Shown here in pieces: positions 1-64,000 of a stretch of 64,000 bases of DNA. Origin of the DNA: Nocardioidaceae bacterium (lineage in GTDB: Bacteria > Actinomycetota > Actinomycetes > Propionibacteriales > Nocardioidaceae); contig JAUJOE010000004.1 of NCBI GenBank assembly GCA_030447805.1, positions 141,175 to 205,174 of the forward strand. The letters run 5' to 3'. Under the pieces are notes generated by a model, which was not told where the DNA came from, did no database searches, and saw nothing but the letters and a program-made list of their open reading frames with translations. Numbering within the stretch: position 1 is the stretch's first letter; each line of letters begins with the position of its first letter. A program made the translations under genes and the position numbers.

Positions 1-96
1 GAATCGGACGACGTCACGTCCGGCCCCCGGGCGTTCACGACGTTCTCAACGGACGTGGCCGAAGTGATCCTTGGGGTGTACGCAGGCTTCCCGTGA
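1..96 (+). CDS. C-terminal end of an unidentified protein (cut by left edge)
   Basis: Frame 1 is open from the first base to a TGA at 94-96 and gives 31 residues ending in VILGVYAGFP. Third codon positions are mostly G or C, as expected for a real gene in this genome. The fragment is too short to name. A tail with a phenylalanine- and aspartate-rich helix would suit an NmrA/SDR-type protein, but that is only a guess. About 107 non-coding bases separate it from the hydrolase that follows. Confidence 0.45.
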   Translation, partial: ESDDVTSGPRAFTTFSTDVAEVILGVYAGFP

Positions 97-203
97 GTCG
101 GGCCAGCGGGGGGCTCGGCGTCCGGCCGCCGGCAAATAGGTTGTTCCAGATGCATGCTCGGTGATTCTGTTGGGCCACGATCTCGCAACCATAACGAGGA
201 CTC

Positions 204-1034
204 TTGACTCCGACCTCATACACGTCTGCAGGTATCGCCTATGACCGTGCTGGCCCCCGTGGTGATCTGCCGGTCGTCCTCATCCATGCTGGCGTTGCCG
301 ACCGCCGGATGTGGGACTCACTATGGTCGGAACTCACGTCCGAACGGGATGTTGTCAAGCTGGATCTTCGTGGATTCGGCGAGTCCGCGACCCGTCCGCG
401 CGGCGTCCTCTCCCCGGTCGATGACGTGCTCGACACGTTGGCCGAGACCGGCATCGGCCGCAGTCACCTTGTAGGCGGATCCTACGGTGCCGGCGTGGCC
501 ATCGAGGTCGCGCTGAGGCGACCCGAGCTGGCGGCGTCCCTGCTGCTCAGCGCGCCTGGTGGAGCGCTCATCCCCGAAGTCACGCCCGACCTGCGTACGT
601 TTATCGACGCGGAAAGATCCGCGCTGGCCGATGATGACCTTGATGGTGCGGTAGAGGCGAACCTGACCTGGTGGGTCGACGGTCCCAAGCGAAACGCCGG
701 CGAGGTCGATCCAGCGGTGCGCGACCTGGTCCGTGAGATGCAGCGGCGGGCATTCGAGGTGACGGCCGACTGGGACGACATCGACGAGAGCGAACTCGAC
801 CCACCCGCCCTTGACCGACTTGCGGAGATCCGGGTCCCGACCTTGGTCCTGCTTGGTGCGCTCGATCTTGACGCCATTCGCGGCGCGGCAAGGCGGGTAG
901 CCGACTGCATCCCCAACGCACGCCACGTCGAGTGGCCTGACACCGCCCACCTACCGTCGATGGAGCGCCCCAGCGAATTCCTGGGACTCTTGCGAACCTG
1001 GTTGACGTCGTCCGAACTGGCGCCACCCGACTGA
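204..1034 (+). CDS. alpha/beta-fold hydrolase
   Basis: This 276-residue cytosolic protein has the full alpha/beta hydrolase layout. An oxyanion loop (LIHAG) lies near residue 28. The nucleophile elbow GGSYG places Ser at about 93. An acidic residue follows strand 7 in the segment LGALDLD, and the catalytic His lies near 249 in DTAHLP. The predicted start is TTG, preceded by AGGA at 197-200, a rather short spacing. No signal peptide is visible. The substrate cannot be told; relatives include esterases, lactonases and haloperoxidase-like hydrolases. It stands alone, convergent with the broken DUF222/HNH gene. Confidence 0.85.
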   Translation: MTPTSYTSAGIAYDRAGPRGDLPVVLIHAGVADRRMWDSLWSELTSERDVVKLDLRGFGESATRPRGVLSPVDDVLDTLAETGIGRSHLVGGSYGAGVAIEVALRRPELAASLLLSAPGGALIPEVTPDLRTFIDAERSALADDDLDGAVEANLTWWVDGPKRNAGEVDPAVRDLVREMQRRAFEVTADWDDIDESELDPPALDRLAEIRVPTLVLLGALDLDAIRGAARRVADCIPNARHVEWPDTAHLPSMERPSEFLGLLRTWLTSSELAPPD

Positions 1035-1070
1035 GGACGTCGCGACGACGTTGCCGGTGTGGCTGCCGCT

Positions 1071-2325
1071 CTATGCGGTTTCACCGGGTGGGGTGAAGTA
1101 GACCCATTTCTGCTGGACGGGTTCACCGATCGGGTGTTGGTAGTGGCGCCCGTCGGGCGGGGTGGGCAGTGGATCATCGGGTGGGTGCGGTCGCCCGATG
1201 GTGATCGCGGTCGCCGCGGTTGTCGGTGAACGCAGCCCGTCGGGGACATCGGCGTCGCCGGTGATGAGGAACTGTCCGCGGTGGTGGGCGTCGTGGTGGT
1301 ACAGCACAAGCGATCAGGTTCCAGGTGTCGGTGGGTCCACCGTCTTTCCAGTGGATGCCGTGATGGACCTCCAGGTAGGCGCGGGCGGTGCAGCCGGGGT
1401 AGCGGCAGCCGCGGTCGCGGTCTTCCACCAGCCGGCGGGTGCGGTCCGGGACGATCCGCATGCTGCGGCCAACGTTGACCGGTAGCCCGTCGGTCTCCCA
1501 CACCGGGGCGACCGACCCGGCGCAGGTGAGCTTCGCCAGCAGACCCGGTGGCAGCGCGGGTCCGGCGCCCACCCAGCCGCCGTCGGTGTCCAGGTGCACA
1601 TACACCCGGTACTTGTCGACCCGGAGGTGGGTTGCACACCCGACAGGGACCGGTTGCACACCTCCACCAGCGCGTCAAACGAACTCACCTGCGGCTGCCC
1701 GGCCTGGAACAGCGCGTCCTTGGCCTCGCTGATGGCGGCGGCGATCAGCGCGCCTTGGTCGGCTGGGGCGTCGACCACCAGCCGGTACCGGGTGGAGTCA
1801 GCGAACTGGGTCACCCGACCCGGCGCGACCGCCTCAGCCGCCAGCCCCGTTCGTCGCGGAGCCGTCACCCGCCTCCTCCGCCGATGATTGCTGACCGTCG
1901 GGGTCCGCGGCGCTGGTGGCGTCGCCTTGGTCGGTGAAGGTGTAGCGGGACAGCGTCCGGCGGATCTGCGGCACGGTGGCGATGGTGGCGAACGACGCGG
2001 CCTCGTCGTCGTTGAACTTGCCCTGGTGCCGGGTCACCGCGTGCACCTGCTCAAACGACAACTCACCAGCGGCGAGCTTTCCGGTGGTCACCGGCAACTC
2101 AACGGTAGCGGCGGCGACCTCGGCGACCTGGCGGGCGCGTTCGGGGGACAGCCCGGTCTGCAACGTCAGGTAGTGCTCCACCGACCGGATCCCGTAGCCG
2201 CGCCACAGCTCTGTCTCGATCAGCTCAGCCGTCAACTCCACCAGCCGCGCGTTCGCGACGTTGAGCACACACGCATCAGCCAGCCGGTCCTTGATGTCAG
2301 CGAGCTTCGCGTAACTCTCATTCAT
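1071..2325 (-). pseudogene. DUF222 / HNH endonuclease (13E12-type), frame-broken
   Basis: Four consecutive reading-frame pieces on the minus strand make one DUF222-HNH protein of about 415 residues. The N-terminal DUF222 part (starting MNESYAKLAD) runs to about 1850, the middle part to about 1650, the HNH part to about 1310, and the tail (YHHDAHHRGQF) to a TAG at 1071-1073. The HNH core is clear: CRYPGC, then LEVHHGIHWKDGG, then NLIA. Three frame changes are needed, near 1850, 1650 and 1312. DUF222/HNH genes are numerous and often decayed in Actinobacteria, so this may be a real pseudogene; sequence errors elsewhere in the window leave this open. Role: putative nuclease of unknown target. Confidence 0.7.
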
Positions 2326-2453
2326 ACATACAATCGTACACCTGTTCGACGACAATTCCGCGGCTTCAACGCCGCTGTGGATAAGACGGCGACTTTTTTC
2401 CTGAGCATGAGGGGTCGAGAGCGGCGACCGCTTAGCCTTAGCCTTGCGGTGTC

Positions 2454-3039
2454 GTGACCCCCACCAAGCCCGCCAGCTCGCAAGTCGTCTTCATTGGCGG
2501 TCGTTCAGGGGGTCGGTAAGACGACGGTCGCCGCCGAGATGCACGCCCAGTTGATCGGCCTAGGTGTTCAACATTGCTGGATCGAGGGTGACAACCTCGA
2601 CATGGCGTACCCGACACCTTGGGAGCAGGGTCACGCCCTAGCAGAGGCGAACTTGGCCGCGATGTGGCGCAACTACAAGGCGGTTGGCTACACGCGGCTG
2701 GTCTACACCAACACCGCCGCGGTTCGCGGTGACGTGATCCACTCCCTCGTCGCTGCGCTGGGGGACGACCCTGCCGTACACGCGATCTTGTTGACATCGA
2801 GCGACGACGAGGCAGACCGGCGGTTGAGCCAGCGGGAGGTAGGCAGCGGGTTGGCGTGGCATTCGGAGCGAAGTCGCCAGGCGGCTCGGAAACTTGAGTC
2901 GCTCGCTCCGCCCTGGGTGCAGCGCGTCAACACCGACCATCGGCGGATCATCGACATTGCTGGGCACATCATCGATGTTGTCGGATGGGACCGCCGGGGT
3001 AGCCACTCCCGATCACCGCGGGTTCGGGTTCGCCGCTAG
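2454..3039 (+). CDS. P-loop nucleotide kinase-like protein (one frameshift)
   Basis: From a GTG at 2454 the protein reads MTPTKPASSQVVFIGGRSG and is then thrown out of frame by a run of five G at 2508-2512. Removing one G gives a perfect Walker A motif, GGRSGVGKTT, continuous with the rest of the protein. The remaining part has an acidic strand (WIEGDN) and a plausible lid region rich in Arg. It resembles small P-loop kinases such as the chloramphenicol phosphotransferase or adenylylsulfate kinase type; no substrate can be assigned. Its 3' end overlaps the convergent DUF3180 gene by about 70 bases. A downstream TTG at 2494 would give an intact frame but would destroy the conserved start of the P-loop. 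Confidence 0.65.
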
Positions 3040-3553
3040 AGGCCGTCCATCGGCTTCCACCGCTTGAAAACGGGTCGTCGTCCTCGATCTTGGGCACCCG
3101 GCAGGCCCGCTCCAGCAGTAGCCCGGCGACGACGATGAGCACGCCGGCCACGGCTGCGCTGGCTGAGCGGATCACGCGTTCACGAGGCAGCACGATGTCG
3201 AGTTGATCGATGAACTGCAGGGCAAAACCGACGTACCCGCCGGCCACGAGGGCTCCTGTGAGCGCGCTCGCCTTGGCGATCAGCAGCAGGTTCACCGCCC
3301 GCTGCGCCTCGATCAGGCGACCCTCGCGATGCATTGTGCGGTACGTCGTGTAGGCCAGCACCGCAACCACGGCCGCGATCGCCAGCAGGGCAACCACCGA
3401 TGTCCACTGCACCCGGGGTGCCACGTTGTTGAGGCGCTCCGCGACCGGGACGAGCGCCCAGCCAAGCACCGCCCCCACCGTGAAAACGACGGCCAATGTG
3501 CTGATCCGAGTCGGGCCCACGGTGCCGCGCGGAGCGCTGGAGAAATCAGCCAC
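2969..3553 (-). CDS. DUF3180 family membrane protein
   Basis: Four hydrophobic segments (about residues 20-37, 48-68, 90-108 and 131-150) in a 194-residue protein match DUF3180, an actinobacterial integral membrane family usually found directly after folK, as here. It is separated from folK by only 12 bases and is probably the last gene of the folate operon. Function is unknown. The hydrophilic tail after about residue 160 overlaps the kinase-like gene on the other strand and is longer than usual, so the true stop may lie near 3037 if there is a base error in the tail. Confidence 0.8.
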   Translation of the reverse strand: MADFSSAPRGTVGPTRISTLAVVFTVGAVLGWALVPVAERLNNVAPRVQWTSVVALLAIAAVVAVLAYTTYRTMHREGRLIEAQRAVNLLLIAKASALTGALVAGGYVGFALQFIDQLDIVLPRERVIRSASAAVAGVLIVVAGLLLERACRVPKIEDDDPFSSGGSRWTASSGEPEPAVIGSGYPGGPIRQHR

Positions 3554-3565
3554 GTCCGGGGACCC

Positions 3566-4132
3566 TCAGTCCAGGTCGAGGGCGAGGTCCTGGCGGCGTA
3601 CCACCCCGGCGGTGCCGACAGCCGCCATCAGGTCGGCGACTGCTCCCCGGCCGGGAATCTGCGCACCCGAGTCGACCTCGTGCCAGGGCACTAGCACGAA
3701 CGCCCGCTCATGCGCGCGGGGGTGGGGCAGGCGCAGCTCGTCGGTGTCGGACAACCGGTCGCCGAGGACGATGAGGTCGAGGTCGAGGGGCCGGGGCGCG
3801 TTGGCCTCCTCGCGTTCGCGCCCGTACGTCGTCTCGATCGCTTGCAGCCGGTCGAGCAGGGCAGCCACCGAGAGCGTCGTGTCGGCCAGCACCACCGCGT
3901 TGAGGAAGTCGGGTGAGCCGTCGGGGGCGTCAACCGGTGTCGTCTCATACACCGACGACACGGCGACCAGTCGTACGTCGGGGGTGTCTGCCAAGGCGCC
4001 GATCGCTCCCTGCAAGGCGGCGAACCGGTCGCCAAGGTTGCTGCCAAGCGACAGAACCGCCGTTCTGATCGGCCGCATGCCTCCCGTCAACGGGTCGGTC
4101 TCGACCATGTACGGGTTGGGCGTCTCACTCAT
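3566..4132 (-). CDS. folK: 2-amino-4-hydroxy-6-hydroxymethyldihydropteridine diphosphokinase
   Basis: HPPK transfers pyrophosphate from ATP to 6-hydroxymethyl-7,8-dihydropterin, the step before dihydropteroate synthase in folate synthesis. The family motifs are all present: LSLGSNLGDR near the start, VYETTPV, FLNAVV, the RPLDLDLI metal/ATP motif, and LPHPRAHERAFVL. The length of 188 residues includes about 20 extra N-terminal residues. The ATG at 4132 overlaps the end of folB by 8 bases, which implies translational coupling. Confidence 0.95.
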   Translation of the reverse strand: MSETPNPYMVETDPLTGGMRPIRTAVLSLGSNLGDRFAALQGAIGALADTPDVRLVAVSSVYETTPVDAPDGSPDFLNAVVLADTTLSVAALLDRLQAIETTYGREREEANAPRPLDLDLIVLGDRLSDTDELRLPHPRAHERAFVLVPWHEVDSGAQIPGRGAVADLMAAVGTAGVVRRQDLALDLD

Positions 4133-4514
4133 CGCGACTCCGGTGGATGGTCACGCTGACGTCGTCAACGGTTACGGGCAAGGGCGCGTGCGGCTTGTGG
4201 ACGGTGACGTCGACCTCGGCCACCGCCGCCTCGTCCAGGCAGATGTCAGCGAGCCGCTGCGCGAGCGTCTCGATGAGGTCTACCGGGTCGGCCGAGACCG
4301 CTGCGGCCAGCCGCTGCGTGAGGCCGGCGTAGTCGACAGCGGCGGTCAGGTCGTCGCTTGCTGCCGCCGGTCGGGTGTCAAGCCCGAGCATAACGTCGAC
4401 GACGAACTGCTGGCCGCGCCGGCGCTCAGTCTCAAGAACCCCGTGGTGGCCGTGGACGCGCAAGCCGCGAACCGCCAACCGGTCGGGAGGGGAAGTGCCC
4501 GGTTGCTGCGTCAT
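4125..4514 (-). CDS. folB: dihydroneopterin aldolase
   Basis: FolB splits 7,8-dihydroneopterin into 6-hydroxymethyldihydropterin and glycolaldehyde. The 129-residue protein shows the typical GxxGVLETER motif, the LIETLAQRLADICL helix and the VHKPHAPLPV segment, whose Lys-Pro region contributes to the pterin site. I chose the ATG at 4514, which begins MTQQPGTSPP, over longer in-frame starts because it gives the family's usual length. It lies between folP and folK on the same strand. Confidence 0.93.
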   Translation of the reverse strand: MTQQPGTSPPDRLAVRGLRVHGHHGVLETERRRGQQFVVDVMLGLDTRPAAASDDLTAAVDYAGLTQRLAAAVSADPVDLIETLAQRLADICLDEAAVAEVDVTVHKPHAPLPVTVDDVSVTIHRSRDE

Positions 4515-4602
4515 GGCGTCTCCGTCTGTGTGGCGTCCGGGCCAGACAGTACCGGTGGGGCGGGGTGGATCGGCCCTGCGGGTCATTCACGGCCTTTGGT
4601 GG

Positions 4603-5466
4603 TCATTCGCGCGCCTCGCGAGCCCATCGCGACGCGACCTTGACCGCGTCCAGCGATCGGCGTACGTCGTGCACGCGCACGCACCAGACGCCCGCAACGG
4701 CGCACAGCGCGGACACTGCCGCCGAGGCGTCGTCCCGCTCGCCAGCGGGGCGCGGCTCACCGTCGGCCGCCGCGAGCAGCTTCCCGAGGAAGGCCTTGCG
4801 CGAGGCCCCTACCAGCAGCGGCTGACCCAGCTCGTGCAGGGATCGCAACGCTGTCAGCAGCTGCCAGTTGTGGTCAGGTGTCTTGGCAAAGCCCAGTCCG
4901 GGGTCAAGCGCGAGCCGCCGCCTGGGCAGGCCAGCGGCGCTGGCCGCGTCGACGCGGGCCTGCAGCTCGGCGCGCACCTCAGCCACCACATCGGCGTACG
5001 TCGCCCGGTCCTGCATCGACGTGGAGTGTCCGCGCCAGTGCATCGCGAGGTAGGGCACGCCGAGCTCGACCACCGTCGGCAGCATGTCGGGGTCGGCCAG
5101 TCCGCCGGAGACGTCGTTGACCGCGACGGCACCCGCCTCGACGGCCGACCGGGCAACGCCCGCCCGCATGGTGTCGACGCTCACCACCGCGTCACCCTTT
5201 GCCAGCGCCGCCACGACGGGAAGCACCCGCGCCAGCTCTTCGTCGAGACTCGGCCGGTCAGCACCGGGGCGGGTCGACTCACCCCCCACGTCGACGAGGT
5301 CGGCCCCGGCCTCCACCAGCTCCAGCCCGTGCTCGACCGCGGCTGAGCTGTCGAACCACAGACCGCCGTCGGAGAACGAGTCGGGGGTGACGTTGACGAC
5401 GCCCATCACCAGACACCGGTCCGGCGTGGGCAGCCCATCGACGTACCGGGCCGGAGCGGCGAACAC
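4603..5466 (-). CDS. folP: dihydropteroate synthase
   Basis: FolP condenses p-aminobenzoate with hydroxymethyldihydropterin pyrophosphate and is the sulfonamide target. The signature VMGVVNVTPDSFSDGG lies at residues 20-35, DVGGESTRPGA follows near 60, then VSVDT, NDVSGG, MHWRG, LDPGLGFAKT and the final pterin-binding GASRKAFLG. The GTG start at 5466 lies only 4 bases after the folE stop, so the two are co-transcribed and probably co-translated. At 287 residues the length is normal. Confidence 0.95.
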   Translation of the reverse strand: MFAAPARYVDGLPTPDRCLVMGVVNVTPDSFSDGGLWFDSSAAVEHGLELVEAGADLVDVGGESTRPGADRPSLDEELARVLPVVAALAKGDAVVSVDTMRAGVARSAVEAGAVAVNDVSGGLADPDMLPTVVELGVPYLAMHWRGHSTSMQDRATYADVVAEVRAELQARVDAASAAGLPRRRLALDPGLGFAKTPDHNWQLLTALRSLHELGQPLLVGASRKAFLGKLLAAADGEPRPAGERDDASAAVSALCAVAGVWCVRVHDVRRSLDAVKVASRWAREARE

Positions 5467-5470
5467 GCCG

Positions 5471-6076
5471 CTAACCGAGGATGAGGCTCATCGCCTCGGC
5501 ACGCGTCGCCGGGTCGCGAAGCTGACCGCGCACAGCGCTCGTCACCGTCTTCGAGCCAGGTTTGCGGACACCGCGCATGGTCATGCACAGATGCTCGCAC
5601 TCGATCACGGTGATGACGCCCCGGGGCTCGAGGATGCGCGTGAGGGAATCAGCTACCTGGGTGGTGAGCCGTTCTTGCACCTGCGGGCGGCGGGCGAAGA
5701 CGTCGACGAGCCGGGCGAGCTTCGACAGGCCGGTGATCTGGCCCTTCGCGTTGGGGATGTAGCCGACGTGAGCGACCCCATGGAAGGGAACCAGGTGGTG
5801 CTCACACGTCGACCAGACCTGGATGTCCTTGACCAGGACGAGCTCGTCGTGGCCGATGTCGAACGTGGTAGTCAACACCTCTTCAGGCGTCAGGTGCAGC
5901 CCGGCGAAGGTCTCGGCGTACACGCGCGCCACCCGCGCCGGTGTGTCGCGCAGCCCGTCGCGCTCGGGATCCTCGCCGATCGCCACCAGCAGCTCTCGGA
6001 CCGCCGCTTCCGCCCGCTCGGCGTCGAACTTCCCCGCCGTCCACGCCGTCGGCAGCCGGATCGGGTCAATCCCCAT
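5471..6076 (-). CDS. folE: GTP cyclohydrolase I
   Basis: FolE converts GTP to 7,8-dihydroneopterin triphosphate, the first step of folate synthesis. The sequence has the zinc site [12 protein letters not shown] and the later ECEHLCM, with the catalytic GxIPxxKVxGLSKLAR-type segment as [18 protein letters not shown]. The start at 6076 (MGIDPIRL) gives 201 residues, normal for the family; a longer open frame upstream overlaps ftsH and is not plausible. It follows ftsH with a 7-base gap. Confidence 0.95.
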
Positions 6077-6083
6077 GGGTGGT

Positions 6084-8133
<2,050 letters not shown>

Positions 8134-8269
8134 CCGGAGCTAGGTGCTCCGTTCCTCCTGCCACTTGTCATCGGGGTTTGCTCCATTGTCGCCTATGCAG
8201 CCAAATCCGCGACCGGCGCGCAGCAGGCAACGTCCAGTGGGACCGACAGCTGAGCCGATGCGTGCCCAG

Positions 8270-8833
8270 TCAGGAGTAGACGTGCGGCGCGAGGGTGCCG
8301 ATCGAACGCAGGTTTCGGTAGCGCTCGGCGTAGTCGAGCCCGTACCCAACGACGAACTCGTCGGGGATGTCGAAGCCGACGTACTTCAAGTCGACCATCA
8401 TCCGCTGCGCCGCTGGCTTGCGCAGCAGGGTGCAGATATTGACCGACGCCGGTTTGCGCGAGCTGAGGCTGGTGGTGAGCCACGACAGGGTCAGGCCGGT
8501 GTCGATGATCTCGTCCACGACCAGCACGTTTCGGCCGGTGATGTCGGTGTCAAGGTCCTTGAGGATCCGCACCACGCCGGAGGAGGCGGTGCCTGAGCCG
8601 TACGACGAGATCGCCATCCAGTCCATCTCGACGTGCCGGACCAAAGCTCGAGCGAGGTCTGCCATCACCATGACGGCACCACGCAGGATGCCGACGAGCA
8701 GCAGGTCCTTGCCTTCGTAGTCCCGTTCGATCTCCCGCGCTATCTCCTGCAGGCGCTGCTGAATCTGCTCCTCGCTGATCAGCGTCGAGACGAGGTCATG
8801 CTCGACGTGGGCGACGTCCACAGACTCCTCCAT
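8270..8833 (-). CDS. hpt: hypoxanthine phosphoribosyltransferase
   Basis: HPRT salvages hypoxanthine and guanine using PRPP. The PRPP-binding signature VLVVDEIIDTGLTL is present in the middle of the protein, and the early LLVGILRGAVMVMADL strand-helix and the C-terminal FVVGYGLDY base-binding segment are typical. I prefer the ATG at 8833 (MEESVDVAHV), which gives 187 residues; a GTG 27 bases upstream is possible. It lies in the widespread tilS-hpt-ftsH order. Confidence 0.93.
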   Translation of the reverse strand: MEESVDVAHVEHDLVSTLISEEQIQQRLQEIAREIERDYEGKDLLLVGILRGAVMVMADLARALVRHVEMDWMAISSYGSGTASSGVVRILKDLDTDITGRNVLVVDEIIDTGLTLSWLTTSLSSRKPASVNICTLLRKPAAQRMMVDLKYVGFDIPDEFVVGYGLDYAERYRNLRSIGTLAPHVYS

Positions 8834-8898
8834 GCGTGCGACGGGGTCATAGCGTGTCACAGCGCGGGCGGGTCAGCCGTGGTGGGCGGGTGGGCGTG

Positions 8899-9912
8899 TC
8901 AACCGCGGGCCGATGGGCTCCCGTCGCCGCCCGCGGGCCGACGTGCCTCGAACCGCAACGCGCCGTGCCGGCGGGTCGCCCGCACATGCCCCGGGAGGTC
9001 GACGCCGGCTTGCCCGTGCCAGTCGGTGACGAGGCGCTCAACTTCGTCGATGTGTACGGCGAACAGCTCGCCCCCCGGGCAGCCAGCAGCCAGTGCCGCG
9101 ATCCGCAGTACGCGCCGACGTAGCGACGCAGGTGCCGCCGACAACACAGCAACGGCGAATGACCCGTCCTCCTGGCGGGCTGAGGGCAGCAGCTCCGCGG
9201 CCAACGAGTCGAGCGCGTCGGCATCGGCCCGGGCCAGTGCGGCTGTGCGGGCGAGCGCCTGGGAGACGCCCGGGCCTAGCTGCTCCTCGAGCACCGGCAG
9301 CACGGTGCGGCGTACCCTCACCCGCCGGAAACGGGGGTCGAGGTTGTGTGGGTCGTGCCAGTACTTCAGGTCTAACGCCCGGCAGGCCCGCTCGGTGCAG
9401 TCGCGGGTCAGCCCCAGCAGCGGCCGGCGGCACCGACCGGTGACCGGGGCCATCCCGGCGAGCGAGCGCAGGCCACTGCCGCGGGCGAGGCCCAGCAGCA
9501 CCGTCTCCGCCTGGTCGTCGAGGGTGTGGCCGAGCAGCACCACCGCGTCGAGCTGATCCGCAACGCTGTTGAGGGCGGCGTAGCGGGCCTCCCGAGCCGC
9601 CGCCTCGGGCCCCGCCCCGGCCGCCACGGTGACGGCGATGACCTCGACCGGGTCGCAGCCCATCTCCCGCAGCAGGCTCGCGACCTCGGCTGCTACGCCC
9701 GCCGACTCGGCCTGGAGGCCGTGATCGACCACTACCCCGCCGACCAGCCAGCCGGCCGCGGCGCCTTCGAACGCGGCAGCAGCCGCCAGCGCGAGGGAGT
9801 CAGCACCACCGGAACAGGCAACGAGCACCCGGCTGCCTGGGGCCACGTCGGACAGGGCGACGCGGACCGCGCGGCGTACGTCGGCAACGGCGGCGTCGAG
9901 CGCACCACCCAT
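8899..9912 (-). CDS. tilS: tRNA(Ile)-lysidine synthase
   Basis: TilS attaches lysine to C34 of the CAU-anticodon isoleucine tRNA, changing both codon reading and charging. The N-type ATP-pyrophosphatase loop SGGADS lies at residues 34-39, followed by the VVDHGL strand and the GHTLDDQAETVL helix that contacts the substrate. The 337-residue length matches the shorter actinobacterial form. The start is 6 bases after the stop of the upstream metalloprotease, so the two are probably co-transcribed. Confidence 0.93.
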   Translation of the reverse strand: MGGALDAAVADVRRAVRVALSDVAPGSRVLVACSGGADSLALAAAAAFEGAAAGWLVGGVVVDHGLQAESAGVAAEVASLLREMGCDPVEVIAVTVAAGAGPEAAAREARYAALNSVADQLDAVVLLGHTLDDQAETVLLGLARGSGLRSLAGMAPVTGRCRRPLLGLTRDCTERACRALDLKYWHDPHNLDPRFRRVRVRRTVLPVLEEQLGPGVSQALARTAALARADADALDSLAAELLPSARQEDGSFAVAVLSAAPASLRRRVLRIAALAAGCPGGELFAVHIDEVERLVTDWHGQAGVDLPGHVRATRRHGALRFEARRPAGGDGSPSARG

Positions 9913-9918
9913 CGGTCG

Positions 9919-11025
9919 TCAGCCGTGCACGCGCGCCACCCACCGCGCAGGATCCGCGATGTCAGCCTGATCGGGGAGGTTGCGGGGTGCCGCCCAAACC
10001 GCGTTGAACCCCTCCATCCCCACCTTGTCAATGACGCCGCGCACGAACACCGCACCATCGCGGTACTGGCGCATCTTGGCGTCGAAGCCCAGCAGCCGAC
10101 GGATCAGCTGGTCGAGCGGGCCGGCGCCGGCGCGGCGCGCAGTGAACTTGCGGCGGATCTGTTCCACACTCGGCACGACCTCGGGCCCCACGCCGTCCAT
10201 GACCACATCGGCATGGCCCTCGAGAAGCGACATGACAGCGGTGATCCGCTCGAGCACCTCCCTTTGCTCCTGGGTCTGCAGCGGGTCGAGCAACGACGCC
10301 TCGGAGTCACCGCGCACCATCCGACCGACCTGCTCCAGCGCCTCGCGCAGCATGCCGGCGAGCTTTTGTGGGTCGAGCTCGGTGCTTTCCAGCAGGTGCG
10401 CAATCTCACCGAGCATGTGCTCGCGCAACCACGGCACCGCGGTGAACTGCACCCGGTGCGTCTCCTCGTGCAGGCACACCCACAGCCGGAAGTCATGGGG
10501 ATCGACTTCCAGCTCGCGCTCCACGTGTACGACGTTCGGCGCGACAAGCAGCAGCCGACCGGCAGTGGCAGTCTCCATCCGGCAGCGTTGGCACTGCTGG
10601 CCCACATCGACGAACGGGTCGAACTGTCCGAGCACTTTGCTCGCCAGGTAAGCGAGCAGACCCCCAGCCTCCACACCGGTGACCCGCGACCCGACCGCCG
10701 CCGTCATACCGCCAGAATCTCCGCGCTTCTCGACCATCTTGGCGATCAGGGGCCGCAGCACGACCTTGAAACCGTCAGCGTTGGCCTGCACCCACCCGGC
10801 TCGGTCGACGATGAGCACCGGTGCGGTAGCCGACTCGGCGTGCAGGCCGGTGTACGCGCGAACGTGCCCCTCGGCAAGTGCCGCGGACTCCCTCAGCTCC
10901 CGCACCGTCTCGCGCGCCTCGTCCCGGCTGACGTCGGGGCCCGGCCGCATGAGCCGCTTGGCGGTGAGCACCGCCAAGTCCCAGTCGACCATCTCCGGGG
11001 TCCCGCCGTGCGCTCGATCTGCCAT
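9919..11025 (-). CDS. zinc-dependent metalloprotease, DUF2342 / type 2 zincin family
   Basis: The protein (about 368 residues, from MADRAHGG) has a CLHEETHRVQF zinc motif in the HExxH form. It belongs to the actinobacterial zincin-like family often labelled a coenzyme F420 biosynthesis-associated protein, although no role in F420 synthesis follows from sequence. The N-terminal part (VDWDLAVLTAKRLMRPGPDV) is typical of the family. It has no signal peptide. Its place directly before tilS is conserved in many Actinobacteria. Substrate unknown. Confidence 0.85.
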   Translation of the reverse strand: MADRAHGGTPEMVDWDLAVLTAKRLMRPGPDVSRDEARETVRELRESAALAEGHVRAYTGLHAESATAPVLIVDRAGWVQANADGFKVVLRPLIAKMVEKRGDSGGMTAAVGSRVTGVEAGGLLAYLASKVLGQFDPFVDVGQQCQRCRMETATAGRLLLVAPNVVHVERELEVDPHDFRLWVCLHEETHRVQFTAVPWLREHMLGEIAHLLESTELDPQKLAGMLREALEQVGRMVRGDSEASLLDPLQTQEQREVLERITAVMSLLEGHADVVMDGVGPEVVPSVEQIRRKFTARRAGAGPLDQLIRRLLGFDAKMRQYRDGAVFVRGVIDKVGMEGFNAVWAAPRNLPDQADIADPARWVARVHG

Positions 11026-11261
11026 GCCGTACACCGTACGTGCCTGGCTGAGAGGGCCGGTCGTGGAGCGGAGACTGGCCGCTCAAGCAGGCGACGAGCA
11101 GCGCCCTGCGGGGGTCTCTGCCGCGCAGCTCGTAAACCAGGTGCAACTAGTGCACTCGGTTGACGAGTCGCGACACCCCTTACCCGGCCCGCCCCTTCCC
11201 GGCCACCACGGCTCCCGGCCCCCGCCGACACCGCGAGGACTGAGCGACTCAGCAGAGCGAC

Positions 11262-12858
11262 TCAGCGGTAGGTGGAGAGGAGAGCGGCGATGCGGTCGAG
11301 CCGGACTCGCGCGGCGAGGGCACGTCGTTCCGGCACCTCGTCAGCCACCGCCGCGAACACCAAGGGATGACCGTCACGGGTGACCACGAGGCCGGCGAGT
11401 CCGTGCACACCGGTCAGCGTGCCGGTCTTGGCTCGCACCACGCCAAGGCCGCGTGCGGCGAGGCCGAAGCGGTAGCTCAGGCTGCCGGTGAAAGCCGGCC
11501 ACTGGCAGCGACGACACCACCGCACGCAGCTGGGGATACTCGGGATCGGCGGCCAGCTGCAGTACGTCGAGCAGCACCTGCACTGGTAGCGCGTTGCCGC
11601 GGGCGAGCCCGCTGCCGTCGCGCAAGGTGACGCGCGACAGGTCGATCCCCAGTCCCGTCAGCGTCCGTCGTACGGCTTTCACGCCTGCGGCGGCAGACCC
11701 GGGCCGGTCAGTCGCCAGCGCGACGTGCCGGAGCAGGACCTCCGCCGCCTCGTTGTCGCTCAGGGCGATCACGTGTTCGACGATCTCGTCCAGCGGTGCC
11801 GACTGTACGACGGCCAGCTGGCTCGCCGACCGCGGCGCACGGCCGTTCACGACCTCCGAAGCGACCTGCAGGCCGGCTGACCGCAACAGCGCCGCGAACC
11901 GCCACGCGGCGGTCTGCGCCGGGTCGGCCACCCGCGCATCCCCACCCGCGGCCCTGCCCTCGTCGACCCATAGTGCGCTGATCGGGCTGACAACGTCGTA
12001 CCGGATATACGTCGAGGGCCAGGCCGGGTTGACGGCGGGCCCCGAGAACACCGAGGTGTCATAGCTGAGCCGCACCCGCCGTACCCCGTCGTTCATCAGC
12101 TGCCGAGCCGTTGCCCGGGCCAGCTTGGCCAGGCTGGCCTCCTCCGGGTAGCCGGTCGACACGTGCCTGGGCGGCGCTGACCTTGTGGTCAGCAACGGGT
12201 CTCCCCCGCCGACCAGCACCAGGTCGTGCTTTGTCGCCCCGGTAACGACCGACGTCTCAAACCGGTGGCCCGGTCCGAGCACCGACAGCGCCGCCACAGT
12301 TGTCAGCAGCTTCGCCAGGGACGCCGGAGTCACGACCTGCGATCCGCCCAGCCGGGTGAGCGGTCTCGACTCGCCGAGCTCCTCCACCGCCATCGCGAAG
12401 TGGTCGGCCAGCGCGCGGCTGTCGACGACCCTCTCGAGGAGCTGGGCAAGCTCCCGCCTCGAGACCGGATCAGCCGCCCGCGCCTCGCGAAGCACTGGAC
12501 CGGGCGGTGACACCTCAGGCAGCTGCACGGCCGGCGGCGGCGGTTCCACCGGGGGCGGTTCGGCCGGCGGCGGCGGTTCAGCCGGCGGCGGTTCCACCGG
12601 CGGCGGTTCGACCGGCCGCGGTTCGACCGGCCGCGGTTCGACCGGCGGCGGTTCGACCAGCGGCGGCTGCGCCCGCTCCTTCGAAAGCGAGGGAATGACC
12701 CCGAACTCAGCCGCCACCGCCGCCACCAGCACAAGGCAGACCACGACCGTGCCCAGCCAGCGTGCCGCGGTACCACCGCGGCGTTTGCCCTTACGGCGAT
12801 CAGCCCGGCGCGCCACTGCACGCCTTGACGTGTACGTACTGACCCACCTGCGCGACAC
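11262..12858 (-). CDS. dacB: D-alanyl-D-alanine carboxypeptidase/endopeptidase, PBP4 type (one frameshift)
   Basis: This is a secreted or membrane-anchored low-molecular-weight penicillin-binding protein that trims peptidoglycan side chains. After a basic N-terminus there is one membrane segment (about residues 35-52), a Pro/Glu/Val-rich linker, then the active-site motifs SLAK, SDN and KTG (in RAKTGTL). Near 11491-11493 a run of three A on the plus strand shifts the frame; one base fewer gives SSLPVAGFTGSLSYRFGL, joining the N-terminal 450 residues to the KTG-containing tail. The GTG at 12858 is the farthest start; an inner GTG 14 codons later is possible. Confidence 0.9.
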
Positions 12859-12957
12859 TAACCGGTGAAGCCGATGTCGGCGCGCGCTGGAAACCCGCTG
12901 TCAACGAACAAGCCCCCGGCAACAAGCAAGCCGCGACAACGAGCAAGGATGTGCAGC

Positions 12958-13533
12958 GTGGAGTTCGACGTCACGATCGAGATCCCCAAGGGGCAGCGCA
13001 ACAAGTACGAGGTCGACCACGAGAGTGGACGGATCCGGCTGGACCGCACGCTCTTCACCGCCACCCAGTATCCGGCGGACTACGGCTTCATCGACGACAC
13101 CCTTGGCCTCGACGGCGACCCCCTCGACGCGCTGGTCCTGGTCTCTGAGCCGACCTTTCCCGGTTGCCTGATCAGGTCACGGGCGATTGGCATGTTCCGG
13201 ATGACCGACGAGATGGGCGGCGACGACAAAGTGCTGTGCGTGCCGGCGAACGACCCGCGGCAAGAGCACCTCCGCGACATCCACCACTTCCCCGAGTTCG
13301 ACCGGCTGGAGATCCAGCACTTCTTCGAGGTCTACAAGATTCTCGAGCCGGGCAAGTCGGTCGAGGGCGCCACCTGGGTGGGTCGAGCCGCGGCCGAGCA
13401 GGAGATCGAGGAGTCGCGGCAGCGTCATCAGGAGAGGTACGGCGAGCACGCCCGGACGCTCTTCACGCCCCCTGGCGCCTCCCCCAAGCCAGCCGCTGAG
13501 TCCTCCTCAGCCGCCACCCCCGAAACTCATTGA
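12958..13533 (+). CDS. ppa: inorganic pyrophosphatase (family I)
   Basis: This soluble enzyme hydrolyses pyrophosphate and pulls biosynthetic reactions forward. The family I metal-site signature is present as DGDPLDALV, with [15 protein letters not shown] and the DYGFIDDT segment before it. I chose the GTG at 12958 ([12 protein letters not shown]) because AAGGA lies about 10 bases upstream and it gives the normal family beginning. The Ser/Ala/Pro-rich tail makes it slightly longer (191 residues) than usual. It is divergent from dacB. Confidence 0.93.
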
Positions 13534-13594
13534 CCCTCCCCGGTCTCCCCCGCGACTTGTCAGCGCGACTCACGCCTGAAGTGGGGCCGTAGAG

Positions 13595-13610
13595 CCTGAC
13601 AACTCTCAGG
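13595..13610. terminator. possible terminator stem-loop between convergent genes
   Basis: CCTGA at 13595-13599 and TCAGG at 13606-13610 can pair across a 6-base loop. It lies between the 3' ends of ppa and the convergent NlpC/P60 gene. There is no T-run and the stem is short, so support is weak. Confidence 0.25.
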
Positions 13611-13620
13611 GCCGCCGGAG

Positions 13621-15613
<1,993 letters not shown>

Positions 15614-15817
15614 AGGTGGCGTCCTCTCGGTTCCCGCTGGCGGATCGAGACCGCCGTAAACGACGACGGCCGCGAACCGGTTGCCCTGCGACGTTATCTA
15701 CCTTCAGCCCCAATTGGAACATCTTTCACACAAATAACTCTGGTAACACGATAACTACATCATTGTGATTCTTTGCGGATGGGAATTGCCGTAACTGAAG
15801 AAGACCGCCGCCAGACG

Positions 15818-16591
15818 TTATTCGCTGGTGGACTGCGGCGCTCGACGCTGCCGAAACGCCGCCATCGCCTCCTGTGCGATCTCGGAGGCGAAGAGCCGGG
15901 CGGATAGCTCGACCAGCGCCTCCCCGTCAGCGGCCATCGCAGCTCGCACAGGTGCGTTGAGCAGCCGCTTGGTCTCGGCCAACCCTTGCATCGGCACGGC
16001 AACAAGTTCTCGAACCAGTTCGTCGACGGTCTCGTCCAGCTGTGGGGCAGGCACCGCCCGCGTCGCCAGACCCGAGCGGGCCGCCTCGACGCCGTCGAAG
16101 ACGGCTCCCGTCAGGTACTTGCGGGCCGCGTCTCGATCGCCTAATCGGCTGCGCGTCGTCAACGAGATGATCGCCGGCGCCAGGCCCAGCTTGGCCTCGG
16201 TGAATGCGAAGGTGGAGTTTTCGGTGACGAGCGCAACGTCGCAGGCGCCGACCAGCCCAATGCCACCGGCGCGCACCGAGCCTCGTACCACCGCCACCAC
16301 CGGGGTCGACAGCTCGACGACAGTTACCAGCAACCCCAACAGGGCCCGGGTGCCGCGGTCCATACCAACCTCGACCGCCTCGGCCAGGTCGGCGCCGGCG
16401 CAGAAAGTTGGGCCGGTGTGTGTCAAGACGACAACACGTACGTCGCTGGACGCGTCCGCAACCCGCAAGTGCTCCAGCAGCTCGGCCACCAGTCGCTCCG
16501 ACAGTGCGTTGCGGTTCGACGGCGAGTCCAAGGTGATGGTGGCGACCTGGTCGCGCACCTCGAGGTGCACGAGCTCGCTGGCGGAACTCAT
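15818..16591 (-). CDS. enoyl-CoA hydratase/isomerase family protein
   Basis: The crotonase fold is clear in 257 residues: ITLDSPSNRNALS near the start, the oxyanion-hole segment TFCAGADLAE, and the second loop SVRAGGIGLVGACDVAL. The second catalytic Glu expected in true hydratases is replaced in part by TEAKLGLAPAIISL, which resembles the TExxLGLxPA-I form in carboxylic-acid-chain hydratases. The exact CoA substrate cannot be told. It begins in a 4-base ATGA overlap with the end of the PAP2 gene, implying coupling. Confidence 0.88.
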   Translation of the reverse strand: MSSASELVHLEVRDQVATITLDSPSNRNALSERLVAELLEHLRVADASSDVRVVVLTHTGPTFCAGADLAEAVEVGMDRGTRALLGLLVTVVELSTPVVAVVRGSVRAGGIGLVGACDVALVTENSTFAFTEAKLGLAPAIISLTTRSRLGDRDAARKYLTGAVFDGVEAARSGLATRAVPAPQLDETVDELVRELVAVPMQGLAETKRLLNAPVRAAMAADGEALVELSARLFASEIAQEAMAAFRQRRAPQSTSE

Positions 16592-17682
16592 GTGGTGGCA
16601 GGGTCTCGCCGGGCTGCGTCTCCGCTAGGGGTTTCTGCCACAGCTGGAGGGAAGACGCCGATCAGTCCGTCACCGGACTGGTGCTGGTGGCGTTGCACCT
16701 TCATGGGATACCCGGTTGCCTTGGCACCGGCCCACACGGCGATGAACCCGATCGCGACCCCGGCGGCGTCGTCAAGCAGGTAGTGCCAACCGAAGTACAC
16801 CGTCGAGACCGCGGTGAGCACGAAGTAAACCCACATCGACCAGCGGACCCACTTGTTCGGGACGACGTAGTGGCAGATCAGAGCAGCCGTGAAGATGATC
16901 GAGACGTGCAGCGACGCGAACGCCGCCACGCTTTGCACCGAGTCGCAGGCGAACGGGTCGTGCCGGCACAGCTCCCGGTCTGTCGCCAGGTTGCTTTGCA
17001 GCAAGGTGACGCCGGTGGTGGGCAGGTCGGTGAACATCGACGGCTTGGCGAGGAAGGGGCCGAGCGAGGGCATCCAGTAGTAGCTCGCCGCGCCGAGGAC
17101 CCAGTTCACGCACAGCGCGGTGACGTACCAGAACCCGGTCGACACGTTCTTCGACCACACCAGGGCTGCCCCGAGACTGAGCGGCACGAAGACGAGGAAG
17201 GCGACGTAGGCGTACGACAGCAGATGTGCGCTGAGCCCGGTGCCGAGGGCCGTGTGCAACGCGTCGGCTGGGTCGTGGCCGAACATCAGTGCCTTGTCGA
17301 GCTTGAGCAGCACTCCGTCGTACAGAACGCGTTCCCGCACAAAGGGCAAGAACCCCTTAAGGTTCCGGTAGGCGACGTACACGACGTAGAAGCTGCCGAG
17401 ACCCACCGAGACCAACACCAGCCGGCTGCGCGTCCAGCGGGCTCGCGAGTACGCCTTGAACGACTCACCGAAGTTCGAGAAACCCCGGTTGGTCATCACT
17501 ACCCGTGGCACCACGTCGGCGAGATAGAACAGCAGCACGATCGCCGGCAACCTGATGTACGACGGCCCAGCCAAGCCGTCGGGGTCGCGAAGCGGAAGGT
17601 CGTAGCGGTACGACGCCACCCACGCCAAGATGCCCACCGCGACAGCCAGCCCGACGGCGAATCCGTAGGCTCGTCGGGTCAT
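16588..17682 (-). CDS. PAP2-superfamily membrane protein, Aur1/inositol-phosphotransferase-like
   Basis: This 364-residue protein has about seven membrane segments. The PAP2 phosphatase signature is spread over the C-terminal half: SLHVSIIF supplies one catalytic His and GWHYLLDDAAG the second His and the Asp. It therefore probably acts on a phosphorylated lipid or transfers a phospho-head group at the membrane. The Aur1/Ipt1-like subgroup of PAP2 is the nearest recognisable type; the substrate is not identifiable. Its stop overlaps the start of the enoyl-CoA hydratase. Confidence 0.85.
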   Translation of the reverse strand: MTRRAYGFAVGLAVAVGILAWVASYRYDLPLRDPDGLAGPSYIRLPAIVLLFYLADVVPRVVMTNRGFSNFGESFKAYSRARWTRSRLVLVSVGLGSFYVVYVAYRNLKGFLPFVRERVLYDGVLLKLDKALMFGHDPADALHTALGTGLSAHLLSYAYVAFLVFVPLSLGAALVWSKNVSTGFWYVTALCVNWVLGAASYYWMPSLGPFLAKPSMFTDLPTTGVTLLQSNLATDRELCRHDPFACDSVQSVAAFASLHVSIIFTAALICHYVVPNKWVRWSMWVYFVLTAVSTVYFGWHYLLDDAAGVAIGFIAVWAGAKATGYPMKVQRHQHQSGDGLIGVFPPAVAETPSGDAARRDPATT

Positions 17683-17859
17683 GGGTCACCTTGTCGTGCT
17701 CGACGGGGCGTCGCCGGACGGCCAGTTCCCACTCGTCGTACAACAACCGCGTCCCGCGTCGCTTGGGCTTCTCATCGTAGACCCCGGCTGGCTTCCTGCT
17801 GTTCACCTTCACCGCCCCGGTTCTCGCGCAGCCGGCCCCCGGCTAGGCTTGGACGCACA

Positions 17860-17946
17860 CGACAGGGGAGCGCCTCGGCGCTGAGAGTGCGGACGATCCG
17901 CAGACCCTCGAACCTGATCCGGTTAGCACCGGCGAAGGGAGTCGAG
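17860..17946 (+). promoter_or_regulatory. TPP (THI-box) riboswitch
   Basis: The conserved thiamin pyrophosphate aptamer blocks appear in order: ACAGGGGAGCG at the 5' side, then GCTGAGAGTGCGG, then ACCCTCGAACCTGATCCGG, then TTAGCACCGGCGAAGGGA. The distal helix pairs CCGG with CCGG around the TTAGCA loop. It lies about 50 bases before ykoE and so should repress the transporter genes when TPP is plentiful. Confidence 0.95.
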
Positions 17947-17971
17947 TCTCGAGCAGGCACCGCCTGCTTCC

Positions 17972-17990
17972 CCTCCCGATCTTTGGGAGG
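17972..17990 (+). promoter_or_regulatory. Shine-Dalgarno-sequestering hairpin of the TPP riboswitch
   Basis: CCTCCC at 17972-17977 can pair with GGGAGG at 17985-17990, and the latter is the ribosome binding site of ykoE (ATG at 17997). A second stem, GCAGGC/GCCTGC at 17953-17967, lies between it and the aptamer and may be the switching element. There is no T-run, which argues for control of translation rather than termination. Confidence 0.65.
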
Positions 17991-17996
17991 TATCTC

Positions 17997-18623
17997 ATGC
18001 CCGCTTCATCCCGCGCGCTGCCGGCGGCACCTGACCGGGAGACCGGTTCCTGGCGCACCATCGACCTGCTCACCACGGCCGTCATCGGGGTGGTGTTCGG
18101 GGTCGCGTACTGGGGCTGGAGCTCCAGCTACACGGCTGTCCCCGGCCTCAAGGCGCTCGCCGGCCCCTTCGTCGGGTTGGTCAATGGCCCGTGGCTGATC
18201 GCCGGCGTGGTGGCGGGCCTGGTAATCCGCCGGATCGGCGCTGCATTCTTTGCCGAGGTGCTCGCGGCCGTGGTCTCCACGCTGCTCGGCACCGAATGGG
18301 GCTGGACGACGGTCATCTCCGGCATTGTGCAGGGAGCGGGCGCTGAACTGGCCTTCGCGATCTTCTTGTTCCGTCGTTTCACCTGGCCGGTTGCTGTCCT
18401 GAGCGGAACGCTGGCGGCAGTTGGCGGCTTTTGTTACGAGTGGTTCACTTGGCTACCTGGCCTTGACCTCGAGTACAAGCTCGGCTACCTCGGCTCGTTC
18501 GCGCTTTCCGGGGCGGTGGTTGCTGGGTTGGGTGGCTGGGCGCTGACTGCGGCGCTTGCTCGCACTGGCGCAATCGACGCCCTGCCGGCTGGCCGGGAAG
18601 CTGCGCACGATAACGCCGTCTAG
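17997..18623 (+). CDS. ykoE: ECF transporter S component, YkoE family
   Basis: The substrate-binding membrane subunit of an energy-coupling-factor importer, 208 residues with about five to six membrane segments. The opening after a hydrophilic start (WRTIDLLTTAVIGVVFGVAYWGW) and the LVNGPWLIAGVVAGL and GTEWGW segments are typical of YkoE, which is thought to bind hydroxymethylpyrimidine or thiamin. The TPP riboswitch immediately upstream supports this substrate. GGGAGG lies 7 bases before the ATG. It is followed by the ATPase and T component. Confidence 0.93.
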   Translation: MPASSRALPAAPDRETGSWRTIDLLTTAVIGVVFGVAYWGWSSSYTAVPGLKALAGPFVGLVNGPWLIAGVVAGLVIRRIGAAFFAEVLAAVVSTLLGTEWGWTTVISGIVQGAGAELAFAIFLFRRFTWPVAVLSGTLAAVGGFCYEWFTWLPGLDLEYKLGYLGSFALSGAVVAGLGGWALTAALARTGAIDALPAGREAAHDNAV

Positions 18624-18675
18624 GCCGTGAGCGCGTTTACTTCGTGCCAAGATCCGACGGTTAGCCGGCCATAGC

Positions 18676-20262
18676 GTGTCCAGCGTCGGATCCTTTCGCG
18701 AGGGCGCGGGCGCGGGCGAGGGCGCGGGCGCGGGCGAGGGCGCGGGCGCGGGCGAGGGAGCGATCGGTGGGGCTGACGTCCGCGTCAGGGGACTGACCTG
18801 GCGACCGGTACGACGCCGAACACCCGTGTTTCGCGAGCTCGAGCTGTCGATCGCTGCCGGTGAACGGGTGCTGGTGGCGGGTCCCAGCGGGTCAGGGAAG
18901 TCGACACTGTTGCGCGCCATCGCCGGCCTGCTCCAGACCGCGGACCACGGGGACCTGTCGGGCAGCGTGCAAATCGGCGGTCGTGATGTCGCCGAAGTCC
19001 CGGGCGGCGTCGGGCTGCTGTTGCAGGACCCGCTGGCTGGCGTGGTGGCAGAGACAGTCGGCCGCGACGTCGCCTTCGGGCTGGAGAACCAGCAGGTGCC
19101 GCGTGAGCACATCTGGCCGCGCGTCGACGCTGCCCTGCGGGCGACCAGCTTCCCGTACGGCGTCGGCCATCCCACCTCGGCGCTGTCGGGCGGTGAGACG
19201 CAGCGGCTCATGCTGGCCGGGATGCTCGTGATTGACACGCCCGTGCTGCTGCTCGACGAGCCGACGTCGATGCTCGACCCGCAGGCGGCCGGCGAGGTAC
19301 GCCGGGCGCTGCAGGCCGCGGTACAGACCCGTGGGTGCACAACTGTCGTGGTCGAGCACCACTTCGAGCCGTGGATCGACTTCGCCGACCGCCTGGTCGT
19401 GCTCGGTCACGGCGGCGAGGTGCTTGCTGATGGCCCGGTCAAGCAGGTCCTGGAAAGAGAAGGCCCCGGCCTTGCCGCCCGCGGCGTCTGGGTGCCCGGG
19501 TTTGCTCCGCCGACGCTGGTGCCGATCGGCGATGAGTTGGTGCGCCCGTCCGAGCCCGGGCCAGTCGAGCTGCTCCAGGCGAGCGACATCGTGGTCACGT
19601 TGCCAGCGAGTCTGACTGACCCCAAGGCAGCGCGCCGGGTTGCCCTCGACGGCGTAGCTGCGGCGCTGCATGCCGGGCACGCCCTCGCGGTGACCGGAGC
19701 CAGCGGCGCCGGGAAGTCCACTCTGGTCTCAGTGCTGGCCGGGCTGCTGCGGCCGACCTCGGGTGAGGTGCGATCCCATCCCTCGCTGGGCACGCGCCGC
19801 GGGACCCAGCCGTGGCGGTGGCGCTCGCGCGACCTCGCCGCTCGACTGTCGTGGGTGCCGCAGACCCCAGAGCACGGCATCGTCACCTCGTCTGTCCTCG
19901 ACGAGGCGCTGGCGTCGGCGCGCGCCTGCGGCCGCGACACCGAGGTCGCCCGCAACCGAGCGTTGGGGTTGCTCGAGGCCTTCGGCCTCTCCCACGTCAC
20001 CGCCGCCAGCCCCTACCACCTGTCCGGCGGTGAGCAACGCCGGCTGATGGTCGCGGCGGCGCTCGCGCACGGCCCGTACGGCGTCTTGCTGGACGAGCCG
20101 ACAGTCGGCCAGGACAGGAGCACCTGGGCGGCGGTCCTCGGAGCCGTCAGCGCCGCTCGCACCGCCGGCTGCGGCGTGGCGGTGTCGACGCACGACAAAG
20201 CGACGGTTGCGGCAGTCGCGGACGAGACCGTGCGCCTAGAGCGCGGACGAAGAGCGGCATGA
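18676..20262 (+). CDS. ykoD: ECF transporter ATPase with two fused ABC domains, YkoD type
   Basis: Two complete ABC ATPase domains are joined in 528 residues. The first has GPSGSGKST, LSGGETQ and VLLLDEPTSMLD; the second has GASGAGKST, LSGGEQRR and VLLDEPTVGQD. It powers uptake by the YkoE/YkoC complex. The GTG start at 18676 is followed by an unusual Gly/Ala/Glu repeat (residues 9-26) made of three exact 18-base units. That stretch precedes the first ABC strand (VRVRGLTWRPV), so a later start is possible. Its TGA overlaps the ykoC ATG. Confidence 0.93.
   Translation: MSSVGSFREGAGAGEGAGAGEGAGAGEGAIGGADVRVRGLTWRPVRRRTPVFRELELSIAAGERVLVAGPSGSGKSTLLRAIAGLLQTADHGDLSGSVQIGGRDVAEVPGGVGLLLQDPLAGVVAETVGRDVAFGLENQQVPREHIWPRVDAALRATSFPYGVGHPTSALSGGETQRLMLAGMLVIDTPVLLLDEPTSMLDPQAAGEVRRALQAAVQTRGCTTVVVEHHFEPWIDFADRLVVLGHGGEVLADGPVKQVLEREGPGLAARGVWVPGFAPPTLVPIGDELVRPSEPGPVELLQASDIVVTLPASLTDPKAARRVALDGVAAALHAGHALAVTGASGAGKSTLVSVLAGLLRPTSGEVRSHPSLGTRRGTQPWRWRSRDLAARLSWVPQTPEHGIVTSSVLDEALASARACGRDTEVARNRALGLLEAFGLSHVTAASPYHLSGGEQRRLMVAAALAHGPYGVLLDEPTVGQDRSTWAAVLGAVSAARTAGCGVAVSTHDKATVAAVADETVRLERGRRAA
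18700..18753 (+). repeat. three tandem copies of an 18-base unit
   Basis: The unit GAGGGCGCGGGCGCGGGC occurs three times without mismatch and codes for Glu-Gly-Ala-Gly-Ala-Gly in the N-terminal arm of the ECF ATPase. Because 18 is a multiple of three, copy-number change would not break the frame. Confidence 0.95.
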
Positions 20263-20945
20263 ACTCTCTGACTCCACCAGGCCCGTTGTCGCTGCTGGCG
20301 GGCTGCCTGCTGCCCGTGGCTGGGGCGTTCGCGATCCGTGCTGCGGAGCCAGGGCTGGTCGGGATCGCGGCCGAGCTGGTGGCCTTCGGCTGGTTGGCCC
20401 GCGACTGGCGTCGTATCCTGCGCGGGCTGGCCTTCGGTGTCGTCGCAGCCGCCGGGATTGCGCTCACCACCTGGCTGTACGGCGGACAGGATCCGGACAC
20501 GACGGGCGCCGCCGCATTGCGCATCCTCTACCTCGTCCTCCCCAGCGCCCTGCTGGCGCCGCTGATCCGGCCCAGCAAGCTGGCCGACCACCTGGCGCAG
20601 CGGCTGCATCTGCCGGCGCGAGGGGTCGTGGCTGCCAGCGCGGCGCTGCAGCGGTTGGACCTGATCGGTGAGTCCTGGCGCCAGGTGCAGCGGGCGCGCA
20701 GGTCACGCGGGCTCGGCGCCGACGGCAGCCCGCTGCGCTGGGTCAGGGCGTCGGCGGGCTCCGCCTTCGCGCTTCTCGTCGTCGAGCTGCGGCGGTCGGG
20801 ACTGCTGGCCGTTGCGATGGACGCGAGAGGCTTCGAGGGCGCCGTTCGACGTACCTGGGCCGAAGGCGCACCCTGGGCAGCAGCTGACACGCTCGTGCTC
20901 GTGCTCGCGGTCGGGCTGGCGATGCTGCCCTGGCTCCTAAGATGA
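20259..20945 (+). CDS. ykoC: ECF transporter T component, YkoC type
   Basis: This 228-residue membrane protein couples the ATPase to the S component. It has about five membrane segments and the cytoplasmic coupling helix with Arg-rich motifs, seen as RRSRGLGADGSPLRW and later MDARGFEGAVRRT, the Ala-Arg-Gly pattern typical of CbiQ/EcfT proteins. The ATG at 20259 overlaps the ATPase stop by 4 bases. It completes the riboswitch-controlled thiamin-precursor uptake operon. Confidence 0.92.
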   Translation: MNSLTPPGPLSLLAGCLLPVAGAFAIRAAEPGLVGIAAELVAFGWLARDWRRILRGLAFGVVAAAGIALTTWLYGGQDPDTTGAAALRILYLVLPSALLAPLIRPSKLADHLAQRLHLPARGVVAASAALQRLDLIGESWRQVQRARRSRGLGADGSPLRWVRASAGSAFALLVVELRRSGLLAVAMDARGFEGAVRRTWAEGAPWAAADTLVLVLAVGLAMLPWLLR

Positions 20946-20989
20946 GGCTAGCCAGGCTCTCCCGGGCGCCGGTGGACTGAGGAGCGCAG

Positions 20990-21755
20990 ATGGGCAGGTC
21001 GCTGAGCCAGCTGCTGCCTACGGCGCTGTTTCAGGCTGTGGTGCCTGGTCTTGCTGTGCTCCCTGACCGCCTGCTCCAACGACAACGCACCGAGGCGCCC
21101 GAGCCTGGCCAAGGCCTCGGTCGGCGACTGCTACGACGACGTCTCGGCCGCGCCCGTCCACTGCAACTCCCCACACATCGCGCAGACGGTCTTCGTAAGC
21201 GAGAACCCGCCTGGGGCGATCAGGCGGTCGCGCTGCTGCCATGTCGTGAGGCGCAGGCGAAGTTCCTCGGCCAGGACTTCAACACCCGGCTTGCCGTCGA
21301 GCTGTGGGTCGCCAGCGACGCGTCGTGGTACCGGTGCGACGTACTGCTGAGGAACTCCACTCGCGCCACGCAGGGATACCAGTCGCTCACCGGATCGTTG
21401 AAAGGGGTGCTGCGGCACGGTACGTCGATCGACCTGCAGGCGTGCCTCAACGCGGCGTACGACCCGGCTGTCGACCAGACCTACGTCTCCTGCCGGGAGC
21501 CGCACGTGTCGCGTGAGCTGGCCGTCGCCCCGGCGATCGGGACCCTTGACGAGCCGTTGCCCAACGACGTCGCCCAGCGCGCGGTCAGCGCCTGCAACGC
21601 GACGGCATCGGCCGAGGGGCAGTTGCTGCCCGACCGGATCGTCACGGCGTTCTACCCCGAGACCGCCGACGCCTGGGCGAGCCGAGCGCACCGCCGACTG
21701 CTGGGTCACCGCGACCGACGGCACGCTGCCCGCGTTGACGGCGCGACAGCGCTGA
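20990..21755 (+). CDS. septum-formation-like lipoprotein (several frameshifts)
   Basis: Joined frames give a lipoprotein: a hydrophobic signal with lipobox SLTAC followed by the SVGDCYDD...VHCNSPHIAQTVF pattern of the septum-formation domain, then LGQDFNTRLAVELWVASDASWYRCDVLL, a second conserved C-x-x-x-H region (CREPHVSREL), and a tail DCWVTATDGT ending at 21755. Frame changes are needed near 21015, at the GGGG near 21219 (one G short) and near 21685. The start ATG at 20990 belongs to the signal-peptide piece only after the first correction. Function in the cell envelope is unknown. Downstream of ykoC but not obviously related to it. Confidence 0.6.
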
Positions 21756-21838
21756 CCCGACCGCATCGAGGGCCGTGTGGCCACCATCCGAGAGCGTGAG
21801 GTACGGCGCCGACATATCGTCATGGCGATCGACCTCAG

Positions 21839-21864
21839 TACAATCGCGATTACACTTCGTTGTA
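21839..21864 (+). promoter_or_regulatory. putative promoter/operator of the MazEF-type pair
   Basis: TACAAT at 21839-21844 resembles a -10 element about 20 bases before the antitoxin ATG. TACAA at 21839 and TTGTA ending at 21864 form an inverted repeat with a 16-base spacer that would suit binding by a ribbon-helix-helix antitoxin. No convincing -35 box is seen. Confidence 0.35.
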
Positions 21865-22093
21865 TGCATACGCTCACAATTCGTACTGGCCCGGAGGTTG
21901 AGCGGGCGCTGGAGGTGCTGACCCTGAGGGCCTGTCGCGCTCGGAGGCAGCCCGGACGGCGATCCTTGAGGCTGAGCGGGCACACCGCCGGGCACGGCTT
22001 CGGGCTGAGGCCGAGTCGCTGCGGGATGATCCCGAGGACGTCGCCGCCTCGCGTGAACTGGCGGCAGAGATGGATGCCATCCGTGCGTGGTGA
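21864..22093 (+). CDS. antitoxin of a MazEF-type pair, ribbon-helix-helix (one frameshift)
   Basis: From the ATG at 21864 the protein begins MHTLTIRTGPEVERALEVLT. After one extra base in CCC at 21922-21924 it continues GLSRSEAARTAILEAERA and ends EMDAIRAW at a TGA at 22091-22093. This gives about 76 residues: an N-terminal ribbon-helix-helix DNA-binding part and a charged C-terminal helix for toxin binding. It overlaps the toxin start by 11 bases, as usual for such operons. The family assignment rests mainly on the strong toxin match downstream. Confidence 0.7.
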
Positions 22094-22398
22094 CCTCTAC
22101 CGGCTCAAAGCGCCCAAAGATGTCAGGGTCACGAACAGGCCGGGGTGCGGTTCGCGGTGGTGGTGCAGTCCGATGACCTTCCGTTGTCCACGTGGGTAGT
22201 CGCGCCGACTTCTACCGGAAGGCGCGGCGCCTCTTTCCGGCCCGAGATCGAGATCGACGGCGTGCAGACCCGAGTCATGGTCGAGCAACTGACCGTGGTT
22301 GACCCCCAGGTCCGGTTGGGGAGTTCGCGGGGCGGCTGGACGCCTCGGAGCTCCGGGCCGTCGACGCAGCGCTGCTGGTTGTGCTCGGTCTGGACTGA
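22083..22398 (+). CDS. MazF/PemK-family endoribonuclease toxin (two frameshifts)
   Basis: The GTG at 22083 starts MRGDLYRLKAPKDVRG, the typical MazF opening. One more G in GGG at 22126-22128 continues it as HEQAGVRFAVVVQSDDL, then LSTWVVAPTSTGRRGASFRPEI, DGVQTRVMVEQLTVVDP. One more G in GGGG at 22318-22321 restores the tail EFAGRLDASELRAVDAALL to a TGA at 22396-22398. MazF toxins cut mRNA at short sequences and are held off by the cognate antitoxin. About 105 residues is normal. It is convergent with mmsA. Confidence 0.78.
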
Positions 22399-22404
22399 CC
22401 GAGG

Positions 22405-23886
22405 TCAGCGGGGGGATACCCCAGGTCAGGTCGACCGCGCTTGTCGACGGGTCCGGCCACCGGCTGGTGACGACCTTCGTGCGGGTGTAGAAGTGCACAC
22501 CCTCCGCGCCGTACATGTGCGAGTCGCCGAACAGGCTGTCGTTCCAGCCGCCGAACGAGTAGTAGGCGACCGGGACCGGGATCGGCACGTTGATGCCGAC
22601 CATGCCGGCCTCGACCTCCTGCTCGAAGCGCCTGGCGGCGCCGCCGTCGCGGGTGAACAGCGCTGCCCCGTTTCCGTACGGGTTGGTGTTGATGATGCGC
22701 AGCGCCTCCGCTGCGGTGTCGACCCGCACGACCGCCAGCACCGGTCCGAAGATCTCGTCGCGGTAGACCTGCATGTCGGTGTTGACCGCGTCGACAAGAC
22801 TCACGCCGAGGAAGAACCCGTCACCGTCGAAGGCCTGGTCGCGTCCGTCGACGAGCACCTTCGCACCCTCGCCGGCGGCGATGTCGAGGTACGACGCCAC
22901 CCGGTCGCGGTGGTCGCCCGTGATCAGCGGCCCCATCTGCGACTCGGGCTCGGTGCCGGGGCCGATGCGCAGGTCACCGACCCGCTCGGTGATGGCCTCG
23001 ATGAGCGGGTCGGCCACGGCGCCGACGGTGACCACCACCGAGACGGCCATACAGCGCTCCCCCGCCGACCCGTACGCCGCCGACACCGCCGCGTCGGCGG
23101 CCATGTCGACATCGGCGTCGGGCAGCACGACCATGTGGTTCTTGGCGCCCCCGAGGGCCTGGACCCGCTTGCCCGCCCGGGTGCCGCGCTCGTACACGTG
23201 CCGGGCAACCGGCGTGGACCCGACGAAGCTCACCGCCTGCACGGCTTGGGAGTCGAGCAGCCGGTTGACGGCTGCGGCGTCGCCTTGGACGACGTTGAAG
23301 ACCCCGTCGGGCAGGCCGGCCCGCTGCAGCAGGTCCGCCAGCAGCAGTGACGGCGACGGGTCCTTCTCGCTCGGTTTCAGGATGAACGCGTTGCCGCACG
23401 CGATCGCGTTGGGGATCATCCACAGCGGCACCATGACGGGGAAGTTGAACGGCGTAATGCCCGCGACGACACCGAGCGGTTGCTTCAGCTCGTGTACGTC
23501 GACACCGGTGGCCGCTAGCGCTGAGTGCCCACCCTTGAGCAGCTGCGGAATCCCACAGGCGTACTCCACGCAGTCCAGGCCCCGGGCCACCTCTCCAGCA
23601 GCATCGGACAGCACCTTGCCGTGCTCGGCGGTGATCGCTGCGGCCAGCTCGTCGCGGTGCTCGACGATCAGCTCGCGGAACCGGAAGAGCACCGTCGAGC
23701 GCTTGGCCAGGCTCGCGTGCCGCCACTCCCCGAACGCCTGCTGGGCCACCTCGATGGCGGCGTCGACCTCCCCCGCCGATGCCAGAGCCACCTCGCCGGT
23801 CTGCTGGCCGGCCGCGGGGTCGTACACCGGCGCCGTGCGCGCGAACGTCCCAGCCCGCACCCCACCGATGACGTGCCCGATCCGCT

Positions 23887-23890
<4 letters not shown>
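22405..23890 (-). CDS. mmsA: methylmalonate-semialdehyde dehydrogenase (acylating)
   Basis: MmsA oxidises methylmalonate or malonate semialdehyde to propionyl- or acetyl-CoA in valine, myo-inositol and pyrimidine catabolism. The family features are present: GITPFNFPVMVPLWMIP, KPSEKDPS, FVGSTPVA, the catalytic Cys in SAGERCMA, and the late NPYGNGAALFTRDG. The GTG at 23890 has AGGAGGAC upstream and overlaps the ppdK stop. As given, the frame runs on past the normal end through the MazF gene; removing one base from the run of six G at 22410-22415 puts a TGA at 22405-22407 right after the expected C-terminus (TKVVTSRWPDP...). I take that as the real end. Confidence 0.88.
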
Positions 23891-26633
<2,743 letters not shown>

Positions 26634-26810
26634 GGTGCGATCCCCTCGTCCCGGGTGCCCCTCATCCCTGGAGGCTGCAGCTCATCTTGCCGTGAACGCC
26701 GCGCGAGCAACACCTTGGCCTCCTAGCAGCTGTCACTGCTGACTCCGGCGGCGCCGCCAGTACGATGAGGCCGACCGAGGCGCGCCGCACGCCTCGACGG
26801 GAGGACATCC

Positions 26811-27260
26811 GTGGCAGGGATCCGCAAGGTGGGAGTCACCGTGCTGGGGTGGGTCCTCGTCGTCGCCGGGATCGCCGCGCTCGCGCTGCCAGGCCCTGGG
26901 TTGCTGTTGCTGCTCGCGGGTCTGGTGGTGCTGTCGGGTGAGTACGAGTGGGCCGAGCGCCGTACCGACCCGGTCAGGGAGAAGGCCATCGCTGCCGCCC
27001 GGATGGGCGTCGCGACGTGGCCGCGGATCGTGCTCAGCGCCCTCAGCGCCTGCCTCGTCATCGCCACGGGCGTCTTCTGGTGGGTGAACCCCCGCATCCC
27101 GCAGATCGGGCCGGTCGGGCCGGAGCTGCCGTTCGGCGGCCGGGCGACCGGCTCGGGGATCGTCTTGTCGGGGTTGGTGGCGCTCGGCCTGCTGATCTAC
27201 AGCGCGGTGAAGTTCCGCCGCGAGGCCGCCGCGGAGCACGAGTCGGCGGCCGTCTCCTAG
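26811..27260 (+). CDS. PGPGW-type transmembrane protein (TIGR02611-like)
   Basis: A 149-residue membrane protein with the LPGPGLLLLLAGLVVLSGEYEWAER signature of the small PGPGW family in its first third, followed by further hydrophobic segments near 78-95 and 115-132. Function is unknown. The GTG at 26811 has GGGAGGA about 6 bases upstream. It is divergent from ppdK and 9 bases before lpdA. Confidence 0.85.
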   Translation: MAGIRKVGVTVLGWVLVVAGIAALALPGPGLLLLLAGLVVLSGEYEWAERRTDPVREKAIAAARMGVATWPRIVLSALSACLVIATGVFWWVNPRIPQIGPVGPELPFGGRATGSGIVLSGLVALGLLIYSAVKFRREAAAEHESAAVS

Positions 27261-27269
27261 GGTGGCGAC

Positions 27270-28664
27270 ATGAGTTCTCACTTCGACGTCGTGGTGCTGG
27301 GTGCCGGCCCGGGCGGTTACGTCGCGGCGATCCGCGCCGCTCAGCTGGGCCTGAAGACGGCCATCATCGAGGAGAAGTACTGGGGTGGTGTCTGCCTCAA
27401 CGTCGGCTGCATCCCCAGCAAGGCGCTGCTGCGCAACGCTGAGCTGGCGCACCTGTTCCGCGACGACGCCAAGACGTTCGGCATCTCCGGCGACGTGACC
27501 TTTGACTTCACGGCGGCGTACGACCGCAGCCGCAAGGTCGCCGACGGCCGGGTCAAAGGCGTGCACTACTTGATGAAGAAGAACGCCATCACCGAGTTCG
27601 AGGGGCGCGGCACCTTCGCCGACAGCTCAACCCTCCAGGTAGCGCTAGGCGCTGGCGGTGAGGAGACGGTCACCTTCGACAACGCCATCATCGCCACCGG
27701 AGCCACCACCCGGCTGCTGCCGGGTACGTCGCTCAGCGAGCGGGTCGTGACGTACGAAGAGCAGATCATGACCGCCGACCTGCCCGGCTCGATCATCATC
27801 GCCGGCGCGGGGGCCATCGGCGTGGAGTTCGCCTACGTACTCGCCAACTACGGCGTCGACGTCACGATCGTCGAGTACCTCGACCGGGTAGTGCCGCTGG
27901 AGGACGAGGAGGTCTCGACGGAGCTGGCCCGGCGGTACAAGAAGCTCGGGGTGAAGGTGCTCACGTCGACGCGGGTCGACGCCATCGACGACACCGGCGA
28001 CATCGTCAAGGTGACGGTCACCAAGGGCGACAGCCAACAGGTGCTTGCGGCAGACAAGGTGCTCCAGGCGATCGGCTTCGTCCCCCGCGTCGAGGGCTAC
28101 GGGCTGGAGGGCATCGGCGTCGAGCTCACCGACCGGGGGGCCATCGCTGTCGACGGTCGGATGCGCACCAACGTGCCCGGCATCTACGCGATAGGTGACG
28201 TGACAGCGAAGCTGATGCTCGCGCACAACGCGGAGTCGATGGGGATCGTGGCTGCGGAGACGATCGCGGATGCCGAGACGATGGAGATCGACTACGTCAT
28301 GGTGCCGCGGGCGACGTACTGCCAGCCGCAGATTGCGAGCTTCGGCTACACCGAGGCGCAGGCCCGCGAGCTCGGCCGGGAGATCAACGTCGCGAAGTTC
28401 CCCTTCACCGCGAACGGCAAGGCGCACGGCCTCGGCGACCCGAACGGGTTCGTCAAGCTCATCGCCGATGCTGAGTACGGCGAGCTGCTCGGCGGGCACC
28501 TGATCGGCCCCGACGTGGTGGAGCTCCTGCCGGAGCTCACCCTCGCTCAGCAGTGGGATCTCACGGCAACTGAGGTTGCCCGCAACATCCACGCGCACCC
28601 GACGCTGAGCGAGGCGGTCAAGGAAGCAGTGCACGGGCTCGCCGGCCACATGATCAACTTCTGA
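27270..28664 (+). CDS. lpdA: dihydrolipoyl dehydrogenase
   Basis: This FAD disulfide oxidoreductase (E3) reoxidises lipoamide in the pyruvate and 2-oxoglutarate dehydrogenase complexes, making NADH. The FAD loop GAGPGG is at residues 11-16, the redox disulfide CLNVGC at 42-47, the NAD loop [10 protein letters not shown] near 178, the second FAD motif IYAIGDV near 308, and the C-terminal catalytic HAHPTLSEA. At 464 residues it is complete. It has no E2 or E1 partner in the window. Confidence 0.95.
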
Positions 28665-28674
28665 GACGCTGCGC

Positions 28675-28690
28675 CAGGGCCTCAGCCCTG
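28675..28690. terminator. bidirectional terminator-like hairpin
   Basis: CAGGGC at 28675-28680 pairs with GCCCTG at 28685-28690 around a CTCA loop. It sits between the convergent ends of lpdA and the secreted protein gene, overlapping the latter's stop codon. No T-run follows. Confidence 0.5.
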
Positions 28691-29248
28691 ATAGGTGTGG
28701 TTGCTTGGAGTCACCTGGTAGCTGATGTGGACGTGATCGTTGTGGTTGGCGGTAGCACTACCCGCGTCCGCCATCAGTCGCCAGCCCTCGCTGGCCCGCT
28801 CGACCGACCAGATCTGCTGGTTCCAGATGATGTAGGTGATGTTCAGCTGCTCGTGGTGCTTCCTGGCGAACTCGGCGATGCGGTGCCCCTTGCCTTGGTG
28901 GGAGTACACCATGAAGTCAGCCGCGAGACCCGTGCCGTGGTCACTCGTGGCGGACGATCGGTAGCCGTAGACGGTGCGGACGGCGTACCTGTGCTTGACG
29001 AATCGGGAAGACCACGTGGCGTGCGTCTGCAGCCCCCAGGTCTCGGTGCCCGCACCATCTGCGTAGGTGAGGCCACCGATGGGGATGTAGACGGCACCAC
29101 TGTTGTCGACGGAGTGCGCGGCGGCAGGCCCGACTATGGCGCTGGTGGCGCCGGTGCCGGCGAGGGAGAGAGCAAGGAGAGCAGCGGCGACCCGGTGGGC
29201 GCCGCGATGGGAGCGGGGTCGACGGTGTCGACCAGGGGAAGCGGACAT
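28682..29248 (-). CDS. secreted ARB_07466/M15-like domain protein, c-di-AMP riboswitch-controlled
   Basis: A 188-residue exported protein beginning with a basic stretch and a signal peptide ending near GPAAA. The mature part contains SSATSDHGTGLAADFMVY and NHNDHVHISY, a pattern of paired His/Asp residues like those in VanY/M15-type peptidases and the ARB_07466 C-terminal domain of actinobacterial cell-wall proteins, so a peptidoglycan-linked role is likely. The ATG at 29248 has GGAAGG about 8 bases upstream. A cyclic-di-AMP riboswitch lies in the leader, which fits this class of wall-active proteins. Confidence 0.85.
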   Translation of the reverse strand: MSASPGRHRRPRSHRGAHRVAAALLALSLAGTGATSAIVGPAAAHSVDNSGAVYIPIGGLTYADGAGTETWGLQTHATWSSRFVKHRYAVRTVYGYRSSATSDHGTGLAADFMVYSHQGKGHRIAEFARKHHEQLNITYIIWNQQIWSVERASEGWRLMADAGSATANHNDHVHISYQVTPSNHTYQG

Positions 29249-29254
29249 GGGAAA

Positions 29255-29440
29255 AACCCTTCCTACGCCTGCGGGGTTAACTGTCGGGTTCGGGCTTGGA
29301 AGGTGCCCGGCCGCGTCACGCTGGTGCGGCTTCACCCCGAGGCCGGAGCGGCTGCTCCGACCGGAAGACCTGGGTCCCCCGCTCCTGCCCGATGTGGTGG
29401 GAGGGCACCCGTGGTGTGGTCGGGGGCAGGATTCGGCATT
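29255..29440 (-). promoter_or_regulatory. cyclic-di-AMP (ydaO/yuaA-type) riboswitch
   Basis: Read on the minus strand, the leader of the secreted protein gene holds the conserved ydaO blocks in order: GGGCAGGAGCGGGGGACCCA, then GGGGTGAAGCCGC, then CCCGAACCCGACAG, then TAACCCCGCAGGCGTAGG. The 5' segment AATCCTGCCCC can pair with GGGCAGGA. In Actinobacteria these riboswitches precede wall-remodelling genes and usually turn expression down when c-di-AMP is high. A TTGACA at 29460-29465 (minus strand) could be the promoter's -35 box. Confidence 0.88.
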
Positions 29441-29520
29441 CCGACCGGGTGCGAGCGCTTGTCAACGGCTGAACGGTACAAACGACTCCTCACGACGCTA
29501 ACAAGTCGCGCAGTTATGCG

Positions 29521-30782
29521 CTACTCCACCTTCAGCTCTGGGGTCGCACAGTGCCAGTTCGCACCTGACGTTGTACCTGCCAAAGTACTGACCGAAGTCG
29601 GCGAATGGCTGGTTCGTTGATGGTCAGGACTTTGGCACGGCTGTGGATGGCCGGTTGCTCCGACGCTGGCCGCACCGGTTCGAGCCGGCGAGGCGGCCGA
29701 TGCCCAGATGGTCGGCTCCCGCCAACCGTGCTCGTCGTAGGCCCCGCAAACCGACTCCTTCACCGCGCCCGCGGCGGCGCTTGGGCACAGCGCGATCGCA
29801 CAGCCACCGAACCCACCCCCAGTCATCCGGGCGCCCAGCGCCCCCGCGAGCAACGCTGACGACACCGCCACGTCGAGCTCCTCGCACGACACCTCGAAGT
29901 CGTCGCGCAACGACTGGTGTGAGGCGGTCAACAGGCCGCCGATCTCCGCAGCCTGACCGGCGTCGAGCCGGTGGACCACGTCACCCACCCGGTGGATCTC
30001 CGTGACGACGTGGCGCGCACGCCGTAGCAGGACCGGGTCGGAAAGCGACGTGACCTGATCGAGGGTGGCATCCCGGAGCGAGTCGAGGCCGAGCGTGGAG
30101 GCCGCCTCCTCGCAGGACGTGCGCCGGTCGCCGTACTCGCTGCCCGCGAGCTCGTGCTCGGCATGGGTGTCGACGACGAGGAGGGTGAGGTCCTCGCGGT
30201 CGGGGTCGAAGGGCACCGCGCGCGTGTGCATCGTCCGGCAGTCGAGGAACAGGGCATGCCCCTCCTCGCACAGCATCGAGGCGAGCTGGTCCATCGACCC
30301 GGTTGGCACCCCCACGAAGTCGTTCTCGGCTCGACGGGCCAGTGCGGCGATGGTGACCCGGTCAAGCCCCAGCCCCAGCTCAGCGTTGATCGCGCAGGCG
30401 ACGGAGCACTCCAGCGCGGCCGACGATGACAGCCCCGCGCCCACTGGCACGTCGCTGCGGATCGCCACCTCGAGCCCGCTGATGCCGCCAGCCGCGTCGG
30501 CCGCCCCTCGGCCGACTGGTCGATCGTCTCGCGGACCGCCCAGACCACGCCTGCGACGTACGCCGCCCAGCCGGTGACGTCACCGGGCTGTACGTCGACC
30601 GAGAACGTCGCCGGTTCGTCCGCCGTGTCGGAGGTAACCGTGACGACGCCGCTGTCGTTTGCGGTCACGGACGCCGTGGTCGTCATGGGCAGAGCGAACG
30701 GCAGCACGAGGCCCTCGTTGTAGTCGACGTGCTCGCCGATGAGGTTGATGCGGCCGGGCGCGGCCCACGTCGCAGTCATCAT
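29521..30782 (-). CDS. galK: galactokinase (one frameshift)
   Basis: GalK phosphorylates galactose in the Leloir pathway. The galactose signature GRINLIGEHVDYNEG lies at the N-terminus, the ATP loop PVGAGLSSSAALE in the middle and the third GHMP motif RMTGGGFGGCAIAL near the C-terminus. The frame breaks at CCCC 30504-30507; one more base gives AEGAADAAGGISGLEVAIRSD and joins both halves to about 420 residues. The last 40 or so residues after WASAASPARTGAAS look unlike the family, so the true stop may be earlier. It is divergent from the arabinofuranosidase operon. Confidence 0.87.
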
Positions 30783-30804
30783 CTCTGCCCCTTGCCCGCA
30801 GGCG

Positions 30805-30817
30805 GTTTACGTCAAAC
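30805..30817. promoter_or_regulatory. possible operator in the galK/abfA divergent region
   Basis: GTTTACGTCAAAC has matching 4-base arms (GTTT/AAAC) around five bases, in the 118-base gap between two divergent sugar genes. LacI- or DeoR-type regulators bind sites of about this size. No regulator gene is present nearby, so this is only suggestive. Confidence 0.25.
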
Positions 30818-30900
30818 GCACCGCTTTTAGTCAACGAAGTGGTTACGACTCGGTGTCGCGATCTTTACAAGCCCGCACCGAACGGATAGAACGGCAGGTG

Positions 30901-32454
30901 ATGAAGTCGGTGACGCTGACACTCGATCCGGCCTTTCGGGTGGGACGCGTTGATCCCCGCCTGTTTGGTTCCTTCGTAGAGCACATGGGGCGGTGTGTCT
31001 ATACGGGCATCTTTGAGCCCGGCCATCCCACCGCCGACTCCAACGACTTCCGTCAAGACGTCATCGACCTCACCCGCGAGCTCGGCTGCACAATCGTGCG
31101 CTACCCCGGCGGTAACTTCGTGTCGGGCTACCGGTGGGAGGACGGGATCGGCCCCGTCGACCAGCGACCGCGGCGTCTCGACCTCGCCTGGAACACCATC
31201 GAGACCAACGAGGTCGGGGTTGACGAGTTCACCACCTGGTGCAAAGCCGCGGGCGTCGAGCCGATGATGGCGGTGAACCTCGGCACTCGGGGCGTCCAGG
31301 AGGCGATCGACCTGCTCGAGTACTGCAATCACCCCGAGGGTACGGCGCTGTCGGACCTGCGGCGGTCCAACGGCAAAAAGGAACCGCACGGCGTCAAGGT
31401 CTGGTGCCTCGGCAACGAGCTCGACGGGCCGTGGCAGGTTGGCCACAAGAAGGCAGCAGAGTACGGCCGGCTAGCCGCCGAGACGGCGCGGGCCATGCGG
31501 ATGGTCGACCCCACGATCGAGCTAGTGGCCTGCGGTAGCTCCAACACCTACATGCCGACGTTCGCGGCGTGGGAAGCCACGGTGCTCGAGCAGTGCTACG
31601 AGCTGGTGGACTACATCTCGCTGCACAACTACTACGAACCCGTCGACGGTGACGTCGACAGCTTTCTCGCCTCCGCCGTCGACCTCGAGCGAGCCATCGA
31701 GGCACTGGTGGCCACCGCCGACCACGTCGGGGCTCGGCTGCGCTCACCCAAGAAGCTCCGGCTCTCCGTCGATGAGTGGAACGTCTGGTACCAGCAGAAC
31801 TTCGCCGGCCAAGACAACGTCGACTGGGCCGAGTCGCGGTCGCTGATCGAGGACAGGTACGACGTCACCGACGCCGTCGTGGTCGGGTCGCTGCTCATCA
31901 CGCTGCTGCGCCACGCCGACCGGGTCGGCATCGCGTGCCAAGCGCAGCTGGTGAACGTGATCGCACCCATCCTGACCGAACCCGGAGGACCCGCCTGGCG
32001 GCAGACGATCTTCCACCCGTTCGCCCAGATGGCGCGGCACGCCCGCGGGGAAGTGCTGCGCGTCGACATGCACTCCCCGACGCACCACACGGCGCTGTAC
32101 GGCGATGTCGCGCTCGTCGAGGCGACGGCGACGTACGACGACCAGTCCGGCGAGCTGGCCATCTTCGCGGTCAACCGCGACCGGGCCGAGCCAGTCGAGA
32201 TCGACCTCGACGTGCGCGGATTCGTCGAAGGGTGGAGACTCGAAGCTACGACCCTTCACCATGACGATCCCGCGACCCGTAACGTGGTCGAAGACCCCGA
32301 CCGGGTCGTCCCTCGTCGGTTGGAGCAGACCAACCTCACCGAGGGGCACCTCGCCGGTGTCCTTCCACCGCTGTCGTGGAACGTGCTTCGTCTCGTCCCC
32401 ACCGCAACTGAACCTTCCGCCTCCTCAACCGATCACAAGGAGCAGCAAGCATGA
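30901..32454 (+). CDS. abfA: alpha-L-arabinofuranosidase, GH51
   Basis: This GH51 enzyme removes terminal arabinofuranosyl groups from arabinan, arabinoxylan or arabinogalactan fragments. The 517-residue protein opens LDPAFRVGRVDPRLFGSFVEHMGRCVYTG, and the acid/base Glu lies in GNELDGPWQ and the nucleophile Glu in VDEWNVWY. There is no signal peptide, so it acts inside the cell on imported oligosaccharides. The ATG at 30901 follows GGCAGGTG. Its stop overlaps the binding-protein start (ATGA), opening a tightly packed import operon. Confidence 0.95.
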   Translation: MKSVTLTLDPAFRVGRVDPRLFGSFVEHMGRCVYTGIFEPGHPTADSNDFRQDVIDLTRELGCTIVRYPGGNFVSGYRWEDGIGPVDQRPRRLDLAWNTIETNEVGVDEFTTWCKAAGVEPMMAVNLGTRGVQEAIDLLEYCNHPEGTALSDLRRSNGKKEPHGVKVWCLGNELDGPWQVGHKKAAEYGRLAAETARAMRMVDPTIELVACGSSNTYMPTFAAWEATVLEQCYELVDYISLHNYYEPVDGDVDSFLASAVDLERAIEALVATADHVGARLRSPKKLRLSVDEWNVWYQQNFAGQDNVDWAESRSLIEDRYDVTDAVVVGSLLITLLRHADRVGIACQAQLVNVIAPILTEPGGPAWRQTIFHPFAQMARHARGEVLRVDMHSPTHHTALYGDVALVEATATYDDQSGELAIFAVNRDRAEPVEIDLDVRGFVEGWRLEATTLHHDDPATRNVVEDPDRVVPRRLEQTNLTEGHLAGVLPPLSWNVLRLVPTATEPSASSTDHKEQQA

Positions 32455-33803
32455 ACCGCACACCCAGCTCAACCGAGCAGTCCCCCATCCCGTCGGTCTT
32501 CACCCGCCGTCGCTTCCTCAGCCTGAGCGCGCTCACCACGGCCGCGCTCGTCACCGGCTGTGGCGGTGGTACGAGCATCGACGGCAGCGAAGAAGGCGTT
32601 GGGGGTTTCGAGGGCACCTACGACGGCCCGGCGCTGACCCTGGACTACTGGAACGGCTTCACCGGCGGCGACGGCCCGGCCATGGACGCCCTGGTGAAAA
32701 GGTTCAACGCCGACCAGAAGAACATCACGGTCAAGCAGAACACGATCGAGTGGGGCGACTTCTACACTCGTCTCCCGGCTGCTGCCGGCGCGGGCCAGGG
32801 TCCAGACGTCGGTGCGATGCACCTTGATCAGATCGCCACCCAAGCAGCCACGAAGATCATCGTGCCCGTCGACGACGTTGCCTCCGAGCTCGGGCTGACC
32901 GAGGACGACTTCGCCGCGTCGGTGTGGCAGCCGGGTATCTACCAGGACAAGCGCTACGGCATCCCGCTCGACGTGCACTGCCTGGCCATGTACTACAACA
33001 AGGACCACTTCGAGAAGGCCGGCATCGACTCCCCGCCCACCGACGCGGCGAGCCTCGAGGAAGCGTGTCAGAAGCTCCAGCAGGCGGGCGGCGTCGAGTA
33101 CCCGTTCTGGATGCCGAACCAGTGGCCGGCACACCTGATGTTCCTCAGCTTGCTGTGGCAGTTCGGTGGCGAGCCGTACGGAGGAGATGGCACCGAGGCA
33201 ACCTTCGCCTCCGAAGAGGGAGTCGAGGCACTCACCTGGATGAAGGAGCAGGTCGACAAGGGCTACAGCCCCGCCAACGTCGACATCGACGCCCAGTACA
33301 CCGCCTTCAAGAACCAGGAGAACTCGATCACCTGGGACGGCATCTGGCAGATCAACGACCTGGAAGAGTCCGGAAATGAACTGGGGATCGCGGCGCTGCC
33401 GACGATCGGTGAGCAACTGGCGTCGTGGGCCAACTCGCACAACTTCTTCTTGACCGCCCAGGCGGCGCAGGACACCGACAGCGCCAACGCCTCCAAGGTC
33501 TTCATCGGATGGATGAGCCAACAGTCGGCCGCGTGGTCCGACGCCGGCATGATCCCGGCGCTGAACGCGGCCCGCGACAGTGACGAGTACAAGAACTCGC
33601 CGCAGGCGGCGCTCGGGGAGCAGGTCGACAACCTGCACTTCCTGCCGGCCGTCCCAGGGTTGGGCACGGTGCAGGCCGAGACGCTCGAGTTGGCGGTCAA
33701 CGCGGCGATCCTCGGTCAGAAGCCGGTGGAGGACGCCCTGAGCGAGGCACAGAGCAACGCCACCGAGCTCATGCAGAAGAACCGAGAGAAGTTCGAGGCT
33801 GAT
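32451..33803 (+). CDS. ABC sugar-binding lipoprotein
   Basis: An extracellular solute-binding protein of the family 1 sugar type, about 450 residues. It begins with a twin-arginine signal (TRRRFLSLSALTTAALVTGC) with a lipid-attachable Cys. The mature part has LTLDYWNGFTGGDGPAMDALVKRFN and later WDGIWQIND, typical of oligosaccharide binders. In the given sequence the frame lacks a stop and runs into the permease. One more G in GAGGC at 33797-33798 would end it with a TGA overlapping the permease ATG (TGATG), which I take as the true arrangement. Confidence 0.9.
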
Positions 33804-34769
33804 GGCGGTGGCAACCGCCACGCAGGTCAGGCCGACCGAAGAAGCGACGCGGGAACCCACCGCCGGGGCCAACCCGATGCGGGATCACCCGCTCACCGCC
33901 TGGCTTTTCCTCGCCCCCTACATGCTGCTCTTCGGCGGTTTCGTGTTGCTGCCGATCGGCTTGGGGCTGTGGATGAGTCTGCACAGCTGGGATCCGAGGC
34001 TGCCCGCCAAGCCCTTCGTCGGGCTGGAGAACTACGCCGACCTGATCGACCCGGCTCGGTGTCCTTCGACCCGTTCTGGAACTCCATGCAGGCCACCGGC
34101 ATCTTCACGCTGTTCAGCGTGCCGCTGCTCATCGTGGTGCCGCTCGCTGTCGCTGTCGTCATGAACGAGCGCTTCCCCGGGCGAAACCTGTTCCGTGCCG
34201 TCTACTTCGCGCCGTACGTTTTGGGCGTCGCGGTGGTAGGTGTCGTCTGGCGGTTCCTGCTCGACGCCAACATCGGACTGGTGAACCACTACCTCGGCAT
34301 CATCGGGCTATCCGGGAACATCCCCTGGTTGAGCTCGCTGCCCGAGGCGTGGGTGGCTCTTGTCGGTGTGACGGTGTGGTGGACGCTGGGCTTCAACGCG
34401 GTCATCTTCCTCGCCGGCCTGCAAGACATCCCCCGCGAGCAGTACGAGGCGGCCGAACTCGACGGGGCCAGCGCCTGGCAGAGCTTCCGAAACGTGACGT
34501 TGCCGAACCTGCGGCCGGTGACCGCCTTCGTCTTGATGATCACGATCATCGCGTCGGCCAACATGTTCGGGCAGTCCTTCATCATGACCAACGGTGCGCC
34601 CGGGACGGAGACCCGCACGGCCATCTTCGAGATCGCCAACACCGGCCTGCGTGAGTTCTCGATGGGTGAGGCGGCGGCGGCGAGCTGGATCCTGACGGTA
34701 CTGCTCATCATCGCCTCGCTCGGGGTCTTCTGGTTCTTCCGCGAGAAGGAGGAGGGTGGCCGATCATGA
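33802..34769 (+). CDS. ABC sugar permease, first subunit (one frameshift)
   Basis: A MalF/UgpA-type inner-membrane subunit. It starts MAVATATQVRPTEE at 33802 and has six membrane segments. The EAA loop that contacts the ATPase reads EAAELDGASAWQSFRNVTLPNLRPV. The frame shifts at CCGGCTC near 34053; one more G gives DLIDPGSVSFDPFWNSM and joins both parts into about 322 residues. Its last codons overlap the second permease (ATGA). Confidence 0.9.
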
Positions 34770-35578
34770 AGGCGCTGCGCTACAGCGTGCTCGGCTTGCT
34801 GACAGTGCTCTTCGTCAGCCCGCTGGTGTTCATGCTGGTGACGTCGTTCAAGACGCGGGCGGAGGCGGTGCAGACGCCGCCGTCGTGGATACCGGACGCG
34901 CCGACGCTCCAGGCGTACCGGCTGATCCTCGACGCTGCCGAGACGCCGGTCTTCCGGTGGTTCGGCAACTCGATGATCGCCGCCACCCTGAACTCCATCC
35001 TGGTGGTGGCGACCTCCGCTCTCGCCGCCTACGCCCTGGCCCGGCTTGAGTTCCGCGGGCGCAAGATCGTCATGGCGCTGATCATTGCCACCTTGTTCGT
35101 GCCACCGGTGATCTTGGTGATCCCCAACTACGAGGTCGTCAACCAGCTGCAGTGGCTCGACAGCCTGATTGCCATCATCGTCCCGACAGCCGCCAACGCG
35201 TTCGGCGTCTTCTTCCTCCGGCAGTTCTTCCTGCAGCTTCCGCGCGAGCTGGAGGAGTCGGCGTTCCTCGACGGCGCCAACCGGTTGCAGGTGTTCTTCA
35301 AGGTCATCCTGCCGTTGTCGAGGCCGGCGCTGGCAACACTTGCCCTGCTGGCGTTCCTGACGAACTGGAACGACTTCCTCTGGCCGGTGTACGTGCTGTT
35401 CAGCCCGGAGAACCAGACGCTCCAGGCTGGTCTCTCGACGCTGCAGTCGGCGAACAGCGTGCGCTATGACCTGCTGATGGCCGGCGCTGTGATCGCCAGC
35501 GCGCCAGTCCTGCTGTTGTTCGTGTTCGCGCAACGCTTCGTGATCGAGGGAGTCTCCCGCTCCGGTCTGAAGGGGTGA
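34766..35578 (+). CDS. ABC sugar permease, second subunit
   Basis: A MalG/UgpE-type subunit of 270 residues with six membrane segments and the EAA loop ESAFLDGANRLQVFFKVILPLSRPAL. It pairs with the preceding permease. No ATPase gene is in the operon, so the importer probably uses a shared MsmK/UgpC-type ATPase encoded elsewhere. Its TGA overlaps a GTG that starts the glycosidase gene. Confidence 0.93.
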   Translation: MKALRYSVLGLLTVLFVSPLVFMLVTSFKTRAEAVQTPPSWIPDAPTLQAYRLILDAAETPVFRWFGNSMIAATLNSILVVATSALAAYALARLEFRGRKIVMALIIATLFVPPVILVIPNYEVVNQLQWLDSLIAIIVPTAANAFGVFFLRQFFLQLPRELEESAFLDGANRLQVFFKVILPLSRPALATLALLAFLTNWNDFLWPVYVLFSPENQTLQAGLSTLQSANSVRYDLLMAGAVIASAPVLLLFVFAQRFVIEGVSRSGLKG

Positions 35579-37093
35579 GCCTCGAAGGCCGTCAGGTCGA
35601 TCGCCGTACCCTGCTCAAAGGCGTCGGCCTGACGGCCTTGCTGGGCCTCAGTGGGCTTCCGCTCGGGTGTGACCAAGCCCCCGTCAGCTGTCGACGGAGC
35701 CCCGACACCCGCAGGCGGGCAGCCTGGCATCCTCGATCTGTCGTTCCGCGTCCAGACGCAGTACCGGCCGTTCGAACTGGTGGCGCCCGGGTTCGAGCAG
35801 GTCCGCATCCAGCCAGGCCCGGCGCGGTCGTTGGTCCGCCTCGACGCCGGGCCAGCAGCGCCGTTCGCAGCGGTCGAGCTGTCGGTGGCTGCCATCGACG
35901 GCGCCGAGGTGGTGGCGGGTCTGTTCAGCGCCAGCGGCGACTCCGTCGCTGCGGTGTTCTCGCCGGCCCGGCGGCAGGTGCGGATCGAGGTGCGCCGAGA
36001 CGGCGACACCCGGGTGGTCGCCGAGACAGCCGTCGAGCTGCAAACGCCCGTCAAGGCAGCCTTCGCGGTGTGCGAGAACCAGGTGACAGCGCTCGTCGAC
36101 ACCGGCGACGGCTGGCAACCCGTGGTGACGAACCGGGACGACGTCGCCGCCCTGATCGACCTGCGTGACCCCGCAACGCTGGCGACGTTCTCCTACGGGT
36201 ACGGCGTCGGCGGGACAGGCGGCGAGGCCCGGTTCAGCCGGGTTACGGCGGGACCGTTCGGCATGGCCGGGCTGCGCGACCCTCACCTGGTGCAGCGGCC
36301 GGACGGGACGGCGTACATCCGCGACGGGAAGGCCTACCTGACGTTCACGTGCGCCGGTCTTGGCTTCTTCCAGCAGGCGCACTGGGGGGTGTTCACCCTG
36401 GACCTCGCCGACCCCACCGAGCTACGGCAGGTGGCTCAGCTGTACGCACGACGCGACGGCTTGCTGCTGGGCGACCATGCCGGGCAGCTCGTCATCGACG
36501 AGCGGGGTGGCCGCTTCATCGCGCTGAACACCTCGTGGGGGGACTTCGACGATGGCGGAGTCCACGCCATGCACACCGCCACCAGCGACGACTTGCTCAG
36601 TGGGGTTCACCTGCTGGAGACCAAGAGGCTTGACCTGCCGACGAAGCTCAGCAGCTGGGACCCCGGGGCGACGCAGATCGACGGCCGATGGCACGTCTCG
36701 TTCGTCGAGAGCCCCTCGCAGGACCCGTTCGACTTCCACCCGGCGCTCGCAGCCGGGCCCGCGGGGGCGGCGTACGACGAGGGGTTGGAGCTGGTCGGCG
36801 CCGACCCGTCGCTGCACCAGTGCGAGGGACCGATCCTGCAGCGGGTCGACGGCGAGTGGCACCTGCTGGCAAGTGACGGCGTGGCTCGGGAGTATCCCGT
36901 CTACGACCTCACGATGAAGCGGCTTGGCGCCTTGGACGCGCCGTACGGCACCAACATCCCCCACCCGCAGATCGTCGAGCGCCCCGACGGTGGGTGGCTC
37001 ATGGTGACGTTCGAGGGGACGCAGTACGCCGAGGATGTCCTCGGGTACGGCGGCCACGGGGACGTGGTGATCATGTCCGCGGGTCCGCGCTGA
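35575..37093 (+). CDS. exported beta-propeller glycosidase-like protein (one frameshift)
   Basis: From a GTG at 35575 the protein opens with a twin-arginine lipoprotein signal (RRTLLKGVGLTALLGLSGLPLGC). One more C in CCCCC at 35678-35682 joins it to the remaining 470 residues. A beta-sandwich-like N-terminal part is followed by a region with GLRDPHLV, WDPGATQIDGRWHVSF and CEGPILQRVDGEWHLLASDG, resembling the Asp/Glu pattern of five-bladed beta-propeller glycosidases of clan GH-F (GH43 and relatives). The exact family is not certain. Its place as the last operon gene suggests it trims the same polysaccharide outside the cell. Confidence 0.72.
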
Positions 37094-37115
37094 GCCGGCC
37101 AGTCGAGGAACCTCC

Positions 37116-37130
37116 GCGTGAACTTCACGC
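37116..37130. promoter_or_regulatory. 15-base perfect palindrome, operator or hairpin
   Basis: GCGTGAACTTCACGC is symmetric about its central C. It lies 23 bases after the beta-propeller gene stop and 41 bases before the GH43 start, so it could be an operator for the GH43 gene or a short transcript hairpin. Confidence 0.4.
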
Positions 37131-37171
37131 AAACTCTTGCCGTTCGGGGTAGATGGGAGCACAGTTAGCCC

Positions 37172-39047
37172 ATGACGCACACCCTTCGCCGTCTCATGCC
37201 TCTGCTCCTCGCTGCCGCGCTCGTGCCGCTGACGGCCCTGCCCTCGGCCGGCTCCGACGCCGACTTCTATCACAACCCCCTCAAGCCACAGATACCGAAC
37301 GACGGCGTGGTGACGAGCTGCGCGGACCCGACGGTGCTGCGTGGGCAGCGGGAAGGTGATCGCAACTGGTACATGTACTGCACGACCGACCCGCTCAACG
37401 ACGGCGACACCGCCGGTGACGGTCCGATCAACTTCCACCCGATCCCGATGATGCGCAGCCGCGACCTGGTGAACTGGACCTACGTCGGCGACGCGCTGCC
37501 AAATCCCCCGGAGTACGCGGACACGGGAGCGGGGTTGTGGGCACCCGACGTCGTGTACTCCAAGACGTACGACCGCTACTACCTCACGTTCGTCGTTACC
37601 AACACGGATCAGTCAGTCAGCGGCGTGGATTGCCAAAATGACAGCGCGATCGGCGTGGCAACCAGCCGTTCACCGCTCGGCCCCTGGCGCGTCAGCGAAA
37701 TCCCCGTCATTCCTCCTCGGCACGACCCGAATAGCACCGACCCGTGTGCCTTCTTCTGGACCTACGACCCTGACGTCCTCGGCGACACCGTCAATGCGCT
37801 TCCACTGCTCTACTACGGCAGCTACTACGGCGGCATCTTCGCCCAACGTGTCGCGCTCACGCCCCGCACCATGACGCCCGCCGGAGACGCAACCCGCATC
37901 GCCATCGGCAACCGCTACGAGGGAGCGAACGTCGTACGCCGCGGCGACTGGTTCTACCTGTTCGTCTCCGCCAGCAACTGCTGCAACGGCCCGCTGACCG
38001 GCTACAGCGTGTTCGCCGGACGGTCGAAGTCGCCACTTGGCCCGTTCGTCGACCGAGAGGGAAACTCGTTCCTCCAGGGCCGCGTCGGCGGAACTCCGGT
38101 GCTGAGCATGAACGGCAACCGCTGGGTCGGCACCGGACACAACTCGGTCTTCCGTGACTTCGACGGTCAGTGGTGGACGATCTACCACGCCGTCGACCGG
38201 CACGACCCGTACTTCGAGAGCGAGCCAGGCTTCACCAAGCGCCCGGCGCTGCTCGACCCGATCGACTGGGTCAACGGGTTCCCGACCGTCCGAGGCAACC
38301 GGTGGGCGTCGGACAAGAGAATGCCCGCCCCGGCCGCGCAGCCCGGCGAGGAGTCGCTGTACCAGCCGGACGTGCTGGGCAAGGACCGGATGGCTCACCC
38401 GCTCTTCCGACTCTCCGACAACTTCAAGTCGGGGACGATGAGCAGGCTGTGGGAATGGGTGCGCCAGCCCGATCCTGCCGAGTACGAGTTCGGCAACGAG
38501 AGGTTCAAGTTCCTCACGCAGCCAAAGGACCTGTTCACCGACAGCAATAACGCGTCGGTGCTCACCGAGCCCACGCCGAACCGGGACTACATGGTGCAGA
38601 CGAAGGTGAAGCTGCCTGTTCCCGAGGAAGGCTGCTGTCACAACTACGCGCAAGCCGGCCTGGTGATCTACGACGGTGACGACAAGTTCATCAAGCTCGC
38701 GCACGTGTCGATCTGGGAGACCCGGCAAACCGAGTTCGCCAAGGAGGTCCCCCGCCGGTCGCGAGGGATTCCCCCGGTACGGCAACACGGTAATCGGCCC
38801 TCCCGCCGACTGGACCTACCTGCGGATCGTCAAGCGGCACACGGAGCGCCCGAACGGCAAGATCGTGGAGTTCTACACCGGTTACAGCAGCCAGGACGGT
38901 GACCGCTGGGTGCGCGGCGGCACCTGGACGCACAACCTCGGCGGCGACGCCCGCATCGGGCTGGTGTCGATGGGTGCTCCCAATGCCGACGAGCGCTACC
39001 TGGCCGAGTTCGAGTACGTGCGGGTCTGGGCAGTACAGCCCCGCTGA
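37172..39047 (+). CDS. secreted GH43-type glycosidase with C-terminal beta-sandwich (one frameshift)
   Basis: A signal peptide (residues 1-27) is followed by a five-bladed propeller domain: the catalytic base Asp lies in CADPTVLRG, the pKa-modulating Asp in TYDPDVLG or WAPDVVYS, and the acid Glu in the YEGANVVRRGDWFYLF segment. The C-terminal 190 residues (LSDNFKSGTMSRLWEWVRQPDP onward) form a concanavalin-like beta-sandwich as in GH43 beta-xylosidases. The frame shifts at CCCCC 38749-38753; one more C gives KEVPPAGREGFPRYGNTVIG. Likely action: releasing arabinose or xylose from plant polysaccharide. Confidence 0.88.
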
Positions 39048-39113
39048 TCCCGCAGGCGCTGGCCAGCTACGGGCTGGCCAGCCGAGCGGTGCCACCGGTT
39101 AGGCGCTGCCGGG

Positions 39114-40365
<1,252 letters not shown>

Positions 40366-40827
40366 GCAGCCGGGCGGCGATGTGTGGCGTACCGCGATCG
40401 CCGCTGGGCCGAGCGCGTCGGCCGTGAGCTGCTGGAGGTGGCGCCGCGATGTCCGCCGTGGTCGGGGTGTACGCATCCCGAGACGGCCGACGGTCGACTG
40501 TCGAGCGCTGACCAGGGGTCGCGACCTGATCCAACAAGGGAGGTTCCTCGACGTGCCGAGGTGGTCGACCTGATCACCGGGGCAGCCGACGCATGCCCAT
40601 GGCATCGTTCATCGGACATCAAGCCGCAGAACCTGCTGTCGGCGATGCGGTTGAAGCCGATCTCGGGGTGGCCGATGTGCCGATCGGGCATCACGCAGGT
40701 CGTCGGCCGGCGGCGACGGCTCCTGCAGCTTGCTCGACCGACGTCCAGCTCTCGGTGCGTGGCCTACCCCTGCTCGGCGCGGTACCGGATGTTCATAGCC
40801 GGCCCAGTTCGTCGCGCGCGTGGTCAT
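40366..40827 (-). pseudogene. decayed 5' fragment of a second alditol-oxidase-like gene
   Basis: From an ATG at 40827 the minus strand reads MTTRATNWAG; after a 4-base insertion it continues NIRYRAE. Further on, in changing frames, come HAP, TSVEQAAGAVAAGRRP, GHPEIGFNRIADS and, near 40450, STV...ADIAAHLQQLTADALG. These mirror, in order, the start of the intact neighbour (WAGNIRHRAERVHAP, TSVEQ, GHSFNCIADT, MRYGDIAASLHQ). No frame is open throughout and there is no second domain. It looks like an old or badly read partial duplicate directly upstream of the intact gene. Confidence 0.45.
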
Positions 40828-41101
40828 TGGCCGACCGTATGGCCGTGCGCCCTTCCATAGCCAGCGCGACACCGCGAGCGTCCGAGCGCCGCGACCAGCT
40901 GGGCGCTGCGCAAGCTCGAGGCACCCCGCAACTCGAGGCACGGCGCCTTAAAGGCACTGCGCGCTGGCGCAAGCTCGACGACGCCGCGCGTTTTACGGAT
41001 GCGGACGGCAAGCCAATCTGCGCGCCAGCCTGGCCAATCGCGAGGCGCCAGGCGCACGACCTCTGCGCGCCACGCAGGTCACGCGTCATGGCGTGCCTCC
41101 C
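40828..41101. other. non-coding stretch, nothing recognised
   Basis: This G+C-rich stretch between the decayed oxidase fragment and the second DUF222/HNH gene contains no open frame with a start and binding site, no RNA gene and no clear hairpin. A few short direct repeats (for example CAAGCTCGA twice near 40913 and 40970) are the only structure I see. Confidence 0.5.
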
Positions 41102-42511
41102 CTACCCCGGTCGGGGTTTGAGGCGTTCGTGTCGGATGGGTCTTCGTTTGGGGTCGATGCGGGTGGGTGGGATGAGTTCGGGGATGCCGTCGGCGGCCAT
41201 GGCGATCGCCCATTCGCCGGTGTCGAGGAGGCGGTGGTGCCAGGCGCACAGCAGGCACCCGTTGGACAGGTCGGTGGGTCCGCCGAGGTGCCAGGGCTTG
41301 ATGTGGTGCGCTTCGCACCACGCCGGGTGGGCGGTCGCAGCCGGGCCAGACGCAGCCTTTGTCCCGGACGGCCAGCGCGATGCGTTGGTAACGGTCGAAC
41401 AGCCGTTGGGACATGCCGAGGTCGAGGATCTTCGACGGCCCGTCCAGGACGACCGGCAGCAGCCCGGCGTTGCAGGCCAAGCCGGCGCGCTTGTCCGGCG
41501 GAGATGACACCGCCGGTGTCGAGGGTGGCCTCACCGATGCCGGTGGCCAGGGTGGCGGCGTCGATGGTGACCACGATCTGGGCGTTGGCGACCCCGTGTT
41601 GGGGAGCTCGGTTGTGGGCAGGTGTTCGATCAGCTCGAGGAACGCCCGCCCCCGCCGCTGCCCGTACGTCAAGGTCCCGATCTCGGTGTCGCAGTGCACA
41701 CCGTCGGCGTCGATCACATCGGACGTGCCCGGCCCGTGGACGGTCTGGTCCAGTGGGGTGCCGGGTGGGTTGGTCGGGGTGCGGCGGGGGCGGCCAGTGC
41801 GTCGAGGGCGGTGGTGAGCATGTCCAGGGCCAGGTTGGGCAGTTTCCCGGAGAACCGGCCGATCCCGTCAAAGCCCTTGCGGGCAGAAAACGTGGTCTCC
41901 TGCAACGCCCGGGCTTCCTCGGCCGCCAGGAGTTCGGCGAGTCGGATGTCGGCGCCGTCGGGGTCGACCACCTCGATCACATGGTTGGCCAGGTGCCGCA
42001 ACTCGGGGAAGGAGAACCGGGGCGCCTGCTCGATCAGGTAGACCTCCGCCTGCTGTCGGGCGACCAGGTCCACGGTGCCGGCCAGCCCGGTGACGGTCTC
42101 GGCGATCAGCACCGCCTGGTCGGTGCTCAGCTGCCCGGCCGCCCACGCCCGCCGGGTGGTCTCCACCGTGTCGTTGACCGCGCGGGCGCGGGCGACGATC
42201 CCCGCCGCCGCACCCCGCGACAGACCATGGGCGGCGGAAAGCCAGGCGGTCGGTGAGGACGCACCGGCCAACCGGGCCAGCTCCCGCTCCAACGCCGACC
42301 CCACCAGCCGAGCCAGCAACTCATCCACCCCGGCGCTGACCGCCAGCGCAGCGCTGATCCGGTCGACCAGCGCCTCATCGGTCAGCGACCAGGCCGGTGT
42401 ATCCACCACCGCCGCCAACGCCGCGGACATGGTTCGCAGGCAGACGTCGTACGGCTCCACCGACGAGGTGCCACCACCACCGCCGGACCGCTCCACCGTC
42501 GCTGTCGCCAT
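41102..42511 (-). pseudogene. second DUF222 / HNH endonuclease, frame-broken
   Basis: The N-terminal 240 residues from the ATG at 42511 are open and show the helical DUF222 part (ARLAGASSPTAWLSAAHGLSRGAA, AWAAGQLSTDQAVLIAETV). Later pieces in other frames carry GTLTYGQRRGRAFLELIEHL, ANAQIVVTIDAATLATGIG, LLPVVLDGPSKILDLGMSQRLF and the HNH core GCVWPGCDRPP...CEAHHIKPWHLGG...CAWHHRLLDTGEW, ending in LKPRPG at a TAG at 41102-41104. At least four frame changes are needed. It is only distantly similar to the copy near 1-2 kb. Decay or sequence error cannot be told apart here. Confidence 0.72.
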
Positions 42512-42734
42512 ACCAGAAGACTAGAACCACCCACCGACAACATCGAACAACTGTTCGACATCTGTGGACGCCGAGCACTTCGCTGCGGCCGGCCGAATCG
42601 TCCTTCGCAAGGTCCGGACTGCCGAGCCCGACGCCACACAAAGTCGTGCACGTAACGAGTACTAAGGATTCTCGCCGCGACGAGGCCATAACCGTCGCAG
42701 TGTGCAAGGCTGGAGCGAGGGTGAGGAGGGGGAC

Positions 42735-43100
42735 ATGGTTCGCAAGAAGATCGGCCGCAGCTTAGGCAACGCTATGGGGAGACGTGCGTGCCACCGGTGA
42801 GCAGATTCTCGACCGTACGTCTCGGCGCTTATCTTCCACGTGATGCTGCTCGCTGCCGCGTCCGCGTTCCTTACGTTGACCTTGTCCGGTCCGGTGGTCG
42901 GCGCGAACATCGGTGCCGGCCTAGCGCTGCTGCTGATCGGCGGCCTCGGCCTTCCGTGGTCACTGCTCGACCTGATGGGAGTACTGCCCAACTGGAGGCA
43001 ACCGGCGGAGACGTCGTTCCTGGTCACCTGCGCCCTGCTCAACGTACTGCTGCACGGGGCGCTCTCGCTGTTCTTGATGCGTCGAAGGCGCATCGACTGA
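42735..43100 (+). CDS. small three-segment membrane protein (two frameshifts)
   Basis: GAGGAGGGG directly before the ATG at 42735 is a strong binding site. The protein begins MVRKKIGRSLGNAMG, and after one base change near 42777 continues DVRATGEQILDRTSRRLSST, then, after another near 42839, VMLLAAASAFLTLTLSG, with further hydrophobic segments GAGLALLLIGGLGLPWSLL and LVTCALLNVLLHGALSLFLM, ending RRRRID. The second part alone is open from 42840. About 121 residues. No family recognised; the basic N-terminus suggests it faces the cytoplasm. Confidence 0.55.
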
Positions 43101-43117
43101 CTCACCGCGGCGGTGAG
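43101..43117 (+). terminator. stem-loop after the small membrane protein
   Basis: CTCACCGC and GCGGTGAG form a perfect 8-base stem around a single base, starting immediately after the stop codon at 43098-43100. No T-run follows; a one-base loop is too tight, so the top pairs would open. Confidence 0.45.
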
Positions 43118-43130
43118 GCTCGTCTTCCGG

Positions 43131-43158
43131 CTGACCGCTCCTCCCTGTGGTTTGGGAG
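43131..43158 (+). repeat. 28-base dispersed repeat, copy 1
   Basis: These 28 bases, beginning CTGACCGCTCCTCCC and ending GTTTGGGAG, occur exactly in inverse orientation at 46431-46458. The 3' part can fold (CTCCC with GGGAG around an 8-base loop). Both copies lie just after a gene's 3' end, which suggests a mobile or repeated transcript-end element. Confidence 0.85.
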
Positions 43159-43210
43159 CGTTGCGGAGGCCTTTGACGAGGCGCGTGGGTGGCGCGTATC
43201 GCCGCCCGAG

Positions 43211-43567
43211 TCACTCCACGCAGAGGCAGAAGGGGTGCCCCGCCGGGTCTCGGGAACACTCGGAACGACGTACCAGGTTGGTGGTCGGGCTTGGTCGCGC
43301 CGAGGTCGAGCACGGCAGCTCGCCGACGTCGAGGTCGTCGACGATCACATCGAGGTGCACCTGCTGGGGCACATCCTGGTTCGGCCACTCAGGCGGGGTG
43401 TAGGACTCCACCTGTTGGAAGCAGATGCACTGACCGTACTCCGCGCGGACCTCCGCCCAATCAGAGGAGACGTCGACCTTCCAATCCAACATCGCGCCGT
43501 AAAACGTCGCGAGAGCGCCTGGATCTGGGCAGTCGATGACGATGCTTGGGAAGCGTGCGATAGCCAT
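43211..43567 (-). CDS. VOC/glyoxalase-fold protein (two compensating shifts)
   Basis: A small protein of about 118 residues starting MAIARFPSIVIDCPDPGALATFYGAML, the standard vicinal-oxygen-chelate opening, with DWAEVRAEYGQCICFQQVESYTPPEWPN and QQVHLDVIVDDLD in the middle and DPAGHPFCLCVE at the end, as in the actinobacterial Glyoxalase_6 type. Between about 43260 and 43330 the frame is displaced: one base missing after GGCGAG and one extra C before GAGACC would restore AAVLDLGATKPDHQPGTSFRVF. Its role is unknown; relatives are often resistance or detoxification proteins. Confidence 0.78.
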   Translation of the reverse strand: MAIARFPSIVIDCPDPGALATFYGAMLDWKVDVSSDWAEVRAEYGQCICFQQVESYTPPEWPNQDVPQQVHLDVIVDDLDVGELPCSTSARPSPTTNLVRRSECSRDPAGHPFCLCVE

Positions 43568-43791
43568 GCAGGGATGGTACGGGCCATTGCGGACGACTCC
43601 CGTCCGGATCTCGCCATGACGGGCAGATGGTGGCTCCACACCACCGCCGACCGGGGCTCTGCTCGTCGGTACCAGCACGTTCCGCGGGGACGACCCAAAT
43701 AGGGAGACGCCCCACGGCAAGGACACTGCGGCTGCGAGTCGTGCGGTGACCCTGGCGGTTCCTGCACACCCCCGCTGACTACGGTGAGGAG

Positions 43792-44856
43792 ATGTTGCCG
43801 TGGTCCGCCGACTTTGCCGGCCGAATTGATGAGCACGTCTTCGAGAGTGCGCTCCTGCGGGGAAATCCGTTGGGAGATCCGCACGAGCGCCCGCTGTGGG
43901 TGTACGTGCCGCCGGGCTACGACGACGAGCCCCAGCGCCGCTACGCCTCGATGTACGTGATCCAGGGCTACACAGGGCACGTCAGCATGTGGCGCAACCG
44001 GACGGCGTTCCGGCAGCCGTTCATCGAGACGGCCGACGATGTGTTCGCGCGCGGTGAGGCGCCGCCAACGATCGTGGTGTACGTCGACGCCTGGACTGGC
44101 TACGGCGGGAGCCAGTTCGTGGACTCGGCAGGGACCGGCGCCTACCACTCGTACGTCTGCGACGAGATCGTTCCGTTCGTCGACAGCCAGTATCGGACGA
44201 TCGTCAGCCCTGACCACAGGGCGATCAGCGGCAAATCCAGCGGCGGCTTTGGTGCCATGGTCACTCCGATGCTCCGGCCGACCTGTTCGGCGCGCTGGCC
44301 ACGCACAAGCCGGCGACTCACTGTACGAGTTCTGCTACATCCCGGAGTTCGCAAAGGCTGTTCGGTTTCTGCGTGAGTACGACGGCGACATCCAGCAGTG
44401 GTGGGCCGACTTCCGTGGGCGCACGTCGTTCACCAAGGAGGCGGACCAGACGCTGTTGATGACGCTTGGGGTGGCCGCGTGCTTCTCGGCAGCTCCCGAT
44501 GGCACACCATTGCTGCCGTTCGACTCCACGACTGGTCGCTCGTCCCTGAGGTATGGCAACGGTGGCTCGACTGGGATCCGGTGCGATGGTCGAGCGCTAT
44601 GCCGACGCGGTCAAGTCGTGGCGTGCGGTGTGGATCGACGGCGGCTTCGACGAGTGGTACCTCGACATCGGCGCGCAGGCGTTCCAGCGCGAGATGCGAG
44701 CCGGCCTGCCCGAGGAGCGGATCCACTTTGAACTGTTCGACGCCGGGCATGGCGGGATCGACTACCGATATCCTGCTGGCGCTCAGGTGGCTCGCCCAGC
44801 GGATCGCTCCGACCGATCAGTCCCACGCTGAACCTAGAGAGCCCGCGTCGACCTGA
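43792..44856 (+). CDS. esterase of the PF00756 (esterase D/antigen 85-like) type (several frameshifts)
   Basis: The opening 165 residues are intact and give LWVYVPPGYDDEPQRRYASMYVIQGYTGH, then DAWTGYGGSQFVDSAGTGAYHSYVCDEIVPFVDSQYRT and the nucleophile elbow SGKSSGGFGAM. Later pieces in other frames carry FLREYDGDIQQWWADF, the LIDGGFDEWYLDIGAQAFQREM-like segment and the catalytic His in FDAGHGGIDYRY, then LALRWLAQRI to a TGA at 44854-44856. About four frame changes are needed (near 44260, 44320, 44530-44580 and 44770). No signal peptide. Substrate unknown. Confidence 0.75.
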
Positions 44857-45301
44857 TCAGCGGGTCAGCCGACGGCTGCTCGGCCTCTGGGGCGGCCGGT
44901 CGACCATCCACTTGATGCCGTACTTGTCAGTGAAGCTGCCGAAGTAGTCGCCACAGAATTGCTGGTCGAACGGCATCTCGACCTCACGCGCTGAGGCCGT
45001 CGAAGACCCGTGGCATCCTCGGGGCTGTCAGGGCTCACGCACGACGTAGCACGTGTTGCCGGGGATCACCGAGCCCTCCTGGCGGCACGTCGGAGCCCAT
45101 CAATATCGAGTCACCGATCGGCAGGGAGATGTGCATGATGCCGTCGGCCGAGGCCTCGTGCGACACGTCGGTAGCCGCGTCGGAAGGCATGTCGGAGGTG
45201 TTGCTGACGGTGGTGTACTCGCCGCCGAAGACGGACCTGTAGAAGTCGAACGCCTCCATGCAATTGCCCGCGAAGTTGAGATAGGGGTTGGCCGAGGCCA
45301 T
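44857..45301 (-). CDS. PhnB-like VOC family protein (frameshifts in the C-terminal half)
   Basis: It starts MASANPYLNFAGNCMEAFDFYRSVFGGEYTTV, the PhnB/DUF1338-neighbour VOC opening, and runs in frame to ILMGSDVPP. Beyond, in other frames, follow SVIPGNTCYVV, EPDSPEDA, VFDGLSA and EVEMPFDQQFCGDYFGSFTDKYGIKWMVDRPP, the typical C-terminal half, to a TGA at 44857-44859. Shifts fall near 45085 and 45035-45000. The two convergent stops with the esterase are back to back as TGATCA, which supports both gene ends. About 147 residues; enzyme activity unknown. Confidence 0.75.
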
Positions 45302-45465
45302 AACGGGCTCCTCCCGGATCGTGGTTGCTGGATCGGTTGCGCCCTGCCACCAGGCATCGGGACGTCTGGACGAAGTTCATAATGCGTTTGCGTTGCCGAG
45401 CGATGGCGATTATCTGACGTCCTCGCCGCCCTGACGCGCCTCGACCGCGCTGTCTTTCGGTCCTT

Positions 45466-45860
45466 CTAAGTCGGTGGCATGTCGGCCTTGGCCGCCTCGT
45501 ATGCCGCCAACTGTGAGATGGGCTGAGGGCTCAATTCGAGGCGCCGACCAACGTCACGCACGCTGAGGCGCTCACCTTCGAGCTCAACGACAACTTTGCG
45601 AGTTGCCGCAGGGCCTTCGCCTGAAGGATCGCTGCCTGCTTCGCCAAATCAAGGGCTTGACGGGCGTCTTCGATTGCGTCCGAAGGACGGGCAGCACTTC
45701 GACCTCTATTGCGTCCGGCTGGCTATCGGTCATCATCGCGACGGCGTCCTGCACCATCTCCTCGACCTGGTCGAGGCGCTTGGGGTGAACACGCCCGGTA
45801 CCTCGGGACCTCGATGGCCCACCAGTCCCCGGTATGGGTGACCTTGGCGGTGACCTTCAT
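45466..45860 (-). CDS. hicB: HicB-family antitoxin (several frameshifts)
   Basis: The ATG at 45860 overlaps the toxin stop (ATGA). The start MKVTAKVTHTGDWWAIEVPEVPGVFT is the typical HicB partial-RNase-H fold opening, followed by RLDQVEEMVQDAVAMMTDSQPDAIEVEVLPV, a long helix (DAIEDARQALDLAKQAA) and a C-terminal helix-turn-helix-like tail KVVVELEGERLSVRDVGRRLELSPQPISQLAAYEAAKADM to a TAG at 45466-45468. About four single-base changes are needed (for example one more C in CCC near 45820 and in CCCC near 45802). It would neutralise HicA and repress the operon. Confidence 0.68.
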
Positions 45861-46047
45861 TTGATGACTCCCATGTGTTTGAGAATTGCCCTGGCGGTGA
45901 TCTCTGTTGATCCTGTGTGACGGGCGACCACCGTCTGCTTGTCGCCGACCCACACCTTGGTCAAGTTGCCGTGGCTTCCTCGCGGTGTTGGATCGAGAGC
46001 GCCTTGGCCTGCGACTTCAGTACCTTCAGCAGGTCGGCGCGCTTCAT
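45857..46047 (-). CDS. hicA: HicA-family mRNA interferase toxin (one frameshift)
   Basis: From the ATG at 46047 it reads MKRADLLKVLKSQAKALSIQHRE; one more G in GAGG near 45978 gives GSHGNLTKVWVGDKQTVVARHT and EITARAILKHMGVIK, ending in a TGA at 45857-45859 that overlaps hicB. The double-stranded-RNA-binding-like fold, the active-site His in GSHGN and the final AILKHMG helix are HicA hallmarks. About 63 residues, the usual size. HicA cuts mRNA in a ribosome-independent way. Confidence 0.7.
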
Positions 46048-46103
46048 GGTCTTAGGTCCAGGCGCTAGATAGATCAAGTAAAGAGGCCTAGACACCTGCA
46101 CCA

Positions 46104-46231
46104 GCGGATCCAGGGGCGCCTGAACTGTTCGCCCACCTCGGTCCGGGCATGGCGGGATCGGCGGCCAGACATCGACCAGGCGCTGTTGGTGCAGTTCCCT
46201 CGACCCATCGAATCGCTCGGACCGATCAGCC
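46104..46231 (+). repeat. degenerate copy of the esterase gene's 3' end
   Basis: Segments of this stretch match 44719-44821 in the same order and orientation: AGCGGATCCA, TGAACTGTTCG, CCGGGCATGGCGGGATCG and, after a diverged middle, ATCGCTCGGACCGATCAG against ATCGCTCCGACCGATCAG. It carries several insertions and has no open frame. With the esterase it brackets the PhnB-like gene and hicAB. Confidence 0.65.
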
Positions 46232-46304
46232 GGCGGCAGTCTCGACCCACTAACGCATAAGGCCCCCAACCAGATTCTGCTGGCCAGAGGCCGAATCACA
46301 AGGG

Positions 46305-46377
46305 AGCCGCCTGTCGGAATCGAACCGACGACCTTCTCATTACGAGTGAGACGCTCTACCGACTGAGCTAAGGCGGC
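46305..46377 (-). tRNA. tRNA-Thr (anticodon CGT)
   Basis: On the minus strand the molecule begins GCCGCCTTAGCTCAGTCGG and ends GTTCGATTCCGACAGGCGGC plus a discriminator base. The anticodon arm TCTCA-CTCGTAA-TGAGA places CGT at the anticodon, reading ACG threonine codons. The D-loop and T-loop consensus are intact. CCA is not encoded. It lies between the accessory stretch and the housekeeping genes. Confidence 0.95.
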
Positions 46378-46430
46378 GCGGCTTGGCTCAGCGAAGCCGA
46401 CGGCAGAGGTTACCAAAGCCCGCCGGGACC

Positions 46431-46458
46431 CTCCCAAACCACAGGGAGGAGCGGTCAG
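46431..46458 (-). repeat. 28-base dispersed repeat, copy 2
   Basis: Exact inverse copy of 43131-43158. Here its first bases include the TGA stop of the tripeptidyl-aminopeptidase-like gene, and it continues toward the tRNA. The extended stem CCTCCC/GGGAGG around an 8-base loop could serve as a transcript end. Confidence 0.85.
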
Positions 46459-48086
46459 CACATCGTCTTGTCGGCTGGAGGATCGCCGGTGACGAGGTAG
46501 GTGTTGATCGCGTCGTCGATGCAGGCGTTGCCGGCGCCGTACGCCGTGTGGCCGTCGCCGTTGCGGCTCAGCAGCACTCCGGAATCGAGCTCCTCGGCCA
46601 GTTTCACCGACTGCTCGTACGGCGTGGCCGGGTCGCGCGTCGTACCCACGACAACGATCGGTGCGGCACCTTCGGCCGAGTAGTCAGGGTGCGGCTCAGC
46701 AGCCGTGACTGGCCAGTTCGAGCACGCGTAGGGCCACCACATCGCCGCCTGCCCGAACGTGGGTGACAGCTTGGTGAAGTCCTCACCCCCCGCCTTGATC
46801 TCTGCCAACGACACGTCCTCGGGGTGGTCGAGACAGTTGACGGCCGACTGCACCTCCATGCCGTTGTTGGGGTAGGTGCCGTCGGACTGACGTTCGGTGT
46901 AGGCGTCAGCCAGCGCAAGCAAGGTGTCGCCGGTGCCGTCCAGCGCTTCACGCAGCGCGATGGTCTCGTAGGACCAGCTGTCGCGGTTGTAGAGCGGGAC
47001 GATCACGCCGAGAAACGCCAGCCCCTCGGTCACCTCTCGGCCGCTCGATGTCGGCAGCGGCTCCTCGTCGATGTCTTCGAACAACTGAATCAACCGCTGC
47101 CGGGCAGAGTCCACGTCGTCGCCCAGGGGGCAGTCGCCCTCGTCAACGCAGTACTCGAGGTACGCCGTCAGCGCCGTGTCGAAACCGGCGGCTTGGTTGA
47201 TCGCGGTCAGCCGCGGATCTGCCAGCGGGTCGACGGCGCCGTCGAGCACCATGCGGTCGACGTTCTCGGGGAACAACGCGGCGTACGTCGCTCCTATGTA
47301 GGTGCCGTACGACGCCCCGAAGTAGTTGAGCCGCTTGTCGCCGACGACCTCCCGGATGATGTCCATGTCGCGCGCGACCTCGACAGTAGACACGTGCGCC
47401 AGCAGCGGCCCAGAGTGCTCTACGCAGCCGGATGTGTACTCCGCCCAAGTCCTCCGGAACTCCTTGATCTCTCCGGGGTCATCGGGGGTGGGATCGGACG
47501 CGACGTACGCGTCGAGCTCCTCGTCGGAGAGGCACTCGACGGGGGTGCTGCGCGCGACCCCGCGGGGGTCGAAACCAACGACGTCGTAGATCGAGGTGAC
47601 GCTCGGATCCAACCCGATGAAGCCGAGGTAGTCGATGCCTGAGCCGCCCGGTCCGCCGGGGTTGATGAGCAGCGAACCGCGGCGCTCGTCGGGGAGACTG
47701 GCAGGGACGCGCTGGGCCTTGATCGTGATCGCCTCGGCGTCGGGGTCGGCGTAGTCCAGCGGCACCCAGATGTCGGCGCACTCCCGTCCGTCGTCGCAGT
47801 CAGCCCACTCCACCTCCTGCTCGTAGAAGCGCTGCAGCCCCTCCCCAGGTGGGCCGTCGCCAAAGCCCGCCGGGAGCTCGCCGGTGGGGGCACCCGTCGT
47901 CGGCTCGGTTGGATCGCCCGTGGTCGGCTCAGTCGGCAGCGGCGTCGAGGGTGACGTGGTCGGTGCTGACGTGGGGGCAGACGTCGGGCCGGGATCGCTT
48001 GCGACGTCCTGAGCGGTAGCGCAGCCGGTCACCATCAGGGCAGCGGCTGTGGTCGCAGCAGCGCGCCGCAAGAGAGCAGCTGTCAT
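46455..48086 (-). CDS. secreted alpha/beta hydrolase, tripeptidyl aminopeptidase (TAP)-like
   Basis: A lipoprotein-type signal (AAATTAAALMVTGC) precedes a Pro/Thr/Ser-rich spacer and a hydrolase domain. The oxyanion loop is INPGGPGGSG, the nucleophile lies in FGASYGTYIG, and the C-terminal TAP-like domain supplies Asp in GTTRDPATPYE and His in NGDGHTAYG. Paired cysteines (for example CDDGREC, CVDEGDC) are normal for this exported family. It probably releases short peptides or cuts esters at the cell surface. I chose the ATG at 48086, with GAGGA upstream, giving 543 residues. Confidence 0.92.
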   Translation of the reverse strand: MTAALLRRAAATTAAALMVTGCATAQDVASDPGPTSAPTSAPTTSPSTPLPTEPTTGDPTEPTTGAPTGELPAGFGDGPPGEGLQRFYEQEVEWADCDDGRECADIWVPLDYADPDAEAITIKAQRVPASLPDERRGSLLINPGGPGGSGIDYLGFIGLDPSVTSIYDVVGFDPRGVARSTPVECLSDEELDAYVASDPTPDDPGEIKEFRRTWAEYTSGCVEHSGPLLAHVSTVEVARDMDIIREVVGDKRLNYFGASYGTYIGATYAALFPENVDRMVLDGAVDPLADPRLTAINQAAGFDTALTAYLEYCVDEGDCPLGDDVDSARQRLIQLFEDIDEEPLPTSSGREVTEGLAFLGVIVPLYNRDSWSYETIALREALDGTGDTLLALADAYTERQSDGTYPNNGMEVQSAVNCLDHPEDVSLAEIKAGGEDFTKLSPTFGQAAMWWPYACSNWPVTAAEPHPDYSAEGAAPIVVVGTTRDPATPYEQSVKLAEELDSGVLLSRNGDGHTAYGAGNACIDDAINTYLVTGDPPADKTMC

Positions 48087-48160
48087 CAGGTGGAGTCCTC
48101 GCCTCAGCCGGTGGGTCACGATGCAGCCACGATACGTCGCAGCTCGGCACATCTCACCCG

Positions 48161-49045
48161 TCACCGCGTGGTGAGCGAGCCGGTCATGTCGCCGAAGTCG
48201 GCCCTGATCACGAAGCAGATGACGCGGTGACCACCATCGTCGTCCCATATCCCTTCAGTCGGGATCAACCGATAGGGCACATAGCCGCCGGGACCAAGCT
48301 CGACCCCCCGCAGCTCGGTTCTCAGCGCGGTCGTACACGGCGCGAGTGACTGTCTCCCCAGAGCCGACTCGCCGGGATAACTCTCGCCATCAATAGCCGT
48401 GATGGCAACCGCCTGTGCGTTGTGCGTCTCACTGCACGGCACTCCCTTGAGCTCAAAGGTGTTGACGTCACCCTCACCGTCGAGGTCTGGGATGGTGACG
48501 CAGTCGCCGGCACGGATGTCACCGAACTCGACGATGCCCTCCTCGGTGATCTCGCCGGCGTCGTTGCGCTCGACCTGCTGCCGGGCAACCCAGACGCCGA
48601 GGATGATCGCGCCGATCCACCACAGCACCGCGATCACGATGGCGGCGATCGCGAGGCCCTTGCCCTTCTCGCGCGACTTCGCGATCTTGACCAGGGCGAC
48701 GATCGCCAGCGGGACGGCGACCAAGATACCGACCAGCGGCAGCACCAGTGCGGTGACGAACGCCGCGATCGCCAGCCCGCTCCAGCCGCTCTGCTGGCCC
48801 GGCGGCGGCGGAATGCCGTAGCCGCCGGCGGGGTAGCTCGGCGGACCCAGGTAGGCGTTGGGGTCGGTGCTGCCGTACGGCGGCGGATGCTGGCCGGGGT
48901 ACGTCGGTTGGCCAGGGTACGTCGATTGGCCGGGGTAGCTGGGCGGCTGCTGACCTGGGTCCTGCCCGTAGGCGGGAGGCTGGGGCGGACCTCCTGACCC
49001 GGGGTATGCCGAGCTCCCGCCCGAGGTGCCGGCGTTCTCACTCAT
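48161..49045 (-). CDS. DUF4190 and septum-formation domain membrane protein
   Basis: A 294-residue protein with a Pro/Tyr/Gln/Gly-rich cytoplasmic N-terminus containing tandem YPGQ motifs, two membrane segments (LAIAAFVTALVLPLVGILVAV near 91-111 and LAIAAIVIAVLWWIGAIILGV near 131-151) of the DUF4190 kind, and an outer septum-formation-type domain with AGDCVTIPD and VPCSETHNAQAVAI. Such proteins are common in Actinobacteria and are thought to act in the envelope or at division; the molecular role is unknown. Its start overlaps the end of holB by 8 bases. Confidence 0.85.
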   Translation of the reverse strand: MSENAGTSGGSSAYPGSGGPPQPPAYGQDPGQQPPSYPGQSTYPGQPTYPGQHPPPYGSTDPNAYLGPPSYPAGGYGIPPPPGQQSGWSGLAIAAFVTALVLPLVGILVAVPLAIVALVKIAKSREKGKGLAIAAIVIAVLWWIGAIILGVWVARQQVERNDAGEITEEGIVEFGDIRAGDCVTIPDLDGEGDVNTFELKGVPCSETHNAQAVAITAIDGESYPGESALGRQSLAPCTTALRTELRGVELGPGGYVPYRLIPTEGIWDDDGGHRVICFVIRADFGDMTGSLTTR

Positions 49046-50208
49046 GTTCGAGCCCTCTCAACGAGATCATCAGCGACTCCAGTGCCAGCAGTGGAGAGAT
49101 TTCGCCCTCAAGCGCCTCTCGGGTGGCGAAGATCTCGGCCAACCTGCGCGTTGACGTCTCCGGCGTCGTGCTGCGCGCCATCGTAGCGACGTCGTGCCGC
49201 AGCTCTTCGTTGACCAGCTCCGCCCGTGAGCCGAGCTGCACCGCGACCACGTCGCGGTAGTAGGAGGCGAGGTCGAGAAGGGAACGGTCGATGGCGCTCA
49301 CGGACGAAACGCTTCGCCCGCTGCTTCTGGTTCTTCTGCAGTTCCTTGGCGGCCGCAGCGAAGCCGGTGCTCTTGACCCCCCGGGTGCCGGCGCCGTACA
49401 CGGTCTCCAGGTCGCGCAGCTCCTCGGCGTCGAGCGCCTCGACCCTGGGCTGGGCTTCCTCGGTCGCGGCCTCCATCAGGTTGGCGGCGCACGTCAGGCA
49501 CGACCCGAGGTCCTTGAGCTGGCCAGGCACGCGCAGCACCTCACGGCGGCGGTTGCGACTCGCCTCGTTCAGTGCCAACGCCCGCGCCCGCCCGATGTGG
49601 CCCTGCGACGCGCGCGCTGCAAAGGCGGCGACCGGCGCGGGCACCTTGTCGCGTTCGGTCAGGTAGGCGGCAACCGCCGCGGTCGGCGGAGTGCGCAGCA
49701 CCAGTGAGCGGCAGCGGGACCGGATCGTCGGCGCGACGTCTTCGACGGTTGGCGCGCACAGCAGCCAGACGGTGCGCGGAGGTGGTTCCTCGATGCTCTT
49801 GAGCAGCGCGTCAGCCGCCGAGTCGGTCAGCCGGTCGGCGTCCTCGACGATCATCAGCTGCCACCGGTTGCCGGCCGGCGCCAGGGCGGCATGTCTGACC
49901 AGTTCGCGGACGGCGTCGACCCTGATCACCGGCTGGTCGGTGACCACTCGGGTGACGTCGGCGTGCGAGCCGGCGAGCGCAGTTCGGCAGGCCAGACAGC
50001 TACCGCAGCCGCCCTGGTCGCACAGCAGCGCTGCGGCGAACGCTCTGGCGGCGTTGGACCGCCCGGACCCGGGAGGGCCGGTGAACAACCAGGCGTGCGT
50101 CATGCCGGCGGTCAGCTCACCGTGCAGTGCCGCGTCGGCAGCCGTCACCGAGGCCTGCAGGCTGTCGATGACGTCGGCCTGACCGACGAGGTCGTCCCAG
50201 ACGGTCAT
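49038..50208 (-). CDS. holB: DNA polymerase III subunit delta' (one frameshift)
   Basis: Delta' is part of the clamp loader at the replication fork. The P-loop is the degenerate actinobacterial form GPPGSGRSNAA, and the zinc knuckle reads CDQGGCGSCLAC. LIVEDADRLTD replaces Walker B and EEPPPRTVWLL is the SRC-region helix, with IRSRCRSL as sensor 1. The frame shifts near 49296-49304, where FVRERHRPF should continue as SAIDRSLLDLASYYRDVV; the corrected protein is about 389 residues. Its ATG overlaps the tmk stop. Confidence 0.88.
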
Positions 50209-52214
50209 ACGTCGGCCGCCTGGTGCCGCTCTGCCTGCTCGAGGAACGGCTGCAGCCGTTCGCGCACGAGTACGGCGATCTCGTCGCGCGGCTGGTTGCC
50301 GTCGACGACCAGGTAGTGCTCCGGGTGCCGCTGGGCCAGCGCGAGGAACGCAGCGCGGATCCGCTGGTGGAAGTCGACAGGCTCTGCCTCCAGCCGGTCA
50401 CGGCCACCGAACCGGCCATGCGCAACCAACGGGTCGACGTCGATCAGCACGGTCAGTTGCGGCCGCAGGCCTCCGGTCGCCCACCGGGCGAGCTGCTCGA
50501 CCTCTCGGCTGCGTAGAGCGCGCCCGGCCCCTTGGTAGGCGAGGAACGAGTCGACGTACCGGTCGGTGATGACGACGGCGCCGCGCCGCAACGCCGGGTT
50601 GACGACCTTCTCGACGTGCTCGGCCTTGTCGGCGGCGTACAGCAGCGCCTCGGCGCGGGCGTCCAGCGCGCCGGTGCCGGGATCGAGCAGGATCTGCCGC
50701 AGTCGCTGCCCGACAGGGGAGTCACCCGGCTCGTGGGTCAGTACGACGTCGTACCCTTCGCGGGTGAGCGCCGTGCCGAGCAGCCGGGCCTGGGTCGACT
50801 TGCCCACGCCCTCGCCACCCTCGAACGCGACGAAGACGCCCCGGTCGGCGTAGACGTCGTGCGATCGGTTCACGGAGTGCCTCAGCTCGCTGCGGATCGA
50901 GGTGCCGGGTAGGTCGTTCATCGCATGGTAGGCAACGAGTCCGACAGCGACCATTGCCACGGCAGAGCCGAGCATGGTGATCGCGGCGCCGTTGTAGTCG
51001 AGCACCGCGTCGTCGTTGAGCCGCCACCTGTGCTCACCGATGAGCCCGGCGAGCAGCGGTGCCAGCGCGAGGAACAGGGCCAGGGCCAGCCGGATCATCG
51101 TCTGCACGAACGCGAAGGTGCGCCCGCGCAGCGCGTCCTCGACCTCCAGCCCAAGCAGGGTGTAGCCGGTGATCCACGCGGTGCCGGAGAAGAACCCGAG
51201 CACCACCGCGAGTACCGACACCACGGCGAGGTTGGCGATCACCGCGATGCCGGCCAACACCACTCCCACGCTGACCAGGCACAACCCGAACAGCCGCCGC
51301 CTCGACACAGCGGGCAACAACCGCGGGCCACGCCACATGCCCAGCGCCAGTCCGCCGAAAACAGCGGCGAACAGCAGTCCCGTAGCCGGGGTCACCGCCG
51401 CCCAGGTCGGCGACGTACACCCCCGGGCCAGCCCGACGACGACGCCACCAGCGGCGAACGCGCCAGTGATGCCAAGGACAAGGCCGCGGATCACCGGCGT
51501 GCGGAAGGCGTACGTCCAGCCCTCCCGGATCACCCGCCATACCCCCTGCCGCTGCTCCGGAGCGAGGGCCGGCCCGGCGGGTATCTCGCGCAGCGTCGCG
51601 ATGATCAGCCCGGACACCACGAACGACGCCGCGTTGAACCACAGCGCCAGATCGACCGGGTCGTCCAGCCAGCCAAGCGATGAGTGCAGCCCCTTCGACC
51701 CCAGCGACAGCACGATGAAGATGCCAGCCGCGGGGAGAGCGGAGCCGTAGGTTGTCGCGATCGCGACCTGGTTGGCGGCCTCCAGCCGATCCCGCGGCAC
51801 CAGGTTGGGCACGGTGGCGTCCTTTGCCGGCAGCCACAGCAGGGTGATCGCCTCGATGAGCACCGTGGCGACCATGACCCACGTCAGCGTGTGCACGATG
51901 GGGATCGACGCGAACACGGCTCCTCGGGCGACGTCGCCAACGACAAGGGTCCAGCGCCGATCCAGCCGGTCAGCCACATACCCCGCGAGCGGTCCTAACA
52001 GAGCAGCGGGTAGTACGCGCAGGAACAGCACACCGGCGATGGCAAAGTTCTGCTTGGCGTAGCTGTCAGGAGCGAGCTCGCTGGCCATCGCGGTCAGCGC
52101 CAGCAGGCCCAACCAGTCACCCAGGCTCGACAACCCCAGCCCAACCCAGAGCCACCGAAACGCCCTGATGCCCAGCACTCCCCCCGCTGGGCGTCGGGCG
52201 GAGGCGGCGCTCAC
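50205..52214 (-). CDS. tmk: MFS transporter fused to dTMP kinase
   Basis: The first 430 residues form a 12-segment major-facilitator-type transporter, with the loop-2/3 motif GYVADRLDRRW. From about residue 455 a complete thymidylate kinase follows: FEGGEGVGKST P-loop, DRYVDSFLAYQGAG and the LIDVDP strand. The fused form is known in Actinobacteria; dTMP kinase is needed to make dTTP, while the transporter's substrate is unknown. A 45-base stretch near 51375-51420 looks locally shifted (CTSPTWAAVTPAT for an expected YVADLGGGDPGYG). GTGA and ATGA overlaps link it to topA and holB. Confidence 0.9.
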   Translation of the reverse strand: MSAASARRPAGGVLGIRAFRWLWVGLGLSSLGDWLGLLALTAMASELAPDSYAKQNFAIAGVLFLRVLPAALLGPLAGYVADRLDRRWTLVVGDVARGAVFASIPIVHTLTWVMVATVLIEAITLLWLPAKDATVPNLVPRDRLEAANQVAIATTYGSALPAAGIFIVLSLGSKGLHSSLGWLDDPVDLALWFNAASFVVSGLIIATLREIPAGPALAPEQRQGVWRVIREGWTYAFRTPVIRGLVLGITGAFAAGGVVVGLARGCTSPTWAAVTPATGLLFAAVFGGLALGMWRGPRLLPAVSRRRLFGLCLVSVGVVLAGIAVIANLAVVSVLAVVLGFFSGTAWITGYTLLGLEVEDALRGRTFAFVQTMIRLALALFLALAPLLAGLIGEHRWRLNDDAVLDYNGAAITMLGSAVAMVAVGLVAYHAMNDLPGTSIRSELRHSVNRSHDVYADRGVFVAFEGGEGVGKSTQARLLGTALTREGYDVVLTHEPGDSPVGQRLRQILLDPGTGALDARAEALLYAADKAEHVEKVVNPALRRGAVVITDRYVDSFLAYQGAGRALRSREVEQLARWATGGLRPQLTVLIDVDPLVAHGRFGGRDRLEAEPVDFHQRIRAAFLALAQRHPEHYLVVDGNQPRDEIAVLVRERLQPFLEQAERHQAADV

Positions 52215-54884
52215 GGGCTCTTTGCCGCGCTCTTCTTCGTGGCCCCGCGCGAGGTCACGCGCTTCTTCGCCGCGGGCTTCCTGGCCGCGCTCGTCTTCGT
52301 CGTACGGCGACTCGGCGCCGGTCCCTTGGCCCGCTTCTCGGCCAGCAGCTCAACCGCCCGGTCCAGCGTTATCGACTCCACGTCGTCGCCCCGGCGCAGG
52401 GTGGCGTTCAACTCCCCGTCGGTCACGTACGGACCGAACCGACCGTTCTTCACCACGACCGGCTTTGCGGTGTTGGGGTCCTCGCCGAGCTCGCGCAGCG
52501 GAGCAGCGGCGGCGCGCCGACCCCGCGTCTTGGGCTGGCGCAGCAGCGCCAGAGCCTCGTCGAGCGTCACCGTGAAGAGCTGCTCTTCGGTCTCGAGGGA
52601 GCGCGACTCCTTGCCCCGGCGAATGTAGGGCCCGTAGCGGCCGTTGGTGGCCTCGATGGTCTCGCCCGTCTCGGGGTCGCTGCCCAAGGCCCTTGGCAGC
52701 GTCAGCAGCCGTACCGCGTCGTCGAGGGTGACAGTGTCGAGCGACATCGACGAGAACAGCGACGAGGTGCGGGGTTTCGCGCTGGTCGGCGCGTCGTCGA
52801 GCACCTCGGTGACATAGGGGCCGTAGCGGCCGTTCTTCGCGACCACGGTGTGACCGGTGGCGGGATCGGTGCCGAGCACCTTCTCGGCGCCGGCAGGGTT
52901 GGCCAGCAGCTCCTTGGCCGCCGCTAGGGTCAGCTCATCGGGTGGCAGGTCATCGGGGATGTTGGCGCGTTCGCCGGCAGCCGACTCGACGTACGGCCCG
53001 TAGCGGCCGACGCGCACCACGACCCCGTCGCCGATCTCGAACGTCGAGAGTTCGCGGGCGTCGATCTCGCCGAGCTCGCTCACCATCGTCTTGAGACCTT
53101 GCAGCTCGCCGGACCCGAAGTAGAACTCGGCGAGCTCGTCGGTTGCGTTGCGCTGGCCGGTGGCGACGTCGTCGAGCACGTCCTCCATGCCGGCAGTGAA
53201 GTTGTAGTCGATCAGCCGGGTGAAGTGCCGCTCCAGCAGCCGCACCACGGCGAACGCCAACCAGGCAGGGACGAGCGCACTGCCCTTCTTGTAGACGTAC
53301 CCGCGGCCCAGGATCGTGCCGATGATCGACGCGTACGTCGACGGGCGACCGATCTCGCGCTCCTCGAGCTCGCGGATCAACGTGGCCTCGGTGTAGCGCG
53401 CCGGCGGGCGGGTCTCGTGCGCGGCCGGGCTGAGCTCAGCAACGGTGACCACCTCACCGGCGGCCAGCTCGGGCAACCGCGTCTCGCGGTCGTCGCGTTC
53501 GCTGTCAGGGTCGTCGGCACCCTCGACGTACGCCTTCAAGAAGCCGTGGAAGGTGATCACCCGGCCGCTGGCGGAGAACTCGCACTCCTCACCGGAGCTG
53601 GCCGTGGCGGCGATGCGCACCGACACCGAGCGGCCCTCGGCGTCCTTCATCTGCGAGGCCACCGTGCGCATCCAGATCAGCTCGTAGAGCCGGAACTCGT
53701 CGCCGGTCAGCCCGGTCTGGCCGGGGGTGCGGAAGTGCTCGCCGGCCGGGCGGATCGCCTCGTGCGCCTCCTGGGCGTTCTTCACCTTGCTCTGGTAGGT
53801 GCGCGGAGCCGACGGCAGGTAGTCGCGGCCGAACAGGTCGGCCACCTGCGCCCGGGCGGCGGCGATAGCGCCCTCCGACAGCGTGATCGAGTCGGTGCGC
53901 ATATACGTGATGAAGCCGTTCTCGTACAGCCGCTGCGCGACCTGCATGGTGCGGGCGGCGCCGTAGCCGAGCTTGCGCGACGCCTCCTGCTGCAGCGTCG
54001 TGGTGCGGAAGGGGGCGTACGGCGACCGGCGGTACGGCTTGCTGTCCACCGACCTGACCTCGAACCGGCTGCCGCGCACGGCGGCGGTGAGCTCTGTCGC
54101 TCGCTGCTCGTCAAGCTGTACGACGTCCGCACCTGCCCGCAGCTGACCTTGGGCGGTGAAGTCGCGACCCTGGGCGACCCGCTGGCCACCCACCCCAGTC
54201 AGCTTGGCGGGGAAGGTTTGCGGAGTCTTGCCCTCACCGGCGTCGAAGACCGCGTCGATGTCCCAGTAGGCCGCGGCCCGGAAGGCGAGCCGCTCCCGCT
54301 CCCGGTCGACGACCAACCGGGTGGCCACCGACTGCACCCGGCCGGCCGACAGGCCGCTCATCACCTTCTTCCACAGCACGGGCGACACCTCGTAGCCGTA
54401 GAGCCGGTCGAGGATCCGGCGGGTCTCCTGAGCCTCCACCAGGTCGCTGTCGATGTCGCGGGGGTGGGCTACCGCGTCGGCGATGGCCTGCGGGGTGATC
54501 TCGTGGAACACCATCCGGCGTACCGGCACCTTGGGCTTGAGCTCGTCGAGCAGGTGCCAGGCGATCGCTTCGCCCTCGCGGTCCTCGTCGGTCGCCAGGT
54601 AGAGCTCACCGGCGTCCTTGAGCAGGGACTTCAGCTTGGTGATCTGTGGCTTCTTGTCCTTCGGTACGACGTAGACCGGGGCGAAGCCGGCGTCGACGTT
54701 CACCCCGAGCCGACCCCATGGCTCACCCTTGTACTTGGCCGGCACCTCGCTGGCGTTGTTGGGCAGGTCGCGGATGTGGCCGACCGAGGACTCCACGACG
54801 TACCCGCGGGCCCAAGAAGCCCGATATCGTCCGCGCCTTCGCGGGCGACTCGACGATGACGAGCTTGTGTCCGGCTTTGGCCAC
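52211..54884 (-). CDS. topA: DNA topoisomerase I (one frameshift)
   Basis: TopA relaxes negative supercoils. The GTG at 54884 starts VAKAGHKLVIVESPAKARTISGFLG; one extra base in GGGCCC at 54808-54813 breaks the frame before RGYVVESSVGHIRDLP. The Toprim acidic cluster is in LATDEDREGEAIAWHLL, and the catalytic Tyr in FITYMRTDS. The C-terminus carries four topoisomerase repeats of the NGRYGPYV type and a Lys/Ala-rich tail, as usual in Actinobacteria. Corrected length is about 890 residues. It heads the topA-tmk-holB run. Confidence 0.93.
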
Positions 54885-55035
54885 GTCCGATGTGCTCCAC
54901 TCCTGGGTACGTCCGTTGTTTCCCAACGGTGTCGGCAGCACACGGTAACGCGGTCAGCGCCTCCGGGCCACGCAGCGCTCCACAGCCGCACGCGCGCATA
55001 CACCCACGCTGACGTCGCGGCAGGTAAACAAAAGG

Positions 55036-57180
55036 TCAGCTGGTGACACTTTCTTTACCGGCGACGGCGCCGCCCTCGCTAGAGGAGGCGTCCTTCTTCA
55101 TCGACTCCTCGAACGTCTGGTGCCACGTCTTCGGCGCGGCGAGTTCTGGCAGGGCGGCCTTGTACTGCTCGACCAGGTCGGGCCACTCCTTCGCCAGCCT
55201 GGTGTGGATGGCGATGGACCGGCGGAGCAGGTCGCGGAACTGCTCAGGGTGCCGCTTGTACCACGACGCCGCCGTACCGTCGGCTGACGAGACGAGCGCC
55301 GAGTCGAACTGCGACAGCAGCCACCATTTGAGGTCGACGTGGGCGACGCTCGCCTCGGGGTTGCGCTTGGCCAGCTCACGCACGGGCAGCACCTGGCGCG
55401 CCGCGCCGACGGCCATCGTCTTGGCCCGGCCCAGTCTGCCTCTGGGCGCCGTCGGCTCCTTGCCCTTACGCGGCGGCTTGCGCCGGCGTGCCTTCGGGAA
55501 CTTGTCGAGGTCGGACTCCGACGTCGAGTCGTCGTACTGCTTGCGAAGCTCGCGCAGCTCGGGCAGCCGCTTCAGCACATCGCGATGCATGCGCTGCGGG
55601 CCCTCGAGGATGTCCTCGATCGCCATCAGGCCCATCTCGGCGGGTCCGTACTGCATCGACAACAGGTGCTTGACCTGGGTCTCGAAGCTCTCGCGGATGA
55701 GCCGACCGCCGCGCTCGTACGGCGAGTGGAGCAGCGCCGCGATGATGCGGTTACGCCGGTGGAAGTACGCCTGCCAGTCGATGGTGTCGTCCTTCTCGTG
55801 CCACGGCACGTGCCAGACGGCGACGCCAGGAAGGGTGACGGTGGGGTAGCCCGCCTCGGCGGCCCGCAGACCGAACTCGGCGTCGTCCCACTTGATGAAC
55901 ATCGGCAGCGACAGGCCGAGCTCGCGGACCACCTGGGTCGGGATCAGGCACATCCACCAGCCGTTGTAGTCGACGTCGATGCGGCGGTGCAGCCAGTGGG
56001 TCGATCGAAGCGAGTGGCGGGCGAAGTTGTGACCGTGGACCGTGTGGGGGGCAGCGCCCCAGAACCACCGGTACTTCGCGACGGTCTCACCGAAGGCGTG
56101 CAGCACCGACCGGTCGTACAGGCTGAACATCTGGCCACCGACAAGCGTGGGTCGCTTCGCGAGGTCGGCGAACGCCACCGCACGCAAGATGCCCTCGGGC
56201 TCGCACACGACATCGTCGTCGAGCAGCAGCACGTAGTCGGCGTCGCCCTTGGCGGTGACCTCGTCCATCGACCGGGAGAACCCGCCCGAGCCGCCGAGGT
56301 TTCCCTGCTCGATGACCCGCAGCTTCGCTCCGAGCGATGCAGCCGCTTGCGGATACAGCTCGTGGTCACTGACCCGCTGGGTGCCTTGGTCGACGACGAG
56401 GATCTGGTCGATGATGTCGAGTACGGCCGGCTGCTCGGCCAGTTTGATCAGCTGGTCGACGCAGAACTCCGGTCGGTTGAACGTCGTAATGCCAATCGAC
56501 AGCGTTCCTGAGGTGGCCTTGTCGGTCTCGAAAACCCAGACCGCGTCCTGCAGCGTCATCGACTTGTCACCGGCCTCGACGTCGAACCAGTACCAGCCGC
56601 CGTCGATGAAGGGCTTCAGCGGCAGGTCGAACTCGATGGTGCTGAGTCCGCGGGAGTCGACGACAGCGGAGTCGGCGCGCTGCACGTGCCCCTTGGCTGT
56701 CGACCGGTAGACGATGATGGTCCCCTGCCCCGACACCCTCATCACCAGTCGTACCGACTCCATCGTGGTCCACCGGCGCCAATAGCTGGCGGGAAAGGCG
56801 TTGAAGTAGGTGCCGAAAGTGAGCCGCCGCTCGGACTTGACAGTGGCGCCGGTGTTGCCGGTGATCGAGCCGAAGCCACCCATGGCCTCAACGGTGTCGC
56901 TGCCGTCGGCTGAGGTCGTCGACGCCGAGCCCTCGGTGGCCTCAGCGTCGTCCTGCTCTGCCCCCGACTGTCGTGAGGTGCTCTCGCCGGCGCTGAAACT
57001 CGACACTCCGCCGATGTACAGCGGGCGGATGTCGAGCTCCTGGTCAGCGCGCATGATCGTGCGCTGAACGATCCGCAGCGGAAGCTGAGGGTGAGGCTGT
57101 TGTGAGCCGTCGGCGAGCTCTTGGTGACCGGAGGTGGGGACAGTGCCGGTCTCGGTCGTGGGCTCGGCGGTGTGAGTCAA
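55036..57180 (-). CDS. galactofuranosyltransferase GlfT2-like
   Basis: A 714-residue cytoplasmic GT2 enzyme of the kind that extends cell-wall galactan from UDP-galactofuranose. The N-terminal beta-rich part has TFGTYFNAFPASYWRRWT, the GT-A core begins LSIGITTFNRPEFC, the metal motif is LLLDDDV, and the acceptor-site motif is KWDDAEFGLRAAEAGYP with the WHVPWHEKDD histidine. A Ser/Glu/Asp/Thr-rich insert at residues 67-100 is longer than in characterised GlfT2. The TTG start has GAGGA about 8 bases upstream. It is divergent from the sulfotransferase-like pair. Confidence 0.9.
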   Translation of the reverse strand: MTHTAEPTTETGTVPTSGHQELADGSQQPHPQLPLRIVQRTIMRADQELDIRPLYIGGVSSFSAGESTSRQSGAEQDDAEATEGSASTTSADGSDTVEAMGGFGSITGNTGATVKSERRLTFGTYFNAFPASYWRRWTTMESVRLVMRVSGQGTIIVYRSTAKGHVQRADSAVVDSRGLSTIEFDLPLKPFIDGGWYWFDVEAGDKSMTLQDAVWVFETDKATSGTLSIGITTFNRPEFCVDQLIKLAEQPAVLDIIDQILVVDQGTQRVSDHELYPQAAASLGAKLRVIEQGNLGGSGGFSRSMDEVTAKGDADYVLLLDDDVVCEPEGILRAVAFADLAKRPTLVGGQMFSLYDRSVLHAFGETVAKYRWFWGAAPHTVHGHNFARHSLRSTHWLHRRIDVDYNGWWMCLIPTQVVRELGLSLPMFIKWDDAEFGLRAAEAGYPTVTLPGVAVWHVPWHEKDDTIDWQAYFHRRNRIIAALLHSPYERGGRLIRESFETQVKHLLSMQYGPAEMGLMAIEDILEGPQRMHRDVLKRLPELRELRKQYDDSTSESDLDKFPKARRRKPPRKGKEPTAPRGRLGRAKTMAVGAARQVLPVRELAKRNPEASVAHVDLKWWLLSQFDSALVSSADGTAASWYKRHPEQFRDLLRRSIAIHTRLAKEWPDLVEQYKAALPELAAPKTWHQTFEESMKKDASSSEGGAVAGKESVTS

Positions 57181-57277
57181 GGTTGGTCCTCAAGAAGGGG
57201 GTGTGGCGGCATCCTCACGGTACCAGCCGGGGCCTCGCTGGCCGCTGCGGCGACACTGCCGGCCCTACGATGAGCAA

Positions 57278-58444
57278 GTGCCCCGGCGTGCCCTGACGAT
57301 TTACCTGCACATCGGTCCGCCGAAGACCGGCACGACATATCTCCAGGACATCGTCTGGCGAAACCGTGACAGCATGCGGCAACGCGACCTCGCGTTCCCC
57401 GGTCGCCCCGGTGAGCACTTCCATGCCGCGTTGGACCTGCGCGGGATTGCGTTCGGCGGGTACGACAACCCCACCGTCGCGGGCGCCTGGTCCCGCCTGG
57501 CCGCCAAGGCGCTGGCCAGCCCGACCGGCAAGGCGCTGGCCAGCCCGACCGGCAAGGCGCTCATCTCGCACGAGATCCTCGCCGGGGCGACACCGGACGA
57601 GATCGAGCGGGCGGTCGCGTCGCTACGTCCGGCGACGGTGCAGGTGGTGTACGGCGCCCGCGATCTCGCGCGCCAGCTGCCCGCGGTGTGGCAGGAGTCG
57701 CTGAAGAACCGGCGCAGCCGCGGCTTCGACGCCTTCTTGTCCACGGCGCTGCGGCCCCGGCTGTCCGACGATGAGCCCACCGGCTTCTGGCGGGCGCAGG
57801 ACCCGGTGGCGACGCTTCGCCGGTGGGCGGCCGTTCTGTCGCCTGAGCACATCCACGTCGTCACGCTGCCCCAGCCGGGTGCCCCGGCCACCACGCTGTG
57901 GGAACGGTTTTGCACGGCCCTTGGTGTCGACCCTGGTGGAGTCGACGTGAGTGTTGCCCGGGTCAACGGGTCGCTCAGCGTCGAGGACGCCGAGGTGCTG
58001 CGCCGGCTCAACCGGGCGCTGCCCGACAACCTGTCCTGGCCGGCGTACGAGCGGCAGGTGAAGCGGCGCTTCAACGCCCGCGCAAACGCCCGAGCGAGCG
58101 CCGCAGTCTCCGGTAACCGGCTGACCGTTCCCGACCGCTACCGGGAGGTCGTCGAAGAGCGGGCGGTCGAACTGCGGGACGGCCTGGCAGCCGCCGGATA
58201 CAACGTCGTCGGTGACCTCGACGACCTGTTCCCGGCTGCGTCGTCCTTCGGTACGCCGACCGAGGTCCCAGCCGATAGGGTTACCGATGCCGCCGTCGAC
58301 ATGTTGGCCGCCGTACTGGCCGAGCCGGACCGGCGCGGCCGGCGCGGCGGTAGTGACGGCGACGGTGGTGGTGGTGGTGGTGGCAAGGACACGGCGAAGG
58401 CGCTGCTGGGACGGCTGCGACGAGGGCGAGGAGGCACCGCATGA
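57278..58444 (+). CDS. sulfotransferase-like protein 1
   Basis: A 388-residue protein starting at a GTG with LTIYLHIGPPKTGTTYLQ, a P-loop of the type that binds the 5'-phosphosulfate of PAPS. The family pattern then runs ISHEIL, VVYGARDLARQLPAVWQESLKN, FWRAQDPVATLRRW and HIHVVTLPQPGAPATTLWERF. No signal or membrane segment. The acceptor is unknown. A 24-base direct repeat duplicates KALASPTG near residue 80, and the C-terminus has a Gly run. It overlaps the next gene by 4 bases. Confidence 0.8.
   Translation: MPRRALTIYLHIGPPKTGTTYLQDIVWRNRDSMRQRDLAFPGRPGEHFHAALDLRGIAFGGYDNPTVAGAWSRLAAKALASPTGKALASPTGKALISHEILAGATPDEIERAVASLRPATVQVVYGARDLARQLPAVWQESLKNRRSRGFDAFLSTALRPRLSDDEPTGFWRAQDPVATLRRWAAVLSPEHIHVVTLPQPGAPATTLWERFCTALGVDPGGVDVSVARVNGSLSVEDAEVLRRLNRALPDNLSWPAYERQVKRRFNARANARASAAVSGNRLTVPDRYREVVEERAVELRDGLAAAGYNVVGDLDDLFPAASSFGTPTEVPADRVTDAAVDMLAAVLAEPDRRGRRGGSDGDGGGGGGGKDTAKALLGRLRRGRGGTA
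57506..57553 (+). repeat. two tandem copies of a 24-base unit
   Basis: The unit, starting AAGGCGCTGGCCAGC, occurs twice exactly and codes for Lys-Ala-Leu-Ala-Ser-Pro-Thr-Gly inside sulfotransferase-like protein 1. It is in frame and lengthens a surface loop that is shorter in the three paralogs. Confidence 0.95.
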
Positions 58445-59724
58445 CGACCGCCCCCGGCGTCGGCGGCAAGCGGGTGTTCTTCCACGTCGGCGCCCCGAAG
58501 ACCGGCACGACGTACCTGCAGAACGTGCTGTTCCAGAACCGGGAGCTGCTCGCGGCCAACGGAGTCCTCTACCCCTACACCGACCAGGGCCAGTCGTTCC
58601 GGTCGATGCAGGACTTCCGAGGAGCAGGCTGGGCTGGCGGCCGGGCCGCTGAGTTCAAGGGTGAGTGGGAGACCGTCGCCCGGCGAGCCCGGGAGTGGGA
58701 CGGGCCGACGGTGATCGTTTCCAACGAGCTGCTCGGCGGGTCACAACCGGACCGGATCGCGCGGGGCCTCGCCACCGTCCAACCAGCTGAGGTGCACGTT
58801 GTCTTCACCGCGCGCGACCTCGCCCGCCAGCTCGTTTCTGACTGGCAGGAGCAGATCAAGCACAAGCACACGCTGACCCTCGAGCAGTTCGTCGACGACC
58901 TGATCGAGTTCGGACTCGACGCCCCCAAACCGTTCGGTGAGCTGTTTTGGGGTATGCACGACGCCACCTACGTGCTGAACCGCTGGGTGACGGTGGTCCC
59001 GGCCGAGCGCATTCACGTCGTCACGGTTCCGCAGTCCGGCGCTCCTCGCGACACGCTGTGGCGGCGCTTTTGCGCTGTCACCGGGCTGGAGCCGGAGCTC
59101 TACGACTCCGACACCGAACGCGCCAACACCTCGATGGGGGTCGCCGAGACCGAGCTGGTCCGGCGGATGAACCTCGACGTCCAGAGGATGCCCCACCAGC
59201 ACTATGACCCGCTCGTCCGCAAGTTGCTGGCCGAGGACATCCTCGGTGGCCAGTCACCGCGGCTGATGTTGCCCACCGGCCGACTCGACTGGGTCGATGC
59301 GCGGTCCCAGCAGCTCATCGCCGAGCTCGCCAGCTCCGGTTACCAGATCGAAGGCGACCTGGCGGAGCTGCGGCCTCGGCCCGAGGACCATGCGGCGTAC
59401 ATCTCGCCCAGCGAACTCGATGACGCAGACCTCGCCCCGGCGGCCATCAGAGCCGCGACCGGGCTGCTTCGACACAGCGCCCGTCAGCGTCGCCGCATCG
59501 CTGAGCTGCAGGCGGCGGTCAGCGGCGAGCGTGGCCGCGCCCCGGGTGTTGGCACCCGGGCGGCGGTCAGCGGCGAGCGTGGCCGCGCCCCGGGTGTTGG
59601 CACCCGGGCGGCGGTCAGCGGCGAGCGTGGCCGCGCCCCGGGTGTTGGCACCCGGGCCAGATCATTGCTCGGTCGGGCGCGCCGTCGAGCCGGGCGCCTG
59701 GTGCACGTCCAACGGTCGCCGTAG
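58441..59724 (+). CDS. sulfotransferase-like protein 2
   Basis: This 427-residue paralog has the same plan: VFFHVGAPKTGTTYLQ, VSNELLGG, VVFTARDLARQLVSDWQEQIKHK, NRWVTVVPAERIHVVTVPQSGAPRDTLWRRF. The N-terminal P-loop is complete. The last 80 residues are different, with three exact copies of the 16-residue unit AAVSGERGRAPGVGTR and a basic end. The ATG overlaps the stop of paralog 1, so both are made from one message. Confidence 0.8.
   Translation: MTTAPGVGGKRVFFHVGAPKTGTTYLQNVLFQNRELLAANGVLYPYTDQGQSFRSMQDFRGAGWAGGRAAEFKGEWETVARRAREWDGPTVIVSNELLGGSQPDRIARGLATVQPAEVHVVFTARDLARQLVSDWQEQIKHKHTLTLEQFVDDLIEFGLDAPKPFGELFWGMHDATYVLNRWVTVVPAERIHVVTVPQSGAPRDTLWRRFCAVTGLEPELYDSDTERANTSMGVAETELVRRMNLDVQRMPHQHYDPLVRKLLAEDILGGQSPRLMLPTGRLDWVDARSQQLIAELASSGYQIEGDLAELRPRPEDHAAYISPSELDDADLAPAAIRAATGLLRHSARQRRRIAELQAAVSGERGRAPGVGTRAAVSGERGRAPGVGTRAAVSGERGRAPGVGTRARSLLGRARRRAGRLVHVQRSP
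59512..59655 (+). repeat. three tandem copies of a 48-base unit
   Basis: The unit begins GCGGCGGTCAGCGGCGAGCG and ends GTTGGCACCCGG. The three copies (59512, 59560, 59608) are identical and in frame, coding for a 16-residue repeat in the tail of sulfotransferase-like protein 2. Exact identity implies recent or continuing expansion. Confidence 0.97.
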
Positions 59725-59735
59725 CCGCCCGGCAC

Positions 59736-60845
59736 TCAGTTCCCCTCGGCGCTTCGCCGCCGCTCGGGTGACCGGTTGCCGCGTCGGCGGCGCTCGCGCG
59801 ACTCCGCCCGCTGTTCTTGCTGGCGGGTGAGCACGACATGCAGTACGTCGAGTGCGGCGTCCAGCAGCTCTGTGTCGGTCAGGTCGGCCGGCTCGCCCCA
59901 TGGCCCAGCGCGCGCCGTCGGCTCGGCGGCGGGAAGCAGGTCGTCGAGATCCCCCACGACCGAGTAGCCGGCCGCTCGGACCCGCTCGGTGAGCTCGCGC
60001 GCAGCGGTCGCGAAGAAGTCCCGCTCGGGTGCTGAGAGCGTCGGCTTCCTCGGGTCGCTGATCGCCTCGACGAACGACGTGTCGACCTCGCCCCTGATCG
60101 TGCGCCGGTACGTCGGCCACGGCAGCTGGCTGCCATGCCGGGCGTTGTAGCGGCGCAGCAGTTCGGTCTGCAGGATGCCGAGCGACGGGTTGGTCGAGCC
60201 AGCGTTCTCGGCGCGGTAGGAGTCCCCGCGCCTTCCCAGCCCGCTCAGGAAGCGGTCCCACAGCACGGTGGGCGGTTCACCGGGCGGAGGCGCGGTCACG
60301 ATGATGACCCGAGACGGGTCGAGGCCGCGGGACCACCGCTGCGCCACCGCCGCAGCATCTTGGGCCCGCCAGAACGCGTGGTCGCCGCCGGCCTTGGAGC
60401 GCAGTACCGCCTGCACGAAGTCCCGGTAGCTGATCGTCTGCTGGTTCTTCACCCGCTCCTGCCACACCGCCGGCACCTGCCGCAGCAGGTCACGGGCGGT
60501 GTACACGACGTACACCTCCCCCGCGAACGCCGACAGCGCCGTGCGGATCTGCGCCTGGTTGCAGTAGACGAACAGCTCGCTGGAGATCACGACGGCCTTA
60601 CCGTCCCACGAGTTCGCCTTGTCGACCAGCTTGCGCCAGGCGCCCGCGATGCCGGGCACGTCCTTTCGCTGCGCCGGAGTGCCGCGAAGGTCCCACGCAG
60701 CGGTGTGGTGGCCGCCGCCGGCGAACCGCGGGTACAAGATGCCGTCGTCCTTCAGCGCCCGCCGGTTGGCAGCCAGCAGCGCCTGCAGATAGGTGGTGCC
60801 GGTCTTGGGGGCGCCGATGTGCAGGAAGACCCGCTCAGGCGCCAC
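59736..60845 (-). CDS. sulfotransferase-like protein 3
   Basis: The GTG at 60845 starts VAPERVFLHIGAPKTGTTYLQALL, and overlaps the end of paralog 4 by 11 bases. The protein (369 residues) has ISSELFVYC, VVYTARDLLRQVPAVWQERVKN, FWRAQDAAAVAQRWSRGLDPSRVIIVTAPPPGEPPTVLWDRF and the family's late segment VVGDLDDLLPA. The C-terminus is Arg/Glu-rich. It is convergent with paralog 2, 11 bases apart. Confidence 0.8.
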   Translation of the reverse strand: MAPERVFLHIGAPKTGTTYLQALLAANRRALKDDGILYPRFAGGGHHTAAWDLRGTPAQRKDVPGIAGAWRKLVDKANSWDGKAVVISSELFVYCNQAQIRTALSAFAGEVYVVYTARDLLRQVPAVWQERVKNQQTISYRDFVQAVLRSKAGGDHAFWRAQDAAAVAQRWSRGLDPSRVIIVTAPPPGEPPTVLWDRFLSGLGRRGDSYRAENAGSTNPSLGILQTELLRRYNARHGSQLPWPTYRRTIRGEVDTSFVEAISDPRKPTLSAPERDFFATAARELTERVRAAGYSVVGDLDDLLPAAEPTARAGPWGEPADLTDTELLDAALDVLHVVLTRQQEQRAESRERRRRGNRSPERRRSAEGN

Positions 60846-61947
60846 GGCGGACCTTGTCCCGCAGCCGCGCTGCCAGCCCTCGGGCTCGAGCGCCGAGGCC
60901 TTCATCGGCAGCAGCCAGCGGCTTCGGGCCCCTCCTCGGCCGCAAGATCACCTCGTCCCTGATCACCTCAGCGGCGACCCGCAGCAGCTGGTCGGGGGTG
61001 AGATCGCCAGGTCCGAACACCTCGGCGACGGGAAGCTGGGGAGTGAGCTCGGCCAGGTCGCCGACCACTCGGCATCCCGATCTCTCCAGGTACCTGACCA
61101 TCGCCGTGGCTCTTTCGTTGACGGCGTCGTGCCAATCCGGCGGAACGAGGATCCTCGTCGACTCCCGGGAGGCGAGCTTGTGCTCGGCGAACTGACGCTT
61201 CACGGCGCGGGCGTAGCGCGGCCACGGGAAGTCCTCGGGAAGCACCGAGTTGACGTGCCTCAGCAGCTCCGCCTCGGCGGGACCGAGCGAGACGTTGCCG
61301 GCGGCCTCGGGAAGCTCGATCGGCACGTCCGGCAGCTCGATCGCGCGGGAGAAGCGGTTCCACAGCTCGTCGCGGGCACCACCGGGCGCCGGCACGGTCA
61401 CCACGGTGACGTTGGCCATTCCCACGGCCCGGCCCCACCGCCGTACGACCTTGCTGACGTCTTGGGCCCGCCAGAAGAACTTGTGCTCGCCGGCCTCGGC
61501 GTCGAGGAAGACGTCGTGGAGGAACTCCCCGTAGCTGCCGGTCGCCCGGTTCTTCAGCGTCTCCTGCCAGACCGCCGGGACCTGGCGGCCCAAGTCGCGC
61601 ACCGTCAGTACGACGCGGATCTCGGCGTCGACGAAGGACTCCTGCACCCGGCGCACCTCGGCGTTGGAGCATCGGGCGAACGTCTCGTGGGAGATGATCG
61701 CGTCGCCGTCGTAGCCGTTGACCTCCGTTGCGATGCGGTCCCACATGCCGGCGGTGTCGAGGTGGTCGTACTTCTCCGCCTCCAGCGCGCGCAGGTCGAT
61801 GGACGCCATGAACTGGTCGCCGGACCTCTTCCCTGGGTACAGCAGGCCGCCGGCACGCAGCGCGTCGCGATGTCCGTGGAGGATCCGCTGGAGGTACGTC
61901 GTGCCTGTCTTCGCCACCCCCACATGCATGTGCACCCTGTGCGCCAC
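60835..61947 (-). CDS. sulfotransferase-like protein 4
   Basis: The GTG at 61947 has AGGAG about 7 bases upstream. The 370-residue protein reads HMHVGVAKTGTTYLQRIL, ISHETFARC, VVLTVRDLGRQVPAVWQETLKN, FWRAQDVSKVVRRWGRAVGMANVTVVTVPAPGGARDELWNRF and VVGDLAELTP. A basic C-terminal helix (LAARLRDKVRRGA) might touch the membrane. It is the first gene of the minus-strand pair and lies 28 bases upstream of the hppA stop on the same strand. Confidence 0.8.
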   Translation of the reverse strand: MAHRVHMHVGVAKTGTTYLQRILHGHRDALRAGGLLYPGKRSGDQFMASIDLRALEAEKYDHLDTAGMWDRIATEVNGYDGDAIISHETFARCSNAEVRRVQESFVDAEIRVVLTVRDLGRQVPAVWQETLKNRATGSYGEFLHDVFLDAEAGEHKFFWRAQDVSKVVRRWGRAVGMANVTVVTVPAPGGARDELWNRFSRAIELPDVPIELPEAAGNVSLGPAEAELLRHVNSVLPEDFPWPRYARAVKRQFAEHKLASRESTRILVPPDWHDAVNERATAMVRYLERSGCRVVGDLAELTPQLPVAEVFGPGDLTPDQLLRVAAEVIRDEVILRPRRGPKPLAAADEGLGARARGLAARLRDKVRRGA

Positions 61948-61975
61948 GCGGCGGCTCCTTCCGGTTGACGCCTCG

Positions 61976-64000
61976 TCAGCGGGCGCTGGCGCTCACCCGT
62001 TGGGTGTCGGTCTCGCCGATGGCGACGGTCCGACGCTTGGAGATGTAGACGGCGGCGACGACGATGAGCGCGGCGCTGATCGCGATGATCAGGCGCAACG
62101 TCGTGTTGGCGTCCTCGCCGTACGTCATCTTGACCACGGCCGCGGCGATCAGCAGCGACACGAGGTTCATCACCTTCAGCAGCGGGTTGATCGCGGGGCC
62201 GGCGGTGTCCTTGAACGGGTCGCCGACGGTGTCACCGATGATCGTGGCCTCGTGCGCCGGCGACCCCTTGCCGCCGTGCACGCCGTCCTCGACGAGCTTC
62301 TTGGCGTTGTCCCAGGCGCCGCCGGAGTTGGCGAGGAAGACCGCCATCAGCGTGCCAGCCCCGATCGCGCCGGCCAGGAAGCAGCCGAGCGGGCCGACGC
62401 CGAGGCCGAAGCCGACGGCGACCGGTGTGAGAATCGCCAGCAACCCTGGGGTGGCGAGCTCGCGCAGCGAGTCGCGGGTGCAGATGTCGACGACCTTGCC
62501 GTACTCCGGGCGGCCGGTGCCGTCCATGATGCCGGGGATCTCGCGGAACTGCCGGCGCACCTCGAAGACGACCGCGCCGGCAGCCCGCCCGACGGCGTTG
62601 ATCGCCAGGCCGGAGAACAGGAAGACGACCGAGACCCCGATAAGCAGGCCCATCAGGTTGGCCGGGTCGGCGACGTTGAGCACGCCAAGCAGACCGAGCG
62701 CGTCGTGGACCGAAGGGTCGCCCGTCATGGTGGGGATCGCCTCACGTGCTGCGGAGGTGACGGCGTCTGTGTAGGCGCCGAACAGGGCCGTCGCAGCCAG
62801 CACCGCGGTCGCGATCGCGATGCCTTTGGTGATGGCCTTGGTGGTGTTGCCGACCGCGTCGAGCTCGGTGAGGATCGCCGCGCCGCGCTGGTCGACGTCG
62901 CCCGACATCTCAGCGATCCCCTGCGCGTTGTCGGAGACGGGGCCGAAGGTGTCCATCGCGACGATAACGCCAACGGTGGTCAGCAGGCCGGTGCCCGCGA
63001 GCGCCACCGCGAACAGCGAGACCACCACCGAGCCACCACCGAGCAGGAAGGCGCCGTACACCGCTGAGCCGATGACGAGCGCCGTGTAGACCGCCGACTC
63101 GAACCCGACAGCGAGGCCCGACAGGATCACCGTCGCCGCGCCGGTGAGCGAGGTCGTCCCGACATCCTTCACCGGCCGGTGCTCGGTGCCGGTGAAGTAG
63201 CCGGTCAGCGCCAAGATCAGCGCGGCCAACGCGATGCCGATCAGCACCGCCACCAGCGCGATGACGCGCGGGTCGCCCTCCCCGCCACCGCTGCCGAGGC
63301 CGAGCGCTTGGCCAATGAGGCCCGTGCTCGCAGAGGACGTCGCTCAGGCCGGCGAAGGTGCTGGGTAGGTAGGCGAACGCCGCGATCGCGCACAGCACCG
63401 CCGACATGGCGGCGGAGAGGTAGAACGCCCGGTTGATCGTGGTGAGGCCGCCTTCGCCCTCCCGCGGCCGGGTGATGTAGACGCCGACGATCGCGGTGAG
63501 CGCGCCGATCGCCGGCACGATCAAGGGAAACACGAGACCTTCCTCGCCGAATGCGACCCTGCCGAGGATCAGCGCGGCGACCAGCGTGACGGCGTACGAC
63601 TCGAACAAGTCGGCGGCCATGCCGGCGCAGTCGCCGACGTTGTCGCCCACGTTGTCGGCGATGGTGGCGGCGTTGCGCGGGTCGTCCTCGGGGATGTTCT
63701 GCTCCACCTTGCCGACCAGGTCAGCACCCACATCGGCGGCCTTGGTGAAGATGCCGCCGCCGACCCGCATGAACATCGCGAGCAGCGCTGCGCCGAACCC
63801 GAAGCCCTCGAGCACCAACGGTGCGTCGCCCTTGTAGATGAGCACCACCGCGGCAGCTCCCAGCAGACCGAGGCCAACCGTCCACATGCCGACAGCGCCG
63901 CCGGTGCGGAACGCCACCCGCATGGCGGGGTCGCGGCCCTCGTTCTGAGCGGCGGCTGCCATCCGGACGTTGGCCTTCACCGCGAGCGACATCCCCATGT
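61976..64000 (-). CDS. hppA: K+-independent membrane H+-pyrophosphatase (partial, one frameshift)
   Basis: This membrane pump couples pyrophosphate hydrolysis to proton export. The catalytic loops include DNVGDNVGDCAGMAADLFESYAV, and the Lys in GNTTKAITKG marks the K+-independent class. Many membrane segments are present. The frame shifts at GG near 63335; removing one base gives GLSDVSSASTGLIGQALGLGSGG. The N-terminal part (about 80 residues or more, upstream of SLAVKANVRMAAAAQNEG) lies beyond the right edge of the window. Confidence 0.92.

Follow-up and report, generated by a model that had tools for sequence, protein, structure and literature searches.

Sulfotransferase-like paralogs beside a GlfT2 gene in Nocardioidaceae: candidates for the sulfation of cell-wall galactofuranan

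Four sulfotransferase-like genes between glfT2 and hppA

The window, i.e., the whole 64,000-nucleotide stretch of DNA analysed here, comes from a Nocardioidaceae MAG (own assembly of 2.5 Mb, 71% complete) and carries the gene order topA - glfT2 - paralogs A, B, C and D - hppA. The glfT2 gene (55036-57180, minus strand, TTG start) encodes a polymerising galactofuranosyltransferase of 714 aa, for which PF17994, PF13641 and PF19320 all scored over cutoff (Glft2_N, GT2 and GlfT2_domain3 with 114.4, 74.9 and 142.7 bits) and for which phmmer gave E-values of 1.6e-152 to a solved galactofuranosyltransferase and 2e-145 to 4fix. Judged by its sequence, this gene is a bona fide GlfT2, and it provides the sole match to Glft2_N in its own genome; the initial annotation, which had placed the plus-strand paralogs next to a divergent GlfT2-like gene, is thus borne out by these three domains and the phmmer match. 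On the outer sides, topA (52211-55003, minus strand; Pfam Topoisom_bac and Toprim) is a conserved flank of the cluster with no part in its function, and the 3′ part of the H+-pyrophosphatase gene hppA (61976-63253, minus strand; PF03030) forms the other conserved flank. Note that hppA is split across two frames in the window MAG (about 62910-63253), while the sister genome from the same genus, Nocardioidaceae bacterium YX2bin9, holds one intact ORF of 819 aa; the frame break is probably a sequencing frameshift, and the end of holB near 49108 resembles it.

All four paralogs are intact ORFs. On the plus strand, paralog A (57203-58444) more likely starts, from a reading of the sequence, at GTG 57278 than at 57203, which leaves about 97 bp to glfT2, and it overlaps paralog B (58441-59724) by 4 nt. 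On the minus strand, paralog C (59736-60905) has an uncertain start, its conserved domain being underway by 60839, so that its overlap with paralog D (60835-61947), which adjoins hppA and is 96% identical to its counterpart in the sister genome, is at most 71 nt and set by the true start. The two overlapping pairs converge tail to tail across a gap of 11 nt, exactly as first described. The motif segments reported for the four paralogs were likewise recovered by alignment: PKTGTTYLQ is common to paralogs A-C and reads AKTGTTYLQ in the fourth, and RDLxRQ(L/V)...WQE, FW..(Q/H)D and VTxPxxG occur in all four. Identities amount to 36-41% with the first paralog and 31-36% with the fourth (deeper alignment), and these values of 31-41% rule out chance and establish homology. 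The description as a cluster of four paralogs is correct for the locus but incomplete for the genome, since the four genes belong to a larger set of roughly 11 genes at five loci (15 match pieces). Near-perfect in-frame tandem repeats were also observed, one within paralog A (57501-57561, 24 bp x 2.5) and one in the tail of paralog B (59511-59657, 48 bp x 3.1); the 48-bp array is absent from paralog B of the sister genome, reflecting either true length variation or an assembly artefact.

Fold, active-site residues and database recognition

The family is uncatalogued, as no Pfam or NCBIfam model matches it at cutoff. Indeed, the matches of the window genes to Sulfotransfer_3 (PF13469) and Sulfotransfer_1 (PF00685) all remained under the gathering cutoff (best 17.1 bits versus 27), and it is the P-loop segment that matches weakly, most members showing no match at all; Sulfotransfer_3 was matched by only 4 of 73 members at an E-value of 0.01, and none of the 73 matched a relevant NCBIfam family. 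Sequence searches of the PDB returned no true relative, and one profile match with a low E-value was rejected as a designed helical protein for which short repeats drive the match. A plasmid search gave weak alphaproteobacterial matches and nothing more. No description of such a family of sulfotransferases was found in the literature searched, which held few subscription journals, and its status as undescribed is therefore weak evidence of novelty.

Structural comparison was more informative. The AlphaFold models of paralogs D (pLDDT 91.2, pTM 0.86) and B (pLDDT 87.3) both have NDST1 with PAPS as their best structural match (Z 14.7 for D and 15.1 for B, VIA), with an rmsd of 4.0-4.3 over about 240 residues against NDST and 3-OST; the 3-OST enzymes follow at Z of about 14 and the cytosolic SULTs at about 10. 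Nearly all of the top 50 rows of the structure search were sulfotransferases, and the Foldseek comparison made for paralog D led to sulfotransferases as well. The fold thus resembles, over about 225-240 residues, that of the human heparan sulfate 3-O-sulfotransferases and the NDST sulfotransferase domain (1T8T, 3UAN, 1NST, 8CCY), both of the glycan-acting group, with which the family has in common the P-loop, an Arg after strand 3 and, judged by the order of elements, probably a Glu after strand 2. However, identity to these enzymes is only 10-14%, they are animal Golgi membrane enzymes, and most family members carry Ala instead of Ser eight residues after the Arg (Arg+8).

Among 209 members, Glu88 and Trp171 are invariant (209 each), Arg117 and Trp127 occur in 208, and the P-loop residues Lys13 and Thr16 in 204 and 198, respectively. 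In the model of paralog D, Arg117, the predicted Arg of the 3′-phosphate site, directly follows strand 109-116, and Glu88 directly follows strand 82-87, its match to the Glu of heparan-type enzymes being made by the order of elements; those enzymes carry their catalytic base after strand 2. At Arg+8, whose equivalence to the 3′-phosphate Ser is set by spacing, 160 of the 209 members have Ala and 44 have Ser; within the window, Ser is found in paralog B (RDLARQLVSDWQE) and Ala in paralogs A, C and D. Of the PAPS pocket that the initial annotation called for, the models show the sulfotransferase fold, P-loop, Glu and Arg, but the presumed 3′-phosphate Ser is replaced in three of the four paralogs, and this Ala is a real departure from the classic enzymes, where Ser stands. 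Taken together with the models, the family to which the four paralogs belong very likely consists of sulfate-attaching enzymes. In addition, a membrane-like stretch was found in none of 198 members, and the last 25 residues have a mean charge of +5.2 versus -0.6 in body segments, with 165 of the 198 tails at +3 or more.

Distribution of the family and its linkage to galactan genes

Family members were found in 38 of 58 relatives, mostly among the 37 Nocardioidaceae genomes, with up to 17 match pieces each, while other families of the order had none or one; in an even sample across the phylum, one member was present in only 9 of 396 genomes. The named relatives with the family are mainly Nocardioides and Nocardioidaceae MAGs, together with some Pseudonocardiaceae, Actinomadura, Thermomonospora, Jiangellales and Geodermatophilaceae.

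Using the coordinates of members, glfT2 and glf from the search listings and a threshold of 10 kb, 16 of 28 Nocardioidaceae genomes were seen to have a member near glfT2 (against 1.5 under random placement, P 5e-14, shared ancestry ignored) and 10 of 27 to have one near glf (against 1.4, P 5e-7, with the same disregard of ancestry); in the other 12 of the 28 glfT2-bearing genomes the family is placed elsewhere, with no member near glfT2. In its usual form, as read from the sequences, the locus has hppA, then two to four members, then glfT2 and topA, as in Nocardioides jiangsuensis WL0053 (L088); elsewhere in these genomes, a further locus reads purE - member - LCP - LCP - GT2 - GT2 - glf - Wzm - Wzt. 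The window genome carries both: its glf (C19:152699-153316) has Wzm/Wzt-, GT2- and LCP-type neighbours, and a further member about 6-7 kb away clusters with the LCP, GT2 and ABC exporter genes. Outside the Nocardioidaceae, members stand inside a complete glf-glfT2-Wzm-Wzt cluster in the Thermomonosporaceae Actinomadura and Thermomonospora (L139, L143, L147), glfT2 lies 14-17 bp upstream of a member in Pseudonocardiaceae MAGs (L102, L107), and Actinophytocola (L155) shows linkage to galactan genes too. Of all 78 named loci, which were picked by sequence and regardless of context, 19 have galactan markers. The link to glycan genes in relatives that the initial annotation asked for is therefore present, in the form of glf, glfT2, Wzm/Wzt and LCP genes in several families, and we regard the link to galactan, drawn from these gene neighbourhoods, as strong but inferred.

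The linkage is not universal. Two essentially complete Nocardioidaceae genomes (G006, G021) have members without glf and glfT2, and a large Nocardioides clade carries a member pair at a conserved locus unrelated to galactan genes, next to genes whose translations we read as HMG-CoA-lyase-like and as a mutM-like glycosylase. This arrangement of two members without galactan genes is seen in most Nocardioides (L109-L154, e.g., L113:7735-8817 and 10004-11200). Since members exist without glf and glfT2, and since this clade is unlinked, the family is not confined to galactan, and other acceptors must be the targets of some paralogs.

A tree of 206 members places each window paralog in a separate clade, made up largely of orthologs that other genera carry at glfT2-linked loci. 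As an example, paralog A forms its own clade with glfT2-adjacent orthologs in relatives, the orthologous clade of paralog B adjoins glfT2 in about ten relatives, and paralog C also has orthologs in linked loci. A private local amplification of the four genes was rejected because all four clades are old and extend to other genera. The arrangement must accordingly be of long standing and has been kept, which suggests non-redundant roles of the paralogs. Along the tree, the linked or unlinked state changed at least 28 times.

Several other genes recur near members. LicD-methyltransferase fusion genes accompany members at about 15 loci, both within galactan clusters and away from them (e.g., L161:9330-10889; also L108, L123, L131, L150, L162, L102, L107, L106, L116 and L118), and are a lead to further decoration; LicD was not found in the window genome, a MAG 71% complete. 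Among members near glf, a polysaccharide pyruvyltransferase (L076:9084-10232, L150:13769-15037) suggests pyruvylation as a second decoration. Sulfatase-like genes lie near members in Thermomonosporaceae and Pseudonocardia (L143:16276-18174, L147:6863-8350, L097:12717-14285), two of them beside galactan clusters, and could possibly encode a turnover enzyme for a sulfated polymer, but, sulfatases being common, they were excluded from the evidence. In two actinobacteria with large genomes (L182, L183), distant members adjoin a cytidylyltransferase-like gene which, read as IspD/TarI type, hints at a possible link to teichoic acid.

A candidate sulfation step and its alternatives

In agreement with the sulfotransferase assignment of the initial annotation, the window genome has the genes for PAPS synthesis, with an APS kinase gene at a distance of about 1.2 kb from cysD; the gene that follows encodes an elongation-factor-type GTPase and fits CysN, and the APS kinase is split, probably by a frameshift. 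APS kinase was found in 48 of the 58 relatives, so that its presence is necessary for our reading and lends it no specificity.

We consider it probable (roughly 0.62), on genomic evidence (gene linkage, PAPS-synthesis genes, sequence conservation and predicted fold), that the four gene products act in the cytosol as PAPS-dependent carbohydrate sulfotransferases and sulfate lipid-linked galactofuranan before its export. In such a scheme, GlfT2 would extend the lipid-linked galactofuranan at the inner membrane face, CysD/CysN and APS kinase would make PAPS, and the sulfotransferases would move the sulfo group to hydroxyls of the chain, with the Glu after strand 2 as the likely base; Wzm/Wzt would then export the sulfated chain and LCP proteins would attach it to peptidoglycan. 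The lack of a membrane helix and the basic C-terminal tail would place the action of these enzymes at the inner face, on the chain of GlfT2. We infer the use of PAPS, the galactan acceptor, the assignment of one position to each paralog and the order relative to export, and for the glfT2-linked members galactan or its lipid-linked precursor is the likely acceptor.

The best-surviving alternative, which we hold to be clearly less probable but worth weighing, is that these are true PAPS sulfotransferases which act on a different surface glycan, on a glycolipid or on a decoration borne by galactan (such as groups transferred by LicD), wall-glycan genes being generally clustered. The roughly 11 copies spread over five loci in the genome, the members of G006 and G021, the LicD-methyltransferase fusions at loci partly away from galactan genes and the pyruvyltransferase of two loci are all in line with it; nevertheless, glfT2 and glf are the tightest and most repeated neighbours, at 14-17 bp in Pseudonocardiaceae and within a few hundred bp in many Nocardioidaceae. 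A sulfotransferase fold kept without use of PAPS, i.e., acting on another nucleotide or non-catalytic, with Ala for the 3′-phosphate Ser, appears improbable: the Ala of 160 of 209 members, among them three window paralogs, and the absence of both a family model and a sequence match to any characterised sulfotransferase speak for it, but Lys13, Thr16, Glu88 and Arg117 are almost invariant, Ser is retained by paralog B and its glfT2-adjacent orthologs, and a family member of Actinopolyspora alba has an APS kinase gene (L138:9324-9956, minus strand, E 1.7e-53) as its divergent neighbour. Least credible of all is a relic neighbourhood, in which an ancestral copy inserted next to glfT2, in the interval from hppA to topA, and then multiplied on the spot without any functional connection. 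Even if the single shared locus hppA-SULF-glfT2-topA makes up much of the Nocardioidaceae linkage, the same genomes have the separate glf link, Thermomonosporaceae and Pseudonocardiaceae show links independent of it, and the linked or unlinked state changed repeatedly on the tree.

Sulfation of galactofuranan would thus be a decoration arm, unrecognised so far, on a known pathway. The gene kinds found here are those of the mycobacterial and corynebacterial galactan pathway (Glf, GlfT1/2, Wzm/Wzt, LCP), which to our knowledge is described in textbooks (glf/glfT2) without sulfotransferase-like genes and without galactan sulfation. The proposal of an undescribed pathway in the initial annotation would accordingly apply to the decoration step and not to the pathway itself, and part of the family lies away from galactan genes. 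Few sulfated polymers are known from described bacterial walls, and no sulfated bacterial galactofuranan was found in the literature searched, with its few subscription journals. The Kdn-teichulosonic acid of Promicromonospora carries the sulfated sugar Glcp3SO3 (reviewed in PMC6801904), a precedent for actinobacterial wall sulfation in another polymer and another organism.

More tentatively, and with doubt prevailing, sulfated galactofuranan could be a major anionic wall polymer in Nocardioidaceae and in some Thermomonosporaceae and Pseudonocardiaceae, in which the paralog set would write position-specific sulfation as a bacterial counterpart of the glycosaminoglycan codes; such a position code, with many paralogs as its writers, is possible. 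If our preferred reading of galactofuranan sulfation is true, a widespread family of soil actinobacteria would bear a sulfated wall layer that has escaped notice and may serve as an anionic polymer akin to teichoic acid, and its genomes would constitute a new reservoir of glycan sulfotransferases.
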